NCBI GenBank assembly: GCA_020846935.1
Contig: JADLCY010000015.1
Coordinates: forward strand, 124,001 to 188,000
DNA from: Gemmatimonadaceae bacterium
Lineage (GTDB): Bacteria; Gemmatimonadota; Gemmatimonadetes; Gemmatimonadales; Gemmatimonadaceae
Reading direction: 5' to 3'
DNA length: 64,000 nucleotides
Shown: positions 1 to 64,000 of the stretch, piece after piece
Position numbering within the stretch: position 1 is the first letter of the stretch
Layout: each line of letters opens with the position of its first letter
Notes under the pieces: model-generated
Seen by the model: the letters and a program-made list of their open reading frames with translations, nothing else
Databases searched by the model: none
What the model was told of the DNA's origin: nothing
Position numbers and translations under genes: made by a program

Positions 1-139
1 AGCCGAGGAATCTAGGCGGCGGCGAGAATGCCCGCCCTGTGATCAGCGCGACCAGAGCGCGCGGATGTCAGGCCATCCCGTCGCCGCTTCCGGTCCGACC
101 AACCGTTTCCCTGCATCCGGCGGGCCACGTGCCTGGCTC

Positions 140-171
140 TTGACAAACGCGCCCCCCCCCCCGCGCATAGT
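140..171 (+). promoter_or_regulatory. putative sigma70-type promoter with poly-C spacer
   Basis: A perfect -35 box TTGACA lies at 140-145 and a fair -10 box CATAGT (4 of 6 consensus) at 166-171. The spacer is 20 bases and contains a run of 11 C at 152-162. The promoter points at the secreted protein gene starting at 277, leaving a leader of about 100 bases. Length changes in the C-run would alter the spacer, so the promoter could be phase-variable. The boxes are seen; activity and variability are inferred. Confidence 0.45.
152..162. repeat. homopolymeric C tract (11 C)
   Basis: Eleven consecutive C residues lie between a TTGACA and a CATAGT element. It is the longest homopolymer I noticed in the window. 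The rest of 1-276 holds no convincing gene: open frames there are GC-driven shadows without a ribosome-binding site or recognisable domain. Confidence 0.9.
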
Positions 172-276
172 GGCGACGGTTGATGGAACGCTTGCCGGGG
201 TTCGTGCGCGATGAACCACGCCGGGGAGATGATGCCGACTGGCCATTGGGGCGCGGGACTGCGAGGGAGGGTCGCC

Positions 277-1341
277 ATGGTGCGGAGGTCGATCGTCGCG
301 TTTCTGGCGCTCATGGTGGCGCCGGGCGGGATTGCGGGGGCGCAGGATGTCGATCTTGCACCGAGCCTTGATCTGCGCGGCGTGGCCGGGCGCTTCGACC
401 TGCTGGCTGGCAGCGTCATCGTGGCAGAGGGTAAGACGCGAATCGCGATCTCACAGGTCTCCGAACGCGGCGCCATCGCCCTGTACGACATCTCCGGTGC
501 ATTCATTGCCTTGCTCGGCAGACGTGGCAAGGGGCCCGGAGAGTTCCTGCAGCACGATGGGCTGGCTTTCGGGGACGGGGATTCCCTGTTCGTCCTCGAC
601 GGCCTGAACCTGCGCGCCACGGTGTTTGCTCCGGATGGCCGCCTCGCTCGAACCTTCCCCCTCGAAGCGCACGCGCTGAATCCGGCCCGCGTGGGGCATC
701 AGTTCTTCGTAAGTGTGCCGAACGCATCGACAAAGGGACGGCAGGGGCTGGTGTTTCCGCTCCTCGTCAAAGGGGGCTTCGGGCCAAGCGTGCAGCCCGG
801 GGACAACGACGGAGAGGAGGACTTTGATCGTATCCGTCTCCTTGCCGGCGCGGGCGACTCCGGCGTGGTGATCAGCAAGGTGTATGCATACCACGTCACG
901 CTCGCTTCGTCCTCTGGACACCAGCTCGCTGAGGTACGGCCGCGCGTCGACTGGTTTCCTGCGGGTCGAGTGGCCATGCGAGAACCGCCATGGCTCGTGA
1001 GGCCCATGCCGATGATTCTTGGCGCACGCGTACTTGGGTCCGATCTGTTCGTCCTCATTCAGCGGGCGAAGGCGCGATGGAAGCCGTTGACGATGGGCGG
1101 GTCGCTCGTCAGCCCGAAGGGGCCCAACCTTGCACGCGAGAACTTCTTCGAGATCGTGCTGGAGAGGCGTTCGATCCCTGAGGGGAAGCTAAAGGCTCAG
1201 CAGATCCTGAGCCCCTTTGTCGTCGCCATGGCTGGCGCGGACAAACTCGTCAGCGTAGTGGATGCGCCAGATGGCACGAACATCGTACGGCTCTCGCGCA
1301 TCAGACTAGCGACCAGGAACAACCCACCGAGGAGAGATTGA
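277..1341 (+). CDS. secreted beta-propeller-like protein (6-bladed type)
   Basis: A 354-residue exported protein. The start at 277 is chosen because GGGAGG lies six bases upstream and the product opens with a good signal peptide (MVRRS, then a hydrophobic stretch) ending AGA|Q. The mature part has spaced strand-like repeats, for example ISGAFIALLGRRGKGPGEF near residue 80, which is typical of the NHL/6-bladed propeller proteins abundant in Gemmatimonadota and Bacteroidota. Such proteins are usually cell-surface or periplasmic, and their ligands are mostly unknown. The gene ends two bases before the ATG of a small Cys-rich secreted protein, so the two are probably co-transcribed. Possible phase-variable control from the promoter at 140-171 is noted there. 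The propeller assignment is by pattern, not by alignment. Confidence 0.7.
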   Translation: MVRRSIVAFLALMVAPGGIAGAQDVDLAPSLDLRGVAGRFDLLAGSVIVAEGKTRIAISQVSERGAIALYDISGAFIALLGRRGKGPGEFLQHDGLAFGDGDSLFVLDGLNLRATVFAPDGRLARTFPLEAHALNPARVGHQFFVSVPNASTKGRQGLVFPLLVKGGFGPSVQPGDNDGEEDFDRIRLLAGAGDSGVVISKVYAYHVTLASSSGHQLAEVRPRVDWFPAGRVAMREPPWLVRPMPMILGARVLGSDLFVLIQRAKARWKPLTMGGSLVSPKGPNLARENFFEIVLERRSIPEGKLKAQQILSPFVVAMAGADKLVSVVDAPDGTNIVRLSRIRLATRNNPPRRD

Positions 1342-1343
1342 CC

Positions 1344-1889
1344 ATGCGACTGCCATCCCTCTTGGCCATGTCCCTCGTTGTCACGAGTTACGGCAACTCC
1401 GATGCGAGTGTCAGTGTCGCTCGCACCTCTCCTGTCGAACTCGGCGCCGCCATTCCAGTTGATGACTGCGCCGCGTGCTACAACGGGATCAATGTCACGT
1501 TTGCCTACTCCTTTCACGCACACTACGAATGCCCGGAACAGCCCGCCGGACAGATCATCATCTGTCTTTATGATGGCTACCGGTTTCAGCCCTGGGGCGG
1601 CCACCAGTACGGCACGGGCAACTGCAGCCAGCATACCGCGTGCTACCTGGTGCGTGGTGCAGAGCACCGTGGGAGAGAGGTCCTGGCCATGCTGAGTCGG
1701 GGTGAGGGAACCGTCGATGACCTGCGCGGCGCGTTTCGCATCGTCGATGTTCTCGCCCCGAAGCGCCCGCGTACGAGACTGTCCTGGCAACGTGCTCGCG
1801 GACATCACCCTGACCGCCCCGGCGGATGGGACCAGCCAGTAGGCCGTGGACGCGGGCAGCCAGCGAGCCCGGACTTGTGCGTGTGCTGA
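1344..1889 (+). CDS. small secreted Cys-rich protein, possible frameshifted C-terminus
   Basis: An unrecognised protein of 181 residues if read to 1889. The ATG at 1344 has GGAGAG about seven bases upstream and follows the preceding stop by two bases, so it is the second gene of a pair. It opens with a hydrophobic signal-like segment. The centre carries at least six cysteines (DDCAACY, HYECPE, IIICLY, GNCSQHTACY), which fits disulphide bonding outside the cytoplasm. The last 50 residues are Arg/Pro-rich and look non-native. From about 1783 the +1 frame reads NVLADITLTAPADGTSQ and stops at 1842, a much more protein-like ending. A one-base indel or sequencing error near 1750-1785 is therefore possible. 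No function can be assigned. Confidence 0.55.
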   Translation: MRLPSLLAMSLVVTSYGNSDASVSVARTSPVELGAAIPVDDCAACYNGINVTFAYSFHAHYECPEQPAGQIIICLYDGYRFQPWGGHQYGTGNCSQHTACYLVRGAEHRGREVLAMLSRGEGTVDDLRGAFRIVDVLAPKRPRTRLSWQRARGHHPDRPGGWDQPVGRGRGQPASPDLCVC

Positions 1890-1908
1890 CTCACCGGCCT
1901 GCGCCAGC

Positions 1909-4587
1909 CTATCGCCCCAGCCAGTAGCTCACCTTCACGAGGAACACGTTGCGCGCCGGATCGCGGAAGGCGCTCGACAAATCGCGTGACGCAGCAAGGT
2001 CGGCGACATCGCGAAAACCCTCGCGCTGCTGTTGCCACACGACGAACAGCGTGGAGCCCGGACGGTACTCCCACCGCAACACCGCGTTGCCGCGCAGCGA
2101 TCGCACCAGGAAGTCCTGCTCGCCAAAGGAGAACGCGGGTGCGAGCCCGGAGCCATCGGGATCGACGCGCACCTGATCGCCGTTCGCGCCGGTGTGCCGC
2201 GTGATGGTGCCGCGATCCCGACCGTACACATCAAAGTCGAAGCGACCTGGCGTCCGAAACTCCTTGAAGCTCCGATAGCGACCCGATGCCACGAAGGGTT
2301 GGGCCCAGAGCTGCAAGGTCAGCATCGGACTGAACGTCCACTCGGCGCGCGTTTCAAGCGAAAACTCGCTCTGGTCGATGTCGCCAAAGACCCAGCGCGA
2401 TCCATAGGTCGCCGAGGCGGGGTCGCGCACCACGGTCACGTACTGATCCACATCGAACTGGCGCACCAGCTGTGGGCGGAACTGGATGCGCGCGGCCGAG
2501 GACGGCCGGATCTCGACGCCGGCTTCCACCGTGTGCCGCCACTCCCGCGCGGCGTTGCCGTTGTACTCGTAGGCCGCCGAGCCCACCACCACGCGACGGT
2601 TGTCCGTCTCGGTGCCGACCCGCGCCTGGTACTCGGTCGGCTTTCGCGAGAGGGGCCCGCCACGCAGGAGCCGGTCGTCCCATGCTTCGGGCTGAATGAA
2701 GAGCCAGGTATTCAGCCCCCAAAAGGAGTTGAGCAGGCCGTTGGCGAGCACGGAGAGGCGCTTCTCGACGACATTGCCGTCGGCGTTGGCCGCTCCGGTG
2801 ACGAAGGCCTGCATCTGGTAGTTGCGGAACACGGCACCTGGCCTGGTCTCCCGGAACTGGACGGCCGAAGACAGGGAACGGATATCGGCGCGGGTCTGGA
2901 ACCCGAGGTCGTTGACCTCGAAGCCGGGACTGGTGTGCTCGTAGGTCAGGGAGCCCAGCCAGTGCTCGCCGGCGGTTCGCGCGAGCGAGAGCGTCCCGAA
3001 GATGCCATCGAGAGACGTCTTCGTGGTGTCCAGACGCAGCGCGCGTGAATCGGGACGCTGGAACGACCGGATGGGAGAGCGCTGGAGCGCGGTGATCACC
3101 GGGGCGTCAGCGGCCACACGGCTCCCCGCAAGGAACCCGCTCAGAGCCCACGTGCGCCGCCCCCACCGGTGCTCGAAGTCCGCACCGGAGACGACCGCGT
3201 CGCGCACGAAGAAGGAGGCAAGCGCGGGATCGTCGAGCGAGCGGCGGACGGCGGTCGCTACACCGCCAATGACGGTATTCCCCTGGCGGAAGTCCTGTCG
3301 CAGCCGCGTGACCAGGAAGCCCGTGCGTGGTTCCACCGGCGCCTTGCCGATGCCGCCACTCGGCAGCGTGAACCGTCCCTGCACCTCGCGCGTGAGCGCT
3401 CCCAGCGCGCCAACCGAGAGGCCGCCCGCCGTCTTGCCAGAGACCTTGGCCGCCGCGACGATGTCCGAGCGCGACGGCACGTCAGAATATGCCGCCCCCG
3501 TCGTCGCCAGCGATCGACGCGGCGCTCGACCTACACGTCGAGTGTAGAAGAAGTTGCTTGGGTTGTTGTCGTTGAACGTGACGCTCTGGCCAAAGCGAAA
3601 GATGTCGACGCCCTCGAGGAAGAACGGCCGCCGTTCGGGGAAGAAGACCTCGAACGCGGAGAGGTTCACGACGGCAGGATCCACCTCGACCTGTCCGAAG
3701 TCCGGAGTGACCGTGGCCGTGAGCGTGAGCCCGGCCGGGAGGCCGTAACGCACGTCGGCGCCGACGCGGACATCGGCCGCGGTGGCCTGGTAGAACGGGT
3801 TCGCTCGGTTGCCCGGAGCGCGTTCGACCTGCGAGGAGACGTACGGAAGCACCTCGAGCCGACGCGGCGACACCAGGGAGTCGAGCCCCACGAGGTCACC
3901 GTAGCGCGAAACGACACCGGGCTGCTGCGGCGGCATCGGTGACCAGAGATCGGCCTCGTTGTTCCGCGCGAACATGCGACCGAACTGGATGCCCCAGCGG
4001 GCCGTCGCGCCGTTCGACACCGAAAACCGGAGCTGCGACAGCGGGATGCGGACCTCGACACTCCATCCCGCGCTGTCGATGTGCGCGGCGCTTTCCCAGA
4101 CCGCGTCCCAGAGGGGATCGTTCTCGTTGTCGTTGTACCGGAACTCATCGCGCTGGATCCCGCGTGGCGAGACCGCAAAGATGAACGACGTACGACGATC
4201 GAAGTACGAGTCGATGCCGATCCGGATCCAGTCGGAGTAGATGTCGACCGCATCGCGACGCGCCATTTGCTGTGCGATCGAGTCCGGCCGTGGGTCGGAC
4301 ATGCGGACCCCGATGTAGAGCGCCGCGCGGTCGTACAGGACGCGCGCCTCGGTGGGGTGTGTTCCCGGTGCGCCCGGATTCGGCGAGTTCTGCACGAAGT
4401 CCTTCGCCGCCTCGGCGCGCTCCCAGTCCGCTTCGTCGAGCCGACCGTCGATGCGGATGTCGCCCGAACGAAAGGCGGCCCGGAGCGTGGGGCGCGGTAG
4501 CGTGTCTGCCACCTGCGCAGCCGTGCCCAGTGGGGCAAACGCGATGCAGGCAGCAAGAAGGAGATGCAGGCGGAAAGACTCGACCAT
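1909..4587 (-). CDS. DUF5916 outer-membrane protein with CBM9-like N-domain
   Basis: An 892-residue exported protein. After a signal peptide (cleavage TAA|Q near residue 24) comes a CBM9-like domain (about 40-210) with the typical DGRLDEADW opening and the NDNENDPLWDAVW region. It is followed by a long DUF5916 region rich in alternating hydrophobic residues and ending in an aromatic-containing strand (FLVKVSYWLGR), as in outer-membrane beta-barrels. DUF5916 proteins are common in Bacteroidota and Gemmatimonadota. Their substrate is not established, but the carbohydrate-binding fold suggests glycan contact. The gene stands alone. It lies convergent to the Cys-rich gene and has no strong ribosome-binding site at 4587, the only start that keeps the signal peptide intact. 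Confidence 0.85.
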   Translation of the reverse strand: MVESFRLHLLLAACIAFAPLGTAAQVADTLPRPTLRAAFRSGDIRIDGRLDEADWERAEAAKDFVQNSPNPGAPGTHPTEARVLYDRAALYIGVRMSDPRPDSIAQQMARRDAVDIYSDWIRIGIDSYFDRRTSFIFAVSPRGIQRDEFRYNDNENDPLWDAVWESAAHIDSAGWSVEVRIPLSQLRFSVSNGATARWGIQFGRMFARNNEADLWSPMPPQQPGVVSRYGDLVGLDSLVSPRRLEVLPYVSSQVERAPGNRANPFYQATAADVRVGADVRYGLPAGLTLTATVTPDFGQVEVDPAVVNLSAFEVFFPERRPFFLEGVDIFRFGQSVTFNDNNPSNFFYTRRVGRAPRRSLATTGAAYSDVPSRSDIVAAAKVSGKTAGGLSVGALGALTREVQGRFTLPSGGIGKAPVEPRTGFLVTRLRQDFRQGNTVIGGVATAVRRSLDDPALASFFVRDAVVSGADFEHRWGRRTWALSGFLAGSRVAADAPVITALQRSPIRSFQRPDSRALRLDTTKTSLDGIFGTLSLARTAGEHWLGSLTYEHTSPGFEVNDLGFQTRADIRSLSSAVQFRETRPGAVFRNYQMQAFVTGAANADGNVVEKRLSVLANGLLNSFWGLNTWLFIQPEAWDDRLLRGGPLSRKPTEYQARVGTETDNRRVVVGSAAYEYNGNAAREWRHTVEAGVEIRPSSAARIQFRPQLVRQFDVDQYVTVVRDPASATYGSRWVFGDIDQSEFSLETRAEWTFSPMLTLQLWAQPFVASGRYRSFKEFRTPGRFDFDVYGRDRGTITRHTGANGDQVRVDPDGSGLAPAFSFGEQDFLVRSLRGNAVLRWEYRPGSTLFVVWQQQREGFRDVADLAASRDLSSAFRDPARNVFLVKVSYWLGR

Positions 4588-4698
4588 GGGCGCAGGGTTG
4601 GCGGGCGGCGGGAGTCTAGCGGCCGGACCGCGGCGGCAGAATCGCCCGAGACCACGCCTTACGGCGACCGAAGCCCCGCCCTGCCGTCAGCCGCCGCC

Positions 4699-4780
4699 AT
4701 CTTGACTCCGCCGCGCCCGCGCGAGGACCACCGGCCCGAACCATGTTGCCTCCGCCGCGCCCACTCGAGGACCACCGTCC
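4699..4780. repeat. tandem imperfect direct repeat, 38-base unit
   Basis: Positions 4699-4736 and 4743-4780 match at 33 of 38 bases by hand comparison, with a period of 44 bases. Both copies share the words CTCCGCCGCGCCC and CGAGGACCACCG. It lies in non-coding DNA downstream of the pil terminator. Its role is unknown; it is probably a local duplication. Confidence 0.7.
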
Positions 4781-4795
4781 TGCATCACGCAAACC

Positions 4796-4828
4796 AAAAA
4801 CGCCCCCGGGATTGCTCCCGGGAGGCGT
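4796..4828 (-). terminator. intrinsic terminator of the pil operon
   Basis: Read on the minus strand, a GC-rich stem (TCCCGGG plus ACGCC arms, one-base bulge, short ATTG-type loop) is followed directly by TTTTT. It lies about 140 bases after the pilC stop, so it should end the comEA/pilB-pilT-pilC transcript. It is the clearest intrinsic terminator in the window. Confidence 0.8.
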
Positions 4829-4969
4829 TTCTCGGTTCCCCAGCACGAGGGCGAAAGGGAACGAAGCTATCAGTACATCAGCAATTGTTTCTCAATCCAC
4901 CGATCCAATCCGTCCCCCTTCATCCCTCCACCCCTCAATCCAGCATCCGTATCCTGGAAGGCCTTTGCC

Positions 4970-6163
4970 TTACTGGACCGCGTTGATCATGTCGAAGATC
5001 GGCAGGTACATGGCTACAACCATACCACCGACGACGACGCCAAGGAAGACGATCATGACGGGCTCAAGCAGAGAAAGCAGCCCGGACACCGCGGCGTCGA
5101 CTTCTTCGTCATAGAAGTCCGCGATCTTGGAAAGCATCTCATCGAGCCCACCGGTCTGTTCACCGACGGCGATCATCGAAATGACCATTGGCGGGAAGAC
5201 CTGGGACTTCTGCAGCGGGGCCGCGATGGTATCACCTCCGGCGATCGACGCTCGCGAGGCCATGATGGCGTCCTGAATGACGCGATTGCCCGCGGTCTTC
5301 GCCGTGATCTCGAGACCGTCGAGGATGCTGACACCCGAGGAGATGAGTGTGCCGAGCGTGCGGGTGAAGCGCGAGACGGCAGACTTGCGGAGTACGTCAC
5401 CAAGCACCGGAAGCCGGAGCATGATGCGATCGATCACGAGCCGACCGTTGGACGTGCCGTAGTAGCGCTTGAGCATGAACACGCCGCCACCTACGCCCGC
5501 GCCCACGGCCCACCAGTAGCCCTTGAGGAACCGTGAGAGGCCGATGACGATGCGGGTCGGCACCGGCAGGGCCAGGCCGACGCTTGCGAACATGCTCTCG
5601 AAGACCGGGATGACGAAGATGAGCAGCACCATGATCGCGATGGCCGCGACCGACATGATGACGCCCGGGTAGATCATCGCGCCCTTCACCTTGCGCACGA
5701 GGGCGTCGTTCTTTTCCATGAACGTCGCCAATCGGAGCAGGATGGTATCGAGGATACCGCCCGCCTCACCGGCCGCGACCATGTTCACGTAGAGTTCGCT
5801 GAACGCGTTGGGGTGCTTGGCCAGTGCGTCGGCGACGGTGTGACCCGACTCCACGTCGAAGACCACGGCCCGCGTGACGTCCTGCAACACCTTGTTCTCG
5901 GACTGCTTGGCCAGGATATCGAGGGCCTGAACGAGCGGCAGACCGGCGTTGATCATCGTCGAGAACTGACGGGTGAAGATGACGATGTCGCGCATCTTCA
6001 CGCTGCCCTTCGTCTTCTTCGGCTTGGCGTCCTCGTCGACCTTGACCACGGAGAGGCGCTGGCGTCGCAGCTGCGCGACCACGTCCTCCTTTGATGCGGC
6101 TTCGATCGTCGCAGTTTTCAGTTCGCCGCTCTGCGACCTGGCGGTGTAGGTAAAGTTCGGCAT
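4970..6163 (-). CDS. pilC: type IV pilus inner-membrane platform protein PilC
   Basis: The 397-residue product is the polytopic platform protein that couples the PilB and PilT ATPases to pilin assembly and disassembly. It opens with the family's short N-terminal motif (FTYTARSQSGE). It contains two T2SSF domains (about 68-190 and 270-390), each with the usual helical bundle, and membrane segments near 165-200, 220-240 and 370-390. Length is normal for PilC. The start at 6163 has AGGAG six bases upstream. It follows pilT by 21 bases and is the last gene before a strong terminator. No pilin genes are in the window, so major and minor pilins must lie elsewhere. Confidence 0.95.
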   Translation of the reverse strand: MPNFTYTARSQSGELKTATIEAASKEDVVAQLRRQRLSVVKVDEDAKPKKTKGSVKMRDIVIFTRQFSTMINAGLPLVQALDILAKQSENKVLQDVTRAVVFDVESGHTVADALAKHPNAFSELYVNMVAAGEAGGILDTILLRLATFMEKNDALVRKVKGAMIYPGVIMSVAAIAIMVLLIFVIPVFESMFASVGLALPVPTRIVIGLSRFLKGYWWAVGAGVGGGVFMLKRYYGTSNGRLVIDRIMLRLPVLGDVLRKSAVSRFTRTLGTLISSGVSILDGLEITAKTAGNRVIQDAIMASRASIAGGDTIAAPLQKSQVFPPMVISMIAVGEQTGGLDEMLSKIADFYDEEVDAAVSGLLSLLEPVMIVFLGVVVGGMVVAMYLPIFDMINAVQ

Positions 6164-6184
6164 TTCGGCTCCTGGCCCGTCGTG

Positions 6185-7345
6185 CTACCGGCGGCCGCCG
6201 GCCACGGCGGCCGTGCGCTGCGAAGTGGACTTGCTGCGATCTTCCCCCTCGTCGAGCGGCGCGCGCCCGATCATCCGGAGGAACTCGTTGGGGTCGCCGG
6301 AGGTGCGGAGGCACTCCTCCTCGACGACCTCGCGGGCGACGTACAGTTGGTACAACGCGTCGTTCAGGGTCTGCATCCCGAACTTCTTGCCGGACTGCAT
6401 GAGCGAGTAGATCTGGTGGATCTTGTCGTCACGGATCAACGCGCGGATCGCGGCGGTGATCACCAGGATTTCAGCGGCCATGACGCGACCGCGGCCCCGG
6501 GCACGCGGCAGAAGCGTCTGCGTGACGATGCCCTCGAGCACGAACGCGAGCTGCGCGCGTACCTGCGACTGCTGATGGCTCGGGAACACGTCGATGATGC
6601 GGTTGATCGCTTCGGCCGACGAGTTGGTGTGCAGCGTCGCGAACACCAGGTGGCCGGTCTCGGCGATCGTCAGCGCCGCCTGGATGGTCTCCAGGTCGCG
6701 CATTTCGCCGATGAGGATGACGTCGGGATCTTCGCGCAGGGCGTACTTGAGCGCGTTGGCGAAGGTCCGGGTATCGGTGCCCACCTCGCGTTGGTTGACG
6801 ATGCAGCTCTGGTGCCGGTGAATGAACTCGATCGGGTCTTCCACCGTGATGATGTGGCCTTTTCGCTCCCGGTTGATCTTGTCGATCATCGCGGCGAGCG
6901 TGGTGGACTTGCCGGAGCCCGTGGGACCGGTGACGAGGACGAGCCCGCGCGGCTTTTCGGCCATTCGGGCGATCACGCCGGGCAGACCGAGGTCGGCGAA
7001 CGACCGGATGTTGAAGGGAATCTGCCGGATGACCATCGACACGCAGCCGCGCTGCTTGAAGCAGTTGCCGCGGAAGCGCGCGAGGTTCTGGATGCCGAAC
7101 GAGAAGTCCAGCTCGTCGTCCATCTCGAAGCGCTTCTTCTGGTTCTCGGTGAGCACCGAGTAGGCCAGCTGCAGCGTGTCCTTTGGCGTGAGGACGTATT
7201 CGCCATTGGAGTTCACGATGTCACCGTCGACGCGCAGCTTGGCGCGCTCACCGGCGGTGATGTGCAGGTCAGACGCATCGCGCTCGATCATCTCCTCGAG
7301 CAGAGCGCGAAGATTGACGGCCGGCGCGGACGAGGGCTTGGTCAT
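6185..7345 (-). CDS. pilT: type IV pilus retraction ATPase PilT
   Basis: A 386-residue hexameric secretion ATPase that powers pilus retraction (twitching motility, DNA uptake). Visible motifs are Walker A GPTGSGKSTT, the Asp box (ITVEDPIEF), Walker B ILIGEMRD and the His box ATLHTN, in normal order. The N-terminal domain begins at NLRALLEEMIERDASDLHI. I chose the ATG at 7345 because the open frame above it encodes an Arg-rich stretch absent from PilT proteins and no ribosome-binding site supports 7462. The C-terminal tail (DEGEDRSKSTSQRT) is slightly long and polar. It sits between pilB and pilC in the usual order. Confidence 0.95.
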   Translation of the reverse strand: MTKPSSAPAVNLRALLEEMIERDASDLHITAGERAKLRVDGDIVNSNGEYVLTPKDTLQLAYSVLTENQKKRFEMDDELDFSFGIQNLARFRGNCFKQRGCVSMVIRQIPFNIRSFADLGLPGVIARMAEKPRGLVLVTGPTGSGKSTTLAAMIDKINRERKGHIITVEDPIEFIHRHQSCIVNQREVGTDTRTFANALKYALREDPDVILIGEMRDLETIQAALTIAETGHLVFATLHTNSSAEAINRIIDVFPSHQQSQVRAQLAFVLEGIVTQTLLPRARGRGRVMAAEILVITAAIRALIRDDKIHQIYSLMQSGKKFGMQTLNDALYQLYVAREVVEEECLRTSGDPNEFLRMIGRAPLDEGEDRSKSTSQRTAAVAGGRR

Positions 7346-7621
7346 CGTGCGCGCCCGGACGCGTGAGCGAGTGAATGAACGGGTCTGGCCGCGACAAGCG
7401 GCTTCCCGGGCCACGATGGGTTCATGAGCTGCATGGTTCAGTCTCCTCCCAGGATCCTGCACGACCGCTGACCACTAAAGGACGTGCGCATACCGCGCCC
7501 GTCACGACGGTGACAAAGCACACACTCTCACACCCCTCCGGGCGGCTCCCTGCGCCACCACCCGTCGATACGCCGGAGCGGATCTCCCTCGCGTATTCAT
7601 CCGTCCACGCGTCCATCCGCC

Positions 7622-10102
7622 CTAGACTGACGTCTCGCGGATCACCTGCTCCAGCGTGGTGACGCCCTTGAGCACCTTGAGCCAGCCGTCCATACGCAGC
7701 GTCAGCATGCCTTGCTCGATCGCCGCGTCCTTGACTTCCTGAGCGCCGACATTCATCAGGATCAGCTTTCGCAGTTCCGGCGTCATGAACATGACCTCAT
7801 AGAGGCCCTGGCGACCCCGGAGCCCGGTGCCCGCGCACTCCTCGCAGCCGCGCCCCTTGAAGAACGGCAGGTCGCCGATGCGCGTGTCGAGCGACAGGTG
7901 CTCGAGGTGCGGCGCGGCCTCCGCCGTTGCCCGGGCCTTGGCGTCGACGACCGCGCGTTCGGTGAACCGCAGCTCGCGCAGCGTCGTGTCGACCGACACC
8001 TTCGCGCCCGCCAGCTCCGTTTCGTCCGGCGTGTACTTCTTCTTGCATCGCGGACAGATGCGACGCACGAGGCGTTGGGCGAGAATCAGGTTCAGCGCCG
8101 ACGCGACGTTGAAGGGCTCGAGGCCCATGTCGAGCAGACGGGTCACTGTCTCCGGCGCCGAGTTCGTGTGGAGCGTCGAGAGCACCAGGTGGCCGGTGAG
8201 GGCCGCCTTGATCGCGATGCCACCGGTCTCGAGATCGCGGATCTCGCCGACCATGATGATGTTCGGATCCTGCCGCAGGAACGCCTTGAGCGCCGCGGCA
8301 AACGTCATTCCGATCTCGTTGCGAACCTGGACCTGGTTGATCCCGAAGAGGTTGTACTCGACGGGATCCTCCGCCGTCATGATGTTGACGTCGATGTTGT
8401 TGATCTTTGACAGCGCCGAATACAGCGTCGTCGTCTTGCCTGAACCCGTCGGCCCGGTCACCAGCACCATGCCATACGGGTTCATGATCGCTTCCATCAG
8501 CGACTGCTCGGCGGACGGCTCGATGCCGAACTTCTCGAGGTCGAGCGTCAGGTTCCCCTTGTCGAGGATCCGGAGCACGACCTTCTCGCCGAACAGCGTC
8601 GGCAGCGTGGAGACGCGGTAGTCGATGACCTTGTTGCCGATCTTCAGCTTGATGCGGCCGTCCTGCGGCACGCGACGCTCGGCGATGTTGAGCTGCGCCA
8701 TGATCTTGAAGCGCGAGATGAGCGCCGCCTTGAGCTTGAGGGGCGGCTTCATCACTTCCTGCAGCGCCCCGTCGATGCGATAGCGAACGCGCAGCTCGTG
8801 CTCGAAACACTCGAAGTGGATGTCGGACGCGCCCCGTTTGACCGCGTCGGTCAGGATCGCGTTGATCAGCTTGACGACCGGCGCATCATCGACCGCCGCG
8901 GCCAGGGCGGCCGCGGAGACATCCTCTTCCTGCTCCTCGACGACCTCGACATCTCCTTCGAGATTGATGTCGTCGAGGAGCGACTTCATGTTCTGGTCGC
9001 CCTGGTCGTACTGCTTGTCGATGACGTTGCGGAGCGTGAACTCACCCGCCAGGACCGGAAAGATGTCGTAGCGGGTGATGAACTTGAGATCTTCCAGGAT
9101 CCCGAGGTTCGTCGGATCCGCCACCGCCACCGTCAGCGTCCGGCCGTCGCGCTTGAGCGGCAGGACCAGATGCTTGATGGCCTGCTCGGCGGGCACGAGC
9201 TTGATGATGCGCGGGTCGACCTCGAACTTCGTGAGGTCGACCGCGGGCATCCGCGACCCGCGCGCCACGTATTTGGTGAGCTCGACCTCGGGGAGGAGCC
9301 CAAGCTTCACCAGGGCATAGGCGAAGCTCGTCGAACCCTGTTTGGCTTCCTGACGCGCCCGCTCGTACTGCTCCCTGGTGATCAGTCCATCCCGGAGCAG
9401 GGCATCCGCGAGCTTCTCTGGAGCTGCCACCGGTGGCGCTGCCATGTGCGAGTCGGAAGTCGGTGCGAGGACGGAGAAGGCGGCACGGGGCGACGCCGGC
9501 AAGGCTCGGCGTGCGCCGTTCAGGGACGTATGCGACACCGGGGACGCCGCAACGGGCGTCCCGGATGACACACGAGAGGGACGCATCGACCGACCGAAGG
9601 TCACGTGCGGGGCCAGCCGCGCCAGCAACCTCGGACCGAGCCCTTTCACCTCACCGAGCGCCTGAAGAGTTGCGTAGGGTCCGTGAGCCTGGCGGTGCTC
9701 CACGATGCGACGGGCGAGCGAGGGGCCGACGCCAGGCAGGGCAACCAGCTCGGGCACGCCCGCCATGTTGACGTCGACCCGCACCGTCGAGCGCTGATCG
9801 TCAGGCGCTGCCCGCGTCGCCGTGGGTGCGCGGACGCTCCCTGGGTCCAGCGCGCCGGCCGGAGTCCGCTCGCGCCGCGGTCCGGCGACAGAATCGGCTG
9901 GAGGCGTGCCCGCGACCTTCGCGCGCTTCCTGGACCTCTTTCGGTCATCCAGACGGGCGCTGTCGAGGCGAGCGCGGTGCTCGCGCAACTCGGGCGCTTC
10001 CGTTGCCTGTCGCCCTGCGTGATTGGACACGGCGCGGAAGCCGACGCCCAGGGCGAGCAGGAGTCCGAGCACGAGATGCAGGCGATCCACCTTCATGGGC
10101 AT
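7622..10102 (-). CDS. pilB: ComEA-like HhH domain continuous with pilus ATPase PilB
   Basis: A single open frame of 826 residues. Residues 1-28 form a membrane anchor, and 105-170 are a ComEA-like helix-hairpin-helix DNA-binding domain (VNMAGVPELVALPGVGP, GLGPRLLARL). Residues 175-220 are a Pro/Ala/Ser linker. Residues 220-826 are a complete PilB/GspE extension ATPase: N-domain (KLADALLRDGLITREQY), Walker A GPTGSGKTTT, Asp box, Walker B IIMVGEIRD, His box STLHTN, and a zinc tetracysteine (CPRCKKKY and CEECAGTG). PilB alone would be 607 residues from the ATG at 9445, the normal length, but no good ribosome-binding site precedes that ATG. No stop separates the two parts. Whether they are made as one protein, or PilB starts internally, is unresolved. 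A single N-terminal anchor could not place the HhH domain outside and the ATPase inside, so internal initiation or processing seems likelier than a working fusion. Confidence 0.85.
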   Translation of the reverse strand: MPMKVDRLHLVLGLLLALGVGFRAVSNHAGRQATEAPELREHRARLDSARLDDRKRSRKRAKVAGTPPADSVAGPRRERTPAGALDPGSVRAPTATRAAPDDQRSTVRVDVNMAGVPELVALPGVGPSLARRIVEHRQAHGPYATLQALGEVKGLGPRLLARLAPHVTFGRSMRPSRVSSGTPVAASPVSHTSLNGARRALPASPRAAFSVLAPTSDSHMAAPPVAAPEKLADALLRDGLITREQYERARQEAKQGSTSFAYALVKLGLLPEVELTKYVARGSRMPAVDLTKFEVDPRIIKLVPAEQAIKHLVLPLKRDGRTLTVAVADPTNLGILEDLKFITRYDIFPVLAGEFTLRNVIDKQYDQGDQNMKSLLDDINLEGDVEVVEEQEEDVSAAALAAAVDDAPVVKLINAILTDAVKRGASDIHFECFEHELRVRYRIDGALQEVMKPPLKLKAALISRFKIMAQLNIAERRVPQDGRIKLKIGNKVIDYRVSTLPTLFGEKVVLRILDKGNLTLDLEKFGIEPSAEQSLMEAIMNPYGMVLVTGPTGSGKTTTLYSALSKINNIDVNIMTAEDPVEYNLFGINQVQVRNEIGMTFAAALKAFLRQDPNIIMVGEIRDLETGGIAIKAALTGHLVLSTLHTNSAPETVTRLLDMGLEPFNVASALNLILAQRLVRRICPRCKKKYTPDETELAGAKVSVDTTLRELRFTERAVVDAKARATAEAAPHLEHLSLDTRIGDLPFFKGRGCEECAGTGLRGRQGLYEVMFMTPELRKLILMNVGAQEVKDAAIEQGMLTLRMDGWLKVLKGVTTLEQVIRETSV
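9446..10102 (-). other. ComEA-like segment upstream of the PilB internal ATG
   Basis: The N-terminal 219 codons of the frame shared with pilB. ComEA proteins bind incoming double-stranded DNA in the periplasm during transformation. Here the anchor (LHLVLGLLLALGVGF), the charged spacer and one HhH pair are all present, so this half looks complete except for its missing stop codon. Its position next to pilus ATPases supports a DNA-uptake role. If pilB starts at 9445, this segment has no terminator of its own and would be translated as an extended protein. Confidence 0.7.
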
Positions 10103-10219
10103 GCGACAAGCTCGCGCGGCCAAAGGCCGGTCGCGCCATCGATTCCTTGCGCCCGGTGTCGATTGGTTGCAATCTCGCGCCGCCCCGTCGAACGGGTGCG
10201 CTCCTTCACCCACCCTCCG

Positions 10220-12718
10220 GTGAGCGACGACAGGACCACGCCGCAGGTGCGATCCCTGCTCCTCGCGAACCTGCTGACGTTCCTCGCCAGCGTGACGGGC
10301 GTCGCCTACGGCCTGTTCATCGCGCGGCCCGAGGACAACGTCGTCGCGATCGCGTGGCCGGCGAGCGCGGTGGCGTTCACAGTGATTGCGCTCTACGGCT
10401 GGCGCCTCTTCCCCGGGGTGGCCGCGGGAACGTTTGTCGCCGCCATTCTCGACAAGCAGCCGCTCGTTGGGGCGTTGGCGTTGATGCTGCCGACCGCCAT
10501 CGAGGTCGCGATTGCGCGCGCACTGATCCGACCGTCCCGCATCGACCTGCAATTCCGCAGCAGCGGCGATTCAATCCGCCTGGCGCTGATCGCCGCACTG
10601 GGCAGCATGGGCGGCGCGGCGTGCGGGGTGCTGATCCTGTTCGTCCTGGGCGAACTGCCGCGCGATGGCATGCTCCGGGCGTTCGGGTCCTGGTCGCTCG
10701 GCGACGCGATCGGAATCCTCGCGTTCGGCCCGCCGCTGCTGCTCTGGCTGCAGAACCGGGATCCCATCGCGCGGCCGCGGCGCCTCGAGTTCGCGGCGAT
10801 GATCGCCGGCACGCTGTTCCTGAGCGGGTTCGTGCTCTTCTCGTACGAACTCGGGACTTCGTCACGTGTGGTGGCGATGTGGATCGCGCTCTTCCCGATG
10901 CTGCTGTGGATGAGCGTTCGCGCCGAACTGCGGGTGGCTGCGGTGCTCGTGGCCGTGTTGACCATCGCGGCGACCCTCGGTGTGTGGCACGGGACCGGAG
11001 CGCTCGCCAGCCCGAGCGGCGCTGTGCGAGTGGTCGACGTGCAGGCCTTCCATGTCATGACGGTACTCATGGTCCTGGTGGGCGCGTCGTCGATGTCGGC
11101 GCGAGAACGCGCGTTGCGCCGGTCGCAGGACACCGAACGCAAGCTCTCACTGGTGTTCGAGGGGACGCGCGACGCACAGGTACTCTACGAGATCGGCGCC
11201 GACGGCGAGCCGCGCGTGCTGATGGCCAACCGTGCCTGGCTTTCGGCAATGGCTGCACTCCGGGGCGGCACGGGCGAGCGCGACCTCCTCGGCCGCACGG
11301 TCGACGAGAATCGCCGGCAGGTCGGGGGTCCTGCCGAGACGGCGGCAGCGCACCGTGCGCGGATGGACGAGGCCATCACACGTGGCGACGTGGTCGTGTA
11401 CGAGATGACGGCGCCAAGCCCCATCGGGGAACGGAGCGTGCTGACCACGCTGGTGCCCATGCGTGAGGGTGAGCGCACACAGTACCTGCTCTCCACCGCC
11501 CGCGACGTCACCGAAACACGCGCATCGGAGCGACAACTGCGGGAGAGCGAAGTCCGCTTTGCCGCTGTGTCCGACGCGACACATGAGGTGCAGCACCTTT
11601 TCGTCGTTGGGCGCGATGGCGAGTTGCGCCTCGTGCATCACAATCGCGCCGCGCGCGAGCTGCAGCAGCAGCTCTGGCCCACCCTGCCGCACCACGCCTC
11701 GCTAGGGCTTTCGGCGGAGATGCTGCTGCGTGGCTGGCCGGGCTTCACGGACACGCATCTCGAGCGCAACCTGGGTCACGCGCGCGACGCCAGCGCGTCG
11801 GGACTCCTGCAGCGCTTCGAGGAACCGGTCGTCGTTGGAGGTGACGAGTCCTGGTGGGAGGTCACCCTGCTGCCGATCACGAACGAGCACGGGGCCGTCA
11901 CGCACGTGTTGCGATCGTCGGTGGAAATTTCGGATCGCAAGCGCGCCGAGGAGACCGCGCGCCGTTTCAGCGCCGATCTCGAACGAAGGGTGCTGGAACG
12001 TACCGCGCAGCTGGCGATGGCCAACACGGAGCTGGAAGCGTTTGGCTATTCGTTGTCACACGACCTGCGTGCGCCGCTGCGGAGCGTCGAGGGATTCAGC
12101 CGGGCGCTGCTCGAGGATCTCGAGGGCGGTGAGACGGCGCATGCCCGCGATCACGCGCGGCGTATCCACCAGGCGGCCCTGCGGATGCAGAGACTGGTGG
12201 ACGACCTGCTGCGACTCAGTCAGCTCTCCACGCAGCTGATCGAACGTACCATGGTCGACGTGAGCGCCATGGCCGGCGAGATCGCGCGTGAGATCGGGGC
12301 GGCACAGCCGGCCCGACAGGTGGCGGTGACCATCGACCCGGGAATGCGATCGCGCGCCGACGCGCGCCTCGTGGCGATCGCGCTCCACAACCTGCTCGAC
12401 AACGCGTGGAAGTACACCGCGCGCCGCGACGATGGCGCGGTGCACGTTGGGCACATCCGTGACGAGGCCGAGACGCGGATCTTCGTGCGTGACAACGGCG
12501 TCGGGTTCGATCCTCGCTATGCCGCGCGCCTGTTCACCCCGTTCCAGCGCCTGCACAAGCCCGAGGAGTTCGAGGGCGCCGGCATCGGGCTCGCCACCGT
12601 GCACCGGGTCATCGCCGCGCACGGTGGTCGCGTGTGGGCCGAGAGCGCCCCGGGCGAAGGAGCGACGTTCTGGTTCACGCTCGAGCCGGACCCGCGCGCC
12701 GCCACGCCTACGGGCTGA
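10220..12718 (+). CDS. MASE1 membrane sensor histidine kinase with PAS domains
   Basis: An orphan sensor kinase of about 832 residues from a GTG at 10220 (start uncertain; no clear ribosome-binding site). Residues 10-295 are a MASE1-type integral membrane sensor of about eight helices. They are followed by two PAS-like domains (about 300-430 and 440-585), a coiled coil, a HisKA domain with the phospho-acceptor His in LSHDLRAPLRSVEGF (near 613), and a HATPase_c domain with N box HNLLDNAWKY, G1 DNGVGF and G2 GAGIGLATV. The layout resembles light- or redox-sensing phytochrome-like kinases but lacks GAF. No response regulator is adjacent, so the partner is elsewhere. It diverges from comEA/pilB, and the proximity may hint at pilus control. 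The 3' end overlaps the convergent peptidase gene by 11 bases. Confidence 0.88.
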   Translation: MSDDRTTPQVRSLLLANLLTFLASVTGVAYGLFIARPEDNVVAIAWPASAVAFTVIALYGWRLFPGVAAGTFVAAILDKQPLVGALALMLPTAIEVAIARALIRPSRIDLQFRSSGDSIRLALIAALGSMGGAACGVLILFVLGELPRDGMLRAFGSWSLGDAIGILAFGPPLLLWLQNRDPIARPRRLEFAAMIAGTLFLSGFVLFSYELGTSSRVVAMWIALFPMLLWMSVRAELRVAAVLVAVLTIAATLGVWHGTGALASPSGAVRVVDVQAFHVMTVLMVLVGASSMSARERALRRSQDTERKLSLVFEGTRDAQVLYEIGADGEPRVLMANRAWLSAMAALRGGTGERDLLGRTVDENRRQVGGPAETAAAHRARMDEAITRGDVVVYEMTAPSPIGERSVLTTLVPMREGERTQYLLSTARDVTETRASERQLRESEVRFAAVSDATHEVQHLFVVGRDGELRLVHHNRAARELQQQLWPTLPHHASLGLSAEMLLRGWPGFTDTHLERNLGHARDASASGLLQRFEEPVVVGGDESWWEVTLLPITNEHGAVTHVLRSSVEISDRKRAEETARRFSADLERRVLERTAQLAMANTELEAFGYSLSHDLRAPLRSVEGFSRALLEDLEGGETAHARDHARRIHQAALRMQRLVDDLLRLSQLSTQLIERTMVDVSAMAGEIAREIGAAQPARQVAVTIDPGMRSRADARLVAIALHNLLDNAWKYTARRDDGAVHVGHIRDEAETRIFVRDNGVGFDPRYAARLFTPFQRLHKPEEFEGAGIGLATVHRVIAAHGGRVWAESAPGEGATFWFTLEPDPRAATPTG

Positions 12719-13613
12719 GCAGCGCCCACGCCACGTCGCCCACGATCTTGAGCGAGACGGACGACACCTTGTCGATCGTGTCGTCAGGCGTGTGGTGCCA
12801 GGGGAACGCGAGGTCGATCACGTCGATCACCGGCAACCCCTTCGCCAGCAGCGGCACGTGGTCGTCCGTGATCGCGCCGATGTTGTCCGGAGTGAAATAC
12901 TGCCCGTAGCCCAACTCTCCCGCCACGCGCCAGACCCGCTCCACCACGTCGCCGGCTTTCTCCACCGAGTGCCCTTCCTTGCCGATGGAGAGATCGCGAT
13001 CGCCGATCATGTCCCACAGCACGCCAAACAACGGCCGGTATCCTGGCGATGGCAGGTGCTCGGCGAAATACGCGGCGCCGACAAGGACATCGGTATCGGG
13101 CGGGCCGAACGTGCCGTAGTCCTCACCGTCGGTGAACAGGAAGTCGACCCCGATCGAGGGAGGTGCCTTGACCAGCAGGTCGCCGAGCGCGATGAGCAAC
13201 GCGACACCCGACGCGCCGTCGTTGGCGCCCGGGACCGGCAGGTGCCGCTGCGACGTGTCGCTCGCGTTCTCGGATCGCGGACGGCTGTCCCAGTGCGCCA
13301 CGTAGAGTACGCGGTCGGTAAGCTCTGGCCGGTAGCGCGCAAGGATGTTGCGCATCGGCACCGTGTCGCCCGACGCCGTCACGTGCGTCCATCGTTGTTC
13401 GATGACGGTGTCCGCGCGCTCGCGCATCATCTGCACGATCCAGTCGCCGGCCTTCTGCGCCGCCTCCGTGCCCGGCACGCGCGGCCCGAATGCCAGTTGC
13501 TGGCGCACATACTCCAGCGCCTGTGCGCCGTCGAACGGTCGTGGCGCGGCTGACGGTCGCTCGCAGGCGACGAGCGCGGCGAGGGCCATCGGAACGAAAC
13601 GTGAGATACTCAC
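12708..13613 (-). CDS. M28-family lipoprotein, glutaminyl-peptide cyclotransferase-like
   Basis: A 301-residue lipoprotein (lipobox LVAC, Cys 17). The zinc-site motifs of M28 enzymes are all present in order: AHWDSRP, GANDGASG, FTDGEDYG, WDMIGD and WHHTPDDT. Together with ITDDHVPLLAKGLPVIDVID, these follow the layout of Bacteroidota-type glutaminyl cyclases, which convert N-terminal Gln of exported proteins to pyroglutamate. A plain aminopeptidase is the alternative; the DGED rather than paired-Glu pattern favours a cyclase. The GTG start at 13613 overlaps the sprA stop (GTGA), so translation is coupled to the SprA translocon gene. Being a lipoprotein, it should act in the periplasm, where signal-peptide-cleaved N-termini appear. 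Confidence is high for the family, moderate for the reaction. Confidence 0.82.
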   Translation of the reverse strand: MSISRFVPMALAALVACERPSAAPRPFDGAQALEYVRQQLAFGPRVPGTEAAQKAGDWIVQMMRERADTVIEQRWTHVTASGDTVPMRNILARYRPELTDRVLYVAHWDSRPRSENASDTSQRHLPVPGANDGASGVALLIALGDLLVKAPPSIGVDFLFTDGEDYGTFGPPDTDVLVGAAYFAEHLPSPGYRPLFGVLWDMIGDRDLSIGKEGHSVEKAGDVVERVWRVAGELGYGQYFTPDNIGAITDDHVPLLAKGLPVIDVIDLAFPWHHTPDDTIDKVSSVSLKIVGDVAWALLSP

Positions 13614-16600
13614 CTGCTGGCTCCGGCGAAGAACTGCATCTGAAAGACTGCGGTCAATATGTTCTGCACGATCCGGCGGTTGAAGTTCCGATCGAAGGTG
13701 GCGACACGTGAGGCCTGCAGGCTGAACTGCATGGTCTCCGAGAGATCGGTGTCGAAGTTGAGGTTGAAGGCGCGCCGCCCGTTGTCGGTGAGCCGGCTGC
13801 GCGCGCCAACGACCGCGGCGTTCGACACGAAGTTCTCGGCCAGCGTCTCCTGGTAGGACAGGCGCGCTCGCAGGGGAGAGTGCAGGCCCCAGGCGGCGGG
13901 GAGCCCGAAGGACTTCGCAATGTCCGTCACCAGATCGCTCGAACGTCCCTTGGCCAGGCTGCCGGGGAGCGAGTCCACACGACGCGACCAGGCGTACGTG
14001 CCACTGAGCGCGACATTGCCCCACACGGTCACCAGGTTGCCGGTCAGCGGCACGCTGAATTGTTCTGACCGCCGCACCTCGCTGCTCGCCAACCGCAGGT
14101 CGCTCGGCGTGGTCCACTCCTGTCGGGCGCGCAGGGCGCGCGCCGTGAGCCCGAGAGACGTGAACATGCCGCGCAGTGCGAGCGGCAGGCCGCTCCAACG
14201 CAGGGCAACATCCGGAAAGACCTGCTGCTCCCCTTCGATGCGCGTCGTGCGGTCCTCGCCGCGGCGATTCCAGTGGCGGCTCACGGTCCGTTGCGCGCGC
14301 TGGGTGATTGACACGCCGCCGCCCAGCGCGAAGGCGTTGGTCACGACGTAGTCGGTACTGGCTCCGGCATTGGCCGCGACGAACCCGCGCAGTGAACGGA
14401 AACCGTCGACAGGGCCGAGGCCGAACTGAAAGCCGAGTCCGGGGGCCACGGGGACGCCGTCGTATGAGGCCAGCTGGTTCCGCGTCACGGTCACATCGAA
14501 CGGTCGGATCACCCGTGCCATTCGGGCCCAGGCGGAGCTGTCGCCGAGCCACGCACCGATGCCGAGCCCCGGATCGATCGTCGCCGCGGCCGTGAGATAC
14601 TGCGTGTTCCCTGTGCGCCTGACGAGTGCCGGCGGTGCACCGAGTGGGTCATCGGACGACACGGCGAGCGAGCGGTTGTTCGGGTCGCGGAGCATGCCGT
14701 AGGTGGAGCCCAGGGCCAGGCGGGGCCTGATCCACGCCTGGACCGCCGGAGCAAAGGTGACGGAACTCGTCATCGTGCGCTCACGCTCGAGCCCAACGTC
14801 GACGCCGAGCAGGCTCCCCCGCTCGCGTCGCGCAGCGAGCGCATTCGGCGACGATCCGTCGTAGCTCCGGAGGTCGTGCACCGTCGCCACATCCCATCTG
14901 GCCGTGACCGCCGGCAGCAGCTTCCACTCGAGCACGCTCGACGACTGCCAGAGCGTCTGGTCGCTGGTGACGCGCGTCTCGGCATCGTCAGCGGCATCGG
15001 CCGGCTTGAGGAACGCAGATCGCCGATCGTCCGCGGAGACGAGCGACGAGGTCACGCGCACGTAGCTGGGTGACAACCGTAGCATCGTGGTAGCGCCGAG
15101 GAGGTTCAGGGGAATGCCTCCCGCGTCGGGTCGCGGCGCCGCGGGGGTATCGAAGAACCCCGTACTCGCCACGTCGAACCCGAAACGCATGTCGCGCAGC
15201 GCCGCGTCCTGGTATTCGGTCCGGTGGCTGGCGAGCGTCGCGGAGCCGTCGACGACGACGTTGTTCAGCGCGGCGAGATACCACGGACCTTCGGCCTCGG
15301 TACGCCGGACGTTGATGCCGATGCTGGTACTGCGCTCGCGCGGCGAGCGGAGCCCGGCCACGGAGGCGCCGCGAATGTCACTCCGTGTGAGGAACTCGGG
15401 GCCCGCGTGTGACGCGCGATGCGAGATGGTGAGCGGGATCGCGAGTCCGAGGCCCGGTGGCAGCGAGCGATCCAGCCGCCACGTCGCCGAGACCTCCAGG
15501 TCGTCGTTGGTGAGGAATGACGGCGCCTCGCCCAGTTGCCGGAAGTTTGGGTCTCGCCGCCGCATCGACACCCTGAGCGATCCGACATCGCCGGCGCTCA
15601 GCGTGGCGCTCACCTCCCCGGCGTACCCGATCGTGCTGACGAGGTCCGCCAGGCGGATGTCGTCCACCCACACCTCGGCGGTGTCGGCCGGAAACAGCGG
15701 GTCGGTGCCGCGCAGTGAATCCACGCGAATGATGCCCACGGCCAGCTCCTGCACCGCCGCAAGGTTGGGCGGTGTCACGGCTGGGTCCACCGTGTACACC
15801 ATGTATCCGTCTTCACACGCGGCCAGTCGGCGCGCTCGCAACCCCATCGGTGGTGCGCTGCGCGCAATGATCACCGAGTCGACGCCGGTGCAGGTGCTCG
15901 ACGTGGAGTCGCCGCGAAGGAAGGCCTCCTGCAGGCGCGCCCGCAACGCATAGAAGCGGTCGAAGCGCACGCGCACCTCGGGCTCCCACGCCGCGCGCGT
16001 CGTGCCTGACGAGGCCGGCGCGCGGTAGAGGTAGAAGTTGTCGGCGTCGCGGCCGAGCTTCACGAACACCTGCAGGTCGCTCACCTGCCCCCACCCGCGT
16101 CCACGGCCCCGGGCCCACAGGCGCAGTTCCCGGTAGCCCATGAAGCTCCGTTGTCCCTCAGGAAACCTGAAGAACGCCTCGGCGCGCGCGCCGACCTGCA
16201 GCTGCGTGGACAGGAGCCGAAGCGAACGCTCGTTGACCTGCTGCTGCTGGCTGCCAAACACCGATGAGGACTGATCGGGAGCGTCAGTGACGCCGGGCGG
16301 CGATTCGTAGAAGATGCCGCGCGTGGTGTCCCGGTCCTGCGTGCCGATCGTGGACGCGATGACGGTGCCGGTCAGCGACGTGCGTGTCCCGGCCACGCCC
16401 TCGATCGGTCGATCCGCGCGCTTGAGCCACGGCGCTCCGGCCACGCGCAGACGGGCGATCGGTGTCATCGAAAAGGCCGCGTCATCGAGCTGTTCGCCGG
16501 ACACCACGGTGAGGCGCAGCGCGCGAATGCGTCGGATCGCCGGACCACCTCCGGTGGAGTCCGTCGGCGTGCCGAACGGGAGCCGCACGTGCACCCAGCA

Positions 16601-19600
16601 CAGTCGTGCATCGGCCGGGATGCCACCGTTCACGTCGCGCACGACGGCCCCGCACTTGCCGACGCGTGTGTAGGCGCGCGTGTCGGCGAGGTTCACCACG
16701 AACCGCCGCACACGCTCGTTCTCGCGCTCGGCCGCACTGAAGTTCAGGGCGTTGTCCTGGTCGATGTCCTCCTCGTCGAGCCGCCCGTTGTGCGCCGTGC
16801 AGTTGCCCTGATTGTCGCCGAGTGGTCGCGTGCGGGAGCGACCGACGGTGCAGATCGCCACGTTGGAGTGCACGACCGGCTCCGGCGGACGCACGACCAG
16901 CAGCCGTTCGATCACGTCGCCGGCAAGGCCAAGGTCGTTCACGTCGGCGTTGAAGGCGCGGGAGAACGGATCCCGTTCGCTGTCGAGGCGATCATAGCCT
17001 TCGAGGTGACGTCCGAGGTACAGGGAGTCCGCGCCGCTGACGACGACGCTGTCGGGGCCCACGGCCACGGTGTTCTCCGACGGATCGCCGAAGTCGAACA
17101 CCAGCGTCGGGTTGCGTCCCCGGCGCACTGCCGAGGTATCGACCAGCGTCCAGAACTCGAGGTGCTCGCCGCGGGACAGGTCGATGCCGCTCCCGGCCAC
17201 ACCGAACGTGGTCCGGATCGAGCGCCAACGGCGCCCGCCCAGGGTGGATCCGGTTTGCCACGCGTAGCGATTCCGCGTCGCGTCGTACTTGCCACCGATC
17301 GACAGAGGATAGAGCGAGAGCCAGAGGATCTGCTCTACAGCCGCAATGCCGGTGCCGGCGAGCGCGGCCTGCGGGTCGATATCCTGGATCGTGAACTGCA
17401 CCAGGCGCCCGTCCAGCCCGGTGCCCGAGTTCTGCCAGGCCAGCGACGTCGCACGCATCGTGTCGAGGGTGCTGGCGCCGACTCGCGCACCGAGCACGCG
17501 ACCGAGCGCCGGCTGCGACCCGAGCAGCCACTGCGCATCGAGCAGGTTCACATTGACGCTGCCCTCGTTGTCGAAGTCGAAGATGTAGGCCTGCTGGCCT
17601 TTGCGTTGTCGCGGTTGTGAAACGGCGACTTCGGCGGTCACGTCGAGGCGCGTGGTGGGCGGCGGCGCCGTCGGGTCGCGCGGCCGGAAGAGGAGCCGCG
17701 ACAGTCGGGGAAGCTCCCAGCCGATCACGCCCGAGAGTCCCGCCACGACCGCCGCCTGCGGCTCCAGGCCTAACGAGGGCCGAGTGAAGGTCGTGCGCTG
17801 CGACTGCGAGATCGCCGTGAAGGCCAGGTGTCCTGATCCGAAGTTCCACAGCGACGACACACCCAGGATCGAGGTCGGCACGGTCGCGAACAGCGGATTT
17901 TCCTCGTATCGGACCACCAGCCGGCGCGTCACGCGGGCAAGCGTGTCCGGCCGCAGGAGCACCACGCGCCCCAGCTCGTAATCGATCTCGTAGTCCACGC
18001 CCTTGACGAGCGCGCGGCCCTCCAGGGCCAGTCGCTCGCTTCCCGGCCGGATCTGCACCGAGTTGAGCGCGATGGTGCCCGCCGACCCACCCGACACGTC
18101 GTAGCGCGCCGCGAGCCGGTAGAACGACTGGGGGTGCTGCGCCGAGTAGATGTATTCACTCGGCGTCCGGTAGATCGTGTCATTGGCCGCCACTTCGCTC
18201 GGCCGCGCGAGGCCGCGGCGCGCGAAGGGCTCGAGCGACGGGAACACCACGAAGCGGTCACGAAAGAGACGTGACCCGGGAACCGCCGCGACCAGCAGGT
18301 TCGGATCGTCGGGACGCGGCCACAGCCTGTTGTCGGCGTCGAAGCTCGCGGGGTTGTTCACCTGGGCGAGTCCAAAGAGCTGCAGGTATGTCGATGCGAA
18401 GCCGCCGGGAGGTTTCTCCTGCTCGGCGCTCGTCCCGGCCACGATGCGCAGCTGCACCGTCTCGCGGCGCAGGTCGTCGCCACCCAGGCGGTACACCGAA
18501 CGGATCTCGCGCCGGAACGCCGGCTGTGCAGGGGTCACCTGCGGATCCCACACCAGGTGCGCCAACTGCGTCTTGCCGGTCTCGAACTCGAGGTCCGGCG
18601 TCCCGCCAAGCCGGGCAATCGTGGTGTCGCGGCCGGCCACCGTAAAGCGATACGCGACCACCAGTCGCTCGTTGTTGAGCGACAGCGGCCGCACGAGCGC
18701 GAGCCACAGGAGCGACGGGTCGATGTAGTAGTCCACGCCCTCGCGCAGGAGTTCGTAGACCTGGCCGCTGCGCGAGAGCGGATCACCAATCAGCTGGAAG
18801 CGCGGGCCATTGGGGTTGGGCGGCTGGCCCCCGAGGATCAGGCGATACACGAACATGCGCGTCGGCCGCACCGTGTCTGGCAGGGCATTCGCCAGCCGTT
18901 GCATCGCCCGGCCGTCGAGGATGTCGATGTTCGGATACTCGGCGCCCAGCAGCGTGGGGTCGATCGTGAAGAAGAATCGTCGCGGCTCGATCTGGTAGTC
19001 CTCGATCTCGCGCTGCTCCGTGCGAATCGTGCCGGCGCCGACGTGAAACACCTGGTCACGGATCACGTTGCCCTTCTGCTGCGCGGCGATCGCGGTAACG
19101 CCCACCGGTCCGAACCGCGCGGCCGCCTGCAACCCGAAGTTGCCACTCGGAATCCCGGCCGTAATGAAGCGCGACGGCGCCGGCGTGAAGAACACGTTGC
19201 CGACTTCCACTTGCTGCAGGATGTCCTTCTCCTTTCCGCGGTACGACAGCGAAATCGTGTTCGACCCGTCGAACTCGCGCTGAGAGTCGTAGTCCACGTC
19301 CACGTTCGTGCGGTCCGTGAACCCGCCGCTCGACCGCAGGTTGAACTGCGCATCGAGGGCCGGCGTGTAGGGCGCGCGACAACTGAACCCGGCGCGAAAG
19401 AGCACACTCGTGGCGCAGCGCTCGTTCTTCGTCTGCTGCGCCTTGGCCTCGAGTCGGGTGTTCAGTTCGATCCGCAGATCGCTGAGGGCGGCCAGGCGAT
19501 CACGGAGACGGTGGGCCAGCGAGTCCACGGCCCCGTCGCGCCCGCGCGCCCGAGCCGAATCCCGGGGCGAGGCCACCCGTGCCGAGTCGCGGCGGGGTGA

Positions 19601-19690
19601 CTGCGCCCCGAGCGCGGGCACGACCCCCACAGCAACCGCCAGCCACACGCCGGCACTGCGGCGTATTACCTGCCGGGCCAAGCCCATCAT
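13610..19690 (-). CDS. sprA: SprA/Sov-type T9SS outer-membrane translocon
   Basis: A 2026-residue protein, somewhat shorter than the roughly 2400 residues usual in Bacteroidota. After a signal peptide (cleavage LGA|Q near residue 29) it shows the SprA hallmark region: DVDYDSQREFDGSNTISLSY, then GKEKDILQQVEVGNV, GIPSGNFGLQ and AAQQKGNV (about 135-235), followed by repeated motif_SprA segments (IDPSLLWL, YEIDYELGRVV). The rest is a very large beta-strand-rich barrel ending with an aromatic strand (VFQMQFFAGA). In Bacteroidota, SprA forms a giant 36-strand barrel that passes C-terminally tagged proteins to the surface. The window shows no PorK/L/M/N/P/T or PorU homologues. The downstream glutaminyl cyclase is translationally coupled. 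It diverges from lptF across 149 bases. Confidence 0.88.
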   Translation of the reverse strand: MMGLARQVIRRSAGVWLAVAVGVVPALGAQSPRRDSARVASPRDSARARGRDGAVDSLAHRLRDRLAALSDLRIELNTRLEAKAQQTKNERCATSVLFRAGFSCRAPYTPALDAQFNLRSSGGFTDRTNVDVDYDSQREFDGSNTISLSYRGKEKDILQQVEVGNVFFTPAPSRFITAGIPSGNFGLQAAARFGPVGVTAIAAQQKGNVIRDQVFHVGAGTIRTEQREIEDYQIEPRRFFFTIDPTLLGAEYPNIDILDGRAMQRLANALPDTVRPTRMFVYRLILGGQPPNPNGPRFQLIGDPLSRSGQVYELLREGVDYYIDPSLLWLALVRPLSLNNERLVVAYRFTVAGRDTTIARLGGTPDLEFETGKTQLAHLVWDPQVTPAQPAFRREIRSVYRLGGDDLRRETVQLRIVAGTSAEQEKPPGGFASTYLQLFGLAQVNNPASFDADNRLWPRPDDPNLLVAAVPGSRLFRDRFVVFPSLEPFARRGLARPSEVAANDTIYRTPSEYIYSAQHPQSFYRLAARYDVSGGSAGTIALNSVQIRPGSERLALEGRALVKGVDYEIDYELGRVVLLRPDTLARVTRRLVVRYEENPLFATVPTSILGVSSLWNFGSGHLAFTAISQSQRTTFTRPSLGLEPQAAVVAGLSGVIGWELPRLSRLLFRPRDPTAPPPTTRLDVTAEVAVSQPRQRKGQQAYIFDFDNEGSVNVNLLDAQWLLGSQPALGRVLGARVGASTLDTMRATSLAWQNSGTGLDGRLVQFTIQDIDPQAALAGTGIAAVEQILWLSLYPLSIGGKYDATRNRYAWQTGSTLGGRRWRSIRTTFGVAGSGIDLSRGEHLEFWTLVDTSAVRRGRNPTLVFDFGDPSENTVAVGPDSVVVSGADSLYLGRHLEGYDRLDSERDPFSRAFNADVNDLGLAGDVIERLLVVRPPEPVVHSNVAICTVGRSRTRPLGDNQGNCTAHNGRLDEEDIDQDNALNFSAAERENERVRRFVVNLADTRAYTRVGKCGAVVRDVNGGIPADARLCWVHVRLPFGTPTDSTGGGPAIRRIRALRLTVVSGEQLDDAAFSMTPIARLRVAGAPWLKRADRPIEGVAGTRTSLTGTVIASTIGTQDRDTTRGIFYESPPGVTDAPDQSSSVFGSQQQQVNERSLRLLSTQLQVGARAEAFFRFPEGQRSFMGYRELRLWARGRGRGWGQVSDLQVFVKLGRDADNFYLYRAPASSGTTRAAWEPEVRVRFDRFYALRARLQEAFLRGDSTSSTCTGVDSVIIARSAPPMGLRARRLAACEDGYMVYTVDPAVTPPNLAAVQELAVGIIRVDSLRGTDPLFPADTAEVWVDDIRLADLVSTIGYAGEVSATLSAGDVGSLRVSMRRRDPNFRQLGEAPSFLTNDDLEVSATWRLDRSLPPGLGLAIPLTISHRASHAGPEFLTRSDIRGASVAGLRSPRERSTSIGINVRRTEAEGPWYLAALNNVVVDGSATLASHRTEYQDAALRDMRFGFDVASTGFFDTPAAPRPDAGGIPLNLLGATTMLRLSPSYVRVTSSLVSADDRRSAFLKPADAADDAETRVTSDQTLWQSSSVLEWKLLPAVTARWDVATVHDLRSYDGSSPNALAARRERGSLLGVDVGLERERTMTSSVTFAPAVQAWIRPRLALGSTYGMLRDPNNRSLAVSSDDPLGAPPALVRRTGNTQYLTAAATIDPGLGIGAWLGDSSAWARMARVIRPFDVTVTRNQLASYDGVPVAPGLGFQFGLGPVDGFRSLRGFVAANAGASTDYVVTNAFALGGGVSITQRAQRTVSRHWNRRGEDRTTRIEGEQQVFPDVALRWSGLPLALRGMFTSLGLTARALRARQEWTTPSDLRLASSEVRRSEQFSVPLTGNLVTVWGNVALSGTYAWSRRVDSLPGSLAKGRSSDLVTDIAKSFGLPAAWGLHSPLRARLSYQETLAENFVSNAAVVGARSRLTDNGRRAFNLNFDTDLSETMQFSLQASRVATFDRNFNRRIVQNILTAVFQMQFFAGASR

Positions 19691-19804
19691 GCCGCCAGGG
19701 AGGGCTTGAAGGCGGCGCTGACGCTCAGCGGCTCGTTTCGCACCAATCGCAGGGGGCAGGGGTAGAAGCCCCCCGACCGTCGTCGGTGGCTCCGGGGTGG
19801 AAGC

Positions 19805-19810
19805 TATATT
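19805..19810 (+). promoter_or_regulatory. possible -10 box (TATATT) upstream of lptF
   Basis: TATATT stands out in GC-rich DNA 29 bases before the GTG start of lptF, inside the 149-base divergent sprA-lptF gap. No good -35 box lies 16-18 bases upstream, so this is only a candidate. Confidence 0.3.
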
Positions 19811-19839
19811 GCCGGGGCTGCGGGGAGCCCGAGAAACGC

Positions 19840-21639
19840 GTGAAAATACTCCACAAGTACGTCCTTCGAGAGCATCTGGGACCCTTACTGTTCGCCGTCT
19901 CGGCGCTCACGTCCCTGATGCTGCTCAACTACATCGCCAAGCGTCTTGGGGACCTCGTCGGCAAGGGGCTCTCCTGGCAGGTGGTCACCGAGTTCTTCCT
20001 CCTGTCCCTGCCCTTCACCGTGGCCATGACGCTGCCGATGGCCGTGCTGGTCGCTGTGCTCTACGCGTTCTCACGCCTGGCCGCCGAGAACGAGATCACG
20101 GCCATGAAGGCGAACGGCGTCTCCATGCGCCGGATCATGCTCCCCGTGCTCGGCTGGGGTTTCGTGTTCACGCTCGGCATGATCGCGTTCAACGATCGCA
20201 TCCTCCCGCTGACCAACCACCGGCTGCGGACGTTGCAGGCCGACATCGCCCGAAAGAAGCCTTCGTTCGCCATTCGGGAGCAGATCATCAACGAGGTGTC
20301 ACCGGGACAGTTCTTTCTGCGCACCAACCATCTCGATCCCGCCACCAACAAGATGCGGGACGTCACCATCTACGACCTCAGCGACGTCCTGCGCCGTCAC
20401 ACCATTTACGCCGATAGCGGCGAGATGGCCTTTGCCGGCAACGGAAACGACCTCAAGCTCACGCTGTACAACGGCTTCATCCAGGAAGTCCCCAAGGAAG
20501 AGCCGACCAAGATGCAGCGGCTCTACTATCTCGTGGACGAGATTCGCGTGAAAGGCGTCGCCAACGCGTTCGAGCGTGATTCGAGCGACACCTACAAGAG
20601 CGATCGCGAGATGTCGGTGTGCGAGCTGCAGGGCGAGGTGGCGCGCGCCGAACAGGACTTCTTTCGCGCGCGCGAGCGCTATGATCGCGCCCTCGAGGTC
20701 GCGCGCAAGAATCCCAATGGACACGTGGAAGTCGTGACCAACGCGACCGCGCCGACACCGGACCAACGTGCCCCGCGTCGCGCACGCGTGGGATCCCTCG
20801 GCCGATCGTACTGCGATGCCATGCAGCTCGTCGATACGCTCGCCGTTCCCTGGGTCAGGCGACAGGCGCAACGCGTGGCCATGGCCGTGTTGCCCGGGAC
20901 CGCATACGCGCAGTCCTCGCAGGGGCAGGATACCGTGAAAGCGCGTCAGGATTCGGTGCGCCGAGCCGACTCCCTCAAGGCGGCGCAGCGCGTCGACTCG
21001 CTGCGTGCCGACAGCGCAAGCGCCCGTCGCGATTCGACCGCCCTGGTACCGCCGGTGGTTCCGGGGGCCATGCCGCCCACGACGATCCCGGGCCTCATAG
21101 TCACACCGCAGGGCGACACCATCTACCCCGGCGTGTCCGCGCCTCCGACCGCCGTCATGCCCGATCCGCTGGGGATCGCGCCGTCGACCGGACTCGCCCC
21201 CACCGTCCCGGCTTCTGTCGAGATGGAGACCGCACGCAGTGAGATGCTTCGCTGGCGCGCACAGATCAATCAGTACGCGGTGGAGATCCACAAGAAGTTC
21301 GCGATCTCCGCGGCATGCACCGTGTTTGTGCTGCTGGGCGCGCCGCTCGCGCTTCGGTTCCCGCGAGGCGGCGTGGGGCTCGTGATCGGCGTGAGCCTCA
21401 TCGTGTTTGCGCTGTACTACGTTGGGCTCATCGCCGGAGAGTCGTTGTCCGATCGCGACATCCTGCCGCCCTCGCTGTCGATGTGGGCGGCCAACATTGT
21501 GTTCACGCTGGCCGGGCTGATCCTGGTGGCGCGCATGGAGCGCGACGGCGGCACCGCGCGCGGCGCCGATGCGTCGGAGATGTTTGGGGCCCTGCGCCGG
21601 TTTGGCCGGCGACTCGCGTTCCGCAAGGGGGACGCCTGA
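19840..21639 (+). CDS. lptF: LPS export permease LptF with an enlarged periplasmic insert
   Basis: A YjgP/YjgQ-family permease; with LptG and LptB it extracts LPS from the inner membrane. The start is the GTG at 19840, beginning KILHKYVLREHLGPLLF. Three N-terminal membrane helices (about 15-110) and three C-terminal ones (about 485-580) flank the periplasmic jellyroll. The protein is 599 residues against 360-400 normally. The extra 200 residues (about 255-480) comprise a charged coiled-coil-like part, then a run rich in Asp-Ser-Arg-Ala (VKARQDSVRRADSLKAAQR) and a Pro/Thr-rich stretch. The insert also holds a signal-peptide-like patch (VAMAVLPGTAYAQ, near residue 350). Such an insert is unusual and its role is unknown. 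It heads an overlapping lptF-lptG-mlaE-mlaD operon. Confidence 0.93.
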   Translation: MKILHKYVLREHLGPLLFAVSALTSLMLLNYIAKRLGDLVGKGLSWQVVTEFFLLSLPFTVAMTLPMAVLVAVLYAFSRLAAENEITAMKANGVSMRRIMLPVLGWGFVFTLGMIAFNDRILPLTNHRLRTLQADIARKKPSFAIREQIINEVSPGQFFLRTNHLDPATNKMRDVTIYDLSDVLRRHTIYADSGEMAFAGNGNDLKLTLYNGFIQEVPKEEPTKMQRLYYLVDEIRVKGVANAFERDSSDTYKSDREMSVCELQGEVARAEQDFFRARERYDRALEVARKNPNGHVEVVTNATAPTPDQRAPRRARVGSLGRSYCDAMQLVDTLAVPWVRRQAQRVAMAVLPGTAYAQSSQGQDTVKARQDSVRRADSLKAAQRVDSLRADSASARRDSTALVPPVVPGAMPPTTIPGLIVTPQGDTIYPGVSAPPTAVMPDPLGIAPSTGLAPTVPASVEMETARSEMLRWRAQINQYAVEIHKKFAISAACTVFVLLGAPLALRFPRGGVGLVIGVSLIVFALYYVGLIAGESLSDRDILPPSLSMWAANIVFTLAGLILVARMERDGGTARGADASEMFGALRRFGRRLAFRKGDA

Positions 21640-22733
21640 TGCTGCGTTGGTTCCTGCGCCCCCTCGATCGCTACGTGCTGACCGAATGGGGAAAGATCTT
21701 TCTCGGCACCTCGCTCGGCTTCCCGCTGATTGTCACGATCTTCGATCTCACCGACAATCTCGACAAGTACCTCAACCGGGCATTGTCACCGAAAACCATC
21801 GCGTTGAGCTACGCGTACTGGTTCCCGGAGTCGATGCTCCTCGTGCTGCCGGCGGCCGTGCTGTTTGCGACCGTGTTCTCGATCGGCGCCTTTTCACGAC
21901 ACTCCGAACTCACGGCCGCCAAGGCATCGGGCGTCTCGTTCCATCGCTTCACGCTGCCGATCGTATTTGGCGCGTGCTTCGCGTCCGCGGTGGCCCTTGG
22001 GCTGAGCGAGTTTGTGCCGCGCTTCAACAAGCGGAGGAGCGAACTGCTGCAGGAGCGCAAGTTCACCACCGGGAACGAACGCTACAACTTTGCGTTTGCC
22101 GCCGAGCGTGGACGTGTGTACCGGGCCACGATGCTCAACGTGGAACGGGGCTACCTGGAGGGCCTGGAGATCGAGCGCAAGGGGCTGGAGTCCGACTCCA
22201 CCTATCCCACGTGGATCCTCTCGGCCAACAACGCCATGTACCACCAGGGGTCCGGGTGGATGGTGCGAGAGGGCGCGTTCCACGTGGTACCGGAGCGCGG
22301 ACGCAACCTCGCGATCAAGTTTGATTCCCTGCGCGATCGGTCGATGCGGGAAAGCCCGCGGGAGCTGATGGCCTCTCCCAAGGCGCCGGCCGACATGGGC
22401 TACGAGGACCTCGGGCGGTTCATCGAGGCGCTGGAACGCTCCGGGAGCGACGTGAATACGTTGCGCGTGGAACGTGCCCTCAAGATCGCGGTGCCGATCA
22501 CCTGCGTCATCATCGCCTTCTTCGGGATGCCCCTGGCGACCAGCAACCAGCGGGGCGGCGCGGCCTACGGCATCGGCATCTCGCTCGGCACGACGGTCGT
22601 CTTCCTGATCATGATCCAGCTGACCAAAGCGGTCGGTGGCCGCGGCGTGCTGTCGCCGGAAATGGCCGCGTGGGTACCGAACATCGTGTTCGGTGTGCTC
22701 GGGCTCATCATGCTCTCGCGCGTGCGCACGTGA
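21639..22733 (+). CDS. lptG: LPS export permease LptG
   Basis: The 364-residue YjgP/YjgQ partner of LptF, of normal length, with three N-terminal and three C-terminal membrane helices around a periplasmic domain (about 115-265). The ATG shares its A with the lptF stop (TGATG), so the two are translationally coupled, as expected for a 1:1 heterodimer. The start is LRWFLRPLDRYVLTEWGKIFL, typical of LptG. No lptB ATPase gene lies in the window. Confidence 0.94.
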   Translation: MLRWFLRPLDRYVLTEWGKIFLGTSLGFPLIVTIFDLTDNLDKYLNRALSPKTIALSYAYWFPESMLLVLPAAVLFATVFSIGAFSRHSELTAAKASGVSFHRFTLPIVFGACFASAVALGLSEFVPRFNKRRSELLQERKFTTGNERYNFAFAAERGRVYRATMLNVERGYLEGLEIERKGLESDSTYPTWILSANNAMYHQGSGWMVREGAFHVVPERGRNLAIKFDSLRDRSMRESPRELMASPKAPADMGYEDLGRFIEALERSGSDVNTLRVERALKIAVPITCVIIAFFGMPLATSNQRGGAAYGIGISLGTTVVFLIMIQLTKAVGGRGVLSPEMAAWVPNIVFGVLGLIMLSRVRT

Positions 22734-23581
22734 ACGCACCCCTGTTTGGTTCGCACCGGGAGACGAGCGAGTTCCCGGTCATGCAGCGCACCGGTTTCCT
22801 CTTCCTCCGGAAGATGTCGAACCTGGGGCGCGGCATCCTGGGCGGGGCTGGACTGCGCGTCCTGTTTCTCGCGGAGATGCTTCGTGCGCTCGTCTTCGAT
22901 GTGCGCACCTGGCTGCCGCTGGTGGCCCGCCAGATGTACGCGATCGGCGTCGGGTCGCTCCCGCTGACCGCCATCGTCGCTGCCTTCATCGGCAGCGTCA
23001 TTGCGCTGCAGACGCGCTACCAGCTCTTTCCGGGCGTGGTGCTGTCGGTCGTTGGCCTCATCTCGCGGCAGATGATCATCCTCGAGCTGGGTCCACTGCT
23101 CACGGGGCTCGTGCTCACCGGTCGCGTGGGCGCTCGCATGACCGCCGAGATCGGGACGATGCGCGTGACCGAGCAGATCGACGCACTCGAGACACTGGCC
23201 TACAACCCGATTGCCTACCTCGTCGTCCCGCGCGTGCTCGCCGCGGTGATCATGCTGCCCCTGCTCGTGATCTTTGCCAACGCGGTCGGCATCATGACCG
23301 CGTACCTCACGTCCGTGTACGCCACCGACGTCACGTGGCAGCAGTTCGGCGAGGGACTTCGCCTCTCGTATGCGCCGTTCCAGGTCTTCTATTCGCTGCT
23401 CAAGGCCACGATGTTCGGTGGTGCGATCGCCTTCCTGTGTTCCTACGAGGGCTACATCACCGATGTCGGCGCCGAGGGCGTCGGCCGATCGACGGCCAGG
23501 GCGGTCGTCGTCACCTCGGTGGCCATCCTCGTGCTCGACGCCCTGACCGCTACGCTGCTCGCCCCGCAACTCCAAGGATGA
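22730..23581 (+). CDS. mlaE: MlaE-type phospholipid ABC transporter permease
   Basis: A 283-residue integral membrane permease of the Mla/MCE retrograde or anterograde phospholipid transporter. The GTG start overlaps the lptG stop (GTGA). The conserved MlaE core is visible: AAFIGSVIALQTRYQL, LGPLLTGLVLTGRVGARMTAEIGTM, VTEQIDALETLAYNPIAYLVVPR, about five helices. The length is slightly above the usual 260 because of a 40-residue N-terminus containing the MlaE amphipathic helix. It is followed by mlaD; the ATPase mlaF, usually adjacent, is absent here. Confidence 0.93.
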   Translation: MNAPLFGSHRETSEFPVMQRTGFLFLRKMSNLGRGILGGAGLRVLFLAEMLRALVFDVRTWLPLVARQMYAIGVGSLPLTAIVAAFIGSVIALQTRYQLFPGVVLSVVGLISRQMIILELGPLLTGLVLTGRVGARMTAEIGTMRVTEQIDALETLAYNPIAYLVVPRVLAAVIMLPLLVIFANAVGIMTAYLTSVYATDVTWQQFGEGLRLSYAPFQVFYSLLKATMFGGAIAFLCSYEGYITDVGAEGVGRSTARAVVVTSVAILVLDALTATLLAPQLQG

Positions 23582-24459
23582 AACGACGCGACGAAGTCAT
23601 CGTGGGCCTGTTCACCATCGCCGCCCTTTCCGTGGCCACCCTCGGCGCGATCTGGCTGGCGCGAGGCGGACTCGCCCAGGGGTATCCTCTCTATTCACGA
23701 TTTGCCTGGGGCCAGGGCCTCAAGCAAGGCCAGCCCGTATGGCTCTCCGGCGCGACCGTCGGGTTCGTCGACCGCATCACGTTCGAACCGGGCGGCACCC
23801 TTCTCGTTACGTACCGCCTCGAGGACCAATACCGAGTACCGAAGGGGGCGCAGGCGTCCATCATGCCCAACGGCTTCTTTGGCGATGTCGCGATCGGCCT
23901 GACGCCCACGGTACCCTCGACCGAGTTCCACGCAGAAGGCGACACCATTCCCGTCGGCCCACCGGCGGCCAGCCTCGCCAGGCTCGCGGCGAATGCCGAC
24001 ACCATCACCCAGGGTGTCAACACGCTGCTGCGCGGGGCAAACACTCAGCTCGTCGACTCCGGGGGACTCCGTGAGGTGCGCCGCACCATGGAGGCGATGA
24101 ATCGGCTCGTCGTACAGCTCGGCGAAGTCACGGCCCTCCAGTCACGCGAACTCCAGGCCACGCTCGTTGCGGTCCGCGCCAAGGCCGCCGCCGTCGACTC
24201 GCAGCAGGTCGACTCCACCGTGCGGGCATTGCGCGCTACGGCCGCCAACCTGCAGGTCGCGACCGCAGAGATGAAAACCACGACCGGCGAGCTGAACGCT
24301 CTGCTGCGAAAGGTGCAGGCCGGTGAAGGCACCGCTGGCAAGCTCGTCAACGACCCCGCGCTCTACAACGACCTGCGCCGTGTGTTGCTGCGCGTCGACT
24401 CCCTGACTGTCGAGTTCAGAAAGAACCCGCGCCGGTTCATCAATCTCGAGATCTTCTAA
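23578..24459 (+). CDS. mlaD: MlaD/MCE-domain substrate-binding protein
   Basis: A 293-residue periplasmic MCE protein with an N-terminal anchor (VIVGLFTIAALSVATLGAIWL, about 6-26), then the MCE beta-barrel domain (about 40-120: FAWGQGLKQGQPVWLSGATVG, VDRITFEPGG, YRVPKGAQASIMPNGFFGDVAI). A helical C-terminal region of about 150 residues could form the needle- or ring-like tail seen in longer MCE proteins. The ATG overlaps the mlaE stop (ATGA). It hands phospholipid to or from MlaE across the periplasm. Confidence 0.92.
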   Translation: MKRRDEVIVGLFTIAALSVATLGAIWLARGGLAQGYPLYSRFAWGQGLKQGQPVWLSGATVGFVDRITFEPGGTLLVTYRLEDQYRVPKGAQASIMPNGFFGDVAIGLTPTVPSTEFHAEGDTIPVGPPAASLARLAANADTITQGVNTLLRGANTQLVDSGGLREVRRTMEAMNRLVVQLGEVTALQSRELQATLVAVRAKAAAVDSQQVDSTVRALRATAANLQVATAEMKTTTGELNALLRKVQAGEGTAGKLVNDPALYNDLRRVLLRVDSLTVEFRKNPRRFINLEIF

Positions 24460-24473
24460 CGTCGACCTGGCGT

Positions 24474-24492
24474 CGGAGGGCGAGGCCCTCCG
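24474..24492. terminator. hairpin after mlaD (no U-tract)
   Basis: An 8-base perfect stem (CGGAGGGC/GCCCTCCG) with a 3-base loop lies 15 bases after the mlaD stop. There is no run of T after it in either direction, so it may be a weak terminator or an RNA 3'-end stabiliser. Confidence 0.35.
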
Positions 24493-24613
24493 AGAAGGCA
24501 TTGGACTGTCGAGCCAGGCGCATCGTGCGTGGAGGATCGGCGCGGCCCTGACTCGGTGCATCAACAGTGCGTGCGCCCAGGGTCGCGCCGTTGCGCGGCG
24601 CATCGACGCCCGA

Positions 24614-24650
24614 GGCCAGCGAGCCGGTACGGCCCAGGTGCTCGCTGGCC
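24614..24650 (-). terminator. long inverted repeat after the Ig-like lipoprotein gene
   Basis: Two perfect 11-base arms (GGCCAGCGAGC and GCTCGCTGGCC) are separated by 15 bases and begin 12 bases past the stop of the minus-strand gene ending at 24662. There is no clear T-run. Terminator function is inferred from position only. Confidence 0.4.
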
Positions 24651-24661
24651 GAAATGAAGGA

Positions 24662-26533
24662 TCAATAGATCGCCGAGACCGCGAACGCGTTGTCGCGTAA
24701 GCCCGCGCCGCCGTCGCGGCATTCCACCCGCGCCTCCACCGTGGCCGGGATCGGCCGCGTCAGCGTCACGACGCGGCATCCCACCGAAGCCGCGGAGGGG
24801 TTCCGCACCCCGGTGACGATCACCGCGGGAAAGCGCGTCGTGGCAAGCCCCGGAGGCGCCACGCGCACGCGATAGACGCCGGCTGAGAGCCGCGACACGG
24901 TCGGTGCGGTCGCCGAAGGCGACGCGGTGACGACACCGGACTCCGACACCATCGCGTCGGCACGAGGCATGGCCGCGCGACCGTTGAGCAGGACAAACAA
25001 TCCGTTGCGGCTCCTCGCGCGCCCGCTGTTCACGTTCGTGCAGTCCTGCTCCACGCCCCGTGTGGTGCCTGCACCGATCACCTGTAGTACGCCGCACGTC
25101 AGGCCAGGACTGAGCGACAGCGCATGCCAGACGTCGTTGCCCGCAGGCACCGGCGACATCTGCAGCCGGTACACATCCCCGGCCAGCCGCGTGCCTGTGG
25201 CGGTGCCTGCCCCCGGCACGAACGTGTTGGTCGTGGTGCCACCCACCGAATCGACCACCTCGGTGAACGCCCACGGGATCGTCGAATAGTTGCTGCCGAA
25301 CACGGCAACCAGGAACGGCCGGGTCAGCGGACCACCCCCTGCCCCCGTGCACGACACGTCGACGAAGTACACATCGCCGAAGGTCTGGTTGAACGGACCC
25401 GAGCCACGCGACGATGTGCCGCACTGCCCCACGCTCACGCCCATCGGCCGCACCAGCGGCAGGATGGGCTCTCCGGGCGCATCGAGTCGCAGGCCGGGGA
25501 AGATGATGCGCCACGTACCACCCTGACGCCGCTGCACCACGACCTGACCGCCCGACGAGTTGAACGCATGGTCGGTGGTGTCAAAGGCCTGCGGGGCGAG
25601 CGAAGACGCGGAGTCGTTGACGTAGGCGTACGCAAACCGCGGACGCCGCGCGACCACGGTCAGCGCCAATCCGGCCGTCTGCCCGTCGAGGCTGGCCGCA
25701 ACACTCACGGTGCCGGTGCTGAGCAGTTCCACGCTCGCCACGTTGTTCGCCGACGTGACGACACCGGCGATCGCGGGGTTCGAGACGGTGAATGTCACCG
25801 GCCGATTCACCGGCGCGCCGGACGCATCCATGGGCCGCGCCTCGACCAGGAGCGTCGTGCCCGCATCGACCGTCCGCGGTCCAGGCGACAGCGTCAGCGT
25901 CGCCGCCAGCGGACCGGTGACCGTCAGCGTCGCCGTCGCCGCCTTGCCGCCCGCACTTGCGGTGATCGTGGCCGAACCCGATTTCACTCCGGTCACGAGC
26001 CCTGCGCCAGAGACCGTCGCCACGGTGGCGTCCGACGTCGCCCACGTCACCGAACCCGTGGCCGCGTTCCCAAGCGAGTCCCGCAGCGTGGTGTTCAGCT
26101 GCAACGTCGCACGCTCAGCGACCGTCGGGTTGGCGGGCGTGATGGCGATGCTGAACACCGGACCGGCAACGACCGTGATCGCCGCATCACCACTGCGACC
26201 TCCCGCGCTCGCGGTCACCGTCGCCGTCCCCGTGGCGAGGCCGGCCACGCGCCCCGTCGAGGACACCGATGCCACGTTCGGCGCCGACGACGTCCACGTG
26301 ACAGGCAGCGTGCCGCAGTTCTGCTGCGTCACGCCCGCAGTGAGGTCCACCGTCCGCCCAGACTGGATGTTGGCGCTCGCGGGCGCGACGCTGACCGACT
26401 GGACCACACACGCCGGTGGTGGTGTCGTTCCCCCGTCACCGCCTCCACCACACGCAACCAACAGCGTCAGCGAGCCCAACAGCGCGGCCCGGCATGACCA
26501 GGAACCCAACCGGCCTGTATCGGTCGACAGCAC
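24662..26533 (-). CDS. lipoprotein with bacterial Ig-like (BIG2) domains
   Basis: A 623-residue surface or periplasmic lipoprotein. The start is the GTG at 26533, preceded by a strong AGGAGG at seven bases. Lipobox LVAC is followed by a flexible GGGGDGG tether. Three or four BIG2-type Ig-like repeats follow (about 45-125, 128-205, 210-300), each with the SSAPNVASVSSTGRVAGLATGTATVTA pattern in its first copy. The C-terminal 300 residues are unlike known domains but contain Cys pairs (GQCGTSS, DVSCTG) and strand-rich sequence. BIG2 proteins often mediate adhesion or act as spacers. The protein is probably displayed at the cell surface. It is not part of an obvious operon; the Oar-like gene upstream ends with its own terminator. 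Confidence 0.8.
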   Translation of the reverse strand: MLSTDTGRLGSWSCRAALLGSLTLLVACGGGGDGGTTPPPACVVQSVSVAPASANIQSGRTVDLTAGVTQQNCGTLPVTWTSSAPNVASVSSTGRVAGLATGTATVTASAGGRSGDAAITVVAGPVFSIAITPANPTVAERATLQLNTTLRDSLGNAATGSVTWATSDATVATVSGAGLVTGVKSGSATITASAGGKAATATLTVTGPLAATLTLSPGPRTVDAGTTLLVEARPMDASGAPVNRPVTFTVSNPAIAGVVTSANNVASVELLSTGTVSVAASLDGQTAGLALTVVARRPRFAYAYVNDSASSLAPQAFDTTDHAFNSSGGQVVVQRRQGGTWRIIFPGLRLDAPGEPILPLVRPMGVSVGQCGTSSRGSGPFNQTFGDVYFVDVSCTGAGGGPLTRPFLVAVFGSNYSTIPWAFTEVVDSVGGTTTNTFVPGAGTATGTRLAGDVYRLQMSPVPAGNDVWHALSLSPGLTCGVLQVIGAGTTRGVEQDCTNVNSGRARSRNGLFVLLNGRAAMPRADAMVSESGVVTASPSATAPTVSRLSAGVYRVRVAPPGLATTRFPAVIVTGVRNPSAASVGCRVVTLTRPIPATVEARVECRDGGAGLRDNAFAVSAIY

Positions 26534-26730
26534 GTTCCTTCCTCCTCTGAGCAGCTGAACAGCACATCAGCGAACGGCAACCTGCGGACCACGGCACGCT
26601 GGCGCTGTGATCCATCTCCCGTTTGCCGCCCACGTTGCCGGGACAAGCGCGATGACCTCCCCGCCGTTGAGGAGCGAGCGCCGACGATCGCGCCGAAATC
26701 GACCGCTCCCGAGACGCCGTAAACAAGAAC

Positions 26731-26752
26731 GCCCCGGCCAACTGGCCGGGGC
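26731..26752 (-). terminator. intrinsic terminator of the Oar-like receptor gene
   Basis: A perfect 10-base stem (GCCCCGGCCA/TGGCCGGGGC) with a tiny loop lies 21 bases downstream of the minus-strand stop at 26773. It is followed on that strand by the T-rich GTTCTTGTTTA. Confidence 0.75.
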
Positions 26753-26772
26753 GCTCCGTGACCCGAGGCAGC

Positions 26773-29700
26773 CTAGAAGGCGAGACGGAACGAGATCTGA
26801 GTCCGCCAGAAGTTGCCGACGAAGTTGCCGTTGATGTATTCGCCACCGGCCGGCGGCGAGAACTGGACGACCGGCACCGCGGTGGCCGCGTTGGTCGTCG
26901 AGTACCCGACGTGGCGCAGGAGCGGGATGTTGCTGTTGCCGGAGAGCGGGGACACACGTGTGACGCCCCACTTGTCGTTGAGCAGGTTGCCGAAGTTGAA
27001 GATGTCGACCTGTGCCGAGATACGCTGGCCGGCGATTTCGGGCAACGACTGACGGATGGAGACGTTCACCTCGTTGGTGAACGGCAGGCGGCAGACGTTG
27101 CGCGTCAGGATGGCGCCCCGCTTCCCCTTGAGGCACTCTGAGCCGTCGATGAAGGCGTCGAGCTGCGCGGCCTGGTTTGCCGCCGAGCTGATGATCTGGT
27201 TCGGCACGCCGTTCACGGTCCCCGTGATGTCGCGGAACTGGATCTGCGCAGGGTCGCTCGACCGCGTGGGAACGTAGATCAGGTCGTTCGAGGACGAGCC
27301 GTCGCCGTTGAGGTCGCCCGAGGTGCTGCCGCTGCTCGCGTAGATGTAGTCGTGGGGCGAGCCGGAGGCGCCCTGGTAGTTCACCGTGAAGTCGGTGGTG
27401 AGCCGCTGCTTGAGCCACCGGAGGGTGTACGTACCCGCGGCCATGACCTTGTGCGGCTGGTCAAACAGGCTGACGCCGGTGAACGCATCCTCCTGCCGTC
27501 CGGAGAGCGTGCGCCCGAACTGCCAGTTGGAGATCGCCGTGCTGGAGGAGAAGCTCTGTACGTCGCGGGCACGCGAGTAGGTGTACGCAACCTGCGCTTC
27601 CCAGTTGTTCGAGTATCGCTTGCGGAGCTGCGCGGTGAGGTTGTAGGCGTAGTCCTTGTTCTGGTTCTGGAGGTCGATCGCGGTGGAGAATCGGCCCGTG
27701 CCACCATTGGCGACGACCGCCGCCGGCGGCGTGAGCGTGATGCGACCGTTGCCCGTGTTCACCGCGCTCGCGTACAGTACGCGACCACCCTGCCCGGTCT
27801 GCGCGAGCGGCGCCGTGACGTTCTTGCTCACGAAGAACAGCTGGTTGACGTTCTTGGAGAACAGGCCTTCGAAGGTCGCTACGAGGTCGCCGGGGAGCTG
27901 GCGATCGAAGCCGAGCGATGCGCGCAGCGGCTGTGGGAACTTGAGGCCGTCCGCCAGGAAGTTCACGTCGCCGATCGGCTTGCTCGGCGTCGCGCTGCGG
28001 CACGAGTTGACCTGGCTCGCATCCTTGTTGAACGCCGGCGCGGTGAGCGTGCTGCCGCTGGTGTTGCAGTTGAGGAAGGTGATGAAGTTGCCCGAGTTCA
28101 CATAGGCGTTCTCGAGCCACACATACGGTGGCGTGCCGACGAAGAGGCCCACACCACCACGCAGCTGGTTCTTCTGGTCACCGGTGAGATCCCAGTTGAA
28201 GCCCAGTCGCGGCGAGAACTGCACCGTGGTGCCCGGCACGTTGTCGGTGCGGCGCCCATACGCGCTGTCGATCGCCGCGTTGTACGCGACGTCCGTCATG
28301 TACGTCGTGATGTCGAAGCGCAAGCCGGCCGTGATGGCGAGACGCGGATTCACCTGGAAGAAGTCCTGCGCGTAGAACGCGTTCTGCAGGGCATCGAAGT
28401 AGACGTTGCCGCCCTCGGACAGGATGAGCGCCTTGCGGAACGAGTTCGCGTTGCCGGCGTCGAGCGAGTCGAGGTTGGCAAAGCTCCACACGCCGTAGGA
28501 CGACTGCGTGAACAGGTTGCGGAGCTTCACATATTCGTTGCGCGTGCCGACGGTGATGGTGTGCCGACCCATGGGGCGGAACGTGAAGTTCTCGGTCAGC
28601 TCCCACGTTTCGGTGTCGAGCTCGTTGCCCTGCGAGAACTGGTCCGCGCCCGCGAGGATGCTGGCGTTGCCGTTGGGCCCGACCACCGTGTTGACGCGGA
28701 TCTGCGGGAAGCTCGAGACCGGCGTGCGGCGGTTGTACCAGTTGTTGTAACTCAGGAACAGCTCGTTCGACGAACCGTTCGCAAAGTTCGAGTACAGCTG
28801 GAGCACCGGCGCGTTCTTGATGTTCTTGAAGTTGTGGAAGTTGCTCGAGTACACCGCGGCCGTCGACCCACGATTGTTCTGCTGGCGCAGACGCTCGGCG
28901 TTCGAGTAGTTGTAGCGGAACACGAGGCGGTGCGCGTCGTTGATGCGATAGTCCAGGCGTCCGAACAGGTTGCTCAGCGGATTCGGGATGTTCACCGCTC
29001 CCGCGCTCCCGAGGCTCGTCTCACCCAGCCGCGTCATGATGGACTCGAACCGCGTGCGGTCGGCGTCCGAAATGGCAAAGCGCGGAATCTGCGCCGATGG
29101 CTGGCCGGCGTAGGGGCCGGTGACCGGGCTGTTTTCCTTCTGGAACTCGGGCGTGATGAAGAAGTGCAGCTTGTCCTTGATGATCGGACCGCCGAGCGAG
29201 AAGCCGTACTGCGTGCGATCGAACGGCGTGGCGCGAAGCACCGATGTATCGGCGCCGAACTTCTCGTTGCGATAGAAGTAGAACGCCGAGCCGTGCAGCT
29301 GGTTCGTGCCGCTCTTGGTGACGGCGTTCAGCAGGAGGCCACCAAAGTTGCCCTGCCGCACGTCGAACGGCGCCAGCAGCACCTGGAACTCCTTCACTGC
29401 CTCGAGTGACACCGACTTCGCATTCACCTCGGCGCCCGGTTGACCGGTCGAGCCAAGGCCGAACACGTCGCGCTCCGACGCGCCGTCGATCTGCACGTTG
29501 TTCATGCGGTTCGACATGCCGCCACCGGAGAAGCCCGGGCCCGACGCCGAAACCTGCGGCGTGAGCCTGATGAAGTCGACCAGGTTGCGCGTCAGTGTGG
29601 GGGCGCGCTGCAACGTGGTGTCCGAGATGATGGTGCGCACGCCCGTGTTGGTCGGCGTGAACGTCTCGGTGCCGGTGATCGCCGTGATCGTCACGCCTGC

Positions 29701-30066
29701 CACCTGCGTCACCTGCTGCGTCAGCGTGAAATCCGCGCGGAGGGTCTGGCTGAGCGCGACGTATTGCCCGCTCTTGGTCGCGGGAGCGAACCCGATTCGG
29801 CGGGCCAGAATCTCGTACGGCCCGCCCACTTCGAGTCCCTGCACGAAGTAGCGGCCGTCGGCGCGCGTCTGACCGCCGGTCACGTACCCGGTCGTGGTGT
29901 TGGTGATGCGGATCTGGACGTCGCTGAGCGGGTTACCGAGGCTGTCGGTGACCACGCCACCGACGGCGCCCGTCGTGACGCCCTGGGCAGCGGCCGTGGT
30001 CCAACTCGCGCTCGCGGCGACCAGGAGCATCGCGGCGATCGCCTTGCATTGACGGAACTTGGTCAT
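26773..30066 (-). CDS. Oar-like TonB-dependent receptor with carboxypeptidase-regulatory domain
   Basis: A 1097-residue outer-membrane protein. Signal peptide cleavage is AAA|Q near residue 27. It is followed by a CarboxypepD_reg-like Ig domain (about 33-115: GAVGGVVTDSLGNPLSDVQI), a plug domain (about 130-250: VDFIRLTPQVS, NNVQIDGASERD) and a 22-strand barrel ending in an aromatic residue (ISFRLAF). This is the Oar/OmpA-like TonB receptor class abundant in Gemmatimonadota. The ligand is unknown; no transport or enzyme gene is adjacent. A terminator-like hairpin sits in its 5' leader (30100-30119), and a real terminator follows the gene. Confidence 0.9.
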   Translation of the reverse strand: MTKFRQCKAIAAMLLVAASASWTTAAAQGVTTGAVGGVVTDSLGNPLSDVQIRITNTTTGYVTGGQTRADGRYFVQGLEVGGPYEILARRIGFAPATKSGQYVALSQTLRADFTLTQQVTQVAGVTITAITGTETFTPTNTGVRTIISDTTLQRAPTLTRNLVDFIRLTPQVSASGPGFSGGGMSNRMNNVQIDGASERDVFGLGSTGQPGAEVNAKSVSLEAVKEFQVLLAPFDVRQGNFGGLLLNAVTKSGTNQLHGSAFYFYRNEKFGADTSVLRATPFDRTQYGFSLGGPIIKDKLHFFITPEFQKENSPVTGPYAGQPSAQIPRFAISDADRTRFESIMTRLGETSLGSAGAVNIPNPLSNLFGRLDYRINDAHRLVFRYNYSNAERLRQQNNRGSTAAVYSSNFHNFKNIKNAPVLQLYSNFANGSSNELFLSYNNWYNRRTPVSSFPQIRVNTVVGPNGNASILAGADQFSQGNELDTETWELTENFTFRPMGRHTITVGTRNEYVKLRNLFTQSSYGVWSFANLDSLDAGNANSFRKALILSEGGNVYFDALQNAFYAQDFFQVNPRLAITAGLRFDITTYMTDVAYNAAIDSAYGRRTDNVPGTTVQFSPRLGFNWDLTGDQKNQLRGGVGLFVGTPPYVWLENAYVNSGNFITFLNCNTSGSTLTAPAFNKDASQVNSCRSATPSKPIGDVNFLADGLKFPQPLRASLGFDRQLPGDLVATFEGLFSKNVNQLFFVSKNVTAPLAQTGQGGRVLYASAVNTGNGRITLTPPAAVVANGGTGRFSTAIDLQNQNKDYAYNLTAQLRKRYSNNWEAQVAYTYSRARDVQSFSSSTAISNWQFGRTLSGRQEDAFTGVSLFDQPHKVMAAGTYTLRWLKQRLTTDFTVNYQGASGSPHDYIYASSGSTSGDLNGDGSSSNDLIYVPTRSSDPAQIQFRDITGTVNGVPNQIISSAANQAAQLDAFIDGSECLKGKRGAILTRNVCRLPFTNEVNVSIRQSLPEIAGQRISAQVDIFNFGNLLNDKWGVTRVSPLSGNSNIPLLRHVGYSTTNAATAVPVVQFSPPAGGEYINGNFVGNFWRTQISFRLAF

Positions 30067-30099
30067 GTGAGGGGATCCTGAGGAGCGGAAAACATCAGG

Positions 30100-30119
30100 C
30101 CGGCCCCTCGTGGGGCCGG
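30100..30119 (-). promoter_or_regulatory. hairpin plus T-run in leader of the Oar-like gene
   Basis: A perfect 8-base stem (CCGGCCCC/GGGGCCGG) with a 4-base loop is followed on the minus strand, after seven bases, by TTTT, ending about 20 bases before the receptor ATG at 30066. It could be the terminator of the upstream permease gene (157 bases after its stop) or an attenuator for the receptor. Confidence 0.45.
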
Positions 30120-30276
30120 GATCGTGATGGTGCCAGTCGCCGTGACGGGATGGCCGGAAGTGTCACGGAGATCACAGGCGAGGGAAACCTACAGCGTTTC
30201 CAGAGAGTGCACAGGTCCGGAAGTATCCGGTTGGTCACGGCACTCCGTCAGCCCGTCCGCCTGTCGGTTCGTCGCG

Positions 30277-31626
30277 TCAACTCGACCGCGGTCGGTCTAC
30301 GAACAGGTGATAGACCGGGATCCCGAGCAGCAGGACCACGAAGATGCCGAGCGTCCAGTAGCGCGTCCCGGGATCGAGTAACCCGTTCGCCAGCAAGTAG
30401 ATGACCGACAGGAGGAAGATCGCCGGCACCCACGGGTACCCGGGGGTCCGGAACGACGGCGTGTACCCCGGACGCGCCCGAAGCTTGTACACGGCCGCGA
30501 CGCCCCCGGCGTAAAACGGCAGCATCGCGAACACGAACGCGTCGGCGAGCTTCTCGAATTCGATGAACAGCACGAACGTCATGCCGAGGAGTGCGACGAA
30601 CGCGATCGCGGCATACGGCGTCTGGTACTTCGGGTGCACCTTCGCGATCGCACGCGGCAACATGCCGTCTTCCGCCGCGGCAAACAGGATTCGCGGACTC
30701 GTAAGGAGGACGGCGTTGAGCGTGCCGAACGTCGAGGCCATCACGGTGATCGCCACGAACGACACGCCGGCCTGCCCCATCAGCTTCTGCGCCACGTCGG
30801 CCGCCACGAGGCGCGACTCGCGCATCTCATTGATCGGGAGCACAGCCAGGTAGGCCACGTTGGCGAGCACGAATACGGCGATGATCGCCAGCGTCCCGTA
30901 GATCAGCGCGCGCGGCATGTTGCGCTGCGGATCCTTGACCTCGCCGGCGATATACGAGAGGTCCATCCAGCCGTCGTACGCCCACAACAGGGAGACGAGT
31001 GCGGCGCCGTACGCCGTCACCGGCACGACTTCCTGCGGCATGGCCGGCGTGAAATTTCCGCCGGTCTGCGACAGTCCGAGCGTCAGGGCCAGGATGATCA
31101 GGAGGGCGAGGCCGCCGGTCTTGGCGATGGTTGTCACGTTCACGACCGCCGCGCCCATCTTGACGCCCCGGATATTGAACGCGGCCGTGAGCACAATCGC
31201 CACGGCCGCGGTATATCGCGCCCAGCTGTCGTACGGCGCCACGGTCGGGTCGTACCCGAAGACGCGCCAGAAGTACTGCGCGAAGGTGATGGAGATCGCG
31301 CCTAACGCGGCGCCGCGCACCACGGTGAGCTGCGCCCATCCGAACAGGAACGCGGGCAACCGCCCCCATCCGACCTTGAGGAAAGCATAGATCCCCCCGG
31401 TCTTTGGCACTTCGCTGGCCACCTCGGCCAGCGTCAGCGCTCCACACAGTGAGATCAGTCCGCCGATCACCCACAGGCTGAGCAGCGGAAAGGGGCCAGG
31501 CACCCGGTCGGCGATGCCGGCCGGCGAACGGAAGATCCCGGAGCCGATGGCGGAACCGACGACGACCGCCACGGCGCTCCAGAGGCCGAGGCGTCGCGGG
31601 AGGCTGTCTGGCGAAGGTGAGGTCAT
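30277..31626 (-). CDS. APC-family amino acid permease
   Basis: A 449-residue transporter of the amino acid-polyamine-organocation family with about 12 helices. The first carries the diagnostic GSAIGSGIFRSP substrate-binding loop. Also visible are the SLCGALTLAEVASEVPKTGGIYAFL region and WAYDGWMDLSYIAGEVKDPQRNMPRAL. It resembles LAT-type (b0,+/y+L) exchangers more than basic-residue antiporters. The substrate cannot be told from sequence. The ATG at 31626 is preferred over a TTG three codons upstream; neither has a clear ribosome-binding site. A second, related permease lies at 33397-34737. Confidence 0.9.
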   Translation of the reverse strand: MTSPSPDSLPRRLGLWSAVAVVVGSAIGSGIFRSPAGIADRVPGPFPLLSLWVIGGLISLCGALTLAEVASEVPKTGGIYAFLKVGWGRLPAFLFGWAQLTVVRGAALGAISITFAQYFWRVFGYDPTVAPYDSWARYTAAVAIVLTAAFNIRGVKMGAAVVNVTTIAKTGGLALLIILALTLGLSQTGGNFTPAMPQEVVPVTAYGAALVSLLWAYDGWMDLSYIAGEVKDPQRNMPRALIYGTLAIIAVFVLANVAYLAVLPINEMRESRLVAADVAQKLMGQAGVSFVAITVMASTFGTLNAVLLTSPRILFAAAEDGMLPRAIAKVHPKYQTPYAAIAFVALLGMTFVLFIEFEKLADAFVFAMLPFYAGGVAAVYKLRARPGYTPSFRTPGYPWVPAIFLLSVIYLLANGLLDPGTRYWTLGIFVVLLLGIPVYHLFVDRPRSS

Positions 31627-31723
31627 GGCGGCCAATGGTAGCCTGACGCGGCCGATCTGTCAGGTGCGGTCGGTTGAATACCCTGGTCGCAACGGCGAGC
31701 TTTCCCGGGTGCGGCGCTGCCGT

Positions 31724-32044
31724 GTGCGCCTGCCCTACCTGACGCTCGTGCTCTCGTCGACGCTCACCATTCCGCTCTTTGCCATCGCCGCCGTGATCGC
31801 GGTGGTCGGGCAGATCTTCATCCTCCGCGACGCACTGGCGGGCCGAACGCCGGCCGCATCGAACACGCCGGCCGGTCGGGCACGCGAGATCATCTGGATC
31901 GCGCTCCCGGCGCTCACCCTGGCGCTGCTCCTCGTCGCAACCTGGCGCGCGATTCCACCTCGCGCCCCCGTTTTCACGCCGACCTCGAACCCCGGCATTC
32001 CCGCGACCCCACCGGCCGCTCGAATGCCCACCGCGGGCGCCTGA
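31724..32044 (+). CDS. small two-helix membrane protein, COX2 transmembrane-domain-like
   Basis: About 106 residues from a GTG at 31724 (start uncertain; a GTG at 31709 is an alternative). Two membrane helices are present. The second, in REIIWIALPALTLALLLVATW, closely matches the second helix of cytochrome c oxidase subunit II (consensus EIIWTxIPAxIL). The copper-binding cupredoxin domain that should follow is missing: the protein ends in a Pro-rich tail of 30 residues. cyoE begins two bases downstream, supporting a heme-copper oxidase link. It may be a truncated or accessory subunit. It could also be a coincidental helix match, so the call is tentative. Confidence 0.55.
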   Translation: MRLPYLTLVLSSTLTIPLFAIAAVIAVVGQIFILRDALAGRTPAASNTPAGRAREIIWIALPALTLALLLVATWRAIPPRAPVFTPTSNPGIPATPPAARMPTAGA

Positions 32045-32046
32045 CG

Positions 32047-32937
32047 ATGGCCCAACCCATCGCCGGACCCGACGCCGAACCCGGCGTGCTCCGCGACTTC
32101 ATCGCGCTCACGAAGCCGCGCATCATCTCGCTGCTGCTGCTGACGACCATCGGACCGATGTTCGTCGCCGGCACGCCGAGCGCGCTCGATGTGCTGCTCG
32201 TTGCCCTCGGCGGCTACCTGATGGCTGGCGGAGCGAACGCGGTGAACATGTACGTCGACCGCGATATCGATGATCGCATGTCGCGCACGCGCCTTCGCCC
32301 GATCCCCAGCGGTCGCATGGGACCACGCGCCGTGCTCGCGTTTGGCATCGCGCTGGCCACCGGCGCCACGTGGCTCCTCGGGCGATTCATCAACCCGCTG
32401 ACCGCCGCCCTCGCGCTCGGCGGGTTCTACTTCTACGTGGTCATCTACACGCGCTGGCTCAAGCGGACCACGCCGCAGAACATCGTGATCGGCGGCGCGG
32501 CCGGCGCGTTCCCGCCCCTCGTCGGATGGGCCGCGGTCACCGGTCGCATCGACCTCACGGCGATCTACCTGTTCCTCATCGTGTTCTTCTGGACCCCGCC
32601 GCACTTCTGGGCGCTGGCGCTGCTCAAGCAGAAGGATTACGGACGGGCCGGCGTGCCGATGGCGCCACTCGTGTGGGGCGAACGCGAGACCATGGACCAG
32701 ATGTTGTGGTACACGCTGATCCTGCTCGCGCTGACGGTCCTTCCGGTTACCTACGGCGCCTTTGGCCTCATGTATCTGGCCGCGGCGCTCGTGCTCGGCG
32801 GCATCCTGCTCGTCGGTGTGCTGCGCATGCGCAACACGCCAAACTGGACGCAGCGAGCGTGGTGGGTGTACAAGTATTCGCTGTTGTACCTCGCGCTGCT
32901 CTTTGTCGCGATGGTTGTCGATGGTGCGCTGACCTGA
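32047..32937 (+). CDS. cyoE: protoheme IX farnesyltransferase (heme O synthase)
   Basis: A 296-residue UbiA-family prenyltransferase that adds farnesyl to heme B to give heme O for terminal oxidases. Both Asp-rich motifs are visible: NMYVDRDIDDRMSRTRLRPIPSGR (about 76-99) and the second conserved loop LKRTTPQNIVIGGAAGAFPPLVGW. FFWTPPHFWALALLKQKDYGRAGVPM is the CyoE/CtaB signature. About nine helices, normal length. It follows the COX2-TM-like gene by two bases and precedes a small unknown gene by one base, so the three form an operon. No other oxidase subunits are in the window. Confidence 0.96.
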   Translation: MAQPIAGPDAEPGVLRDFIALTKPRIISLLLLTTIGPMFVAGTPSALDVLLVALGGYLMAGGANAVNMYVDRDIDDRMSRTRLRPIPSGRMGPRAVLAFGIALATGATWLLGRFINPLTAALALGGFYFYVVIYTRWLKRTTPQNIVIGGAAGAFPPLVGWAAVTGRIDLTAIYLFLIVFFWTPPHFWALALLKQKDYGRAGVPMAPLVWGERETMDQMLWYTLILLALTVLPVTYGAFGLMYLAAALVLGGILLVGVLRMRNTPNWTQRAWWVYKYSLLYLALLFVAMVVDGALT

Positions 32938-32938
32938 C

Positions 32939-33202
32939 GTGAGCACGCCCTTCGCCGAAGACGAGTTCCTCACCCTGCGTGTCGGTGGCGATGCCGCCAC
33001 GCCGGAGCGCCTGCTGCTCATCGGCCGACCGCGCGACGGGCGGGTCCGCATCCGGGAATGGACGTCCAACACGCTCAACACGGCGGGAGCAGACCACGAC
33101 CTGCCGGCCGCCGAGTTGCTCGCCGGGATCGAACAGGCCTACGCGTCGCGCCGACCGGTGAGCGAAGAGATGTACCGCATCCGGAGCTGGCTCGGCGCCT
33201 GA
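32939..33202 (+). CDS. small protein of unknown function downstream of cyoE
   Basis: An 87-residue soluble protein from a GTG one base after the cyoE stop. There is no signal peptide or membrane segment. The sequence alternates strand-like (EFLTLRVGG, ERLLLIGRP, RVRIREW) and helix-like (AAELLAGIEQAYASRR) parts, suggesting a small alpha/beta fold. I do not recognise a family. The tight spacing supports that it is real and co-translated with heme O synthase. Confidence 0.65.
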   Translation: MSTPFAEDEFLTLRVGGDAATPERLLLIGRPRDGRVRIREWTSNTLNTAGADHDLPAAELLAGIEQAYASRRPVSEEMYRIRSWLGA

Positions 33203-33396
33203 CCGCCCGCACGCGAACGCGCGGACATTTCCGCCGCGGTCTGGCGGCACTGCGTTCGCGACGCGCACCGGGGCGCATGCGAAATGGTCCTGGCTGCGAT
33301 CCCGGACCGGACAGCGCGAGGTGGCGAGAGGTGGGTGAGTTGACGATGAACCGCGTTACTCTCGCCCCTGTTGCGGCGGCGACGGCGGCGAACCCT

Positions 33397-34737
33397 TCAG
33401 CTGGAGCGCCGACGCGTCGCGACGTAGATCACCACCCCTGCCCCTAACAGGCCGCAACCGAGGAGTGACATCCCGGGCGCCGCGATGAAGGCGCTGGCGA
33501 CGCCGCCCGCCGCCGCGACCACAAAGAGGCCCGGAACCAGCGGATAGCCGGGCACACGATATGGACGCTCCAGGTGCGGCTCGGTCCGGCGCAGCACAAA
33601 GACACTCGCGGCCCCAAGGCCGAAGAAGATCCAGTCGGCGAACACCACGCCACTCAACAGATCCCCGATCCGGCCGCGACTCCCGATGAGCAGCACCAGG
33701 GACCACGCGCCCAGCAGCAGGATCGAGACCCACGGGGTGCCCAGTCGCGGATGCACGTGACCGGCCATGGCGACGAACAAACCGTCGACCGCCAGCGCGT
33801 ACGGCAGTCGCGAGTTGGAGATGATCGCAACATTCACGAAACCCAGAATCGACAACATCGCCGCCAGCGCGATGAACGTCGCGCCCACCGGCCCCACCAT
33901 GCGTCGCATCGCATCGGCCGCCACCGCGCTGCTCGCCGCCAGGCCATCGCGGCCGAGCGTATGCAGGTACACCGCGTTTGCGCCAAGGTAAATCGCGACC
34001 ACGATCGCCACGCCGACCACGAGCGCGCGTGGAATGCTGCGCTGCGGATCGCGGATCTCGCCCGCCACCATGTTCATCTGCTGCCAGCCACCGATGGTGA
34101 ACAGTACGGCGACAAACGCCGCGGCCGCCCCGGCCACCAGTGACTCGCGGGGCGCCGGGGCACCGGGCACGGGCAGCGGATCGGCCACCGCGGCCCATGC
34201 GACCAACCCACCGCACACCAGCACGGCCAGCGCCACGATCTTGGCCGTCGTGAGCACGTTCTGGAGGACGAGCCCCGGCCGAAGGCCCAACACGTTGGTG
34301 AGGGTGAGCACGGCGATCGTCCCTGCGGCCGCACCCAGCTGGCCGCCGACAGCCTCGAGGTCCACGAACTGCGCGAGGTAGCCGGCGAACCCCATCGACA
34401 CCGCCGCAATCGCCCCCGACGCGATGCTCATCAGCGCCATCCATCCATAGAGAAAGGCTGGCAGCGACCCGAACGCCCGTCGGATGTACACGTACGGGCC
34501 GCCGGCGTCTGGCAGCATGGCGCCGAGTTCGGCGTAGGTGAGCGCACCCGCAAAGGCGAGGACTCCGCCAAGCACCCACACACCCATGATCCATCCGCCA
34601 CTCGGCAGCGCGCGCGCCACCTCGGCCGGCGTGAAGAAGATCCCGCTCCCGATGATCCCTCCTACCACCATCAGGGCAGCGGACCCCGCCCCCAGCGAGC
34701 GGCGAAGGTTCCGCGGCGCGGACTCCCGGTCGGTCAT
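33397..34737 (-). CDS. APC-family amino acid permease (second copy)
   Basis: A 446-residue transporter with about 12 helices and the APC hallmark VGGIIGSGIFFTPAEVARAL in helix 1, plus FTIGGWQQMNMVAGEIRDPQRSIPRALVVG. It shares layout with the permease at 30277-31626, but helix 1 and the C-terminus differ, so it is a diverged paralogue rather than a recent duplicate. The substrate is unknown. It ends convergent to the small gene after cyoE; the 194-base gap 33203-33396 holds nothing I recognise. Confidence 0.9.
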   Translation of the reverse strand: MTDRESAPRNLRRSLGAGSAALMVVGGIIGSGIFFTPAEVARALPSGGWIMGVWVLGGVLAFAGALTYAELGAMLPDAGGPYVYIRRAFGSLPAFLYGWMALMSIASGAIAAVSMGFAGYLAQFVDLEAVGGQLGAAAGTIAVLTLTNVLGLRPGLVLQNVLTTAKIVALAVLVCGGLVAWAAVADPLPVPGAPAPRESLVAGAAAAFVAVLFTIGGWQQMNMVAGEIRDPQRSIPRALVVGVAIVVAIYLGANAVYLHTLGRDGLAASSAVAADAMRRMVGPVGATFIALAAMLSILGFVNVAIISNSRLPYALAVDGLFVAMAGHVHPRLGTPWVSILLLGAWSLVLLIGSRGRIGDLLSGVVFADWIFFGLGAASVFVLRRTEPHLERPYRVPGYPLVPGLFVVAAAGGVASAFIAAPGMSLLGCGLLGAGVVIYVATRRRSS

Positions 34738-34872
34738 CCGGCCAAGGTGCGGCCGGCCGGCGTCAGGGGGAAGGACCGGGCACGGACGCCGTTGCCATGG
34801 CGGTGGGCTTCACCGTGACAGTGGAGCTGACGTCGGCCGAGCGTGAGTCCGAGGTGCCGCGGCTCCGACCGA

Positions 34873-36057
34873 TCAGAGGATGATCAGCTCGGCCTGGATC
34901 TCGCGCGGGGTGATGAGCAGGTCGCGTCCCTGGATGAAACCGTTGACCTCGGTGCGCATGCCGAGCTCGCCGCGCAGGTAGATCCCCGGCTCGATGGAGA
35001 AGCCGACGCCATCGATGAGGGTGCGCAGGTCACGCGTCTCGAGGTTGTCCAGATTTGGCCCCGAGCCGTGGACCTCACGCGCGTCGATGGAATGCCCGGT
35101 GCGATGCGTGAAGACGTCACCGTATCCGCGGCCGGTGATCACCGCGCGCGCCGCGTCATCTGCCGCGGCGCCACTCACCGCATCTCCGGCGGCAAGACGC
35201 TCCCGAATGTAGGTGACGGCGGCGTCACGGGCATCGCGAATGGCCAGCCAGATCTCCCGGGCGCGCTCGCTCGGCGCGCCAAGCACTGCCATCCAGGTCT
35301 GGTCGGCGTAAACGCCGCCTGGCTCGCGGGCCCACAGGTCGATCAGCACGATGTTGCCCGAGGTGATGAGCTGCGGGTGGTCGGCGGAGGGCTCGTAGTG
35401 CGGATCCGCTGCGTTGGCGCCGACCGACACGTTGGGCGGCGAGTAGGTCTCGAGCCCCGCGCGCGCGAAGCCCTCGAGGATCCGCGACTGGACTTCGTGC
35501 TCATGCACGGGCGCGCCGCGTCGAGCCTCATCGCCCGCGAACGCGAACGCCTCGTGCGCGATGCGACGGAGGTGCTCGGCGGCGCGCTCGTGTGACGCGA
35601 GTTGCTCCGGGCTCCAGGTGGCATTGAAGCGCGAGACGAGGTCGGCCGAGGACACGACCGTGGCGCCCATGCCGCGAATCATCTCCAGCATCCCGGCCGG
35701 CACCCGGTCGACGAAGGGCACAGCGTTGCCCGGCGAGTACTCCATGGCGATGCGCCGGCCCCCAACGATCTGCTGCAGGAGTTCCTCGAGTGTGGTCCAG
35801 GCACTGTAGCGCTCCCGACGCCACGCGGCCGGCCAGGCGTGCCACACGGTCTGCTCGATGTGGTGGGTGATGGCCACCGGCACGCCCTCGGCCGGTACAT
35901 AGACAAAGACCCGCCGCGACAGGAAGGCATCGAGCCCGATCACCTGCAGGGCGATCGGGTTGAGGCCGCGGAACTCGAAGAGGAGCCACCCATCGAGGCC
36001 GGCGTCCCTGAGGGCCTGCTGGACGGCCGGCAGGCTCGTCGGAGTCAGCGTTGGCAT
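34873..36057 (-). CDS. M24-family metallopeptidase (Xaa-Pro peptidase type)
   Basis: A 394-residue cytoplasmic enzyme of the creatinase/prolidase fold. An N-terminal creatinase-like domain (1-145) is followed by a catalytic pita-bread domain with all five metal ligands: Asp 240 (LIDLW), Asp 252 (ADQTW), His 322 (RTGHSI), Glu 356 (SIEPGIY) and Glu 370 (RTEVNG). It should cleave an N-terminal residue from X-Pro peptides. GGAG lies seven bases before the ATG at 36057. It follows the V4R-like gene by only three bases, so the two form an operon. Nearby amino acid permeases make peptide catabolism plausible. Confidence 0.92.
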   Translation of the reverse strand: MPTLTPTSLPAVQQALRDAGLDGWLLFEFRGLNPIALQVIGLDAFLSRRVFVYVPAEGVPVAITHHIEQTVWHAWPAAWRRERYSAWTTLEELLQQIVGGRRIAMEYSPGNAVPFVDRVPAGMLEMIRGMGATVVSSADLVSRFNATWSPEQLASHERAAEHLRRIAHEAFAFAGDEARRGAPVHEHEVQSRILEGFARAGLETYSPPNVSVGANAADPHYEPSADHPQLITSGNIVLIDLWAREPGGVYADQTWMAVLGAPSERAREIWLAIRDARDAAVTYIRERLAAGDAVSGAAADDAARAVITGRGYGDVFTHRTGHSIDAREVHGSGPNLDNLETRDLRTLIDGVGFSIEPGIYLRGELGMRTEVNGFIQGRDLLITPREIQAELIIL

Positions 36058-36060
36058 GCG

Positions 36061-36690
36061 TTACTCCGACCTGGGGGACGGTTTCCACTCGGCGCGCCAC
36101 TGGCACGAGCCCTCGCCGCGCACCGCGCACCGGACGTGCTCCACCGCCCCGCTGCTGTTCACCATCAGCCGCAGCAGCTCCTTGAGCCCCGCTTCGTAGT
36201 ACGTGCAACCTGTCGAGCGCGCCGCGGCGTCGGCGGTCACCGGGGACGGCACCTCGAGGTAGACCATCGCGCCTACACGCGAAATGCGCCCATTGAGGTA
36301 ACGATGCGCGAGGCGGCGCGTATTGCGCAGAGCGATCGGTCGCGCCAGGATCGACGGCAGCAGCAACATTACGCGGCGGCTGACGCCGTTGATCGTGCGG
36401 TAGGATTCCACCGCCAGATGGCGCCCGGCCGCGCGGAATACCGCCTCGGCGTCCGGTCGTCGGCCCAGCAGTCGGGCGAGCCCCGTGGCCTCCTCGAACG
36501 ACGTGCGCTGGCCCCGGCGCACCGCCTCCGAGAACCGCTTGATCTGGTTGTAGATCGTGTCGCTCAGGCCCAGGCGCTTGTTGCGCAGGTCGCTCACGAG
36601 CTCCGCCTCGAAGTCCTCTACCGGGGTATCGACGTTGCGGACCGCCTCGAGGAACGACAGGGGGAGCAGGGGGTCGACCGTATCGGACAT
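36061..36690 (-). CDS. possible V4R-like or DUF2378-like sensory protein
   Basis: A 209-residue cytoplasmic protein without membrane segments. The C-terminal third reads CTYYEAGLKELLRLMVNSS, then VRCAVRGEGSCQWRAEW. This resembles the V4R (4-vinyl reductase) domain, where Cys residues and a terminal Trp shape a small-molecule or zinc pocket. The length and N-terminal helices also recall myxobacterial DUF2378 proteins. It heads an operon with the M24 peptidase. The role is unknown; a ligand-sensing function is inference from the fold only. Confidence 0.5.
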   Translation of the reverse strand: MSDTVDPLLPLSFLEAVRNVDTPVEDFEAELVSDLRNKRLGLSDTIYNQIKRFSEAVRRGQRTSFEEATGLARLLGRRPDAEAVFRAAGRHLAVESYRTINGVSRRVMLLLPSILARPIALRNTRRLAHRYLNGRISRVGAMVYLEVPSPVTADAAARSTGCTYYEAGLKELLRLMVNSSGAVEHVRCAVRGEGSCQWRAEWKPSPRSE

Positions 36691-36786
36691 AGCGTGCGTG
36701 CGAAGCTAACGGCCGCTCACGGGGGCTTCAAGTTGATTCCACCCCCGCTGCCGACACATCGTTGGCGTCATGCACGCCCTGCCCTC

Positions 36787-37581
36787 GTGACACTGCCCGA
36801 ACGCCTCGCCGCCGGCGCGGGATTCGCGGCCCTGATCACGCTCACCGCGCGCCGTGCGCGCCTGCTCACCACGGGTGGCGCTCTGGCCGCGTTCGTGAGC
36901 GGCACCGTTGCGACCGCGGCCGGTTGGACCTGGGCGGCTGCCCTGTTGACGTTCTTCACCACCTCGGTGTTGCTGTCGCGCTGGAGGCGCCAGGCCAGGG
37001 TGGCGCGCACGGCCGACGTGGTGGAGAAGTCGGGTGCCCGCGATGCGTGGCAGGTCGGGGCCAACGGTGGCGTCTTCGCTGCGTTTGGCGCGGCGAGCCT
37101 CGTCATTGACCATCCCGTGGTGCAGGTGGCGGGGCTCGGGGCCATCGCGGCGTCGACGGCGGATACGTGGGCGACCGAGATCGGGACGGCCATCGGCGGC
37201 ACGCCACGCTCGATCACCGGGTTCCGGCAGGTCGCACCGGGCACATCGGGCGGTATCAGCGGGGTCGGCACGCTCGCGATGTTCGGCGGCGCCGCGGCGA
37301 TGGGAACGGTCGCCGTCGTTGTCGGGTTTGAGGCTCGTGTGGCGCTGGCGATCGCTGCCGGCGGCGTGAGTGGCGCCGTCGCAGACACGCTGCTCGGCGC
37401 CACCCTGCAGGCGCGGCGCTGGTGCCCGGCCTGCGGATGCACCACCGAACAATCTGTCCACCGCTGCGGCGCAGCATCCACGCGGGCCGGGGGAATGGCC
37501 GCCATGACCAACGACACCGTGAACCTCGTGAGTACACTCGTGGGAGCCGTGGTCGCCGCGTGGGTCGCTTCGCTCCGATGA
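36787..37581 (+). CDS. DUF92 membrane protein (phytyl-phosphate kinase-like family)
   Basis: A 264-residue polytopic protein with about six helices. Conserved DUF92/TIGR00297 blocks are visible: RRARLLTTGGALAAFVSGT, KSGARDAWQVGANGG, ASTADTWATEIGTAIGGTPRSI and APGTSGGISGVGTLA. Plant and cyanobacterial members (VTE6) phosphorylate phytyl phosphate with CTP; bacterial members outside phototrophs are mostly uncharacterised and may act on other polyprenyl phosphates. A Cys-rich loop (RRWCPACGCTTEQSVHRCG) near residue 220 could bind metal. The start is the GTG at 36787. The next gene, an FAD oxidoreductase of the geranylgeranyl-reductase superfamily, begins ten bases later. Confidence 0.85.
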   Translation: MTLPERLAAGAGFAALITLTARRARLLTTGGALAAFVSGTVATAAGWTWAAALLTFFTTSVLLSRWRRQARVARTADVVEKSGARDAWQVGANGGVFAAFGAASLVIDHPVVQVAGLGAIAASTADTWATEIGTAIGGTPRSITGFRQVAPGTSGGISGVGTLAMFGGAAAMGTVAVVVGFEARVALAIAAGGVSGAVADTLLGATLQARRWCPACGCTTEQSVHRCGAASTRAGGMAAMTNDTVNLVSTLVGAVVAAWVASLR

Positions 37582-37591
37582 TCGAGGGCAC

Positions 37592-38875
37592 GTGAGCGAT
37601 CGCCGGCACGCGGAAGTCATCGTCGTTGGGGCCGGCCCGGCCGGTGCGGCAACCGCAACCTTCCTCGCCCGCAACGGTATCGAGGTCACCCTCGTCGATC
37701 GCGCGCGATTTCCGCGCGACAAGCCGTGCGCCGAGTACCTCAGCCCGCAGGCCACGCGGCTGCTCGATGAACTCGGTGCGCTTTCGGCGATCGAGGCCGC
37801 GGGCCCGGCGCAGCTCACCGGCATGCGTGTCACCGCACCCGATGGCACCGCGTTCCTCGGCGAGTTTGCGGCGCGTCACGGGTTTCGCGGCTTTCGCGAT
37901 CGCGGGCTGGCGCTGCGACGCACCGTCCTCGATGCCATCCTGGTCGACCGGGCGCGTGAAGCCGGCGCGCAGATCCAGGAAGGGGTCGCGGTCCGGGACC
38001 TCGTGCGTGACGGAGCGGCCGTGCGCGGCGTGGTCGTCACCGGGGACGCGCACACGACGACGCTGCGGGCGCCGCTCGTCATCGGTGCCGACGGCCTGCG
38101 CAGCGTGGTATCACGGCGGCTGGGCCTCGCGCGCCAGGGGCGGTGGCCACGCCGCTATGCCGTGGTCACGCACTACACAGGTGTTGCTGGCATCGGCCCG
38201 CAAGGCGAGATGCACGTGTTTGCCGATGGGTACGCCGGGCTGGCCGACGTGGGACACGGCGTCACCAACGTGGCCGTCGTCGTGCCTGCGTCGCTGGCCC
38301 GCGACCTGTCCGGCGATCCCTCGGCGTTTCTCGAACGCTGGCTCGACGGTCACGCCGCGCTCAACGCGCGGTTCGCCAGCGCACAGCGCGTGTCACCGGT
38401 GGTCGTGACCGGACCGTTCAACCAGCGGGCGGCCCGCGCGTGGGCCCCCGGTGCCGCGCTCGTTGGCGACGCTGCCGACTTCTTTGATCCCTTCACGGGG
38501 GAAGGAATCTACGCCGCGCTCCGCGGCGCGGAGTTGCTCGCACCGTACGCCTTCGAAGTCGCGCGCAACCACGCCGACGCCCGCCGCGCCGCGGTGGCCC
38601 TCGCCGCCTGGGACCGCGCGCGCCGCGACGAGTTCCGCGGCAAAGCGCGCGTGGAGCGACTCGTGGGCGCCGCGGTCGGTGCGCCGGCGATCTTCACACA
38701 CGTGGCGCACTCGCTGGCGCGACGACGCGATATGGCCGACCTTCTGGTGGGCGTCGCCGGTGACTTCGTGCCACCTGATCGCGTGCTCCGTCCTGGGTTC
38801 CTTTTCCGACTCCTCGTTCCCGGCCGCGCGCCCGACCGCGCCGGCGACGACGCACCATCGTCGCACCCGGCATGA
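37592..38875 (+). CDS. FAD-dependent oxidoreductase, geranylgeranyl-reductase/hydroxylase family
   Basis: A 427-residue flavoprotein. The dinucleotide fold VIVVGAGPAGAATATFLARNG is at the N-terminus (split here: VIVVGAGPAG and AATATFLARNG), followed by RARFPRDKPCAEYLSP, typical of geranylgeranyl reductases and UbiH-like hydroxylases. The second FAD motif is ALVGDAADFFDPFTGEGI (about 290-307). It may hydrogenate an isoprenoid chain or hydroxylate an aromatic ring. It starts a tightly coupled set: the next gene, a flavin reductase, overlaps it by four bases, followed by a methyltransferase, an SRPBCC protein and a ketosynthase. The GTG start at 37592 is the only one giving a complete FAD motif. 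Confidence 0.87.
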   Translation: MSDRRHAEVIVVGAGPAGAATATFLARNGIEVTLVDRARFPRDKPCAEYLSPQATRLLDELGALSAIEAAGPAQLTGMRVTAPDGTAFLGEFAARHGFRGFRDRGLALRRTVLDAILVDRAREAGAQIQEGVAVRDLVRDGAAVRGVVVTGDAHTTTLRAPLVIGADGLRSVVSRRLGLARQGRWPRRYAVVTHYTGVAGIGPQGEMHVFADGYAGLADVGHGVTNVAVVVPASLARDLSGDPSAFLERWLDGHAALNARFASAQRVSPVVVTGPFNQRAARAWAPGAALVGDAADFFDPFTGEGIYAALRGAELLAPYAFEVARNHADARRAAVALAAWDRARRDEFRGKARVERLVGAAVGAPAIFTHVAHSLARRRDMADLLVGVAGDFVPPDRVLRPGFLFRLLVPGRAPDRAGDDAPSSHPA

Positions 38876-39375
38876 CCCCATCCGAGTCGCAGCAGTTCTT
38901 GTCGCCCGATCGATTCCGGGAGCTGATGAGTCGCTTCGCCAGCGGCGTCACCATTCTCACGACCCTCGACGACCGCGACCGCCCGCACGGCATGACCGTG
39001 AGCGCATTCTCCTCGCTTTCGCTCGTTCCTCCGCTCGTGCTCGTCTGCGTTGACCGCAGTGCGACCATGCTCGACGTGCTCGATCGCGCGACGTATTTCG
39101 CGGTGAGCGTGCTGTCCGAATCGCAGGTCGCGCTCTCGCGCCGCTTCTCGCTCGAGGAGATGGAACTCCGCTTCGAGGGCGTCGCCCACTCGTCAGGCAT
39201 CAGCGGGGTGCCCCGGATCGACGGCGCCCTCATGGTGGTCGAGTGTCGTCGGCGCGAACGCTTCGATGCCGGGGATCACGCGATCTTCGTCGGCGAAGTG
39301 ATCGGCGGATCGCACGACCCCGAAGGCCGCCCGCTGGTGCACTGGAGCGGAACCTACGGCCGCATGGAGCGCTGA
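38872..39375 (+). CDS. flavin reductase family protein (FMN-binding split barrel)
   Basis: A 167-residue protein of the flavin reductase-like domain family, full length (RELMSRFASGVTILTT, DRPHGMTVSAFSSLSLVPPLVLVCVD, HAIFVGEV). Members supply reduced FMN or FAD to two-component monooxygenases. Its ATG overlaps the stop of the FAD oxidoreductase gene (ATGA), suggesting that the two act together, although the upstream enzyme looks like a self-contained flavoprotein rather than a reduced-flavin-dependent monooxygenase. Confidence 0.92.
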   Translation: MTPSESQQFLSPDRFRELMSRFASGVTILTTLDDRDRPHGMTVSAFSSLSLVPPLVLVCVDRSATMLDVLDRATYFAVSVLSESQVALSRRFSLEEMELRFEGVAHSSGISGVPRIDGALMVVECRRRERFDAGDHAIFVGEVIGGSHDPEGRPLVHWSGTYGRMER

Positions 39376-39385
39376 GCCCGCACGC

Positions 39386-40099
39386 ATGTTCGCCCCCGCT
39401 CGCCGGCGCGGCCACGAGATTCTCGATGCGCCCGACGTGCCGGAGACGCTGCGTCGTCGCTCGCACCGGGACATCGCCATCTCGAACCGCTGGCTCGGCG
39501 GGTCGCGCGCGCTCTCGCATGCCCTGCGCGCCGCCTTCGAGCCCTTTCGCGGGACCTCGCTTTCGCTGCTCGACGTCGGGAGTGGATCGGGCGAGAACCT
39601 CGACCTCGCGCACCGCGTCGCGGCACGATCGTCGACCGACATCCGATCGGTTGCGCTCGACGTAGACGAACGATTGGCGCGAGTCTGCGGGAGCCGCGGG
39701 AGCGGCGTCTGTGGCTCGGCGCTCGCCCTCCCCTTTGCCGATCGCGCGATCGACGTCGTTGTGTGTTCGCTCCTCGTGCATCACTTCAGCGGCGACGACC
39801 TCACCCGCGTCGTGCGCGAGCTGCATCGCGTCGCCAGATACCGCGTCATCATCCACGACCTGCGCCGCTCGTGGGTGGCGGCCGGCGGGCTCTGGCTCGC
39901 CTCGTTCCCGCTGGGCTTCCATCCGGTGAGCCGGCACGATGGCGTCACCTCGGTCCTGCGCGGCTTCACGGAACGCGAACTCGAACGGCTCGTCACAGAC
40001 GCCACCGGGACGCGACCGATGGTCACGCGCCGACTCGGCTATCGGCTCATAGCGAGCTGGGCCGGGGAACGCCCCGCCGCCGAACAGGGTTCTACCTGA
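39386..40099 (+). CDS. SAM-dependent methyltransferase (class I)
   Basis: A 237-residue enzyme. An N-terminal helical lead (RRGHEILDAPDVPETLRRRS, then NRWLGG) is followed by the SAM-binding motif LLDVGSGSGENLDLA, an Asp-containing motif II (VALDVDE) and LPFADRAIDVVVCSLLVHHF. The lead sequence resembles methyltransferases found beside type III polyketide synthases and FAD monooxygenases in alkylresorcinol/alkylquinone clusters. Ten bases separate it from the flavin reductase. It probably O- or C-methylates the product of the neighbouring pathway. Confidence 0.88.
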   Translation: MFAPARRRGHEILDAPDVPETLRRRSHRDIAISNRWLGGSRALSHALRAAFEPFRGTSLSLLDVGSGSGENLDLAHRVAARSSTDIRSVALDVDERLARVCGSRGSGVCGSALALPFADRAIDVVVCSLLVHHFSGDDLTRVVRELHRVARYRVIIHDLRRSWVAAGGLWLASFPLGFHPVSRHDGVTSVLRGFTERELERLVTDATGTRPMVTRRLGYRLIASWAGERPAAEQGST

Positions 40100-40180
40100 C
40101 GCCCCCCGGCACCCAACATTTCATTAGCCGACACGTTGCGAGATCCGTATCCGATCGGCCCCATGCCGGTGGGGCGAACC

Positions 40181-40675
40181 ATGGAGACAGTCGACGTCCA
40201 GCGCGTCCGCGCGGACGTCCGCACGGTCTTCGACGTCGCGCGCGAGGTGGAGCGTTGGCCCGAACACCTTGCGCACTATCGGTTCGTGCGTTTCCGCGAG
40301 CGCGCGCGCGATGATGGCGGGCTCGTGGAGATGAGCGCGAACCGCCCGTTCGGTGCGCTGAACTGGCCCACGTGGTGGCTCTCGGAGATGTCGGTGGACA
40401 TGATGAGGCCTGCCATTCGGTTTCGGCACGTCGGCGGCATCACCACCGGCATGGACGTGGAGTGGGCCTTTGCATCCGAGGGGGACGACACGCTCGTGAC
40501 GCTCCTTCACGTGTGGAATGGCCCGGGCTGGCCCGTCATCGGGCGCCTGGCCGCCTCGCAGGTGATCGGTCCGATATTCGTTCACGGGATCGCGAGCCGA
40601 ACCCTGGCCGGTCTTGCCGCCGTAGCCGAGGGCCGTGGATCAGGCGTGTCGCGCGCGACGGGCGTCGGCGCATGA
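40181..40675 (+). CDS. SRPBCC-fold protein, polyketide cyclase/aromatase-like
   Basis: A 164-residue START/Bet v1-fold protein. I chose METVDV at 40181, with GGTGGGG about eight bases upstream, because it starts at the first beta strand of the fold; ATGs at 40136 and 40163 are alternatives. Typical features are VFDVAREVERWPEHLAHYR and the strand FRHVGGITTGMDVEWAF. Members of this family cyclise or aromatise polyketides, or bind lipids. The gene overlaps the ketosynthase gene by four bases (ATGA), making polyketide cyclisation a reasonable inference. Confidence 0.78.
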   Translation: METVDVQRVRADVRTVFDVAREVERWPEHLAHYRFVRFRERARDDGGLVEMSANRPFGALNWPTWWLSEMSVDMMRPAIRFRHVGGITTGMDVEWAFASEGDDTLVTLLHVWNGPGWPVIGRLAASQVIGPIFVHGIASRTLAGLAAVAEGRGSGVSRATGVGA

Positions 40676-41925
40676 CGAGACGCCGAGTAGTGGTCACGGG
40701 GATCGGGGCGATCACGCCGATCGGCACGACGCGCGATGGCTTGTGGACGGGGTTGCGGGCCCAGCGCAGCGCCGTGGGCCCGATCACCCGTTTCGACCCG
40801 TCGATCTTTCGATCGCACATTGCCGCCGAAGTGCCGGACTTCTCCGCGTCGGACTTCATCGAGGCGCGCCGCGCGCGCCGGCTGGATCGCTTCGGCCAGT
40901 TTTCCGTGGCCGCGTCGCGGCTCGCGCTCAACGATGCCGGGATCGACCTCGCCGCCGAAGACCGCGATCGCATCGGTGCCATGATGGGGACCGCGTTAGG
41001 CGGCGTCGGATACGCGGAACAGCAGCTCGGGGTCTTTCTCCGTGACGGACTCCGCGCGGTGGATGCCATGCTGGCGCTCACCGTGTTCGGCGGGGCGGCG
41101 AGCTGCAACATCGCCATCGAGTTCGGCGTACACGGCCCCAACTCGACCAATGCGATGAGCTGCGCCTCCGGCACCATTGCGATCGGCGAGGCGTTCCGGC
41201 AGGTCAGGGACGGGTACGCCGACGTCATGATCTGCGGTGGCGCCGAAGCCCCGCTGGCGCCACTCTGTTTTGGCGCGTTTTCGCTGATCCGGGCCATGTC
41301 CACGCGCAACGACGACCCGGCCTCGGCCTCGCGCCCGTTCGACAGGGACCGCGACGGGTTCGTGATGGGTGAGGGGGCGGCGGTGCTCATCCTCGAAGCG
41401 CGCGATCGCGCGATTGCCCGCGGCGCTCCCGTGTACGCGGAAATGCTCGGCTTCGGCATGACCAACGATGCGCACCACATGACCGCGCCGCGACCGGATG
41501 GCGTGCAGGCCGCCCGCGCCATGCAGCTCGCGCTCGACGATGCGCACGCCGCACCGGGCGAGATCGACTACGTGAACGCCCACGGCTCGTCCACGCCGCT
41601 CAACGACCCCACCGAGACCCTCGCCATCAAGGCCACACTGGGCGAGCACGCGGGCGCGATCCCCGTGTCAGGCACCAAGGGGTACTACGGTCATGCGTTA
41701 GGCGCGTCGGGCGCGATCGAGGCGGCGATCTGCGCCCTCGCCCTCGACCGGGAGTGGCTCCCTCCGACGGTCAACCTTCGCTCGGCCGACCCAGGGTGCG
41801 ACCTGGATTTCGTCCCGGGGAACGGCCGCCCGGCGCGCATCACGCAGCTGATCTCCAACTCGTTCGGCTTTGGCGGCATCAACGCAGCGCTCGTGATGCG
41901 CCGTTCCGACCAGGGCGGCAGCTGA
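40672..41925 (+). CDS. beta-ketoacyl-ACP synthase (FabF/KAS II-like)
   Basis: A 417-residue condensing enzyme with the complete Cys-His-His triad: Cys 164 (MSCASGT), His 304 (NAHGSSTP) and His 341 (GYYGHALGAS). The C-terminal Gly-rich loop NSFGFGGINAALV is also present. It starts with VVVTGIGAITPIG, and its length is normal. It overlaps the SRPBCC gene by four bases and sits at the end of a set with oxidoreductase, flavin reductase and methyltransferase genes. No chain-length factor, acyl carrier protein or other fatty acid synthesis gene is near, so a dedicated pathway that borrows the cell's ACP is likelier than bulk fatty acid synthesis. Confidence 0.92.
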   Translation: MTRRRVVVTGIGAITPIGTTRDGLWTGLRAQRSAVGPITRFDPSIFRSHIAAEVPDFSASDFIEARRARRLDRFGQFSVAASRLALNDAGIDLAAEDRDRIGAMMGTALGGVGYAEQQLGVFLRDGLRAVDAMLALTVFGGAASCNIAIEFGVHGPNSTNAMSCASGTIAIGEAFRQVRDGYADVMICGGAEAPLAPLCFGAFSLIRAMSTRNDDPASASRPFDRDRDGFVMGEGAAVLILEARDRAIARGAPVYAEMLGFGMTNDAHHMTAPRPDGVQAARAMQLALDDAHAAPGEIDYVNAHGSSTPLNDPTETLAIKATLGEHAGAIPVSGTKGYYGHALGASGAIEAAICALALDREWLPPTVNLRSADPGCDLDFVPGNGRPARITQLISNSFGFGGINAALVMRRSDQGGS

Positions 41926-41991
41926 CCCTCCATCTGGTCCGACCGCACAGGTCGGCGTAGCTTCGCCGGCCACCCGCCCACTGAGGCCTGC

Positions 41992-42726
41992 ATGGTCACC
42001 CATCGTCGCGCCGCAATCTCGGAGTTCATCGGCACGTTCGCCATCGTGTTCGTCGGCAGCGGATCGCTGATGATGTCCTCCCATTCCGGGAGCCAGGCGT
42101 CGCTGCTGGCCGCCGGGATCGCCTACGCGATGACACTGGCCGGCGTGATCGCGGCGCTCGCTGCCGTGTCCGCGCACTTCAATCCCGCGCTCACCGCGGC
42201 CTTTGTGCTCACACGACGCACGAAGCCGATGGACGGCGCGGTGAAAGTCGCCGCACAGCTCGCCGGCGCCATCTCGGGCGCCTACCTGCTGGCAGCCACC
42301 TTTCCCCCCGAGGTGGCCCAGGCCACGCGGCTCGGCGGTACGCAGTTCTCGCTCGACGTGTCCCTCGCCAGCGGGATCGCCCTCGAAGCCGTGACCACCG
42401 CGATGCTCGCTATCACGGTCTGCGGGCTCGGGGCCATCGGCGCGAGGCCGCCCATCGTCGGTGTCGTCGTCGGATTCATCGTCGGCGCCCTGATCCTGTG
42501 CATCGGGCCGCTCACCGGTGCCTCGCTCAACCCCGCGCGCTCGTTAGGCCCGGCACTGGCTTCGGGAATCTGGGAGGGCCACCTCGCCTACTGGATCGGC
42601 CCCATCATCGGCGCCATCGGCGGAACGCTGCTCTGGGACTTTGGGCTGGCAGAGCGCGCGGCGGCCCCGGTAGCCGTCCCGGTGCCCGACGCGGACACCA
42701 GCGTCAGGCACGGAAAGCGCAAGTAA
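41992..42726 (+). CDS. aquaporin / MIP-family channel
   Basis: A 244-residue channel with six helices and both NPA boxes intact: HFNPALT after helix 2 and SLNPARS after helix 5. Arg of the selectivity filter follows the second NPA. The length and loop sizes fit a water-selective aquaporin rather than a glycerol facilitator, but substrate prediction is tentative. It ends with a charged tail (TSVRHGKRK). It is separated from the ketosynthase gene by 66 bases and may be transcribed independently. Confidence 0.92.
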   Translation: MVTHRRAAISEFIGTFAIVFVGSGSLMMSSHSGSQASLLAAGIAYAMTLAGVIAALAAVSAHFNPALTAAFVLTRRTKPMDGAVKVAAQLAGAISGAYLLAATFPPEVAQATRLGGTQFSLDVSLASGIALEAVTTAMLAITVCGLGAIGARPPIVGVVVGFIVGALILCIGPLTGASLNPARSLGPALASGIWEGHLAYWIGPIIGAIGGTLLWDFGLAERAAAPVAVPVPDADTSVRHGKRK

Positions 42727-42971
42727 CAACGCACGTACAGAGGAAATCTGGCGCGCACCCTCCCTTTCGCGCGCATCGGCAGGCGGTCACGCCGGCTGAT
42801 CACCGGTGGCCCGCCTCGAGCTGAACGGCCTGTGCCGTTGCCGGAGGCGCTCCTCGCGGAATCTCCTTTGTCCTTGCCGCTGAATCCGGCAAGTTCAGGA
42901 GCACCTCTGCCTGCTGAATGACGTTTGGTGACGCTGCGGCAGGTCTGAGCGCCGCTCTTGTCGTCGTGCGT

Positions 42972-43514
42972 CTACGGTCCCGTTTCCAGGTACGTCACCC
43001 GATAGCGCTCGATGCACTCGATGACCACCTGCATCGCCACGTCGCTTTTCTCCCACCCCACGATCTGCATGCGCTTGCCTTCCAGATCCTTGTAGATCTG
43101 GAAGAAGTGCTCGACCTCGCTCAGGTAATGCTGCGGCAGGTCGGCGATGTCGAACCACTCCTGGTGCAACGGATCGGCCGCCGGTACGGCGAGGATCTTG
43201 TCGTCCGGCTCGCCGCGATCGAGCATCTTGAGCACGCCGATCGGCCGCGAGGCGATCTGACAACCCGTAAACGTCGGCTCGTCGATGCGCACGATGATGT
43301 CGAGCGGGTCGCCGTCTTCGTGCAGCGTGCGCGGAATGAACCCGTAGTCACCAGGGTAGTGGACCGCCGAGTACAGCACGCGATCCAGCTTGAAGAAGCC
43401 GCTCTCCTTGTCGAGTTCGTACTTGTTGCGGCTGCCGCGCGGGATCTCGATGACCGCGGTCACTTCGTCGGGGGGATGGTGACCGGGCTGGAGGTCGCGC
43501 CAGGGATGGATCAT
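42972..43514 (-). CDS. ppa: inorganic pyrophosphatase (family I)
   Basis: A 180-residue cytoplasmic enzyme that hydrolyses pyrophosphate with Mg2+. It has the family I signature DGDPLDIIV with the three essential Asp residues, plus SRNKYELDKESG and SAVHYPGDYGFIP. The ATG at 43514 (IHPWRDLQPG) matches the usual start; the longer open frame to 43619 adds a Cys/Arg-rich stretch not seen in the family. The convergent gap to the aquaporin gene (42727-42971) has a weak 7-base hairpin at 42873-42893 and no gene. Confidence 0.95.
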   Translation of the reverse strand: MIHPWRDLQPGHHPPDEVTAVIEIPRGSRNKYELDKESGFFKLDRVLYSAVHYPGDYGFIPRTLHEDGDPLDIIVRIDEPTFTGCQIASRPIGVLKMLDRGEPDDKILAVPAADPLHQEWFDIADLPQHYLSEVEHFFQIYKDLEGKRMQIVGWEKSDVAMQVVIECIERYRVTYLETGP

Positions 43515-43861
43515 GAATTCTGGAGAGTTTGTCGGACGGCGACGGGATGTGCCGCGCGTGCAGAAACATAGCGACTCCCCGGCTCCGATCGGCACGCCTC
43601 TCCGTGCCGTCCACGGCAACAGCCGTCAGCTGGGTCGACCACCCTCGCGCGCAACGAGCGGCAGCGCTCGGGGCAGCGGTGATCCATGCGCCGGAGCCGA
43701 TCACCCGCGCGCACAACAGTGTCAACGGCGTTTCGGTGGGTTGATCATCGCGCGCAGCCAGCGGCAACAGCCATCAGCCCCCGCACGCTCATTCGCGCGC
43801 GCTCGCCAGGCAACGACCGCCAGCCAGCCCGACTGCTCCGCGTGTACCCTGACCGCGACCG
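43515..43861. other. intergenic stretch between ppa and the sugar ABC ATPase gene
   Basis: No supported gene in 347 bases. It has scattered CGCGCGCA and AGCGGCA words and one inverted repeat (GGTGATC at 43678-43684, GATCACC at 43699-43705). The ppa promoter should lie near 43515-43600; no clear boxes were found. Confidence 0.5.
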
Positions 43862-44995
<1,134 letters not shown>

Positions 44996-45017
44996 TCTGC
45001 CTCCCGTGACGGGACCC

Positions 45018-46364
45018 ATGCGATTTCCGCCCGACTTCCTCTGGGGTGCGTCGACGTCGGCGTACCAGGTTGAAGGCTCTCCCCTCGCCGATGGCGCGGG
45101 ACCGAGCATCTGGCATCGATTTGCTCACTCCCCCGGTCTGACGGCCAACAACGAAACCGGCGACGTCGCCTGCGATCACTACCGACGTTATGCCGACGAC
45201 GTCGCGCTGATGCGCGACCTCGGCCTCAACGCGTACCGGTTCAGCATCTCGTGGTCGCGCGTGCTCCCCGAAGGCACCGGGCGCGTGAACGAGAAGGGCC
45301 TCGACTTCTACCGTCGACTCGTCGACGCGCTGCTCGCCGCGGGCATCACGCCGAACGCCACGCTCTACCACTGGGATCTCCCGGCAGCCCTGGATGATCG
45401 CGGCGGGTGGCTCAATCGTGACATCGCCGACTGGTTCGCCGACTACGCGTCGGTGATGGGTCACGCGCTGGGTGACCGTGTGGGGATGTGGGCGACGCTC
45501 AACGAGCCGTGGGTCGTCACCGACGGCGGCTACCTCTTTGGCGCCCTCGCGCCGGGACATCGCAATCGCTTCGAGGCGCCGATCGCCTCGCATCAGTTGA
45601 TGCGGGCGCACGGTGCCGGCGTGCAGGCGTTGCGCGCCGCCGGCGCCAGGTCCGTGGGCCTCGTCGTGAACATCGAGCCCAAGTATCCGGCCACCGACTC
45701 CGCGGCCGACGCGGCCGCCGTGTCGCGCGCCGACGCGTACATGAACCGACAGTACCTCGACCCGGCGATCTGCGGCGCCTATCCGACCGAGATGCTCGAC
45801 GTCTTTGGTGACGCGTGGCCCGCGCACGCGCCCGCCGACCTTGCGCTCATCCGGCAGCCCCTCGACTTCGTGGGCATCAACTACTACACGCGCGGCGTGA
45901 TCCGCGACGAGCCTTCGGCGCACCCGGTTCGGGCCGCGTACGTGAAGCAGCCCCACGCGACCTACACCGAGACGGGCTGGGAGGTGTTCCCCGAAGCCCT
46001 CACGCGCACGTTGTGCTGGTTCCGTGATCGGTACGGCGACATTCCGCTCTACGTAACCGAAAATGGCGCGGCCTTCTACGACCCGCCGAAGGCCAGCAAC
46101 GGTCGCGTGCAGGATCCGTTGCGCGTGGCGTACTTCCGTGCACACTTGCGCGCCGTCGCCGAGGCCATGGCCGCGGGCGTGAACGTGCGCGGATACTTCG
46201 CATGGTCGCTGCTCGACAACTTCGAATGGAGCCTGGGCTACTCCAAGCGCTTCGGGATCGTCCACGTCGACTACGAAACGCTCGCCCGCACGCCCAAGGA
46301 CAGCGCGCATTTCTACCGGGACGTGATCCGCTCCCACGGCGAGGCCCTCTCGAACGGCGACTGA
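45018..46364 (+). CDS. GH1 beta-glucosidase
   Basis: A 448-residue cytoplasmic beta-glycosidase of full length. Catalytic residues are intact: acid/base Glu 163 (TLNEPW) and nucleophile Glu 348 (YVTENGA). The N-terminal signature FLWGASTSAYQVEG and the substrate-binding FAWSLLDNFEW are also clear. There is no signal peptide, so it acts on imported beta-glucosides. Its neighbours are a sugar ABC importer, a GH144-like lipoprotein and a LacI regulator, so it probably finishes the breakdown of imported glucan oligosaccharides. The ATG at 45018 starts exactly at the family's first conserved residues. Confidence 0.95.
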   Translation: MRFPPDFLWGASTSAYQVEGSPLADGAGPSIWHRFAHSPGLTANNETGDVACDHYRRYADDVALMRDLGLNAYRFSISWSRVLPEGTGRVNEKGLDFYRRLVDALLAAGITPNATLYHWDLPAALDDRGGWLNRDIADWFADYASVMGHALGDRVGMWATLNEPWVVTDGGYLFGALAPGHRNRFEAPIASHQLMRAHGAGVQALRAAGARSVGLVVNIEPKYPATDSAADAAAVSRADAYMNRQYLDPAICGAYPTEMLDVFGDAWPAHAPADLALIRQPLDFVGINYYTRGVIRDEPSAHPVRAAYVKQPHATYTETGWEVFPEALTRTLCWFRDRYGDIPLYVTENGAAFYDPPKASNGRVQDPLRVAYFRAHLRAVAEAMAAGVNVRGYFAWSLLDNFEWSLGYSKRFGIVHVDYETLARTPKDSAHFYRDVIRSHGEALSNGD

Positions 46365-46489
46365 CCAACGGCCGACCCAGCCCGGCTCAGAGCCCTCATC
46401 ACCGCACCGGCAGGCCGGCGCGCGGGTCTGTCCGCTGCTTCCGGCCGGCATCAGTGGGATGCGCGCGTTGCCACACCGTGCAGGCCGCG

Positions 46490-47308
46490 TCACTTCACGC
46501 TCCCGGCCGTGATGCCGTCCATGTAGTAGCGCTGCATCGCGAGAAACAGCACGAGCACCGGCAACACGGTGAGCACCGCACCGGCCATCATCAGCTCCGT
46601 ATCCTGCACGTGCTCGAGCGAGAGGTTGGCCAGGGCAACGGGGAGCGTGTATCGCTGATCGTTGCTCAACACGATGAGGGGCCACAGGAAGTCGTTCCAC
46701 GCGCCCATGAACGTGAACACGGCGAGCGTGAGCAGAATCGGCCGGATGACCGGCACCACGATGCTCCGGAAGATGCGCCACTCGCTCGCCCCGTCCACCC
46801 GCGCGGCATCGATCAGATCCTCCGGAATCGAGAACGCGTACTGCCTGACGAGGAAGATGCCGAAGATCGAGGCCAGCCAGGGAATCATCGCACCGGCCCA
46901 CGTATTCACCAGCCCGAGCTGCTTCACCATGAGGAACAGCGGCAGCATGGTCACCTGGCCCGGGATCACGAGCGCTCCGGCCAGCGCGCGATAGAGGCCG
47001 TCGCGGCCGCGAAAGCGGAGCTTCGCGAACGCGTAGCCTGCCATGCCGTTCAGGAGCACGGAGATGAGCGTCACGGTCGAAGCGAGGAACGCGGAGTTGG
47101 CGACGTAGCGCCACATGTCCATGCGCGTGAACAGCGTGCGGTAGTGCTCGAAGGTCACGCGTGTGGGCAGCAGCCGTGGCGGGAACGCGTTGGCTTCGCC
47201 CGTCGGCATGAGCGAGAGGGAGAGCATCCAGAGCAGCGGCGCCACGGCAAGGACGGCGATCACGCCAAGCGCCAGCAGCAGGACGATCCGGCGCCGTCGC
47301 ACGCTCAC
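46490..47308 (-). CDS. carbohydrate ABC permease, MalG/UgpE type
   Basis: A 272-residue inner-membrane permease with six helices. The EAA cytoplasmic loop reads DLIDAARVDGASEWRIFRSIVVPVIRP, and the C-terminal MQRYYMDGITAGSVK is typical of MalG-type subunits. The GTG at 47308 overlaps the stop of the MalF-type gene (GTGA). It is the last gene of the GH144-SBP-permease-permease operon and is convergent with GH1. Confidence 0.94.
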   Translation of the reverse strand: MSVRRRRIVLLLALGVIAVLAVAPLLWMLSLSLMPTGEANAFPPRLLPTRVTFEHYRTLFTRMDMWRYVANSAFLASTVTLISVLLNGMAGYAFAKLRFRGRDGLYRALAGALVIPGQVTMLPLFLMVKQLGLVNTWAGAMIPWLASIFGIFLVRQYAFSIPEDLIDAARVDGASEWRIFRSIVVPVIRPILLTLAVFTFMGAWNDFLWPLIVLSNDQRYTLPVALANLSLEHVQDTELMMAGAVLTVLPVLVLFLAMQRYYMDGITAGSVK

Positions 47309-48282
47309 GCGTCCTCGCGCATCAGGCGCCGCTGCAGCAGGGTACCGGCCAGCACGAGAGCAAAGAGCACGACGGCCACGGCCGCGGCGACGCCCATGCG
47401 CCACCAGCGAAACCCTTCCTCGTACATCAGCAGGACCAGGCTCGTCGTGCTCCGCAGCGGACCACCCTGCGTCATCACGTACGGTTCGGCGAACAGCTGG
47501 AAGTAGTTGATGAGCGTGATGACGGACACGAACCCGAGCGTCGGCCCGAGCATGGGCAGCGTCACGTGCCGAAAGCGCGTCCAGCCTTTCGCGCCGTCGA
47601 GCGATGCGGCCTCGTACAGCTCTTCGGGTATCGTCTGCAGCCCCGCCACGAAGATGACCATGTTGTATCCGAAGCTCTTCCAGATGGACATGAGCACGAT
47701 CGCCGGGAGCGCCCACCGCGCATCGCCCAGCCAGTCGACGGGACCGATGCCTAACGCGCCGAGTCCGTGGTTGACGAGGCCGTAGCGCGTGTGGAGCATG
47801 AAGCGCCAGATCACCGCCGCCGCCACGAGCGTGGTCACGTAGGGCGCAAAGTAGACCGTGCGGAAGAAGCCCCGGAACGGCGCCAGCCGTGCGTTCACGA
47901 GCAGCGCCGCGCCGAGCGACACCGCAACCGACAGCGGTCCGCCGATCAGCCCGTAGAACAGCGTGTTGCGCAGGGCGCCGAGGAAGTCCGGGTTGGTGAG
48001 CAGCTGATGGTAGTTCGCCAGCCCGATCACCCGGAGGACACCACGGTCGGCGAGCGCATATAGGTCGAAGTCGGTGAAGCTGAGCAGGAGCGCCGCGACG
48101 ACGGGCACGAAGAAGAAGACGCCGATGAGCGCGAGCGCTGGCGCAAGGAATCCCCAGGCCGCCCGCTGCCGCCCACCACCGTCCCGGCCCTTCGTCACGC
48201 CTTCGACATGGTGCGCGGCGGCGCCTTGTTGTTTCATGGCCTCGGCCACGTGCTCAGCCGTGCTCCGGACGTCTCCGCTCAT
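47305..48282 (-). CDS. carbohydrate ABC permease, MalF/UgpA type
   Basis: A 325-residue permease with an N-terminal cytoplasmic extension of about 40 residues and six helices (from AWGFLAPALALIGVFFFVPVV). The EAA loop is ELYEAASLDGAKGWTRFRHVTLPML. The ATG at 48282 overlaps the stop of the binding-protein gene (ATGA); a second ATG at 48237 is possible but loses the coupling. It pairs with the MalG-type subunit. Confidence 0.94.
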   Translation of the reverse strand: MSGDVRSTAEHVAEAMKQQGAAAHHVEGVTKGRDGGGRQRAAWGFLAPALALIGVFFFVPVVAALLLSFTDFDLYALADRGVLRVIGLANYHQLLTNPDFLGALRNTLFYGLIGGPLSVAVSLGAALLVNARLAPFRGFFRTVYFAPYVTTLVAAAVIWRFMLHTRYGLVNHGLGALGIGPVDWLGDARWALPAIVLMSIWKSFGYNMVIFVAGLQTIPEELYEAASLDGAKGWTRFRHVTLPMLGPTLGFVSVITLINYFQLFAEPYVMTQGGPLRSTTSLVLLMYEEGFRWWRMGVAAAVAVVLFALVLAGTLLQRRLMREDA

Positions 48283-49571
48283 CGTGGATCCGCCCCCTGA
48301 CCCCGCTCGGCGATCCAGCGGCGCTTCTCCAGCAACCGATCGACGTCGCGATTCATTGCCACCACCGCCTGATCGATGGTCAACACGCCCCGCACCACGC
48401 GTTCCTGGTATTCGATGACCTTGGTGGCGACCTGTTCCCACTCCGGCACGGCCGGCAGCGGCCGCAGGCGGTCGAGCTGGGTGCGAAAGGCGGCGGCGTG
48501 CGCGTTGTTCGCCAGGAGTGGGTCCTGCCAGGCGGCGTAGGTTGGCGGGAGGTTGCCGCTGATCCGGTAGAACTCGAGCTGTGTCGAAGGCTGTGAGAGC
48601 CATTCGATGAGCGCCCAGGCTTCGGCCGGATGCCGGCTGCCGCGGAACATCACCAGCGACGATCCTCCGGCCATCGAGATGCCTGACGAGTCCCCGCGGG
48701 GGCCGGGCATCGGCGCCGTTGCCCACGCGCCCCGAAGGGCAGGAGGCATGCGCGTGGCGAACTCGCCGAGCTGCCACGGGCCGGTGATGTACATCGCGAA
48801 CGTTCCGCGCGCGAACTCCTGATGTACGTTGGCGAGCTGCTGCTGGCCGGCGCGCGGCGCGAGCCCCTCGTCGAAGATGCGCGCGTAGAACGCGAACGCG
48901 TCGCGGAACGGTGCGTCGGTGAACGCACCGCGCAGGCCGCCCGGCGTCAGCAACGGCGAGCCTGCCTGCATGGCGAAGATGACCAGCGGGTTCCACTCGC
49001 TGAGCGGCAGAAAGATGCCGTACGGCGTGCCGGTGAGCTGCTTCACGCGTCGCATGGCAACGAGCCACTCGTCCCATGTGCTCGGCGGCGCGAGGATCCC
49101 GGCGCGTTCGAACAGGTCGCGACGATAGAACAGCAGCCGCGTATCGACATACCACGGCACGCCCAACGTGCGACCGGCGACCACGTTCGTGGCCCAGATA
49201 CCCGGAAAGAACGCCGCTCGCGACAGCGATCGGCTTCCGGCGATCAGCGAATCCAGCGGCGCGAGCGCGTCGAGCGTCTCGAACTCCGCGATCCACGTGT
49301 TGCCAAGCTGGGCGATGTCGGGCAGCATCTCGCCCACGTACGAGGTCAGCAGCTTTTCGTGCGCCGCCATCCACGGGATCTGCTGCACCTTGACGCGGAT
49401 GCCCGGGTGCGCGGCTTCGAAGTCGCGCATGAGTTCCTGCACGACCTCGCCTTCGCGCCCGAAGGCCCACATGGTCAACTGCACGTCACCGGATGGCGCG
49501 CGAGCGCGCCCGCACGCTGCGACGATCACCAGCGCACCGACCAGCCCGCGGCGCAGTGCGCTGCCGCTCAT
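48279..49571 (-). CDS. sugar ABC transporter substrate-binding lipoprotein
   Basis: A 430-residue family 1 solute-binding protein. Lipobox VAAC (after MSGSALRRGLVGALVIV) anchors it, probably to the inner membrane. The mature protein starts VQLTMWAFGREGEVVQELMRDF, as in MalE-type proteins, and contains YITGPWQLGEF and a C-terminal NRDVDRLLEKR. The ligand is presumably a glucan oligosaccharide, given the enzymes around it. The ATG at 49571 shares one base with the preceding stop (TGATG), so it is coupled to the GH144-like gene. Confidence 0.93.
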   Translation of the reverse strand: MSGSALRRGLVGALVIVAACGRARAPSGDVQLTMWAFGREGEVVQELMRDFEAAHPGIRVKVQQIPWMAAHEKLLTSYVGEMLPDIAQLGNTWIAEFETLDALAPLDSLIAGSRSLSRAAFFPGIWATNVVAGRTLGVPWYVDTRLLFYRRDLFERAGILAPPSTWDEWLVAMRRVKQLTGTPYGIFLPLSEWNPLVIFAMQAGSPLLTPGGLRGAFTDAPFRDAFAFYARIFDEGLAPRAGQQQLANVHQEFARGTFAMYITGPWQLGEFATRMPPALRGAWATAPMPGPRGDSSGISMAGGSSLVMFRGSRHPAEAWALIEWLSQPSTQLEFYRISGNLPPTYAAWQDPLLANNAHAAAFRTQLDRLRPLPAVPEWEQVATKVIEYQERVVRGVLTIDQAVVAMNRDVDRLLEKRRWIAERGQGADPR

Positions 49572-51025
49572 CACGCCGGCGGTGCCTGATCGATCCAACC
49601 GCCGCGGAACCCGGCTCGGCGCAGGCCGCGGACGATGTGCGGATTGGAGCGCATCACACGCCACACCAGGTCCGAGCGGTAGTTCTCGATCATAAGCACG
49701 ATCGGACCCTGGTCGATACCGAGGTAGTCGTCGTCGAACCAGCCGACACCCGGGACGATCTTCCCCGCCTGTACGCGCGTTGCCGGGTCGCGCAGCGTCG
49801 GGTTGAATGCATCGAGGAAGCCGTACTTCTGGAAGAGATGATCGCCATACGTCTGCCGCATCGTGCGCATCGCGGCGATCGCGAGGTCCGGCGCGAACGG
49901 CATCGACGACACCGCCGCCGTGGGCCCGATCGTGCCGTCGTCGCGGATCTCGGTGGCAGCGGCTCCGCGGGCCGAATACGTCCAGAAGCGAATGCCCTTG
50001 CCGTCGATCGTGAGCGAGTCGTTCACCGGCCCGTCGACGGCGGTGAGTCCCCAGACGTTGGCGGAGTAGTCACGGAACCCTCGTGGGTTGCGGATCGCGT
50101 ACGCACGTTGCGACACCACGGCTCGGCGCGAGTTCTCGAACCAGTCGATGCCGCGCGCGCGCATGTAGTCGTCGCGGATGCCGCGGAAGTCGATCCAGAC
50201 GTGCGAGAACTGGTGCCCGAAGAGCGGGGCGAAGTTCACGTGCTCCTGCCCTTCGAAGGTCAGCCAGCGATCGGTCGCGTGGAAGGCGTTCCAGGCGGCC
50301 GCGTCGATCGGGTACGTGGGCGATCCCAGCGCGAGCACGTACAGGATCATCGACTCGTCATAGCCCCGCCAGTCGTTGCGCGAATAGCCGTCTTCGGGCT
50401 TCCAGCGGTGGTTCACCAGCGGCTTGTTGGGCTGGACGAAGCTCCAGTCCACGCGCCGATAGAGCGAATCGGCGTAGGCGCGGATGGCGCGCTCGTCCGG
50501 CGTGTCCCGCGTGAAGTAGCTTTGGCAGAAGAGCACGCCACCCAGGAGCAGCGAGGTGTCGACGGTGGACAGCTCGACGTCGCGGAAGCGTGCGCCGGTC
50601 TGCATGTCGACGAAGTGATAGAAGAACCCCTTGTGCCCGATCGTGCCCGCGGCCGCTGGTCCCTGTGGTGCGGTCCAGAAGAAACGCAACGTGGTGAGCA
50701 CGCGCTGCACGGCCTGGTCGCGCGTGATCCATCCGCGTTCCACGCCGACGCCGTAGGCGGTGAGGCCAAAGCCAACCGCAGCAATGCTGGAGAAGCTCGG
50801 CGTCGGCCAGCGATCGGGCACCAGCCCGTTTGCCGGGTTCGTCGTCTCCCAGAAGAAGTCGAATGTGCGGCGCTGCACGGTGTCGAGCAGCGCGGCGTCA
50901 GCCACGGTAGCCCCTTGGTCCGCCGTGCCATGTGCCACACTCGTGCACGCCGTGACATGCAGAACGGTTCCTGCGACCGCTATGACAAGGGCGGTCCGCC
51001 TCGACGCCCCGCCCACACGGCACAC
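49571..51025 (-). CDS. glycoamylase-family lipoprotein, GH144-like glucanase
   Basis: About 484 residues. The C-terminal 430 belong to the 'glycoamylase' domain family (PF10091), which includes GH144 endo-beta-1,2-glucanases: TFDFFWETTNPANGLVPDRW, TFRFFW-like LRFFWTAP, GFFYHFVD, ELSTVDTSLLLGGVLF, NGLVP, WDFRGIRD-like WIDFRGIRDDYMRAR, and PIVLMIENYRSDLVWR at the end. It is a lipoprotein (VTAC), so it acts in the periplasm or at the surface. GTG starts at 51025 or 51016 give a normal lipoprotein signal; an ATG at 51085 would overlap the upstream gene by 35 bases. It heads the ABC operon, so its products are probably the imported oligosaccharides. Beta-1,2-glucan is my best guess for the substrate; the enzyme specificity is not proven by sequence. 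Confidence 0.88.
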   Translation of the reverse strand: MCRVGGASRRTALVIAVAGTVLHVTACTSVAHGTADQGATVADAALLDTVQRRTFDFFWETTNPANGLVPDRWPTPSFSSIAAVGFGLTAYGVGVERGWITRDQAVQRVLTTLRFFWTAPQGPAAAGTIGHKGFFYHFVDMQTGARFRDVELSTVDTSLLLGGVLFCQSYFTRDTPDERAIRAYADSLYRRVDWSFVQPNKPLVNHRWKPEDGYSRNDWRGYDESMILYVLALGSPTYPIDAAAWNAFHATDRWLTFEGQEHVNFAPLFGHQFSHVWIDFRGIRDDYMRARGIDWFENSRRAVVSQRAYAIRNPRGFRDYSANVWGLTAVDGPVNDSLTIDGKGIRFWTYSARGAAATEIRDDGTIGPTAAVSSMPFAPDLAIAAMRTMRQTYGDHLFQKYGFLDAFNPTLRDPATRVQAGKIVPGVGWFDDDYLGIDQGPIVLMIENYRSDLVWRVMRSNPHIVRGLRRAGFRGGWIDQAPPA

Positions 51026-51050
51026 GATCGCCGACCCGCAGCGACGTTCG

Positions 51051-52196
51051 CTAAGCGCACCTCGAATAGTCGTAACTCTGGCCATATCCCGCTGCAGATA
51101 GGTTCTGATCGATCTGGGCCGACTTTCCGTTGGCGTCCAATACCCACATGGCAATGAGGTAGTTGGAGTCAGAGTAGGATGTGTTGTAGAGCTTGGTGGT
51201 GAACGTCGTGGAGCTTCCAAACTGGTTGGAAGGCGAGAAGCTGTACCCACCGAGGCTCGTGACCGACCAATGGTAGGTGTACGGCGTTGTCCCGCCGGAG
51301 GCACTGGCAGTGAACGTACAGTCGGTCATCGAGCCAAGAGGGCTTGGAGATGACAGGCCAGCTGACACGCAGGTCTGCGGATACACCGTAGTAGCCGCGG
51401 TCTTGTCGTGGATACTAAGTCCGTTCCAGCTGGAGGTCGGGCTCCCCCCATTCATGATCGAGGCCGGATCGCCCGAAGCGCTATCGGGGGTGCCCGCCAC
51501 CCTGACGGCCCCGTAGCTCGACCCTGTCTCATAGAGCAAATACCAGTTTGTGTGCCTGAAGCCGATGTTGTGGCCAAGTTCGTGCGCCATCACGAGCTTC
51601 CGGGTCGACGCGTTGTTCGGCGTCAGCTGATATGCCTTGTTTACAGTGATCGTATCGCCAGGCTCACCATTCCCCGGCCCATCGGCAGGGAACGTCCCAA
51701 AGGCGGCCAAGCCTGTGGCGCCCGGCAGGGAGTCGACAACCATGGTGATGTCCCCGGGATGGCTCTCCACGAACTTGATCTCTGAGCAGTTGAGTCGGTT
51801 CCACTCTGACATGGCTTCTCGGGCCGCCGTTTGCCAGGCGGAGACTGAAGCCAACCCATTGAGGCTGACCGCGATGCTGGACACCTGACTTCCCCCCACC
51901 ACCACGTTGGTGATGTACTGCCTCTGGCCGGCCGTCTGTTTCCAGCGAACGACTTCCATCGTGCTCAGCGGCCGACGAGCAGCCAACCGAGGCACCGCCT
52001 CCTTCGAGATCCTGATGTCTCCCTCCACCATGAAATGATCCCCTCTATCCTCGATCATATCGCGCCTGAACCCCATGGCAATCAGCTACCCGCGTGGCGA
52101 CTGCTGCTCAGCAGCAATCGCAGATGGACCATCGGTTCCGCAGGCAGCAACTCCAAGAATGCCAAACACACACGCTACACCTAACGATCTGGGCAT
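51051..52196 (-). pseudogene. M57-type HEIGH metalloprotease lipoprotein interrupted by an in-frame amber codon
   Basis: A reading frame from the ATG at 52196 (GGGGAGG six bases upstream) encodes a lipoprotein signal (MPRSLGVACVFGILGVAAC) and 17 more residues, then hits TAG at 52086-52088. The same frame continues without shift: GFRRDMIEDRGDHFMVEGDIRISK, the normal N-terminal block of M57 proteases, then the zinc motif HELGHNIGFRH with a Met-turn (SIMNG) and a PKD-like C-terminal region. The internal ATG at 52076 has no ribosome-binding site and would lack the export signal. The simplest reading is a nonsense mutation (for example CAG to TAG); a sequencing error or suppression are alternatives. 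The gene is AT-richer than its neighbours (about 50% GC at 51121-51180 against 67% at 50641-50700), which suggests transfer into the sugar locus. Confidence 0.8.
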
Positions 52197-52400
52197 CGTT
52201 CCCTCCCCGTCGCGGCCCCACCCTTCATGAGTGGGGCGTGACACGGTAACGCGAGGCTCGGTGTTCATCCGTGCGTGCCCTCACCAACCCAGGAGGAGCC
52301 ACGAAGCGCGACTAGCGCACGCGCGCGAACCTGGCAGCGACGGCTACAGGACCTCCAAAACAACGCAGATGTTCAGCTCGCCGAGCCGACGCCAGCAGCG

Positions 52401-55307
52401 TCACCAGTCAACCTGCACTCCTAGCTGGAACCGCCGACCATCCGTCACGACTCGATCAGGGACACCGAAGTTTGGGTTTGGCGCTTGTCCAGCCTGATTG
52501 ATCTGCTGTGTTCCGAAGCCGTAGTTCACAACGTTGAAGGCATTGAACAGGTCGGCAGTGACACCGACACGGTTGCCGCGCAACGGCGGGAAGAACTTCG
52601 CGAGACGCAGATCGGTGTTGTTGAATCCCCAATGGCCAGCACCGAGGAAGCTCGACTTCCACTTCTCATCGATGCTGCCGCTGCCCGGGATGAAAAGGCA
52701 GCGGTTCTGCGTTGCCTGGTTGGTGCAATCGTTGATACTGAACTTGTCACCCGAGCCGAGGTTGACGATTCCACTGAACTGCGTGCCGAACACCCATGGC
52801 AGGTCCATGATGAAGTTGCCGACGATGGTGTGCCGCTGGTTCCGGCTGGTGCCCCAGCGCGGATAGTCATTGACCGTGTTGAAGTCGAGCGAGAAGAGGT
52901 CACCGCCGAGTTGCTGGGCCTTGGCGAGCGTGTACGTCACGCCACCGCCCACCGCAAACGCCTTGGGGCCCTGCGACCGGTACGGCTTTTCCAGCTGGAA
53001 GATCCACGCATCGTACCACGTGCGCAGGGCGCTGCTCGAGATGAACGCGTTCGCGAATCCCGGCACCGGGTCGCAGCACGTGCCGTTCGCGCGGCGGTTC
53101 GCCCGGATCCACGTGAAGCCGTCGTAGCCGCGGACACCGGTGAAGGTCACCGAACCGACGACGTTGCGCCGTGCATGTCGCACCCCGCCCGTCCACATGT
53201 GCGAATAGGGCGGCTTGGCGTTGTTGTCCATGAGGAACACTTCAGGCAGCGGACGGTTTGGCGAGTTGGCCAGCTGGTCGAGCGACGCCTTCGAGAGGTA
53301 GCTCGGGTTCCAGACGATCGTCGGCGCGCCATTGCGCGGCAGCCCGTCGGTCGAGAACTGGTACGTGAGTACCTGGTACTGGAGCCGGAACTTCTCGTCC
53401 AGCCCGTTGTTGTAATTGCTGCGGTCGTAGTACACACCGAAGGCGCCGAACAGGGTCGTCTGGCGTGCCGGGTCCACCGCGAAGTTGAAGCCCACGCGCG
53501 GCTGGAACGCCTTCATGAACGCCGGCCGATCGTCACCGTCGGTGAAGAAGTTCGCCGGCAGGCGCGAGCCCAGCGCCGCGCGCACGTTCGCCGGCGTCAC
53601 GTAGTCGTTGTTGAGCATATCCGACTCATAGTCCCAGCGCAGCCCGAGGTTGAGCGTGAGCCGGTCGGTCGGGCTCCAGTCGTCCTGTGCGTAGGCGCCG
53701 ATCTGCGTGTTGCTGGTGTTCATGTTCGGGTTGCCGAATCCATACCTCGCCTGGAACGGAAAGGCGAAGTTCTCGGTCGCCCGGAACTCGAACAACGGAT
53801 TGCCGTTGAAGAACTTCTGCACGTCGTACTGATTGGCGTCGAAGTTCGCGCCCACCTTGATGACGTGCGAACCACCCAGGGTGAACCCCGACCAGGTGAG
53901 GTCGTTGCGGAACGAGAGGCGCCGCTGGTCGAAGTCCTGATAGGAGTCGCGCCCTCCCACCCGGCCGATGCCCTGGTAGTTCAGGCCGATTGTCTCATCG
54001 TCGCGCGGCACCGGGTTCCACGTCGAACCCTGCCACGAGATCATGGCCTCGTTCAGGCGGTTCCCCGAGGCGAACGTGTGCTTGAGGATCGCCGTGTTCA
54101 CATCGACCTTCACGTTTTCCGCAGCCTCGTACGACGTCTGGCCGCCGAACCCGCGGATGTCGGTCTCGTGCCGGAGGTTGTAGCTGAACTCGAACGAGCT
54201 CTTCGGGCTTTGCACCCAGTTGACCTTGGCGATGCCGAGGTTCGACCGGAACGGTGAGACGAAGAACCCGTCCCTGCCGCTGAAGACGTTGGGATACTGC
54301 GACGCCTGCGCGCCGAACGTCACGATGTTCGAGCGGTCCTGGTAGTTGCCTTCCCAGGCGCCAAAGAAGAACAACTTGTCCTTCACGATCGGGCCGCCGA
54401 TCGAGAGCGCGGTCTGGTCGCGCCGGTAGTCGGAGATGTTGAAGGTCTGCCCGAGCGAATCGGCGCGCTTCTTTGCTCTGCGCTGGAACTCGTCGAGCGC
54501 GATGAGCCCCTTGGTCTGGCCGGCGTACAAGGCACTGCCCCGCCACTCGTTGGTACCGGACTTGGTCGTCGCGGTGATGATCGCGCTGGACGCCTTCTGG
54601 TACTCCGCCTTGTAGTTGTTGGTCAGGACCCGGAACTCCTGCACCGCGACCTGCGGGAACGGATTCCCGCGGGAGGCCTCCTGTCCATTCAGGCCGCTGG
54701 GCAGCACGTCCGACTTGTAGCTCGCGCCGTCGATGAACACGTTGATGTTCTGCGCGGGGAGCGCGCCGGCCGCAAACGACTTGGACGTCCCTTCGCGACG
54801 CCCGCCGATGATGCGCACCCCCGGTGCCAGCTGCGCCAGAGCGAGGAAGTTGCGATCGGTGCTCGGCAGCGCCGCGATCTGCTCGGCGGACACGTTGGTC
54901 GCCACTTCCGACGTGCGCTCGTCGCGCGTCGATGCCGCCTGCACGGCCACCGCGGCCAGCTGCGTCGCCACCGCCCGGAGGTCGAAGTCCATGCTCAGCG
55001 CCTCGCCGATCTGTACCCGCTGACGGCGCGTCTGCGGCTCCACGCCGATGCGACGCGCCGTCACGTCGTAGTCGCCCGGCACGAGGCCGACGAGAGCGTA
55101 GTAGCCATTTTCGCTGGTCGTCGCGAGGCGAAGGGCGCCCGTCGCGATGTTGCGCGCCTGCAAGGTGGCGCCGGCGACCGGGGCACCGTTGTCACCGCGG
55201 ACGTATCCGCGGATCGAACCCGTCGTGGTCTGCGCGTCGGCGGACGCCGCCAGACCCAGGGTCGCCGCGAGGGCGACCCACGTGCCTAACGACTTGATGA
55301 GACTCAT
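52401..55307 (-). CDS. Oar-like TonB-dependent receptor of the sugar locus
   Basis: A 968-residue outer-membrane receptor. Signal peptide cleavage is ADA|Q near residue 26. It is followed by a CarboxypepD_reg-like domain (about 30-110: GSIRGYVRGDNGAPVAGATL), a plug (about 125-245: NVFIDGASYKSD) and a barrel ending in an aromatic strand (RRFQLGVQVDW). Its ATG at 55307 overlaps the lacI stop (ATGA), with AGGAG eight bases upstream, so it is co-translated with the regulator. By context it imports the glucan or oligosaccharide processed by the GH144- and GH1-type enzymes. No SusD-like partner is present, as usual for Oar-type receptors. Confidence 0.9.
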   Translation of the reverse strand: MSLIKSLGTWVALAATLGLAASADAQTTTGSIRGYVRGDNGAPVAGATLQARNIATGALRLATTSENGYYALVGLVPGDYDVTARRIGVEPQTRRQRVQIGEALSMDFDLRAVATQLAAVAVQAASTRDERTSEVATNVSAEQIAALPSTDRNFLALAQLAPGVRIIGGRREGTSKSFAAGALPAQNINVFIDGASYKSDVLPSGLNGQEASRGNPFPQVAVQEFRVLTNNYKAEYQKASSAIITATTKSGTNEWRGSALYAGQTKGLIALDEFQRRAKKRADSLGQTFNISDYRRDQTALSIGGPIVKDKLFFFGAWEGNYQDRSNIVTFGAQASQYPNVFSGRDGFFVSPFRSNLGIAKVNWVQSPKSSFEFSYNLRHETDIRGFGGQTSYEAAENVKVDVNTAILKHTFASGNRLNEAMISWQGSTWNPVPRDDETIGLNYQGIGRVGGRDSYQDFDQRRLSFRNDLTWSGFTLGGSHVIKVGANFDANQYDVQKFFNGNPLFEFRATENFAFPFQARYGFGNPNMNTSNTQIGAYAQDDWSPTDRLTLNLGLRWDYESDMLNNDYVTPANVRAALGSRLPANFFTDGDDRPAFMKAFQPRVGFNFAVDPARQTTLFGAFGVYYDRSNYNNGLDEKFRLQYQVLTYQFSTDGLPRNGAPTIVWNPSYLSKASLDQLANSPNRPLPEVFLMDNNAKPPYSHMWTGGVRHARRNVVGSVTFTGVRGYDGFTWIRANRRANGTCCDPVPGFANAFISSSALRTWYDAWIFQLEKPYRSQGPKAFAVGGGVTYTLAKAQQLGGDLFSLDFNTVNDYPRWGTSRNQRHTIVGNFIMDLPWVFGTQFSGIVNLGSGDKFSINDCTNQATQNRCLFIPGSGSIDEKWKSSFLGAGHWGFNNTDLRLAKFFPPLRGNRVGVTADLFNAFNVVNYGFGTQQINQAGQAPNPNFGVPDRVVTDGRRFQLGVQVDW

Positions 55308-56332
55308 GTGCTGCGTCTCCTGTGGAGGGAGGTGGGTGGAGGTCCTGACGAACCGCGTACCACGAGCCGCGTCGGGATGCGCTCGACTCGTGCTTCCATC
55401 GGTTCCGGTCCGGCGAGCGCGCGGATCATGCGCGTCGCCGCCCGCTCGCCCATCTCGGCGATCGGGACGTGCACCGACGTGAGCGTGGGGTGGACGTAGC
55501 GCGCCACCGGGATGTCGTCGAAGCCGATCACGCTGATGTCCTCGGGGACGCGCAGACGACCTTCGCGGAGCGCACCCATGACGCCGAGCGCCATGGCATC
55601 GTTGGCCGCGAACACCGCGGTCGGGCGTGGGGACAGGCGCAGCAGCAACTCGCCGGCGCGATACCCCGCGGCCTCGGTGAAGTCACCGTCGATCTCAGGC
55701 CCGTCGGCACGCGGGCAGCCGGCCGCCTTCATGGCCGCGCGAAACCCCTTGAGGCGCTCGGCGGCGTCGACGTTGCCCACCGCCCCGGTGATGTGCGCGA
55801 TGCGACGGTGCCCGAGCCCCACCAGGTATCGCACCACTTCCCGCGCGCCGCTCGCGTTGTCGATGTCGATCACCGGGTAGCGCGTCCCGCGCACGCCACA
55901 ACTCAGCAATGCGACCGGCACCGACGTGGGGAAGTTTTCGACCAGGGTCTCGCCGTCGACGTGCGGCGACATGATGATGAGACCGTCCACCCGGCCACGC
56001 ATCGCCCGGATGGCACTGCGGATCTCGGTCTTGCCGCCGTGTGCGCTGGCGAACAGCAGGTGATAGCCCTGCCCCTGGGCCGCCAGCTGAATCCCCCGGA
56101 TCAGTTCGGAGAAGAACTCTCCATAGAGATCCGGGAGGAGCACGCCGAGGGTGTTGGTCTTGGCCGTGATGAGGGAGCGCGCGCCGACGTGGGGCACGTA
56201 GCGGAGCGCGCTGGCGGCGTCGTGGATGCGGCGGGCCGCGGACGCAGACACTGGCCCGGAGCCGTTCATCACGCGGGACACGGTGGCCACCGAGACCCCG
56301 GCCTTCCTGGCGACGTCGCGAATGGTGGTCAC
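55304..56332 (-). CDS. LacI-family transcriptional regulator
   Basis: A 342-residue repressor: N-terminal helix-turn-helix TIRDVARKAGVSVATVSRVMNG (split: TIRDVARKAGVS, VATVSRVMNG), the hinge helix region (SASAARRIHDAASALRYVPH), and a periplasmic-binding-protein-like sugar domain (about 60-330: LGVLLPDLYGEFFSELIRGI, FDDIPVARYVHPTLTSV). It is first in an operon with the TonB receptor. A perfect LacI-type palindrome at 56378-56391 lies 46 bases upstream of its ATG, and a second at 44965-44978 covers the GH1/ABC starts. It therefore probably controls itself and the whole sugar locus in response to an imported sugar. Confidence 0.95.
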   Translation of the reverse strand: MTTIRDVARKAGVSVATVSRVMNGSGPVSASAARRIHDAASALRYVPHVGARSLITAKTNTLGVLLPDLYGEFFSELIRGIQLAAQGQGYHLLFASAHGGKTEIRSAIRAMRGRVDGLIIMSPHVDGETLVENFPTSVPVALLSCGVRGTRYPVIDIDNASGAREVVRYLVGLGHRRIAHITGAVGNVDAAERLKGFRAAMKAAGCPRADGPEIDGDFTEAAGYRAGELLLRLSPRPTAVFAANDAMALGVMGALREGRLRVPEDISVIGFDDIPVARYVHPTLTSVHVPIAEMGERAATRMIRALAGPEPMEARVERIPTRLVVRGSSGPPPTSLHRRRST

Positions 56333-56377
56333 ACTGGGCCTCCTGCCCGGGAAAACTTCCGGTGGGCGCCGACATTG

Positions 56378-56391
56378 TGTAACCGTTTACA
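56378..56391. promoter_or_regulatory. LacI-type operator upstream of the lacI-family gene
   Basis: TGTAACCGTTTACA matches TGNAANCGNTTNCA perfectly and extends to a 16-base near-palindrome (56377-56392). It lies 46 bases before the regulator's ATG, the expected place for autorepression. Together with the site at 44965-44978 it defines a candidate regulon. Confidence 0.75.
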
Positions 56392-56431
56392 CTCCGGCGC
56401 AAGCCGGAGGACCGCCGACCGACGCTCTGCC

Positions 56432-56737
56432 TCAGCCGTCGAACAGGAACAGGGTGTCGAGTCGCGTGATCGCGAGCAGGTGGTGGACTCGGGTCTGCGT
56501 GGAGCAGAGGCGGGTCGTCACGCCGCATGCACGAGCGCGCTTCTGCAGCACGACCAGCGTGCCCAGGCCACTCGCGTCCACCTCCTCCGTAGCCGACATG
56601 TCAATGCGCAGCTCGCCAGCGCCGAGCTGCCGCGCCCGCTCGAGGCATTCCATCGCGGCGGCGCGAAAGTCCACGCGCGTTTCGGCGACCAGTCGAGCGG
56701 GCGCCTCGAGGGAGATCCGATCGAGAACCGCGTGCAT
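56432..56737 (-). CDS. STAS-domain protein (anti-sigma-factor-antagonist-like)
   Basis: A 101-residue stand-alone STAS domain. The phosphorylatable Ser lies in VDASGLGTLVVLQKRA, the conserved SpoIIAA-type position. Such proteins sequester an anti-sigma kinase when dephosphorylated, but no kinase or sigma-factor gene is adjacent, so the partner is unknown. The start at 56737 gives a normal length (HAVLDRISLEAPARL); the longer open frame is Arg/Gly-rich and not STAS-like. It is separated from lacI by 99 bases containing the operator. Confidence 0.85.
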   Translation of the reverse strand: MHAVLDRISLEAPARLVAETRVDFRAAAMECLERARQLGAGELRIDMSATEEVDASGLGTLVVLQKRARACGVTTRLCSTQTRVHHLLAITRLDTLFLFDG

Positions 56738-57057
56738 ATGTCGTGGGGTGTGACCGCCCACGGTCGCCCTGCGAGACCGTGGTTGGTGCGGGTCAGGTGC
56801 CGGACTCCCCCGTGAGAGGCGAATGACGTGCCAGCCGGGCCCGGTGACCGCCAAGCCGTTGGCGCATGGCATGTTACGACGGCTGCGCCCGGTGCCAGGC
56901 TCCCGCAGCGTGGGCCGCGATTCGCGGCAGTGCCCGCAGCCCGTCGCCCGCAACTCGGCGTTGCCCCGGCACGGTGCCGAACACAGTATGCGGACGCCAC
57001 GACCGAACACCATACCACCCCTCGGCGTCGCTGCTTTCGCGCACCTCATCCTCCGCC
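56738..57057. other. divergent intergenic stretch between STAS gene and acs
   Basis: 320 bases without a supported gene. The open frames here extend the STAS and acs frames upstream but lack ribosome-binding sites or homologous sequence. No promoter boxes are clear by eye. Confidence 0.5.
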
Positions 57058-59022
57058 ATGTCCGACATCGACGTCCTGCTCCAGGAGCACCGCAAGTTCC
57101 CTCCCCCTCCAGCCTTCGCCGCGAGTGCACTGGTGGCGAACGCCGAGGTCTACGAACGTGCTGCGGCCGACCCGGAGGCCTACTGGGCCGCGCGCGCCCG
57201 CGAGCTCGAATGGTCGACGCCGTTCACGCGCACCCTCGAGTGGACGCCGCCGCACGCGCGATGGTTCACCGGCGGCACGCTCAACGTTTCCGTCAATTGC
57301 CTCGATCGCCACATCGCCACGGCACGGCGCAACAAGGCCGCGCTGATCTTCGAGGGCGAGCCGGGCGATCGGCGCACGTTCACGTACTGGGACCTGTATC
57401 GCGAAGTCGGGAAGTTCGCGAACGTCCTCAAGTCGCTCGGCGTGAAACGCGGCGATCGCGTGGGCATCTACCTGCCACTGATACCCGAGGTGGCGATTGC
57501 GATGCTCGCGTGCACGCGCATCGGCGCGATTCACTCCGTGGTGTTCGGCGGATTCTCCCCGGAGTCACTGCGCGACCGCATGAACGACGCGGCGGCCAAG
57601 GTCGTGATCACCGCCGACGCCGGATACCGTCGCGGACAGGTCGTGCCGCTCAAGCGGAACACCGATCGCGCGCTGACCGAGGTTCCGAGCGTGACGCACG
57701 TGGTGGTCGTGCAGCGACGCCCCGGCAGCGCGACCGAGGAATCGTTCGCGGAAATGACGGACGGCCGCGACTTCTGGTGGCACCGCCTGATGGCCAATGC
57801 CCCCGCGGAGTGTGCGCCCGAGGCGATGGACGCCGAGGATGTGCTCTTCATCCTCTACACGTCCGGCACCACCGGGAAACCCAAGGGCATCGTGCACACG
57901 ACGGCCGGATACCTCACCGGCGTTGCGGCGACCACGAAGGACGTGTTCGACCTGAAAGAAGACGACGTGTACTGGTGCACCGCGGACGTCGGCTGGATCA
58001 CCGGGCATTCGTATCTCGTGTATGGCCCGCTCGCCAACGGCGCCACGTGCGTGATGTACGAAGGCGCCCCGGACTGGCCGGAGAAGGATCGGTTCTGGGA
58101 CATCTGCGAGCGCCACGGGGTGACGATCTTCTACACGGCGCCCACCGCCATCCGTGCCTTCATGAAGTGGGGGAACGCGCACCCCGCGGGGCACGACCTC
58201 TCGCGCCTCCGCTTGTTAGGCAGCGTCGGCGAACCGATCAACCCCGAGGCGTGGATCTGGTACCGGGAGCACATCGGCGGCAATCGCTGCCCGATCGTCG
58301 ATACGTGGTGGCAGACGGAAACGGGCGCCATCGTGATCTCGCCGTTACCCGGCCTCACCGAAACCAAGCCGGGCTCGGCAACACGTGCGTTGCCTGGCTT
58401 CGAGGCGGAGTTGCTGGACGCCAACGCCAAGGCCATCCCGCAGGGTGGTGGCCTGCTCGCGCTCACGCGCCCGTGGCCTTCCATGCTGCGCACGATCTGG
58501 GGTGACGATCAGCGGTACCGCGAGACCTACTTCTCGAAATGGCCGGGGCGACCGGACCTGTACTTCCCGGGTGATGGAGCCAAGCGCGATGAAGACGGCT
58601 ACTTCTGGATCCTTGGGCGCGTGGACGACGTGTTGAACGTGGCCGGGCATCGCATCGGCACCATGGAAGTCGAAAGCGCCCTGGTCGAACATCCCGCGGT
58701 CGCAGAAGCGGCCGTGGTCGGCAAGGCGCACGAACTCAAGGGGCAGGCTCTCGCGGCGTTCGTGACGCTGCGCCAGGGCTACCACCATTCGTCCGAACTG
58801 CGGGACGAGCTCAAGGCCTTCGTGGCGGACAAGATCGGCGCCATTGCCCGTCCGGACGACGTCCTCTTCTCGGCCGACCTCCCCAAGACCCGGTCGGGAA
58901 AGATCATGCGCCGCCTGCTCCGGGACATCGCCGAGGGGCGCACGTTAGGCGACACGACCACCCTTGCCGATCCGAACGTCGTGGCCAGCCTCAAGGAACA
59001 GTACGAGTCGCAGGAGAGCTGA
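57058..59022 (+). CDS. acs: acetyl-CoA synthetase (AMP-forming)
   Basis: A 654-residue ANL-superfamily ligase that makes acetyl-CoA from acetate, ATP and CoA. Visible motifs are the P-loop [20 protein letters not shown], the hinge region [20 protein letters not shown], and the catalytic Lys 615 in TRSGKIMRR, a known acetylation target in this family. The N-terminal domain is complete and the length normal. The ATG at 57058 ([16 protein letters not shown]) is the family start. Propionate activation is possible. The downstream hairpin at 59067-59089 may end transcription. Confidence 0.96.
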
Positions 59023-59066
59023 GTCCCGGGTAGACCATTCTCCATGAACCGACGAAATTCCCCGCA

Positions 59067-59089
59067 GCGGGCGGTACGTGGCCGCCCGC
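59067..59089. terminator. hairpin after acs (no U-tract)
   Basis: A perfect 8-base stem (GCGGGCGG/CCGCCCGC) with a 7-base loop lies 45 bases after the acs stop. There is no T-run, so the terminator assignment is weak. Confidence 0.35.
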
Positions 59090-59114
59090 TCGACTGATCC
59101 CACACCGCCCCGTC

Positions 59115-59516
59115 GTGTCTTCGTTCTGGCGACGCCTCTTTCCCGAATCGCTCTTTCCGCGCCGACTCGATGAGGGCGCCGAACGTCGCATGCGACTCGC
59201 CCAGGCCCGGGCGGAGGATGCGATCATCGACGCGCATGTCCGCAACACGCTGATGTTCATCGACACGCTCGCCGAAGACATGCCTTTCGATCGGGCGATC
59301 GACACCTACGTGCGTGTCATGGGTGTCGCCGAACCCCTGGCGTCCGTCGTCGCGACGCGTGTCCTGGTGGAACTGGGTGAGGAACTCGTCCCGAAGCGCA
59401 TCATCCGTCCGCGGCCGGAACTCACGCGCGAGACCTATCCCGAGCAGATCCCCGAGGACGGCGCTGAGCGTCCGACCGTGCGCCTGGGCAGCGCGGGAGA
59501 AACACCGGGAGCCTGA
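59115..59516 (+). CDS. hypothetical cytoplasmic protein
   Basis: A 133-residue protein from a GTG at 59115, with no signal peptide or membrane helix. The middle (RAEDAIIDAHVRNTLMFIDTLAEDMPFDRAIDTYV) is helical and amphipathic, and the C-terminus is Pro/Arg-rich and probably disordered. I recognise no family. It follows acs at 92 bases, with a hairpin between, so it may have its own promoter. Confidence 0.55.
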   Translation: MSSFWRRLFPESLFPRRLDEGAERRMRLAQARAEDAIIDAHVRNTLMFIDTLAEDMPFDRAIDTYVRVMGVAEPLASVVATRVLVELGEELVPKRIIRPRPELTRETYPEQIPEDGAERPTVRLGSAGETPGA

Positions 59517-59655
59517 GCAGGTCGCGACGTATCAGACGCGAGACTCAGACGAGCCCTGCCGATCGCGGCTTTTGGTCCTGCAGGCTGCGGCCACCGAGGT
59601 CGTTCAGGCCGCGCTCGTCGATGCCATGATCGGCCAGGGCGCGCCCACTCCTGGG

Positions 59656-60438
59656 CTACTTCTTCGTCGTCGATGTGTCTGCGACCGCAGCCGGTGTCGT
59701 TGCCTTTGCCTCGGCCAGCGCGGTGTCGACGTACGCGCGGAACTTGTCAAACGAGATGCTGCCGGGAATCCGACGCGACCCGATGATGAACGTCGGCGTC
59801 TGTCCGGCGCCCTGACGGCCGGCCTCGGCCTCGTGCGAGCGGATGTTGGCCAGGTACTTCTGGTCGTCGAAGCACGTCTCCCACGCGTTCACGTCGAGGC
59901 CGATCTGCTGGGCAAGTTCCTTGAACTTGCCGCCGGGCCGCGAGGTGGCCAAGCCGTTCCACTGGTCCTGACTCTGGAACAGCGCGTCATGCATTTCCCA
60001 GAACTTGCCCTGCTCGTTCGCACAGGCCGCCGCATTGGACGCCGGCCACGTGTTCTTGTGCATCGGCAGCGGAAAGTCCATGAACGTGTATTGGACGACA
60101 CCGGAGTCGATGAGTCGCGAGCGAACGTCCGGCTCGGTGAGCGTGAAGAATTGCGCGCAGGCCGGGCACTCGAAGTCCGCGAACTCGATGACCTTCACCG
60201 GAGCATCGGCTCGACCGATCGTGTACCCCTTCGCCTCAGGCAGCGGCACGCTCGGGTCGAGTCGTGAGGCGGCGTCTGACTGGGGCTTCGAGTACTGGTA
60301 GACGAGGAACAGCACGAAGGCGGCCGCCACGAGCCCGATCACCTTGTAGAAGCCCGCCTGGCTCCGCTTTGTGGTCTTTACGGCTTTCGAGCTGCCTGAT
60401 CCCTTGCCTCGTCCGCCGTCTTCGGGTCGCTTCGCCAT
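59656..60438 (-). CDS. membrane-anchored DsbA-like thioredoxin-fold oxidoreductase
   Basis: A 260-residue protein: a basic cytoplasmic N-terminus, one membrane helix (about 33-49), then a periplasmic DsbA/DsbG-type domain with redox motif CPAC (91-94), the insertion helical domain, and a cis-Pro in GQTPTF. A Cys in ETCFDDQ may be a structural or substrate-like site. It should oxidise or isomerise disulphides in exported proteins, such as the Cys-rich products seen here. The ATG at 60438 has GAGG five bases upstream. It is convergent with the preceding gene and monocistronic. Confidence 0.9.
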   Translation of the reverse strand: MAKRPEDGGRGKGSGSSKAVKTTKRSQAGFYKVIGLVAAAFVLFLVYQYSKPQSDAASRLDPSVPLPEAKGYTIGRADAPVKVIEFADFECPACAQFFTLTEPDVRSRLIDSGVVQYTFMDFPLPMHKNTWPASNAAACANEQGKFWEMHDALFQSQDQWNGLATSRPGGKFKELAQQIGLDVNAWETCFDDQKYLANIRSHEAEAGRQGAGQTPTFIIGSRRIPGSISFDKFRAYVDTALAEAKATTPAAVADTSTTKK

Positions 60439-60801
60439 GGTTCCTCGTGTCTGGTCTGCTGATTTCACGCCAGTCGTGCGCGGGCTCGCGGAAACTAAGA
60501 GGGTGAGCGGCAGGGACGGGAGGGAAGACGCGATGCGCATCCCATCCGCTTCCGCGTCCGGGGTGAGCCGCGGGGGCGGGAGGGAAGACGTCGGACGGTG
60601 AGGTCACTCCGAGCGGCCCTCAGGGACCGGTCCGCGAGAGAGGCGAAGCAGCGGAGCGCGGCAACGGAACGACGCCGCTCACGTGGAAGGGGTCGAGAGG
60701 GTTACCGTACGGCCAACGCCACCGGCTCCACGGCGCTCGAACGCGACGCGTCCCGGCTCGATTGGCTCCGACCGGGTCCCGCGACGACCGACGCAGAGCG
60801 G
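60439..60801. other. divergent intergenic stretch with a direct repeat
   Basis: 363 bases between the DsbA-like gene and an alpha/beta hydrolase gene. It contains a 30-base imperfect direct repeat (60501-60530 and 60561-60590). No gene is supported; the open frame above the hydrolase start is Arg-rich and has no ribosome-binding site. Confidence 0.55.
60501..60590. repeat. direct repeat, 30-base unit, 60-base period
   Basis: Positions 60501-60530 and 60561-60590 match at 27 of 30 bases; both end in CGGGAGGGAAGACG. The exact 60-base spacing would place both copies on the same helix face if they bind a protein. Function unknown. Confidence 0.75.
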
Positions 60802-61716
60802 ATGGTCGATTGTCCCGAAACGCCCGGCTCAAGTCACCCTCACCTCTCGCGCGTGCTTCTTCCTGCCGATGCGGACCTGTTCCGCGTGCCACTCGGGACC
60901 GGCGCCAGTATGCACGTGGCCCGCTACGGGTACGGAGACGACGCCATCGTCCTGCTGCATGGCTTCGGCACGTCGTCTTTCCTCTGGCGGCACGTCGGCC
61001 CCCTGCTCGCGGTGCAAGGGGCACGAGCGTTCGCACTCGACCTGTTCGGCTACGGGGAATCGGACCGACCATTCGACGCAGAGTTCGGACTCGATGCGCA
61101 GTCGGGCTACCTCGACGCGGCGATGACGGCGCTGCAACTGCAGCGGGCGACCGTGGTCGGCGTTGATGTGGGCGCCCTGGTGGCGCTGCGGCTCGCCTTC
61201 GACCGTCCGGAACGCATCTATCGGCTCGTTCTGGTCGGCCCGCCTCCCCTGGAGGATCTCGCGGGTCCGGAGATTCGTGAACTCCAACGCGACACGGCCC
61301 GCTACGCCCTGCGGCTGTCTCGCGGGCTCTTCGGCGCCGAATCACTGCTGAGGCCGTTTCTCGAAGGCAGCGTCGCCAACCCCGAACGCATGCCGTGGAA
61401 GCTGCTGGGGAGGTACCTGGCGCCGTACCTGGGCGCCGACGGAGCAACGCACCTGCTCGCACTCGCTGGCGCCCTTCGGGAGGAGGAGTTCGAGGACTTG
61501 GACCTCAGGCGACTGCGCCAACGGACGCTGGTGGTCCGGGGAACCCGAGATCGCTGGTGCTCCCGAACGATCGCAGAGCAATACGCCGAACTGATTCCAC
61601 GCGCCATTTATCAGGCGGTGGACGAGGTCGGCCATCTTGTCCCCGAAGAGGACGCCGCCTCGCTGGCTCGGCTCATTCTGGCGTTCGTGCGAACTCGTGA
61701 GGACGCCCAGGAATAG
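60802..61716 (+). CDS. alpha/beta hydrolase with Asp nucleophile
   Basis: A 304-residue alpha/beta-fold enzyme. The oxyanion-hole motif HGFG is at 53-56. The nucleophile elbow reads GVDVG (120-124), so Asp 122 replaces the usual Ser. The acid is Asp 250 (RGTRDRW) and the base His 278 (EVGHLVP). An Asp nucleophile is typical of epoxide hydrolases and haloalkane dehalogenases, though the remaining sequence (LDLFGYGESDRP) is like general hydrolases. It could also be a catalytically altered homologue. The start at 60802 has a weak AGAG. It stands alone between unrelated genes. Confidence 0.85.
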   Translation: MVDCPETPGSSHPHLSRVLLPADADLFRVPLGTGASMHVARYGYGDDAIVLLHGFGTSSFLWRHVGPLLAVQGARAFALDLFGYGESDRPFDAEFGLDAQSGYLDAAMTALQLQRATVVGVDVGALVALRLAFDRPERIYRLVLVGPPPLEDLAGPEIRELQRDTARYALRLSRGLFGAESLLRPFLEGSVANPERMPWKLLGRYLAPYLGADGATHLLALAGALREEEFEDLDLRRLRQRTLVVRGTRDRWCSRTIAEQYAELIPRAIYQAVDEVGHLVPEEDAASLARLILAFVRTREDAQE

Positions 61717-61750
61717 CCCGGACAGCGCTTCGACCTCGTGAAGCGTAAGC

Positions 61751-61779
61751 TTGGGAGCAGGCCCTCCTTACGCTACATT
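61751..61779 (+). promoter_or_regulatory. putative promoter of the small protein gene at 61813
   Basis: A -35-like TTGGGA (61751-61756) and a -10-like TACATT (61774-61779) have an exact 17-base spacer, 33 bases before the ATG at 61813. Confidence 0.4.
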
Positions 61780-61812
61780 TCCCGGACCAGTTCAACCCTT
61801 CATCAGCCTTAC

Positions 61813-62088
61813 ATGGGAAAAAAGCAGGTCAGGCGTCCGTCGTCGCCCACGGTTGCAACCCCGTTTGATGAGGCGCGCGACGAGCTGTTTCAGCACATCA
61901 TGACGTGCGGAGTGATCGGCGCCGATGCCGAACACCAGGCGGAGTGGTTCGAGGATACGATGAAGTATCTGGCGGACCGCTACCACGAGTTGACCGCGCA
62001 GGAGCTGAAGCAGCTCCGAGTCCTCGGCGACCGGTTCGTGCAACCGCCCAAGAGCAAACAGCCCGACGCAGCCGTTACCGCGGCCTGA
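61813..62088 (+). CDS. small conserved-looking protein of unknown function
   Basis: A 91-residue soluble, mainly helical protein (FDEARDELFQHIMTCGVIGADAEHQ, then WFEDTMKYLADRYHELTAQELKQL, here split). It has no signal. It has its own putative promoter and a strong terminator immediately after it, so it is a well-expressed single gene. I do not recognise a family; a regulatory or protein-binding role is possible. The ATG at 61813 removes a low-quality N-terminal stretch read from 61738. Confidence 0.7.
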   Translation: MGKKQVRRPSSPTVATPFDEARDELFQHIMTCGVIGADAEHQAEWFEDTMKYLADRYHELTAQELKQLRVLGDRFVQPPKSKQPDAAVTAA

Positions 62089-62095
62089 AGCATCC

Positions 62096-62117
62096 GCCCC
62101 CTCGTTCACGAGGGGGC
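62096..62117 (+). terminator. intrinsic terminator
   Basis: A perfect 9-base stem (GCCCCCTCG/CGAGGGGGC) with a TTCA loop is followed by TTCGTGTTT, eight bases after the stop of the gene ending at 62088. Confidence 0.8.
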
Positions 62118-62126
62118 TTCGTGTTT

Positions 62127-62618
62127 CTAGCGTCGCCCGGGCCGCGTGCGTCGCACGACGAACGCCACACGCGCGCCGCCACCCAGCGCCAGCTCGACGG
62201 CGGGAATGACCGCCCCGTGCGGCCGGCCCTCGATCCCAGCGCCGACGAAGACCGCCGGTTTGACGTGGCGCGACCCGTCGTCGACGGTGCTGATGCCCGA
62301 GAGGCCGTAGACACCCCGCGGCGACTCGCGGAATGGGTCGAGGAGAAAACGCACGACGACGTCCGCGCGCCAGGTTGCGACGGTGCGCCCATCTCGCTGA
62401 GTGGCTCCCGTGGCCGCCACGAGCCCCCAGCGGAGATACGTCCCGGCCGCTGCGTTCACGCCGACGCCTGCCTGCACGCTCGTGTGCCGCGAAACGATCG
62501 CCTCGAGCCGAAGCTCCGGGCGCGGTCCAGCCGCCCGCTGCGCGCGCGCCAATGGTGCGACACCGACAAGGAGCCCAAACGCGAGCGCCCACGCGCCGCG
62601 CGCGCGACCGCTGATCAC
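62127..62618 (-). CDS. small exported protein, possible outer-membrane barrel
   Basis: A 163-residue exported protein: signal peptide ending ARA|Q near residue 26, then alternating hydrophobic strands (TSVQAGVGVNAAAGTYLRWG, ADVVVRFLLDPFRES, VKPAVFVGAGIEG, AVELALGGGARVAFVVRRT). The pattern suggests a small beta-barrel of eight or so strands. The ATG overlaps the stop of the CDP-alcohol phosphatidyltransferase gene (ATGA), linking it to membrane lipid synthesis. No known family is recognised. Confidence 0.65.
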   Translation of the reverse strand: MISGRARGAWALAFGLLVGVAPLARAQRAAGPRPELRLEAIVSRHTSVQAGVGVNAAAGTYLRWGLVAATGATQRDGRTVATWRADVVVRFLLDPFRESPRGVYGLSGISTVDDGSRHVKPAVFVGAGIEGRPHGAVIPAVELALGGGARVAFVVRRTRPGRR

Positions 62619-63148
62619 GCCGGTGTGCGGCTGCGCTCCCTCCAGAGGAGCAAGGTGTAGTCGATGACGGCGATCACGGCCGTGACGGCGACGACGATGA
62701 TGAGCGAGGGCACGAGGTCAGGTCGAATCAGCACGGCGATCAACGTCGCGAGCTGCAGCGCGGTCACGAGCTTGCCGGCGGCGCGAGCCCGGAACGTGAT
62801 GGGCCGAAGCCATGATACGCTTTTCGCGACGAGGAACCCGATAGCGGTCATGACGTCGCGAAAGATGAGCACGACATACTGCACGGTGGTGAGCTGTCGT
62901 TCGACGAGAAACACGCAGACCGCGGCGAAGACAAAGATGCGGTCGGTGATGGGGTCGAGCAGGGCACCCCAGCGCGTGGTGGCGTTGGCTCGGCGCGCGA
63001 GCCAGCCGTCGAGCACGTCGGTGGCGGCGGCGAGGAGGAGCACGAGGAGGCGTTGCGCGGGATCCCCGATGACGACGAACGCCGCGGCCAGACCAAGGCG
63101 CGAGAGCGACAGCACGTTGGGGGCAGTGATGAACGTGTCGCGGCTCAT
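62615..63148 (-). CDS. CDP-alcohol phosphatidyltransferase family protein
   Basis: A 177-residue integral membrane enzyme with about five helices. The CDP-OH-P motif is complete: Asp 44, DG 47-48, AR 51-52, Gly 61, Asp 65 and Asp 69 (TDVLDGWLARR, then WGALLDPITD). Its size fits PgsA (phosphatidylglycerophosphate synthase) or a relative; the exact alcohol acceptor is not clear. It is coupled to the exported protein gene by an ATGA overlap. The start at 63148 is chosen because the upstream residues are Arg-rich and unlike the family. Confidence 0.9.
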   Translation of the reverse strand: MSRDTFITAPNVLSLSRLGLAAAFVVIGDPAQRLLVLLLAAATDVLDGWLARRANATTRWGALLDPITDRIFVFAAVCVFLVERQLTTVQYVVLIFRDVMTAIGFLVAKSVSWLRPITFRARAAGKLVTALQLATLIAVLIRPDLVPSLIIVVAVTAVIAVIDYTLLLWRERSRTPA

Positions 63149-63285
63149 GGGCGAAAGGTACCCGCGATGAGCGCCGGCACGAAGCCGGCGGCGCTTGTGC
63201 GCACGGGCGGCGCGATTGGAGATTGAGCCTCGAACGCGGCGCACTGACGCCGAGACCCTCGAGTCCACCCCGAACCCTTCGCGCC

Positions 63286-64000
63286 GTGTGGGATGTGCCG
63301 CGGGACGCCGCCACGCTGGCGTACGCCGCGCTCTCGGTGTTCGTCCTGCTGTGGGACGTCTTGCTCGCCGGACAGATTGCGCAGGCCCGACGTCAGGCGC
63401 GCGACTTCCTGGCGTTGACGGCCCTGTGCGGGCTATTCGTTGCCCCGGCCGCGCTCATCGCGCTCGCGGCGCCCTCGGCGTGGACCGGCGGGCCGGTGGC
63501 GTTGGTGACCTGGGTGTGGCCGGCTACGCTGGCCCTCTTCACGGCCCAGAGCCTGCTTGCGGTGACGCGGCGACTCGTCACTTCCCTCATCAGCGTCCCG
63601 ATCCTCGCCTTCAACCTGCTGCTGTTCCTCGCCGCGGCAGCGCGCTACGCCACCACCACGTGGCCCGGGGCGCCGGCGGCGCTGCTCGGCATCGAGGCAG
63701 CCCACACGAGCGTGATGGGCCTGGTGTGGAACGCGAGCGCACTGTGGTCGCCGATCGTGGTGCAGCTTCCGCTCCTCGCACCAGCGTATCCGGCGCGCTG
63801 GCGGGTGAGCAAGACGCTGCGTGCCACCCTGGCAATCGGCGCCACGGCATGGTCGCTCCTCATGCTCGCCGAGTATCCATCCGGGGTGCGGGCCGTGTCG
63901 ACTTTCGCGGCGCTGACCAACGAGCCGCTGCAGGAACGACCGCGAGGCGACCTCGCCCTCGGCGTGCGCATCCTTCCGGACCTGCGCGGGCCCCCGCCCG
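63286..64000 (+). CDS. polytopic membrane protein, truncated by the right window edge
   Basis: An open frame without a stop from a GTG at 63286 to the end of the window (about 238 residues so far). A TTG at 63223 is an alternative start; neither has a good ribosome-binding site. At least six hydrophobic helices are visible, for example AYAALSVFVLLWDVLLAG, FLALTALCGLFVAPAALIALA, LAFNLLLFLAAAARY and ATLAIGATAWSLLMLAEY. The last part (DLALGVRILPDLRGPPP) may begin an extracytoplasmic domain. No family is recognised from the visible part. It diverges from the phosphatidyltransferase gene. Confidence 0.7.
   Translation, partial: MWDVPRDAATLAYAALSVFVLLWDVLLAGQIAQARRQARDFLALTALCGLFVAPAALIALAAPSAWTGGPVALVTWVWPATLALFTAQSLLAVTRRLVTSLISVPILAFNLLLFLAAAARYATTTWPGAPAALLGIEAAHTSVMGLVWNASALWSPIVVQLPLLAPAYPARWRVSKTLRATLAIGATAWSLLMLAEYPSGVRAVSTFAALTNEPLQERPRGDLALGVRILPDLRGPPP

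Follow-up and report, generated by a model that had tools for sequence, protein, structure and literature searches.

Here we describe a gene for a metalloprotease of peptidase family M57 in a genome of the Gemmatimonadaceae. The gene was probably acquired as a lipoprotein gene and recently inactivated by one nonsense codon, a reading to which we assign a probability of about 0.72. It lies on the minus strand of the window, which is the whole stretch of 64,000 nucleotides that was analysed (contig JADLCY010000015.1, positions 124,001 to 188,000), and occupies positions 52196-51051. An earlier note, made from the letters alone, had placed the gene correctly at these coordinates; it described a secreted M57 protease interrupted by a single in-frame TAG, and proposed that the gene was freshly inactivated or that the amber codon was read through. 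No title dealing with this M57 gene was found in the literature at title level.

Translation of the frame from 52196 to 51051 gives an ATG, a leader of 36 codons (52089-52196, minus strand), a TAG and then 344 codons in the same frame; over its 382 codons the single TAG is the sole lesion seen. A ribosome-binding-site-like sequence, GGGGAGGG (52201-52208, minus strand), was read 4 bases before the ATG at 52196. The leader reads MPRSLGVACVFGILGVAACG...SPRG up to the TAG and contains a lipobox-like VAA|C followed by a short linker, which by the lipobox motif rule we take to be of the lipoprotein type. The signal region and ribosome-binding site of the earlier note are thus borne out, and its freely secreted product is not: judged by this motif, a lipoprotein would result. 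The minus strand also carries a short hairpin, GCCCCAC...GTGGGGC (52215-52237), directly ahead of the ribosome-binding-site-like sequence. The predicted RNA fold of the start region was not notable (z -1.5).

The TAG itself (52086-52088, minus strand) separates the leader from the first conserved M57 block, as had been claimed, and beyond it the frame opens with LIAMGFRRDMIED... and runs without a further stop (51051-52085, minus strand) to a terminal TAG at 51053-51051. An internal ATG (52074-52076, minus strand) lies 9 bases after the interrupting TAG and is a possible reinitiation start. The downstream frame belongs to PF12388, with 69.5 bits against a Pfam gathering cut-off of 21, and is predicted from its sequence to encode a peptidase; the Peptidase_M57 domain (profile positions 20-212) covers 51381-51941 on the minus strand. 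The zinc-binding motif HExxHxxGxxH is intact as HELGHNIGFRH (51552-51584, minus strand), in agreement with what was first noticed, and its H, E, G, H, G and H are invariant in a 7-row alignment. A profile built from homologues together with the window's own enzyme part matched the window unbroken across the TAG (positions 9-355 of 372). Searching profiles of solved structures returned weak metalloprotease matches, the best being karilysin (E 1.2e-6), and the structure predicted for the 341-residue frame had a mean pLDDT of 39.6 and was left unused. An 18-base near-repeat (15/18) joins window positions 51144-51161 and 52071-52088, the second copy spanning the internal ATG as well as the TAG; at this length, a match in two copies is probably due to chance. 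Promoter, terminator and repeat scans of the locus gave nothing convincing, and Rfam had no match in window 50800-52700.

Chance was assessed from base composition. An open frame of 341 codons would arise with a probability of approximately 7e-6, and 36 open codons upstream of a stop would be common (0.29). A 464-kb sample of the genome (20 stretches of 20 kb and the window) contains 4289 stops that are followed by 60 or more open codons. Only one of these, the TAG at 52088-52086, is preceded in frame, within 60 codons, by a ribosome-binding-site-like sequence, a start and a lipoprotein-like leader, under a criterion written after the case had been seen. It is the leader that provides the specific evidence.

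The same arrangement is found in relatives of the gene. All seven intact homologues from the phylum carry a leader of the same type and an MGF...VEGD-like block in one frame with the protease, and M57-like proteins of the Bacteroidota and Myxococcota (Pontibacter, Chitinophaga and others) likewise have leader and M57 domain in one frame. In the window this one-frame architecture is broken by the TAG which, taking the base call as given, is a disabling lesion relative to the homologues, as in a pseudogene. Homologues lacking the upstream signal region, which the earlier note had named as evidence that would count against it, were not seen among the seven. At least 33 more distant loci, none of them close and about half of them serralysin-like Pseudomonas proteins by eye, were recovered by a scan of genome contigs; in all of these, 180 or more codons stand open ahead of the zinc motif. 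The lipobox pattern fired in 10 of these loci; by eye, other M57-like ones show a leader and the serralysin-like Pseudomonas loci show none.

The M57 gene is surrounded by a sugar-uptake cluster (window 43862-56332). Its upstream neighbour is an outer-membrane beta-barrel receptor with PF13620 (carboxypeptidase-regulatory-like domain) and PF25183 matches (52401-55307, minus strand), and its downstream neighbour a glycoamylase, PF10091 (49571-51058, minus strand; open frame as used, with an approximate start). On the strand of the M57 gene a LacI-type regulator is encoded upstream, and the genes downstream encode a binding protein, two permeases and an ABC ATPase; a family 1 glycosyl hydrolase stands among them on the opposite strand. 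Glycoamylase homologues (46-64% identity) were found at 19 loci in 18 genomes, and at 14 of the 19 a receptor homologue (33-45% identity) adjoins the glycoamylase with M57 absent. None of the 19 loci had an M57 gene beside the glycoamylase within the fetched flanks (approximately 1.5 kb, some shorter), nor did the fetched flanks of the 11 other M57 loci, including one cut by a contig end, contain the receptor or the glycoamylase. Matches to M57 occur in 3 of the 179 genomes of the family, the window's own included, and its own genome has no second copy.

Because the receptor and glycoamylase genes adjoin without M57 in 14 of the 19 relatives' loci, the M57 gene looks like a late arrival between them. 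Its sporadic distribution and its GC3 of 0.72, compared with 0.88 for the receptor and 0.84 for the binding-protein gene, likewise fit a late insertion. In the 24-row tree the family's three M57 proteins do not group together, with weak branch support. No M57 match was found in the four other members of the genus, although two of these genomes have a completeness of just 74% and 82%; the four lack the glycoamylase too, which limits what they can say about a late insertion.

We suggest the following course of events. An M57 lipoprotein gene would have been gained horizontally by the lineage and placed between the receptor and glycoamylase genes, and later a single nonsense codon, the TAG at 52088-52086, would have disabled it. 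Ribosomes starting at the ATG at 52196 would then yield only the 36-residue leader before the stop, and the protease part, should any still be made, would no longer leave the cytoplasm.

The proposal that the gene is freshly inactivated has held up as the best-supported reading, with one lesion, the zinc motif kept, an ordinary branch, no second M57 gene in the genome and leader and enzyme in one frame in all seven intact homologues of the phylum. The stop, the intact remainder, the sporadic distribution and the adjoining of the two neighbours elsewhere are observed; the horizontal gain, the loss of function and the recency are what we infer. In the frame, 124 of 3420 single-base changes (approximately 3.6%) would create a stop, and only one stop is present; the end branch of the window protein, 0.55 against a median of 0.47 in the same tree, is not long. 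Both observations fit a recent event, and with kin of about 45% identity or less neither dates the lesion. The closest relative of the window protein is only about 45% identical, which places the ancestral frame and any relaxation of selection beyond measurement. Several observations count against a gain followed by inactivation. The intact zinc motif and the 341 open codons are what a functional gene would show; the composition of the leader is atypical (GC3 0.42, coding score -0.15); no repeats were found flanking the M57 insert; and the genus relatives are without the glycoamylase.

The readings rank as follows: an inactivated gene, then a base-call or assembly error, then reinitiation and last a useful rate of read-through. 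That the TAG is an error, and the gene an intact and ordinary M57 lipoprotein gene, we consider unlikely. One stop as the only lesion in 382 codons, with domain and zinc motif intact, is what such an error would leave; set against this, the genome is assembled in 15 contigs with an estimated completeness of 100%. A composition survey for stop-interrupted genes in the same 464-kb sample of the genome flagged 13 stops, all of which were by eye adjacent gene pairs in the same frame, and it thus gave no sign that broken genes are in excess. The survey was trained on the 219 longest open frames (211 with a stop), which are not verified genes, and it misses the target TAG itself, and thus has little power for short leaders.

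Translation could also stop at the TAG and restart at the ATG at 52076, to give an M57 protein that stays in the cytoplasm, unexported, and keeps some role. The position of this ATG, just past the TAG where the conserved MGF block begins and with 341 open codons behind it, would suit reinitiation, but by eye no ribosome-binding-site-like sequence precedes it, and the lipoprotein-type leaders of the seven intact phylum homologues give an address that a cytoplasmic form would lack. We regard this as distinctly improbable.

Signs of amber decoding were looked for in the genome. The Rfam model RF00005 found 48 tRNA genes, and ARAGORN, run on these loci, assigned ordinary anticodons to all 48, so the amber suppressor tRNA which the earlier note had suggested looking for was not found among them. 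A search with an amber-anticodon pattern gave 25 matches compared with 20 in a reversed control; four of the 25 fall within known tRNA genes but not at the anticodon, and for one remaining match, on contig C8, ARAGORN and Rfam gave nothing. Release factor 1 is present (468.8 bits, cut-off 423.25), and TAG is a normal terminator, ending 70 of the 211 long frames of the 464-kb sample as well as the M57 gene itself; neither sign of amber recoding, loss of release factor 1 or of TAG as a usual stop, was therefore found. Amber suppression is unlikely, and the suggestion of read-through finds no support in these results, though ordinary tRNAs might still permit it at a low level. As for other TAG-interrupted genes, the survey, insensitive as it is, revealed none in 464 kb, and one came to light in another family, namely the M57 gene at L114. 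Useful levels of read-through at the amber codon, giving a little full-length lipoprotein protease, seem highly improbable: the intact downstream frame and the second TAG-interrupted M57 gene, which speak for it, are outweighed by the ordinary tRNA set, the release factor, the common use of TAG as a stop and the different positions of the two TAGs, one variable (window) and one an otherwise invariant Trp (L114).

The interrupted gene of the window was compared with other M57 genes of the phylum. The searches covered the order (288 genomes), one family of the class (21), the class (394) and the phylum (395); the class and phylum sets are samples, and the sets overlap. Eleven M57 genes in 10 genomes had a catalytic part that could be judged, of which seven are open and four broken, each by its own lesion. 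All three M57 genes of the window's family are broken: besides the window gene, L129:1257-2300 (genome G061) has a frameshift that leaves the leader block and the catalytic domain in different frames, and L130:1490-2142 (genome G138) has a deletion, its first half missing and its start leading into another frame. The fourth, L114:437-1522 (minus strand, genome G435), belongs to another family and has an in-frame TAG where aligned homologues have an invariant Trp. These three relatives' genes come from draft assemblies of 230-750 contigs and 61-88% completeness, in which assembly errors are possible. Left out of the 11 were L131, which runs into a contig end; L116 and L177, which by eye are HExxH proteases of other kinds; L115, L120, L121 and L123, which cover the C-terminal region only; weaker matches; and the distant loci of the contig scan.

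As a rough control, glycoamylase homologues were broken within their conserved domain at none of 19 loci, the sole stop in the alignment (L173) lying where the match begins, in an unconserved part; this control omits seven weaker rows, among them a partial one on contig 48 of G011 that could be a truncated gene. Fisher tests, all made after the fact, gave p 0.012 for 4/11 broken M57 genes against 0/19 glycoamylase genes, and p 0.047 against 1/19 with the L173 stop counted. Without the window gene (3/10) the values were p 0.033 and p 0.105, respectively, and a further test with 3/11 broken gave 0.041. The excess of broken M57 genes among the relatives is only suggestive, because the question was put after the fact and, apart from the window gene, every broken gene lies in a draft assembly. 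That the M57 lipoproteins of this phylum have been repeatedly gained and repeatedly disabled, often before or early in the enzyme part, is a tentative idea that we hold to be rather doubtful. If it were true, recurrent disabling would point to a protease that is costly when exported, or useful only for a time, and if the breakage persists in better genomes it would offer a modest, testable instance of one exported protease being lost again and again.

On its own, the window gene is an ordinary, routine example of accessory gene decay. With its start called at the internal ATG, the gene would presumably be annotated as a complete cytoplasmic protease, which would mask a broken lipoprotein gene.

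Among known systems, the serralysin-type metalloproteases (NCBIfam NF035945) share weak similarity around the zinc site with the window protein, which scores 19.7 bits against a curated cut-off of 500, and an identity as a serralysin was rejected on this score. Peptidase family M57 (PF12388) shares with it the HExxHxxGxxH motif, the N-terminal MGF/VEGD block and, in homologues, the lipoprotein-type leader; the window copy differs by the in-frame TAG between leader and domain. A further comparison is with accessory genes that bacteria acquired sporadically and that have become pseudogenes, the setting of PMC2275313. The window gene differs from these in that its recency is a deduction, with no closely related intact strain for comparison, and it resembles them in its patchy distribution, in its single inactivating lesion and in the other M57 members being broken in other ways.
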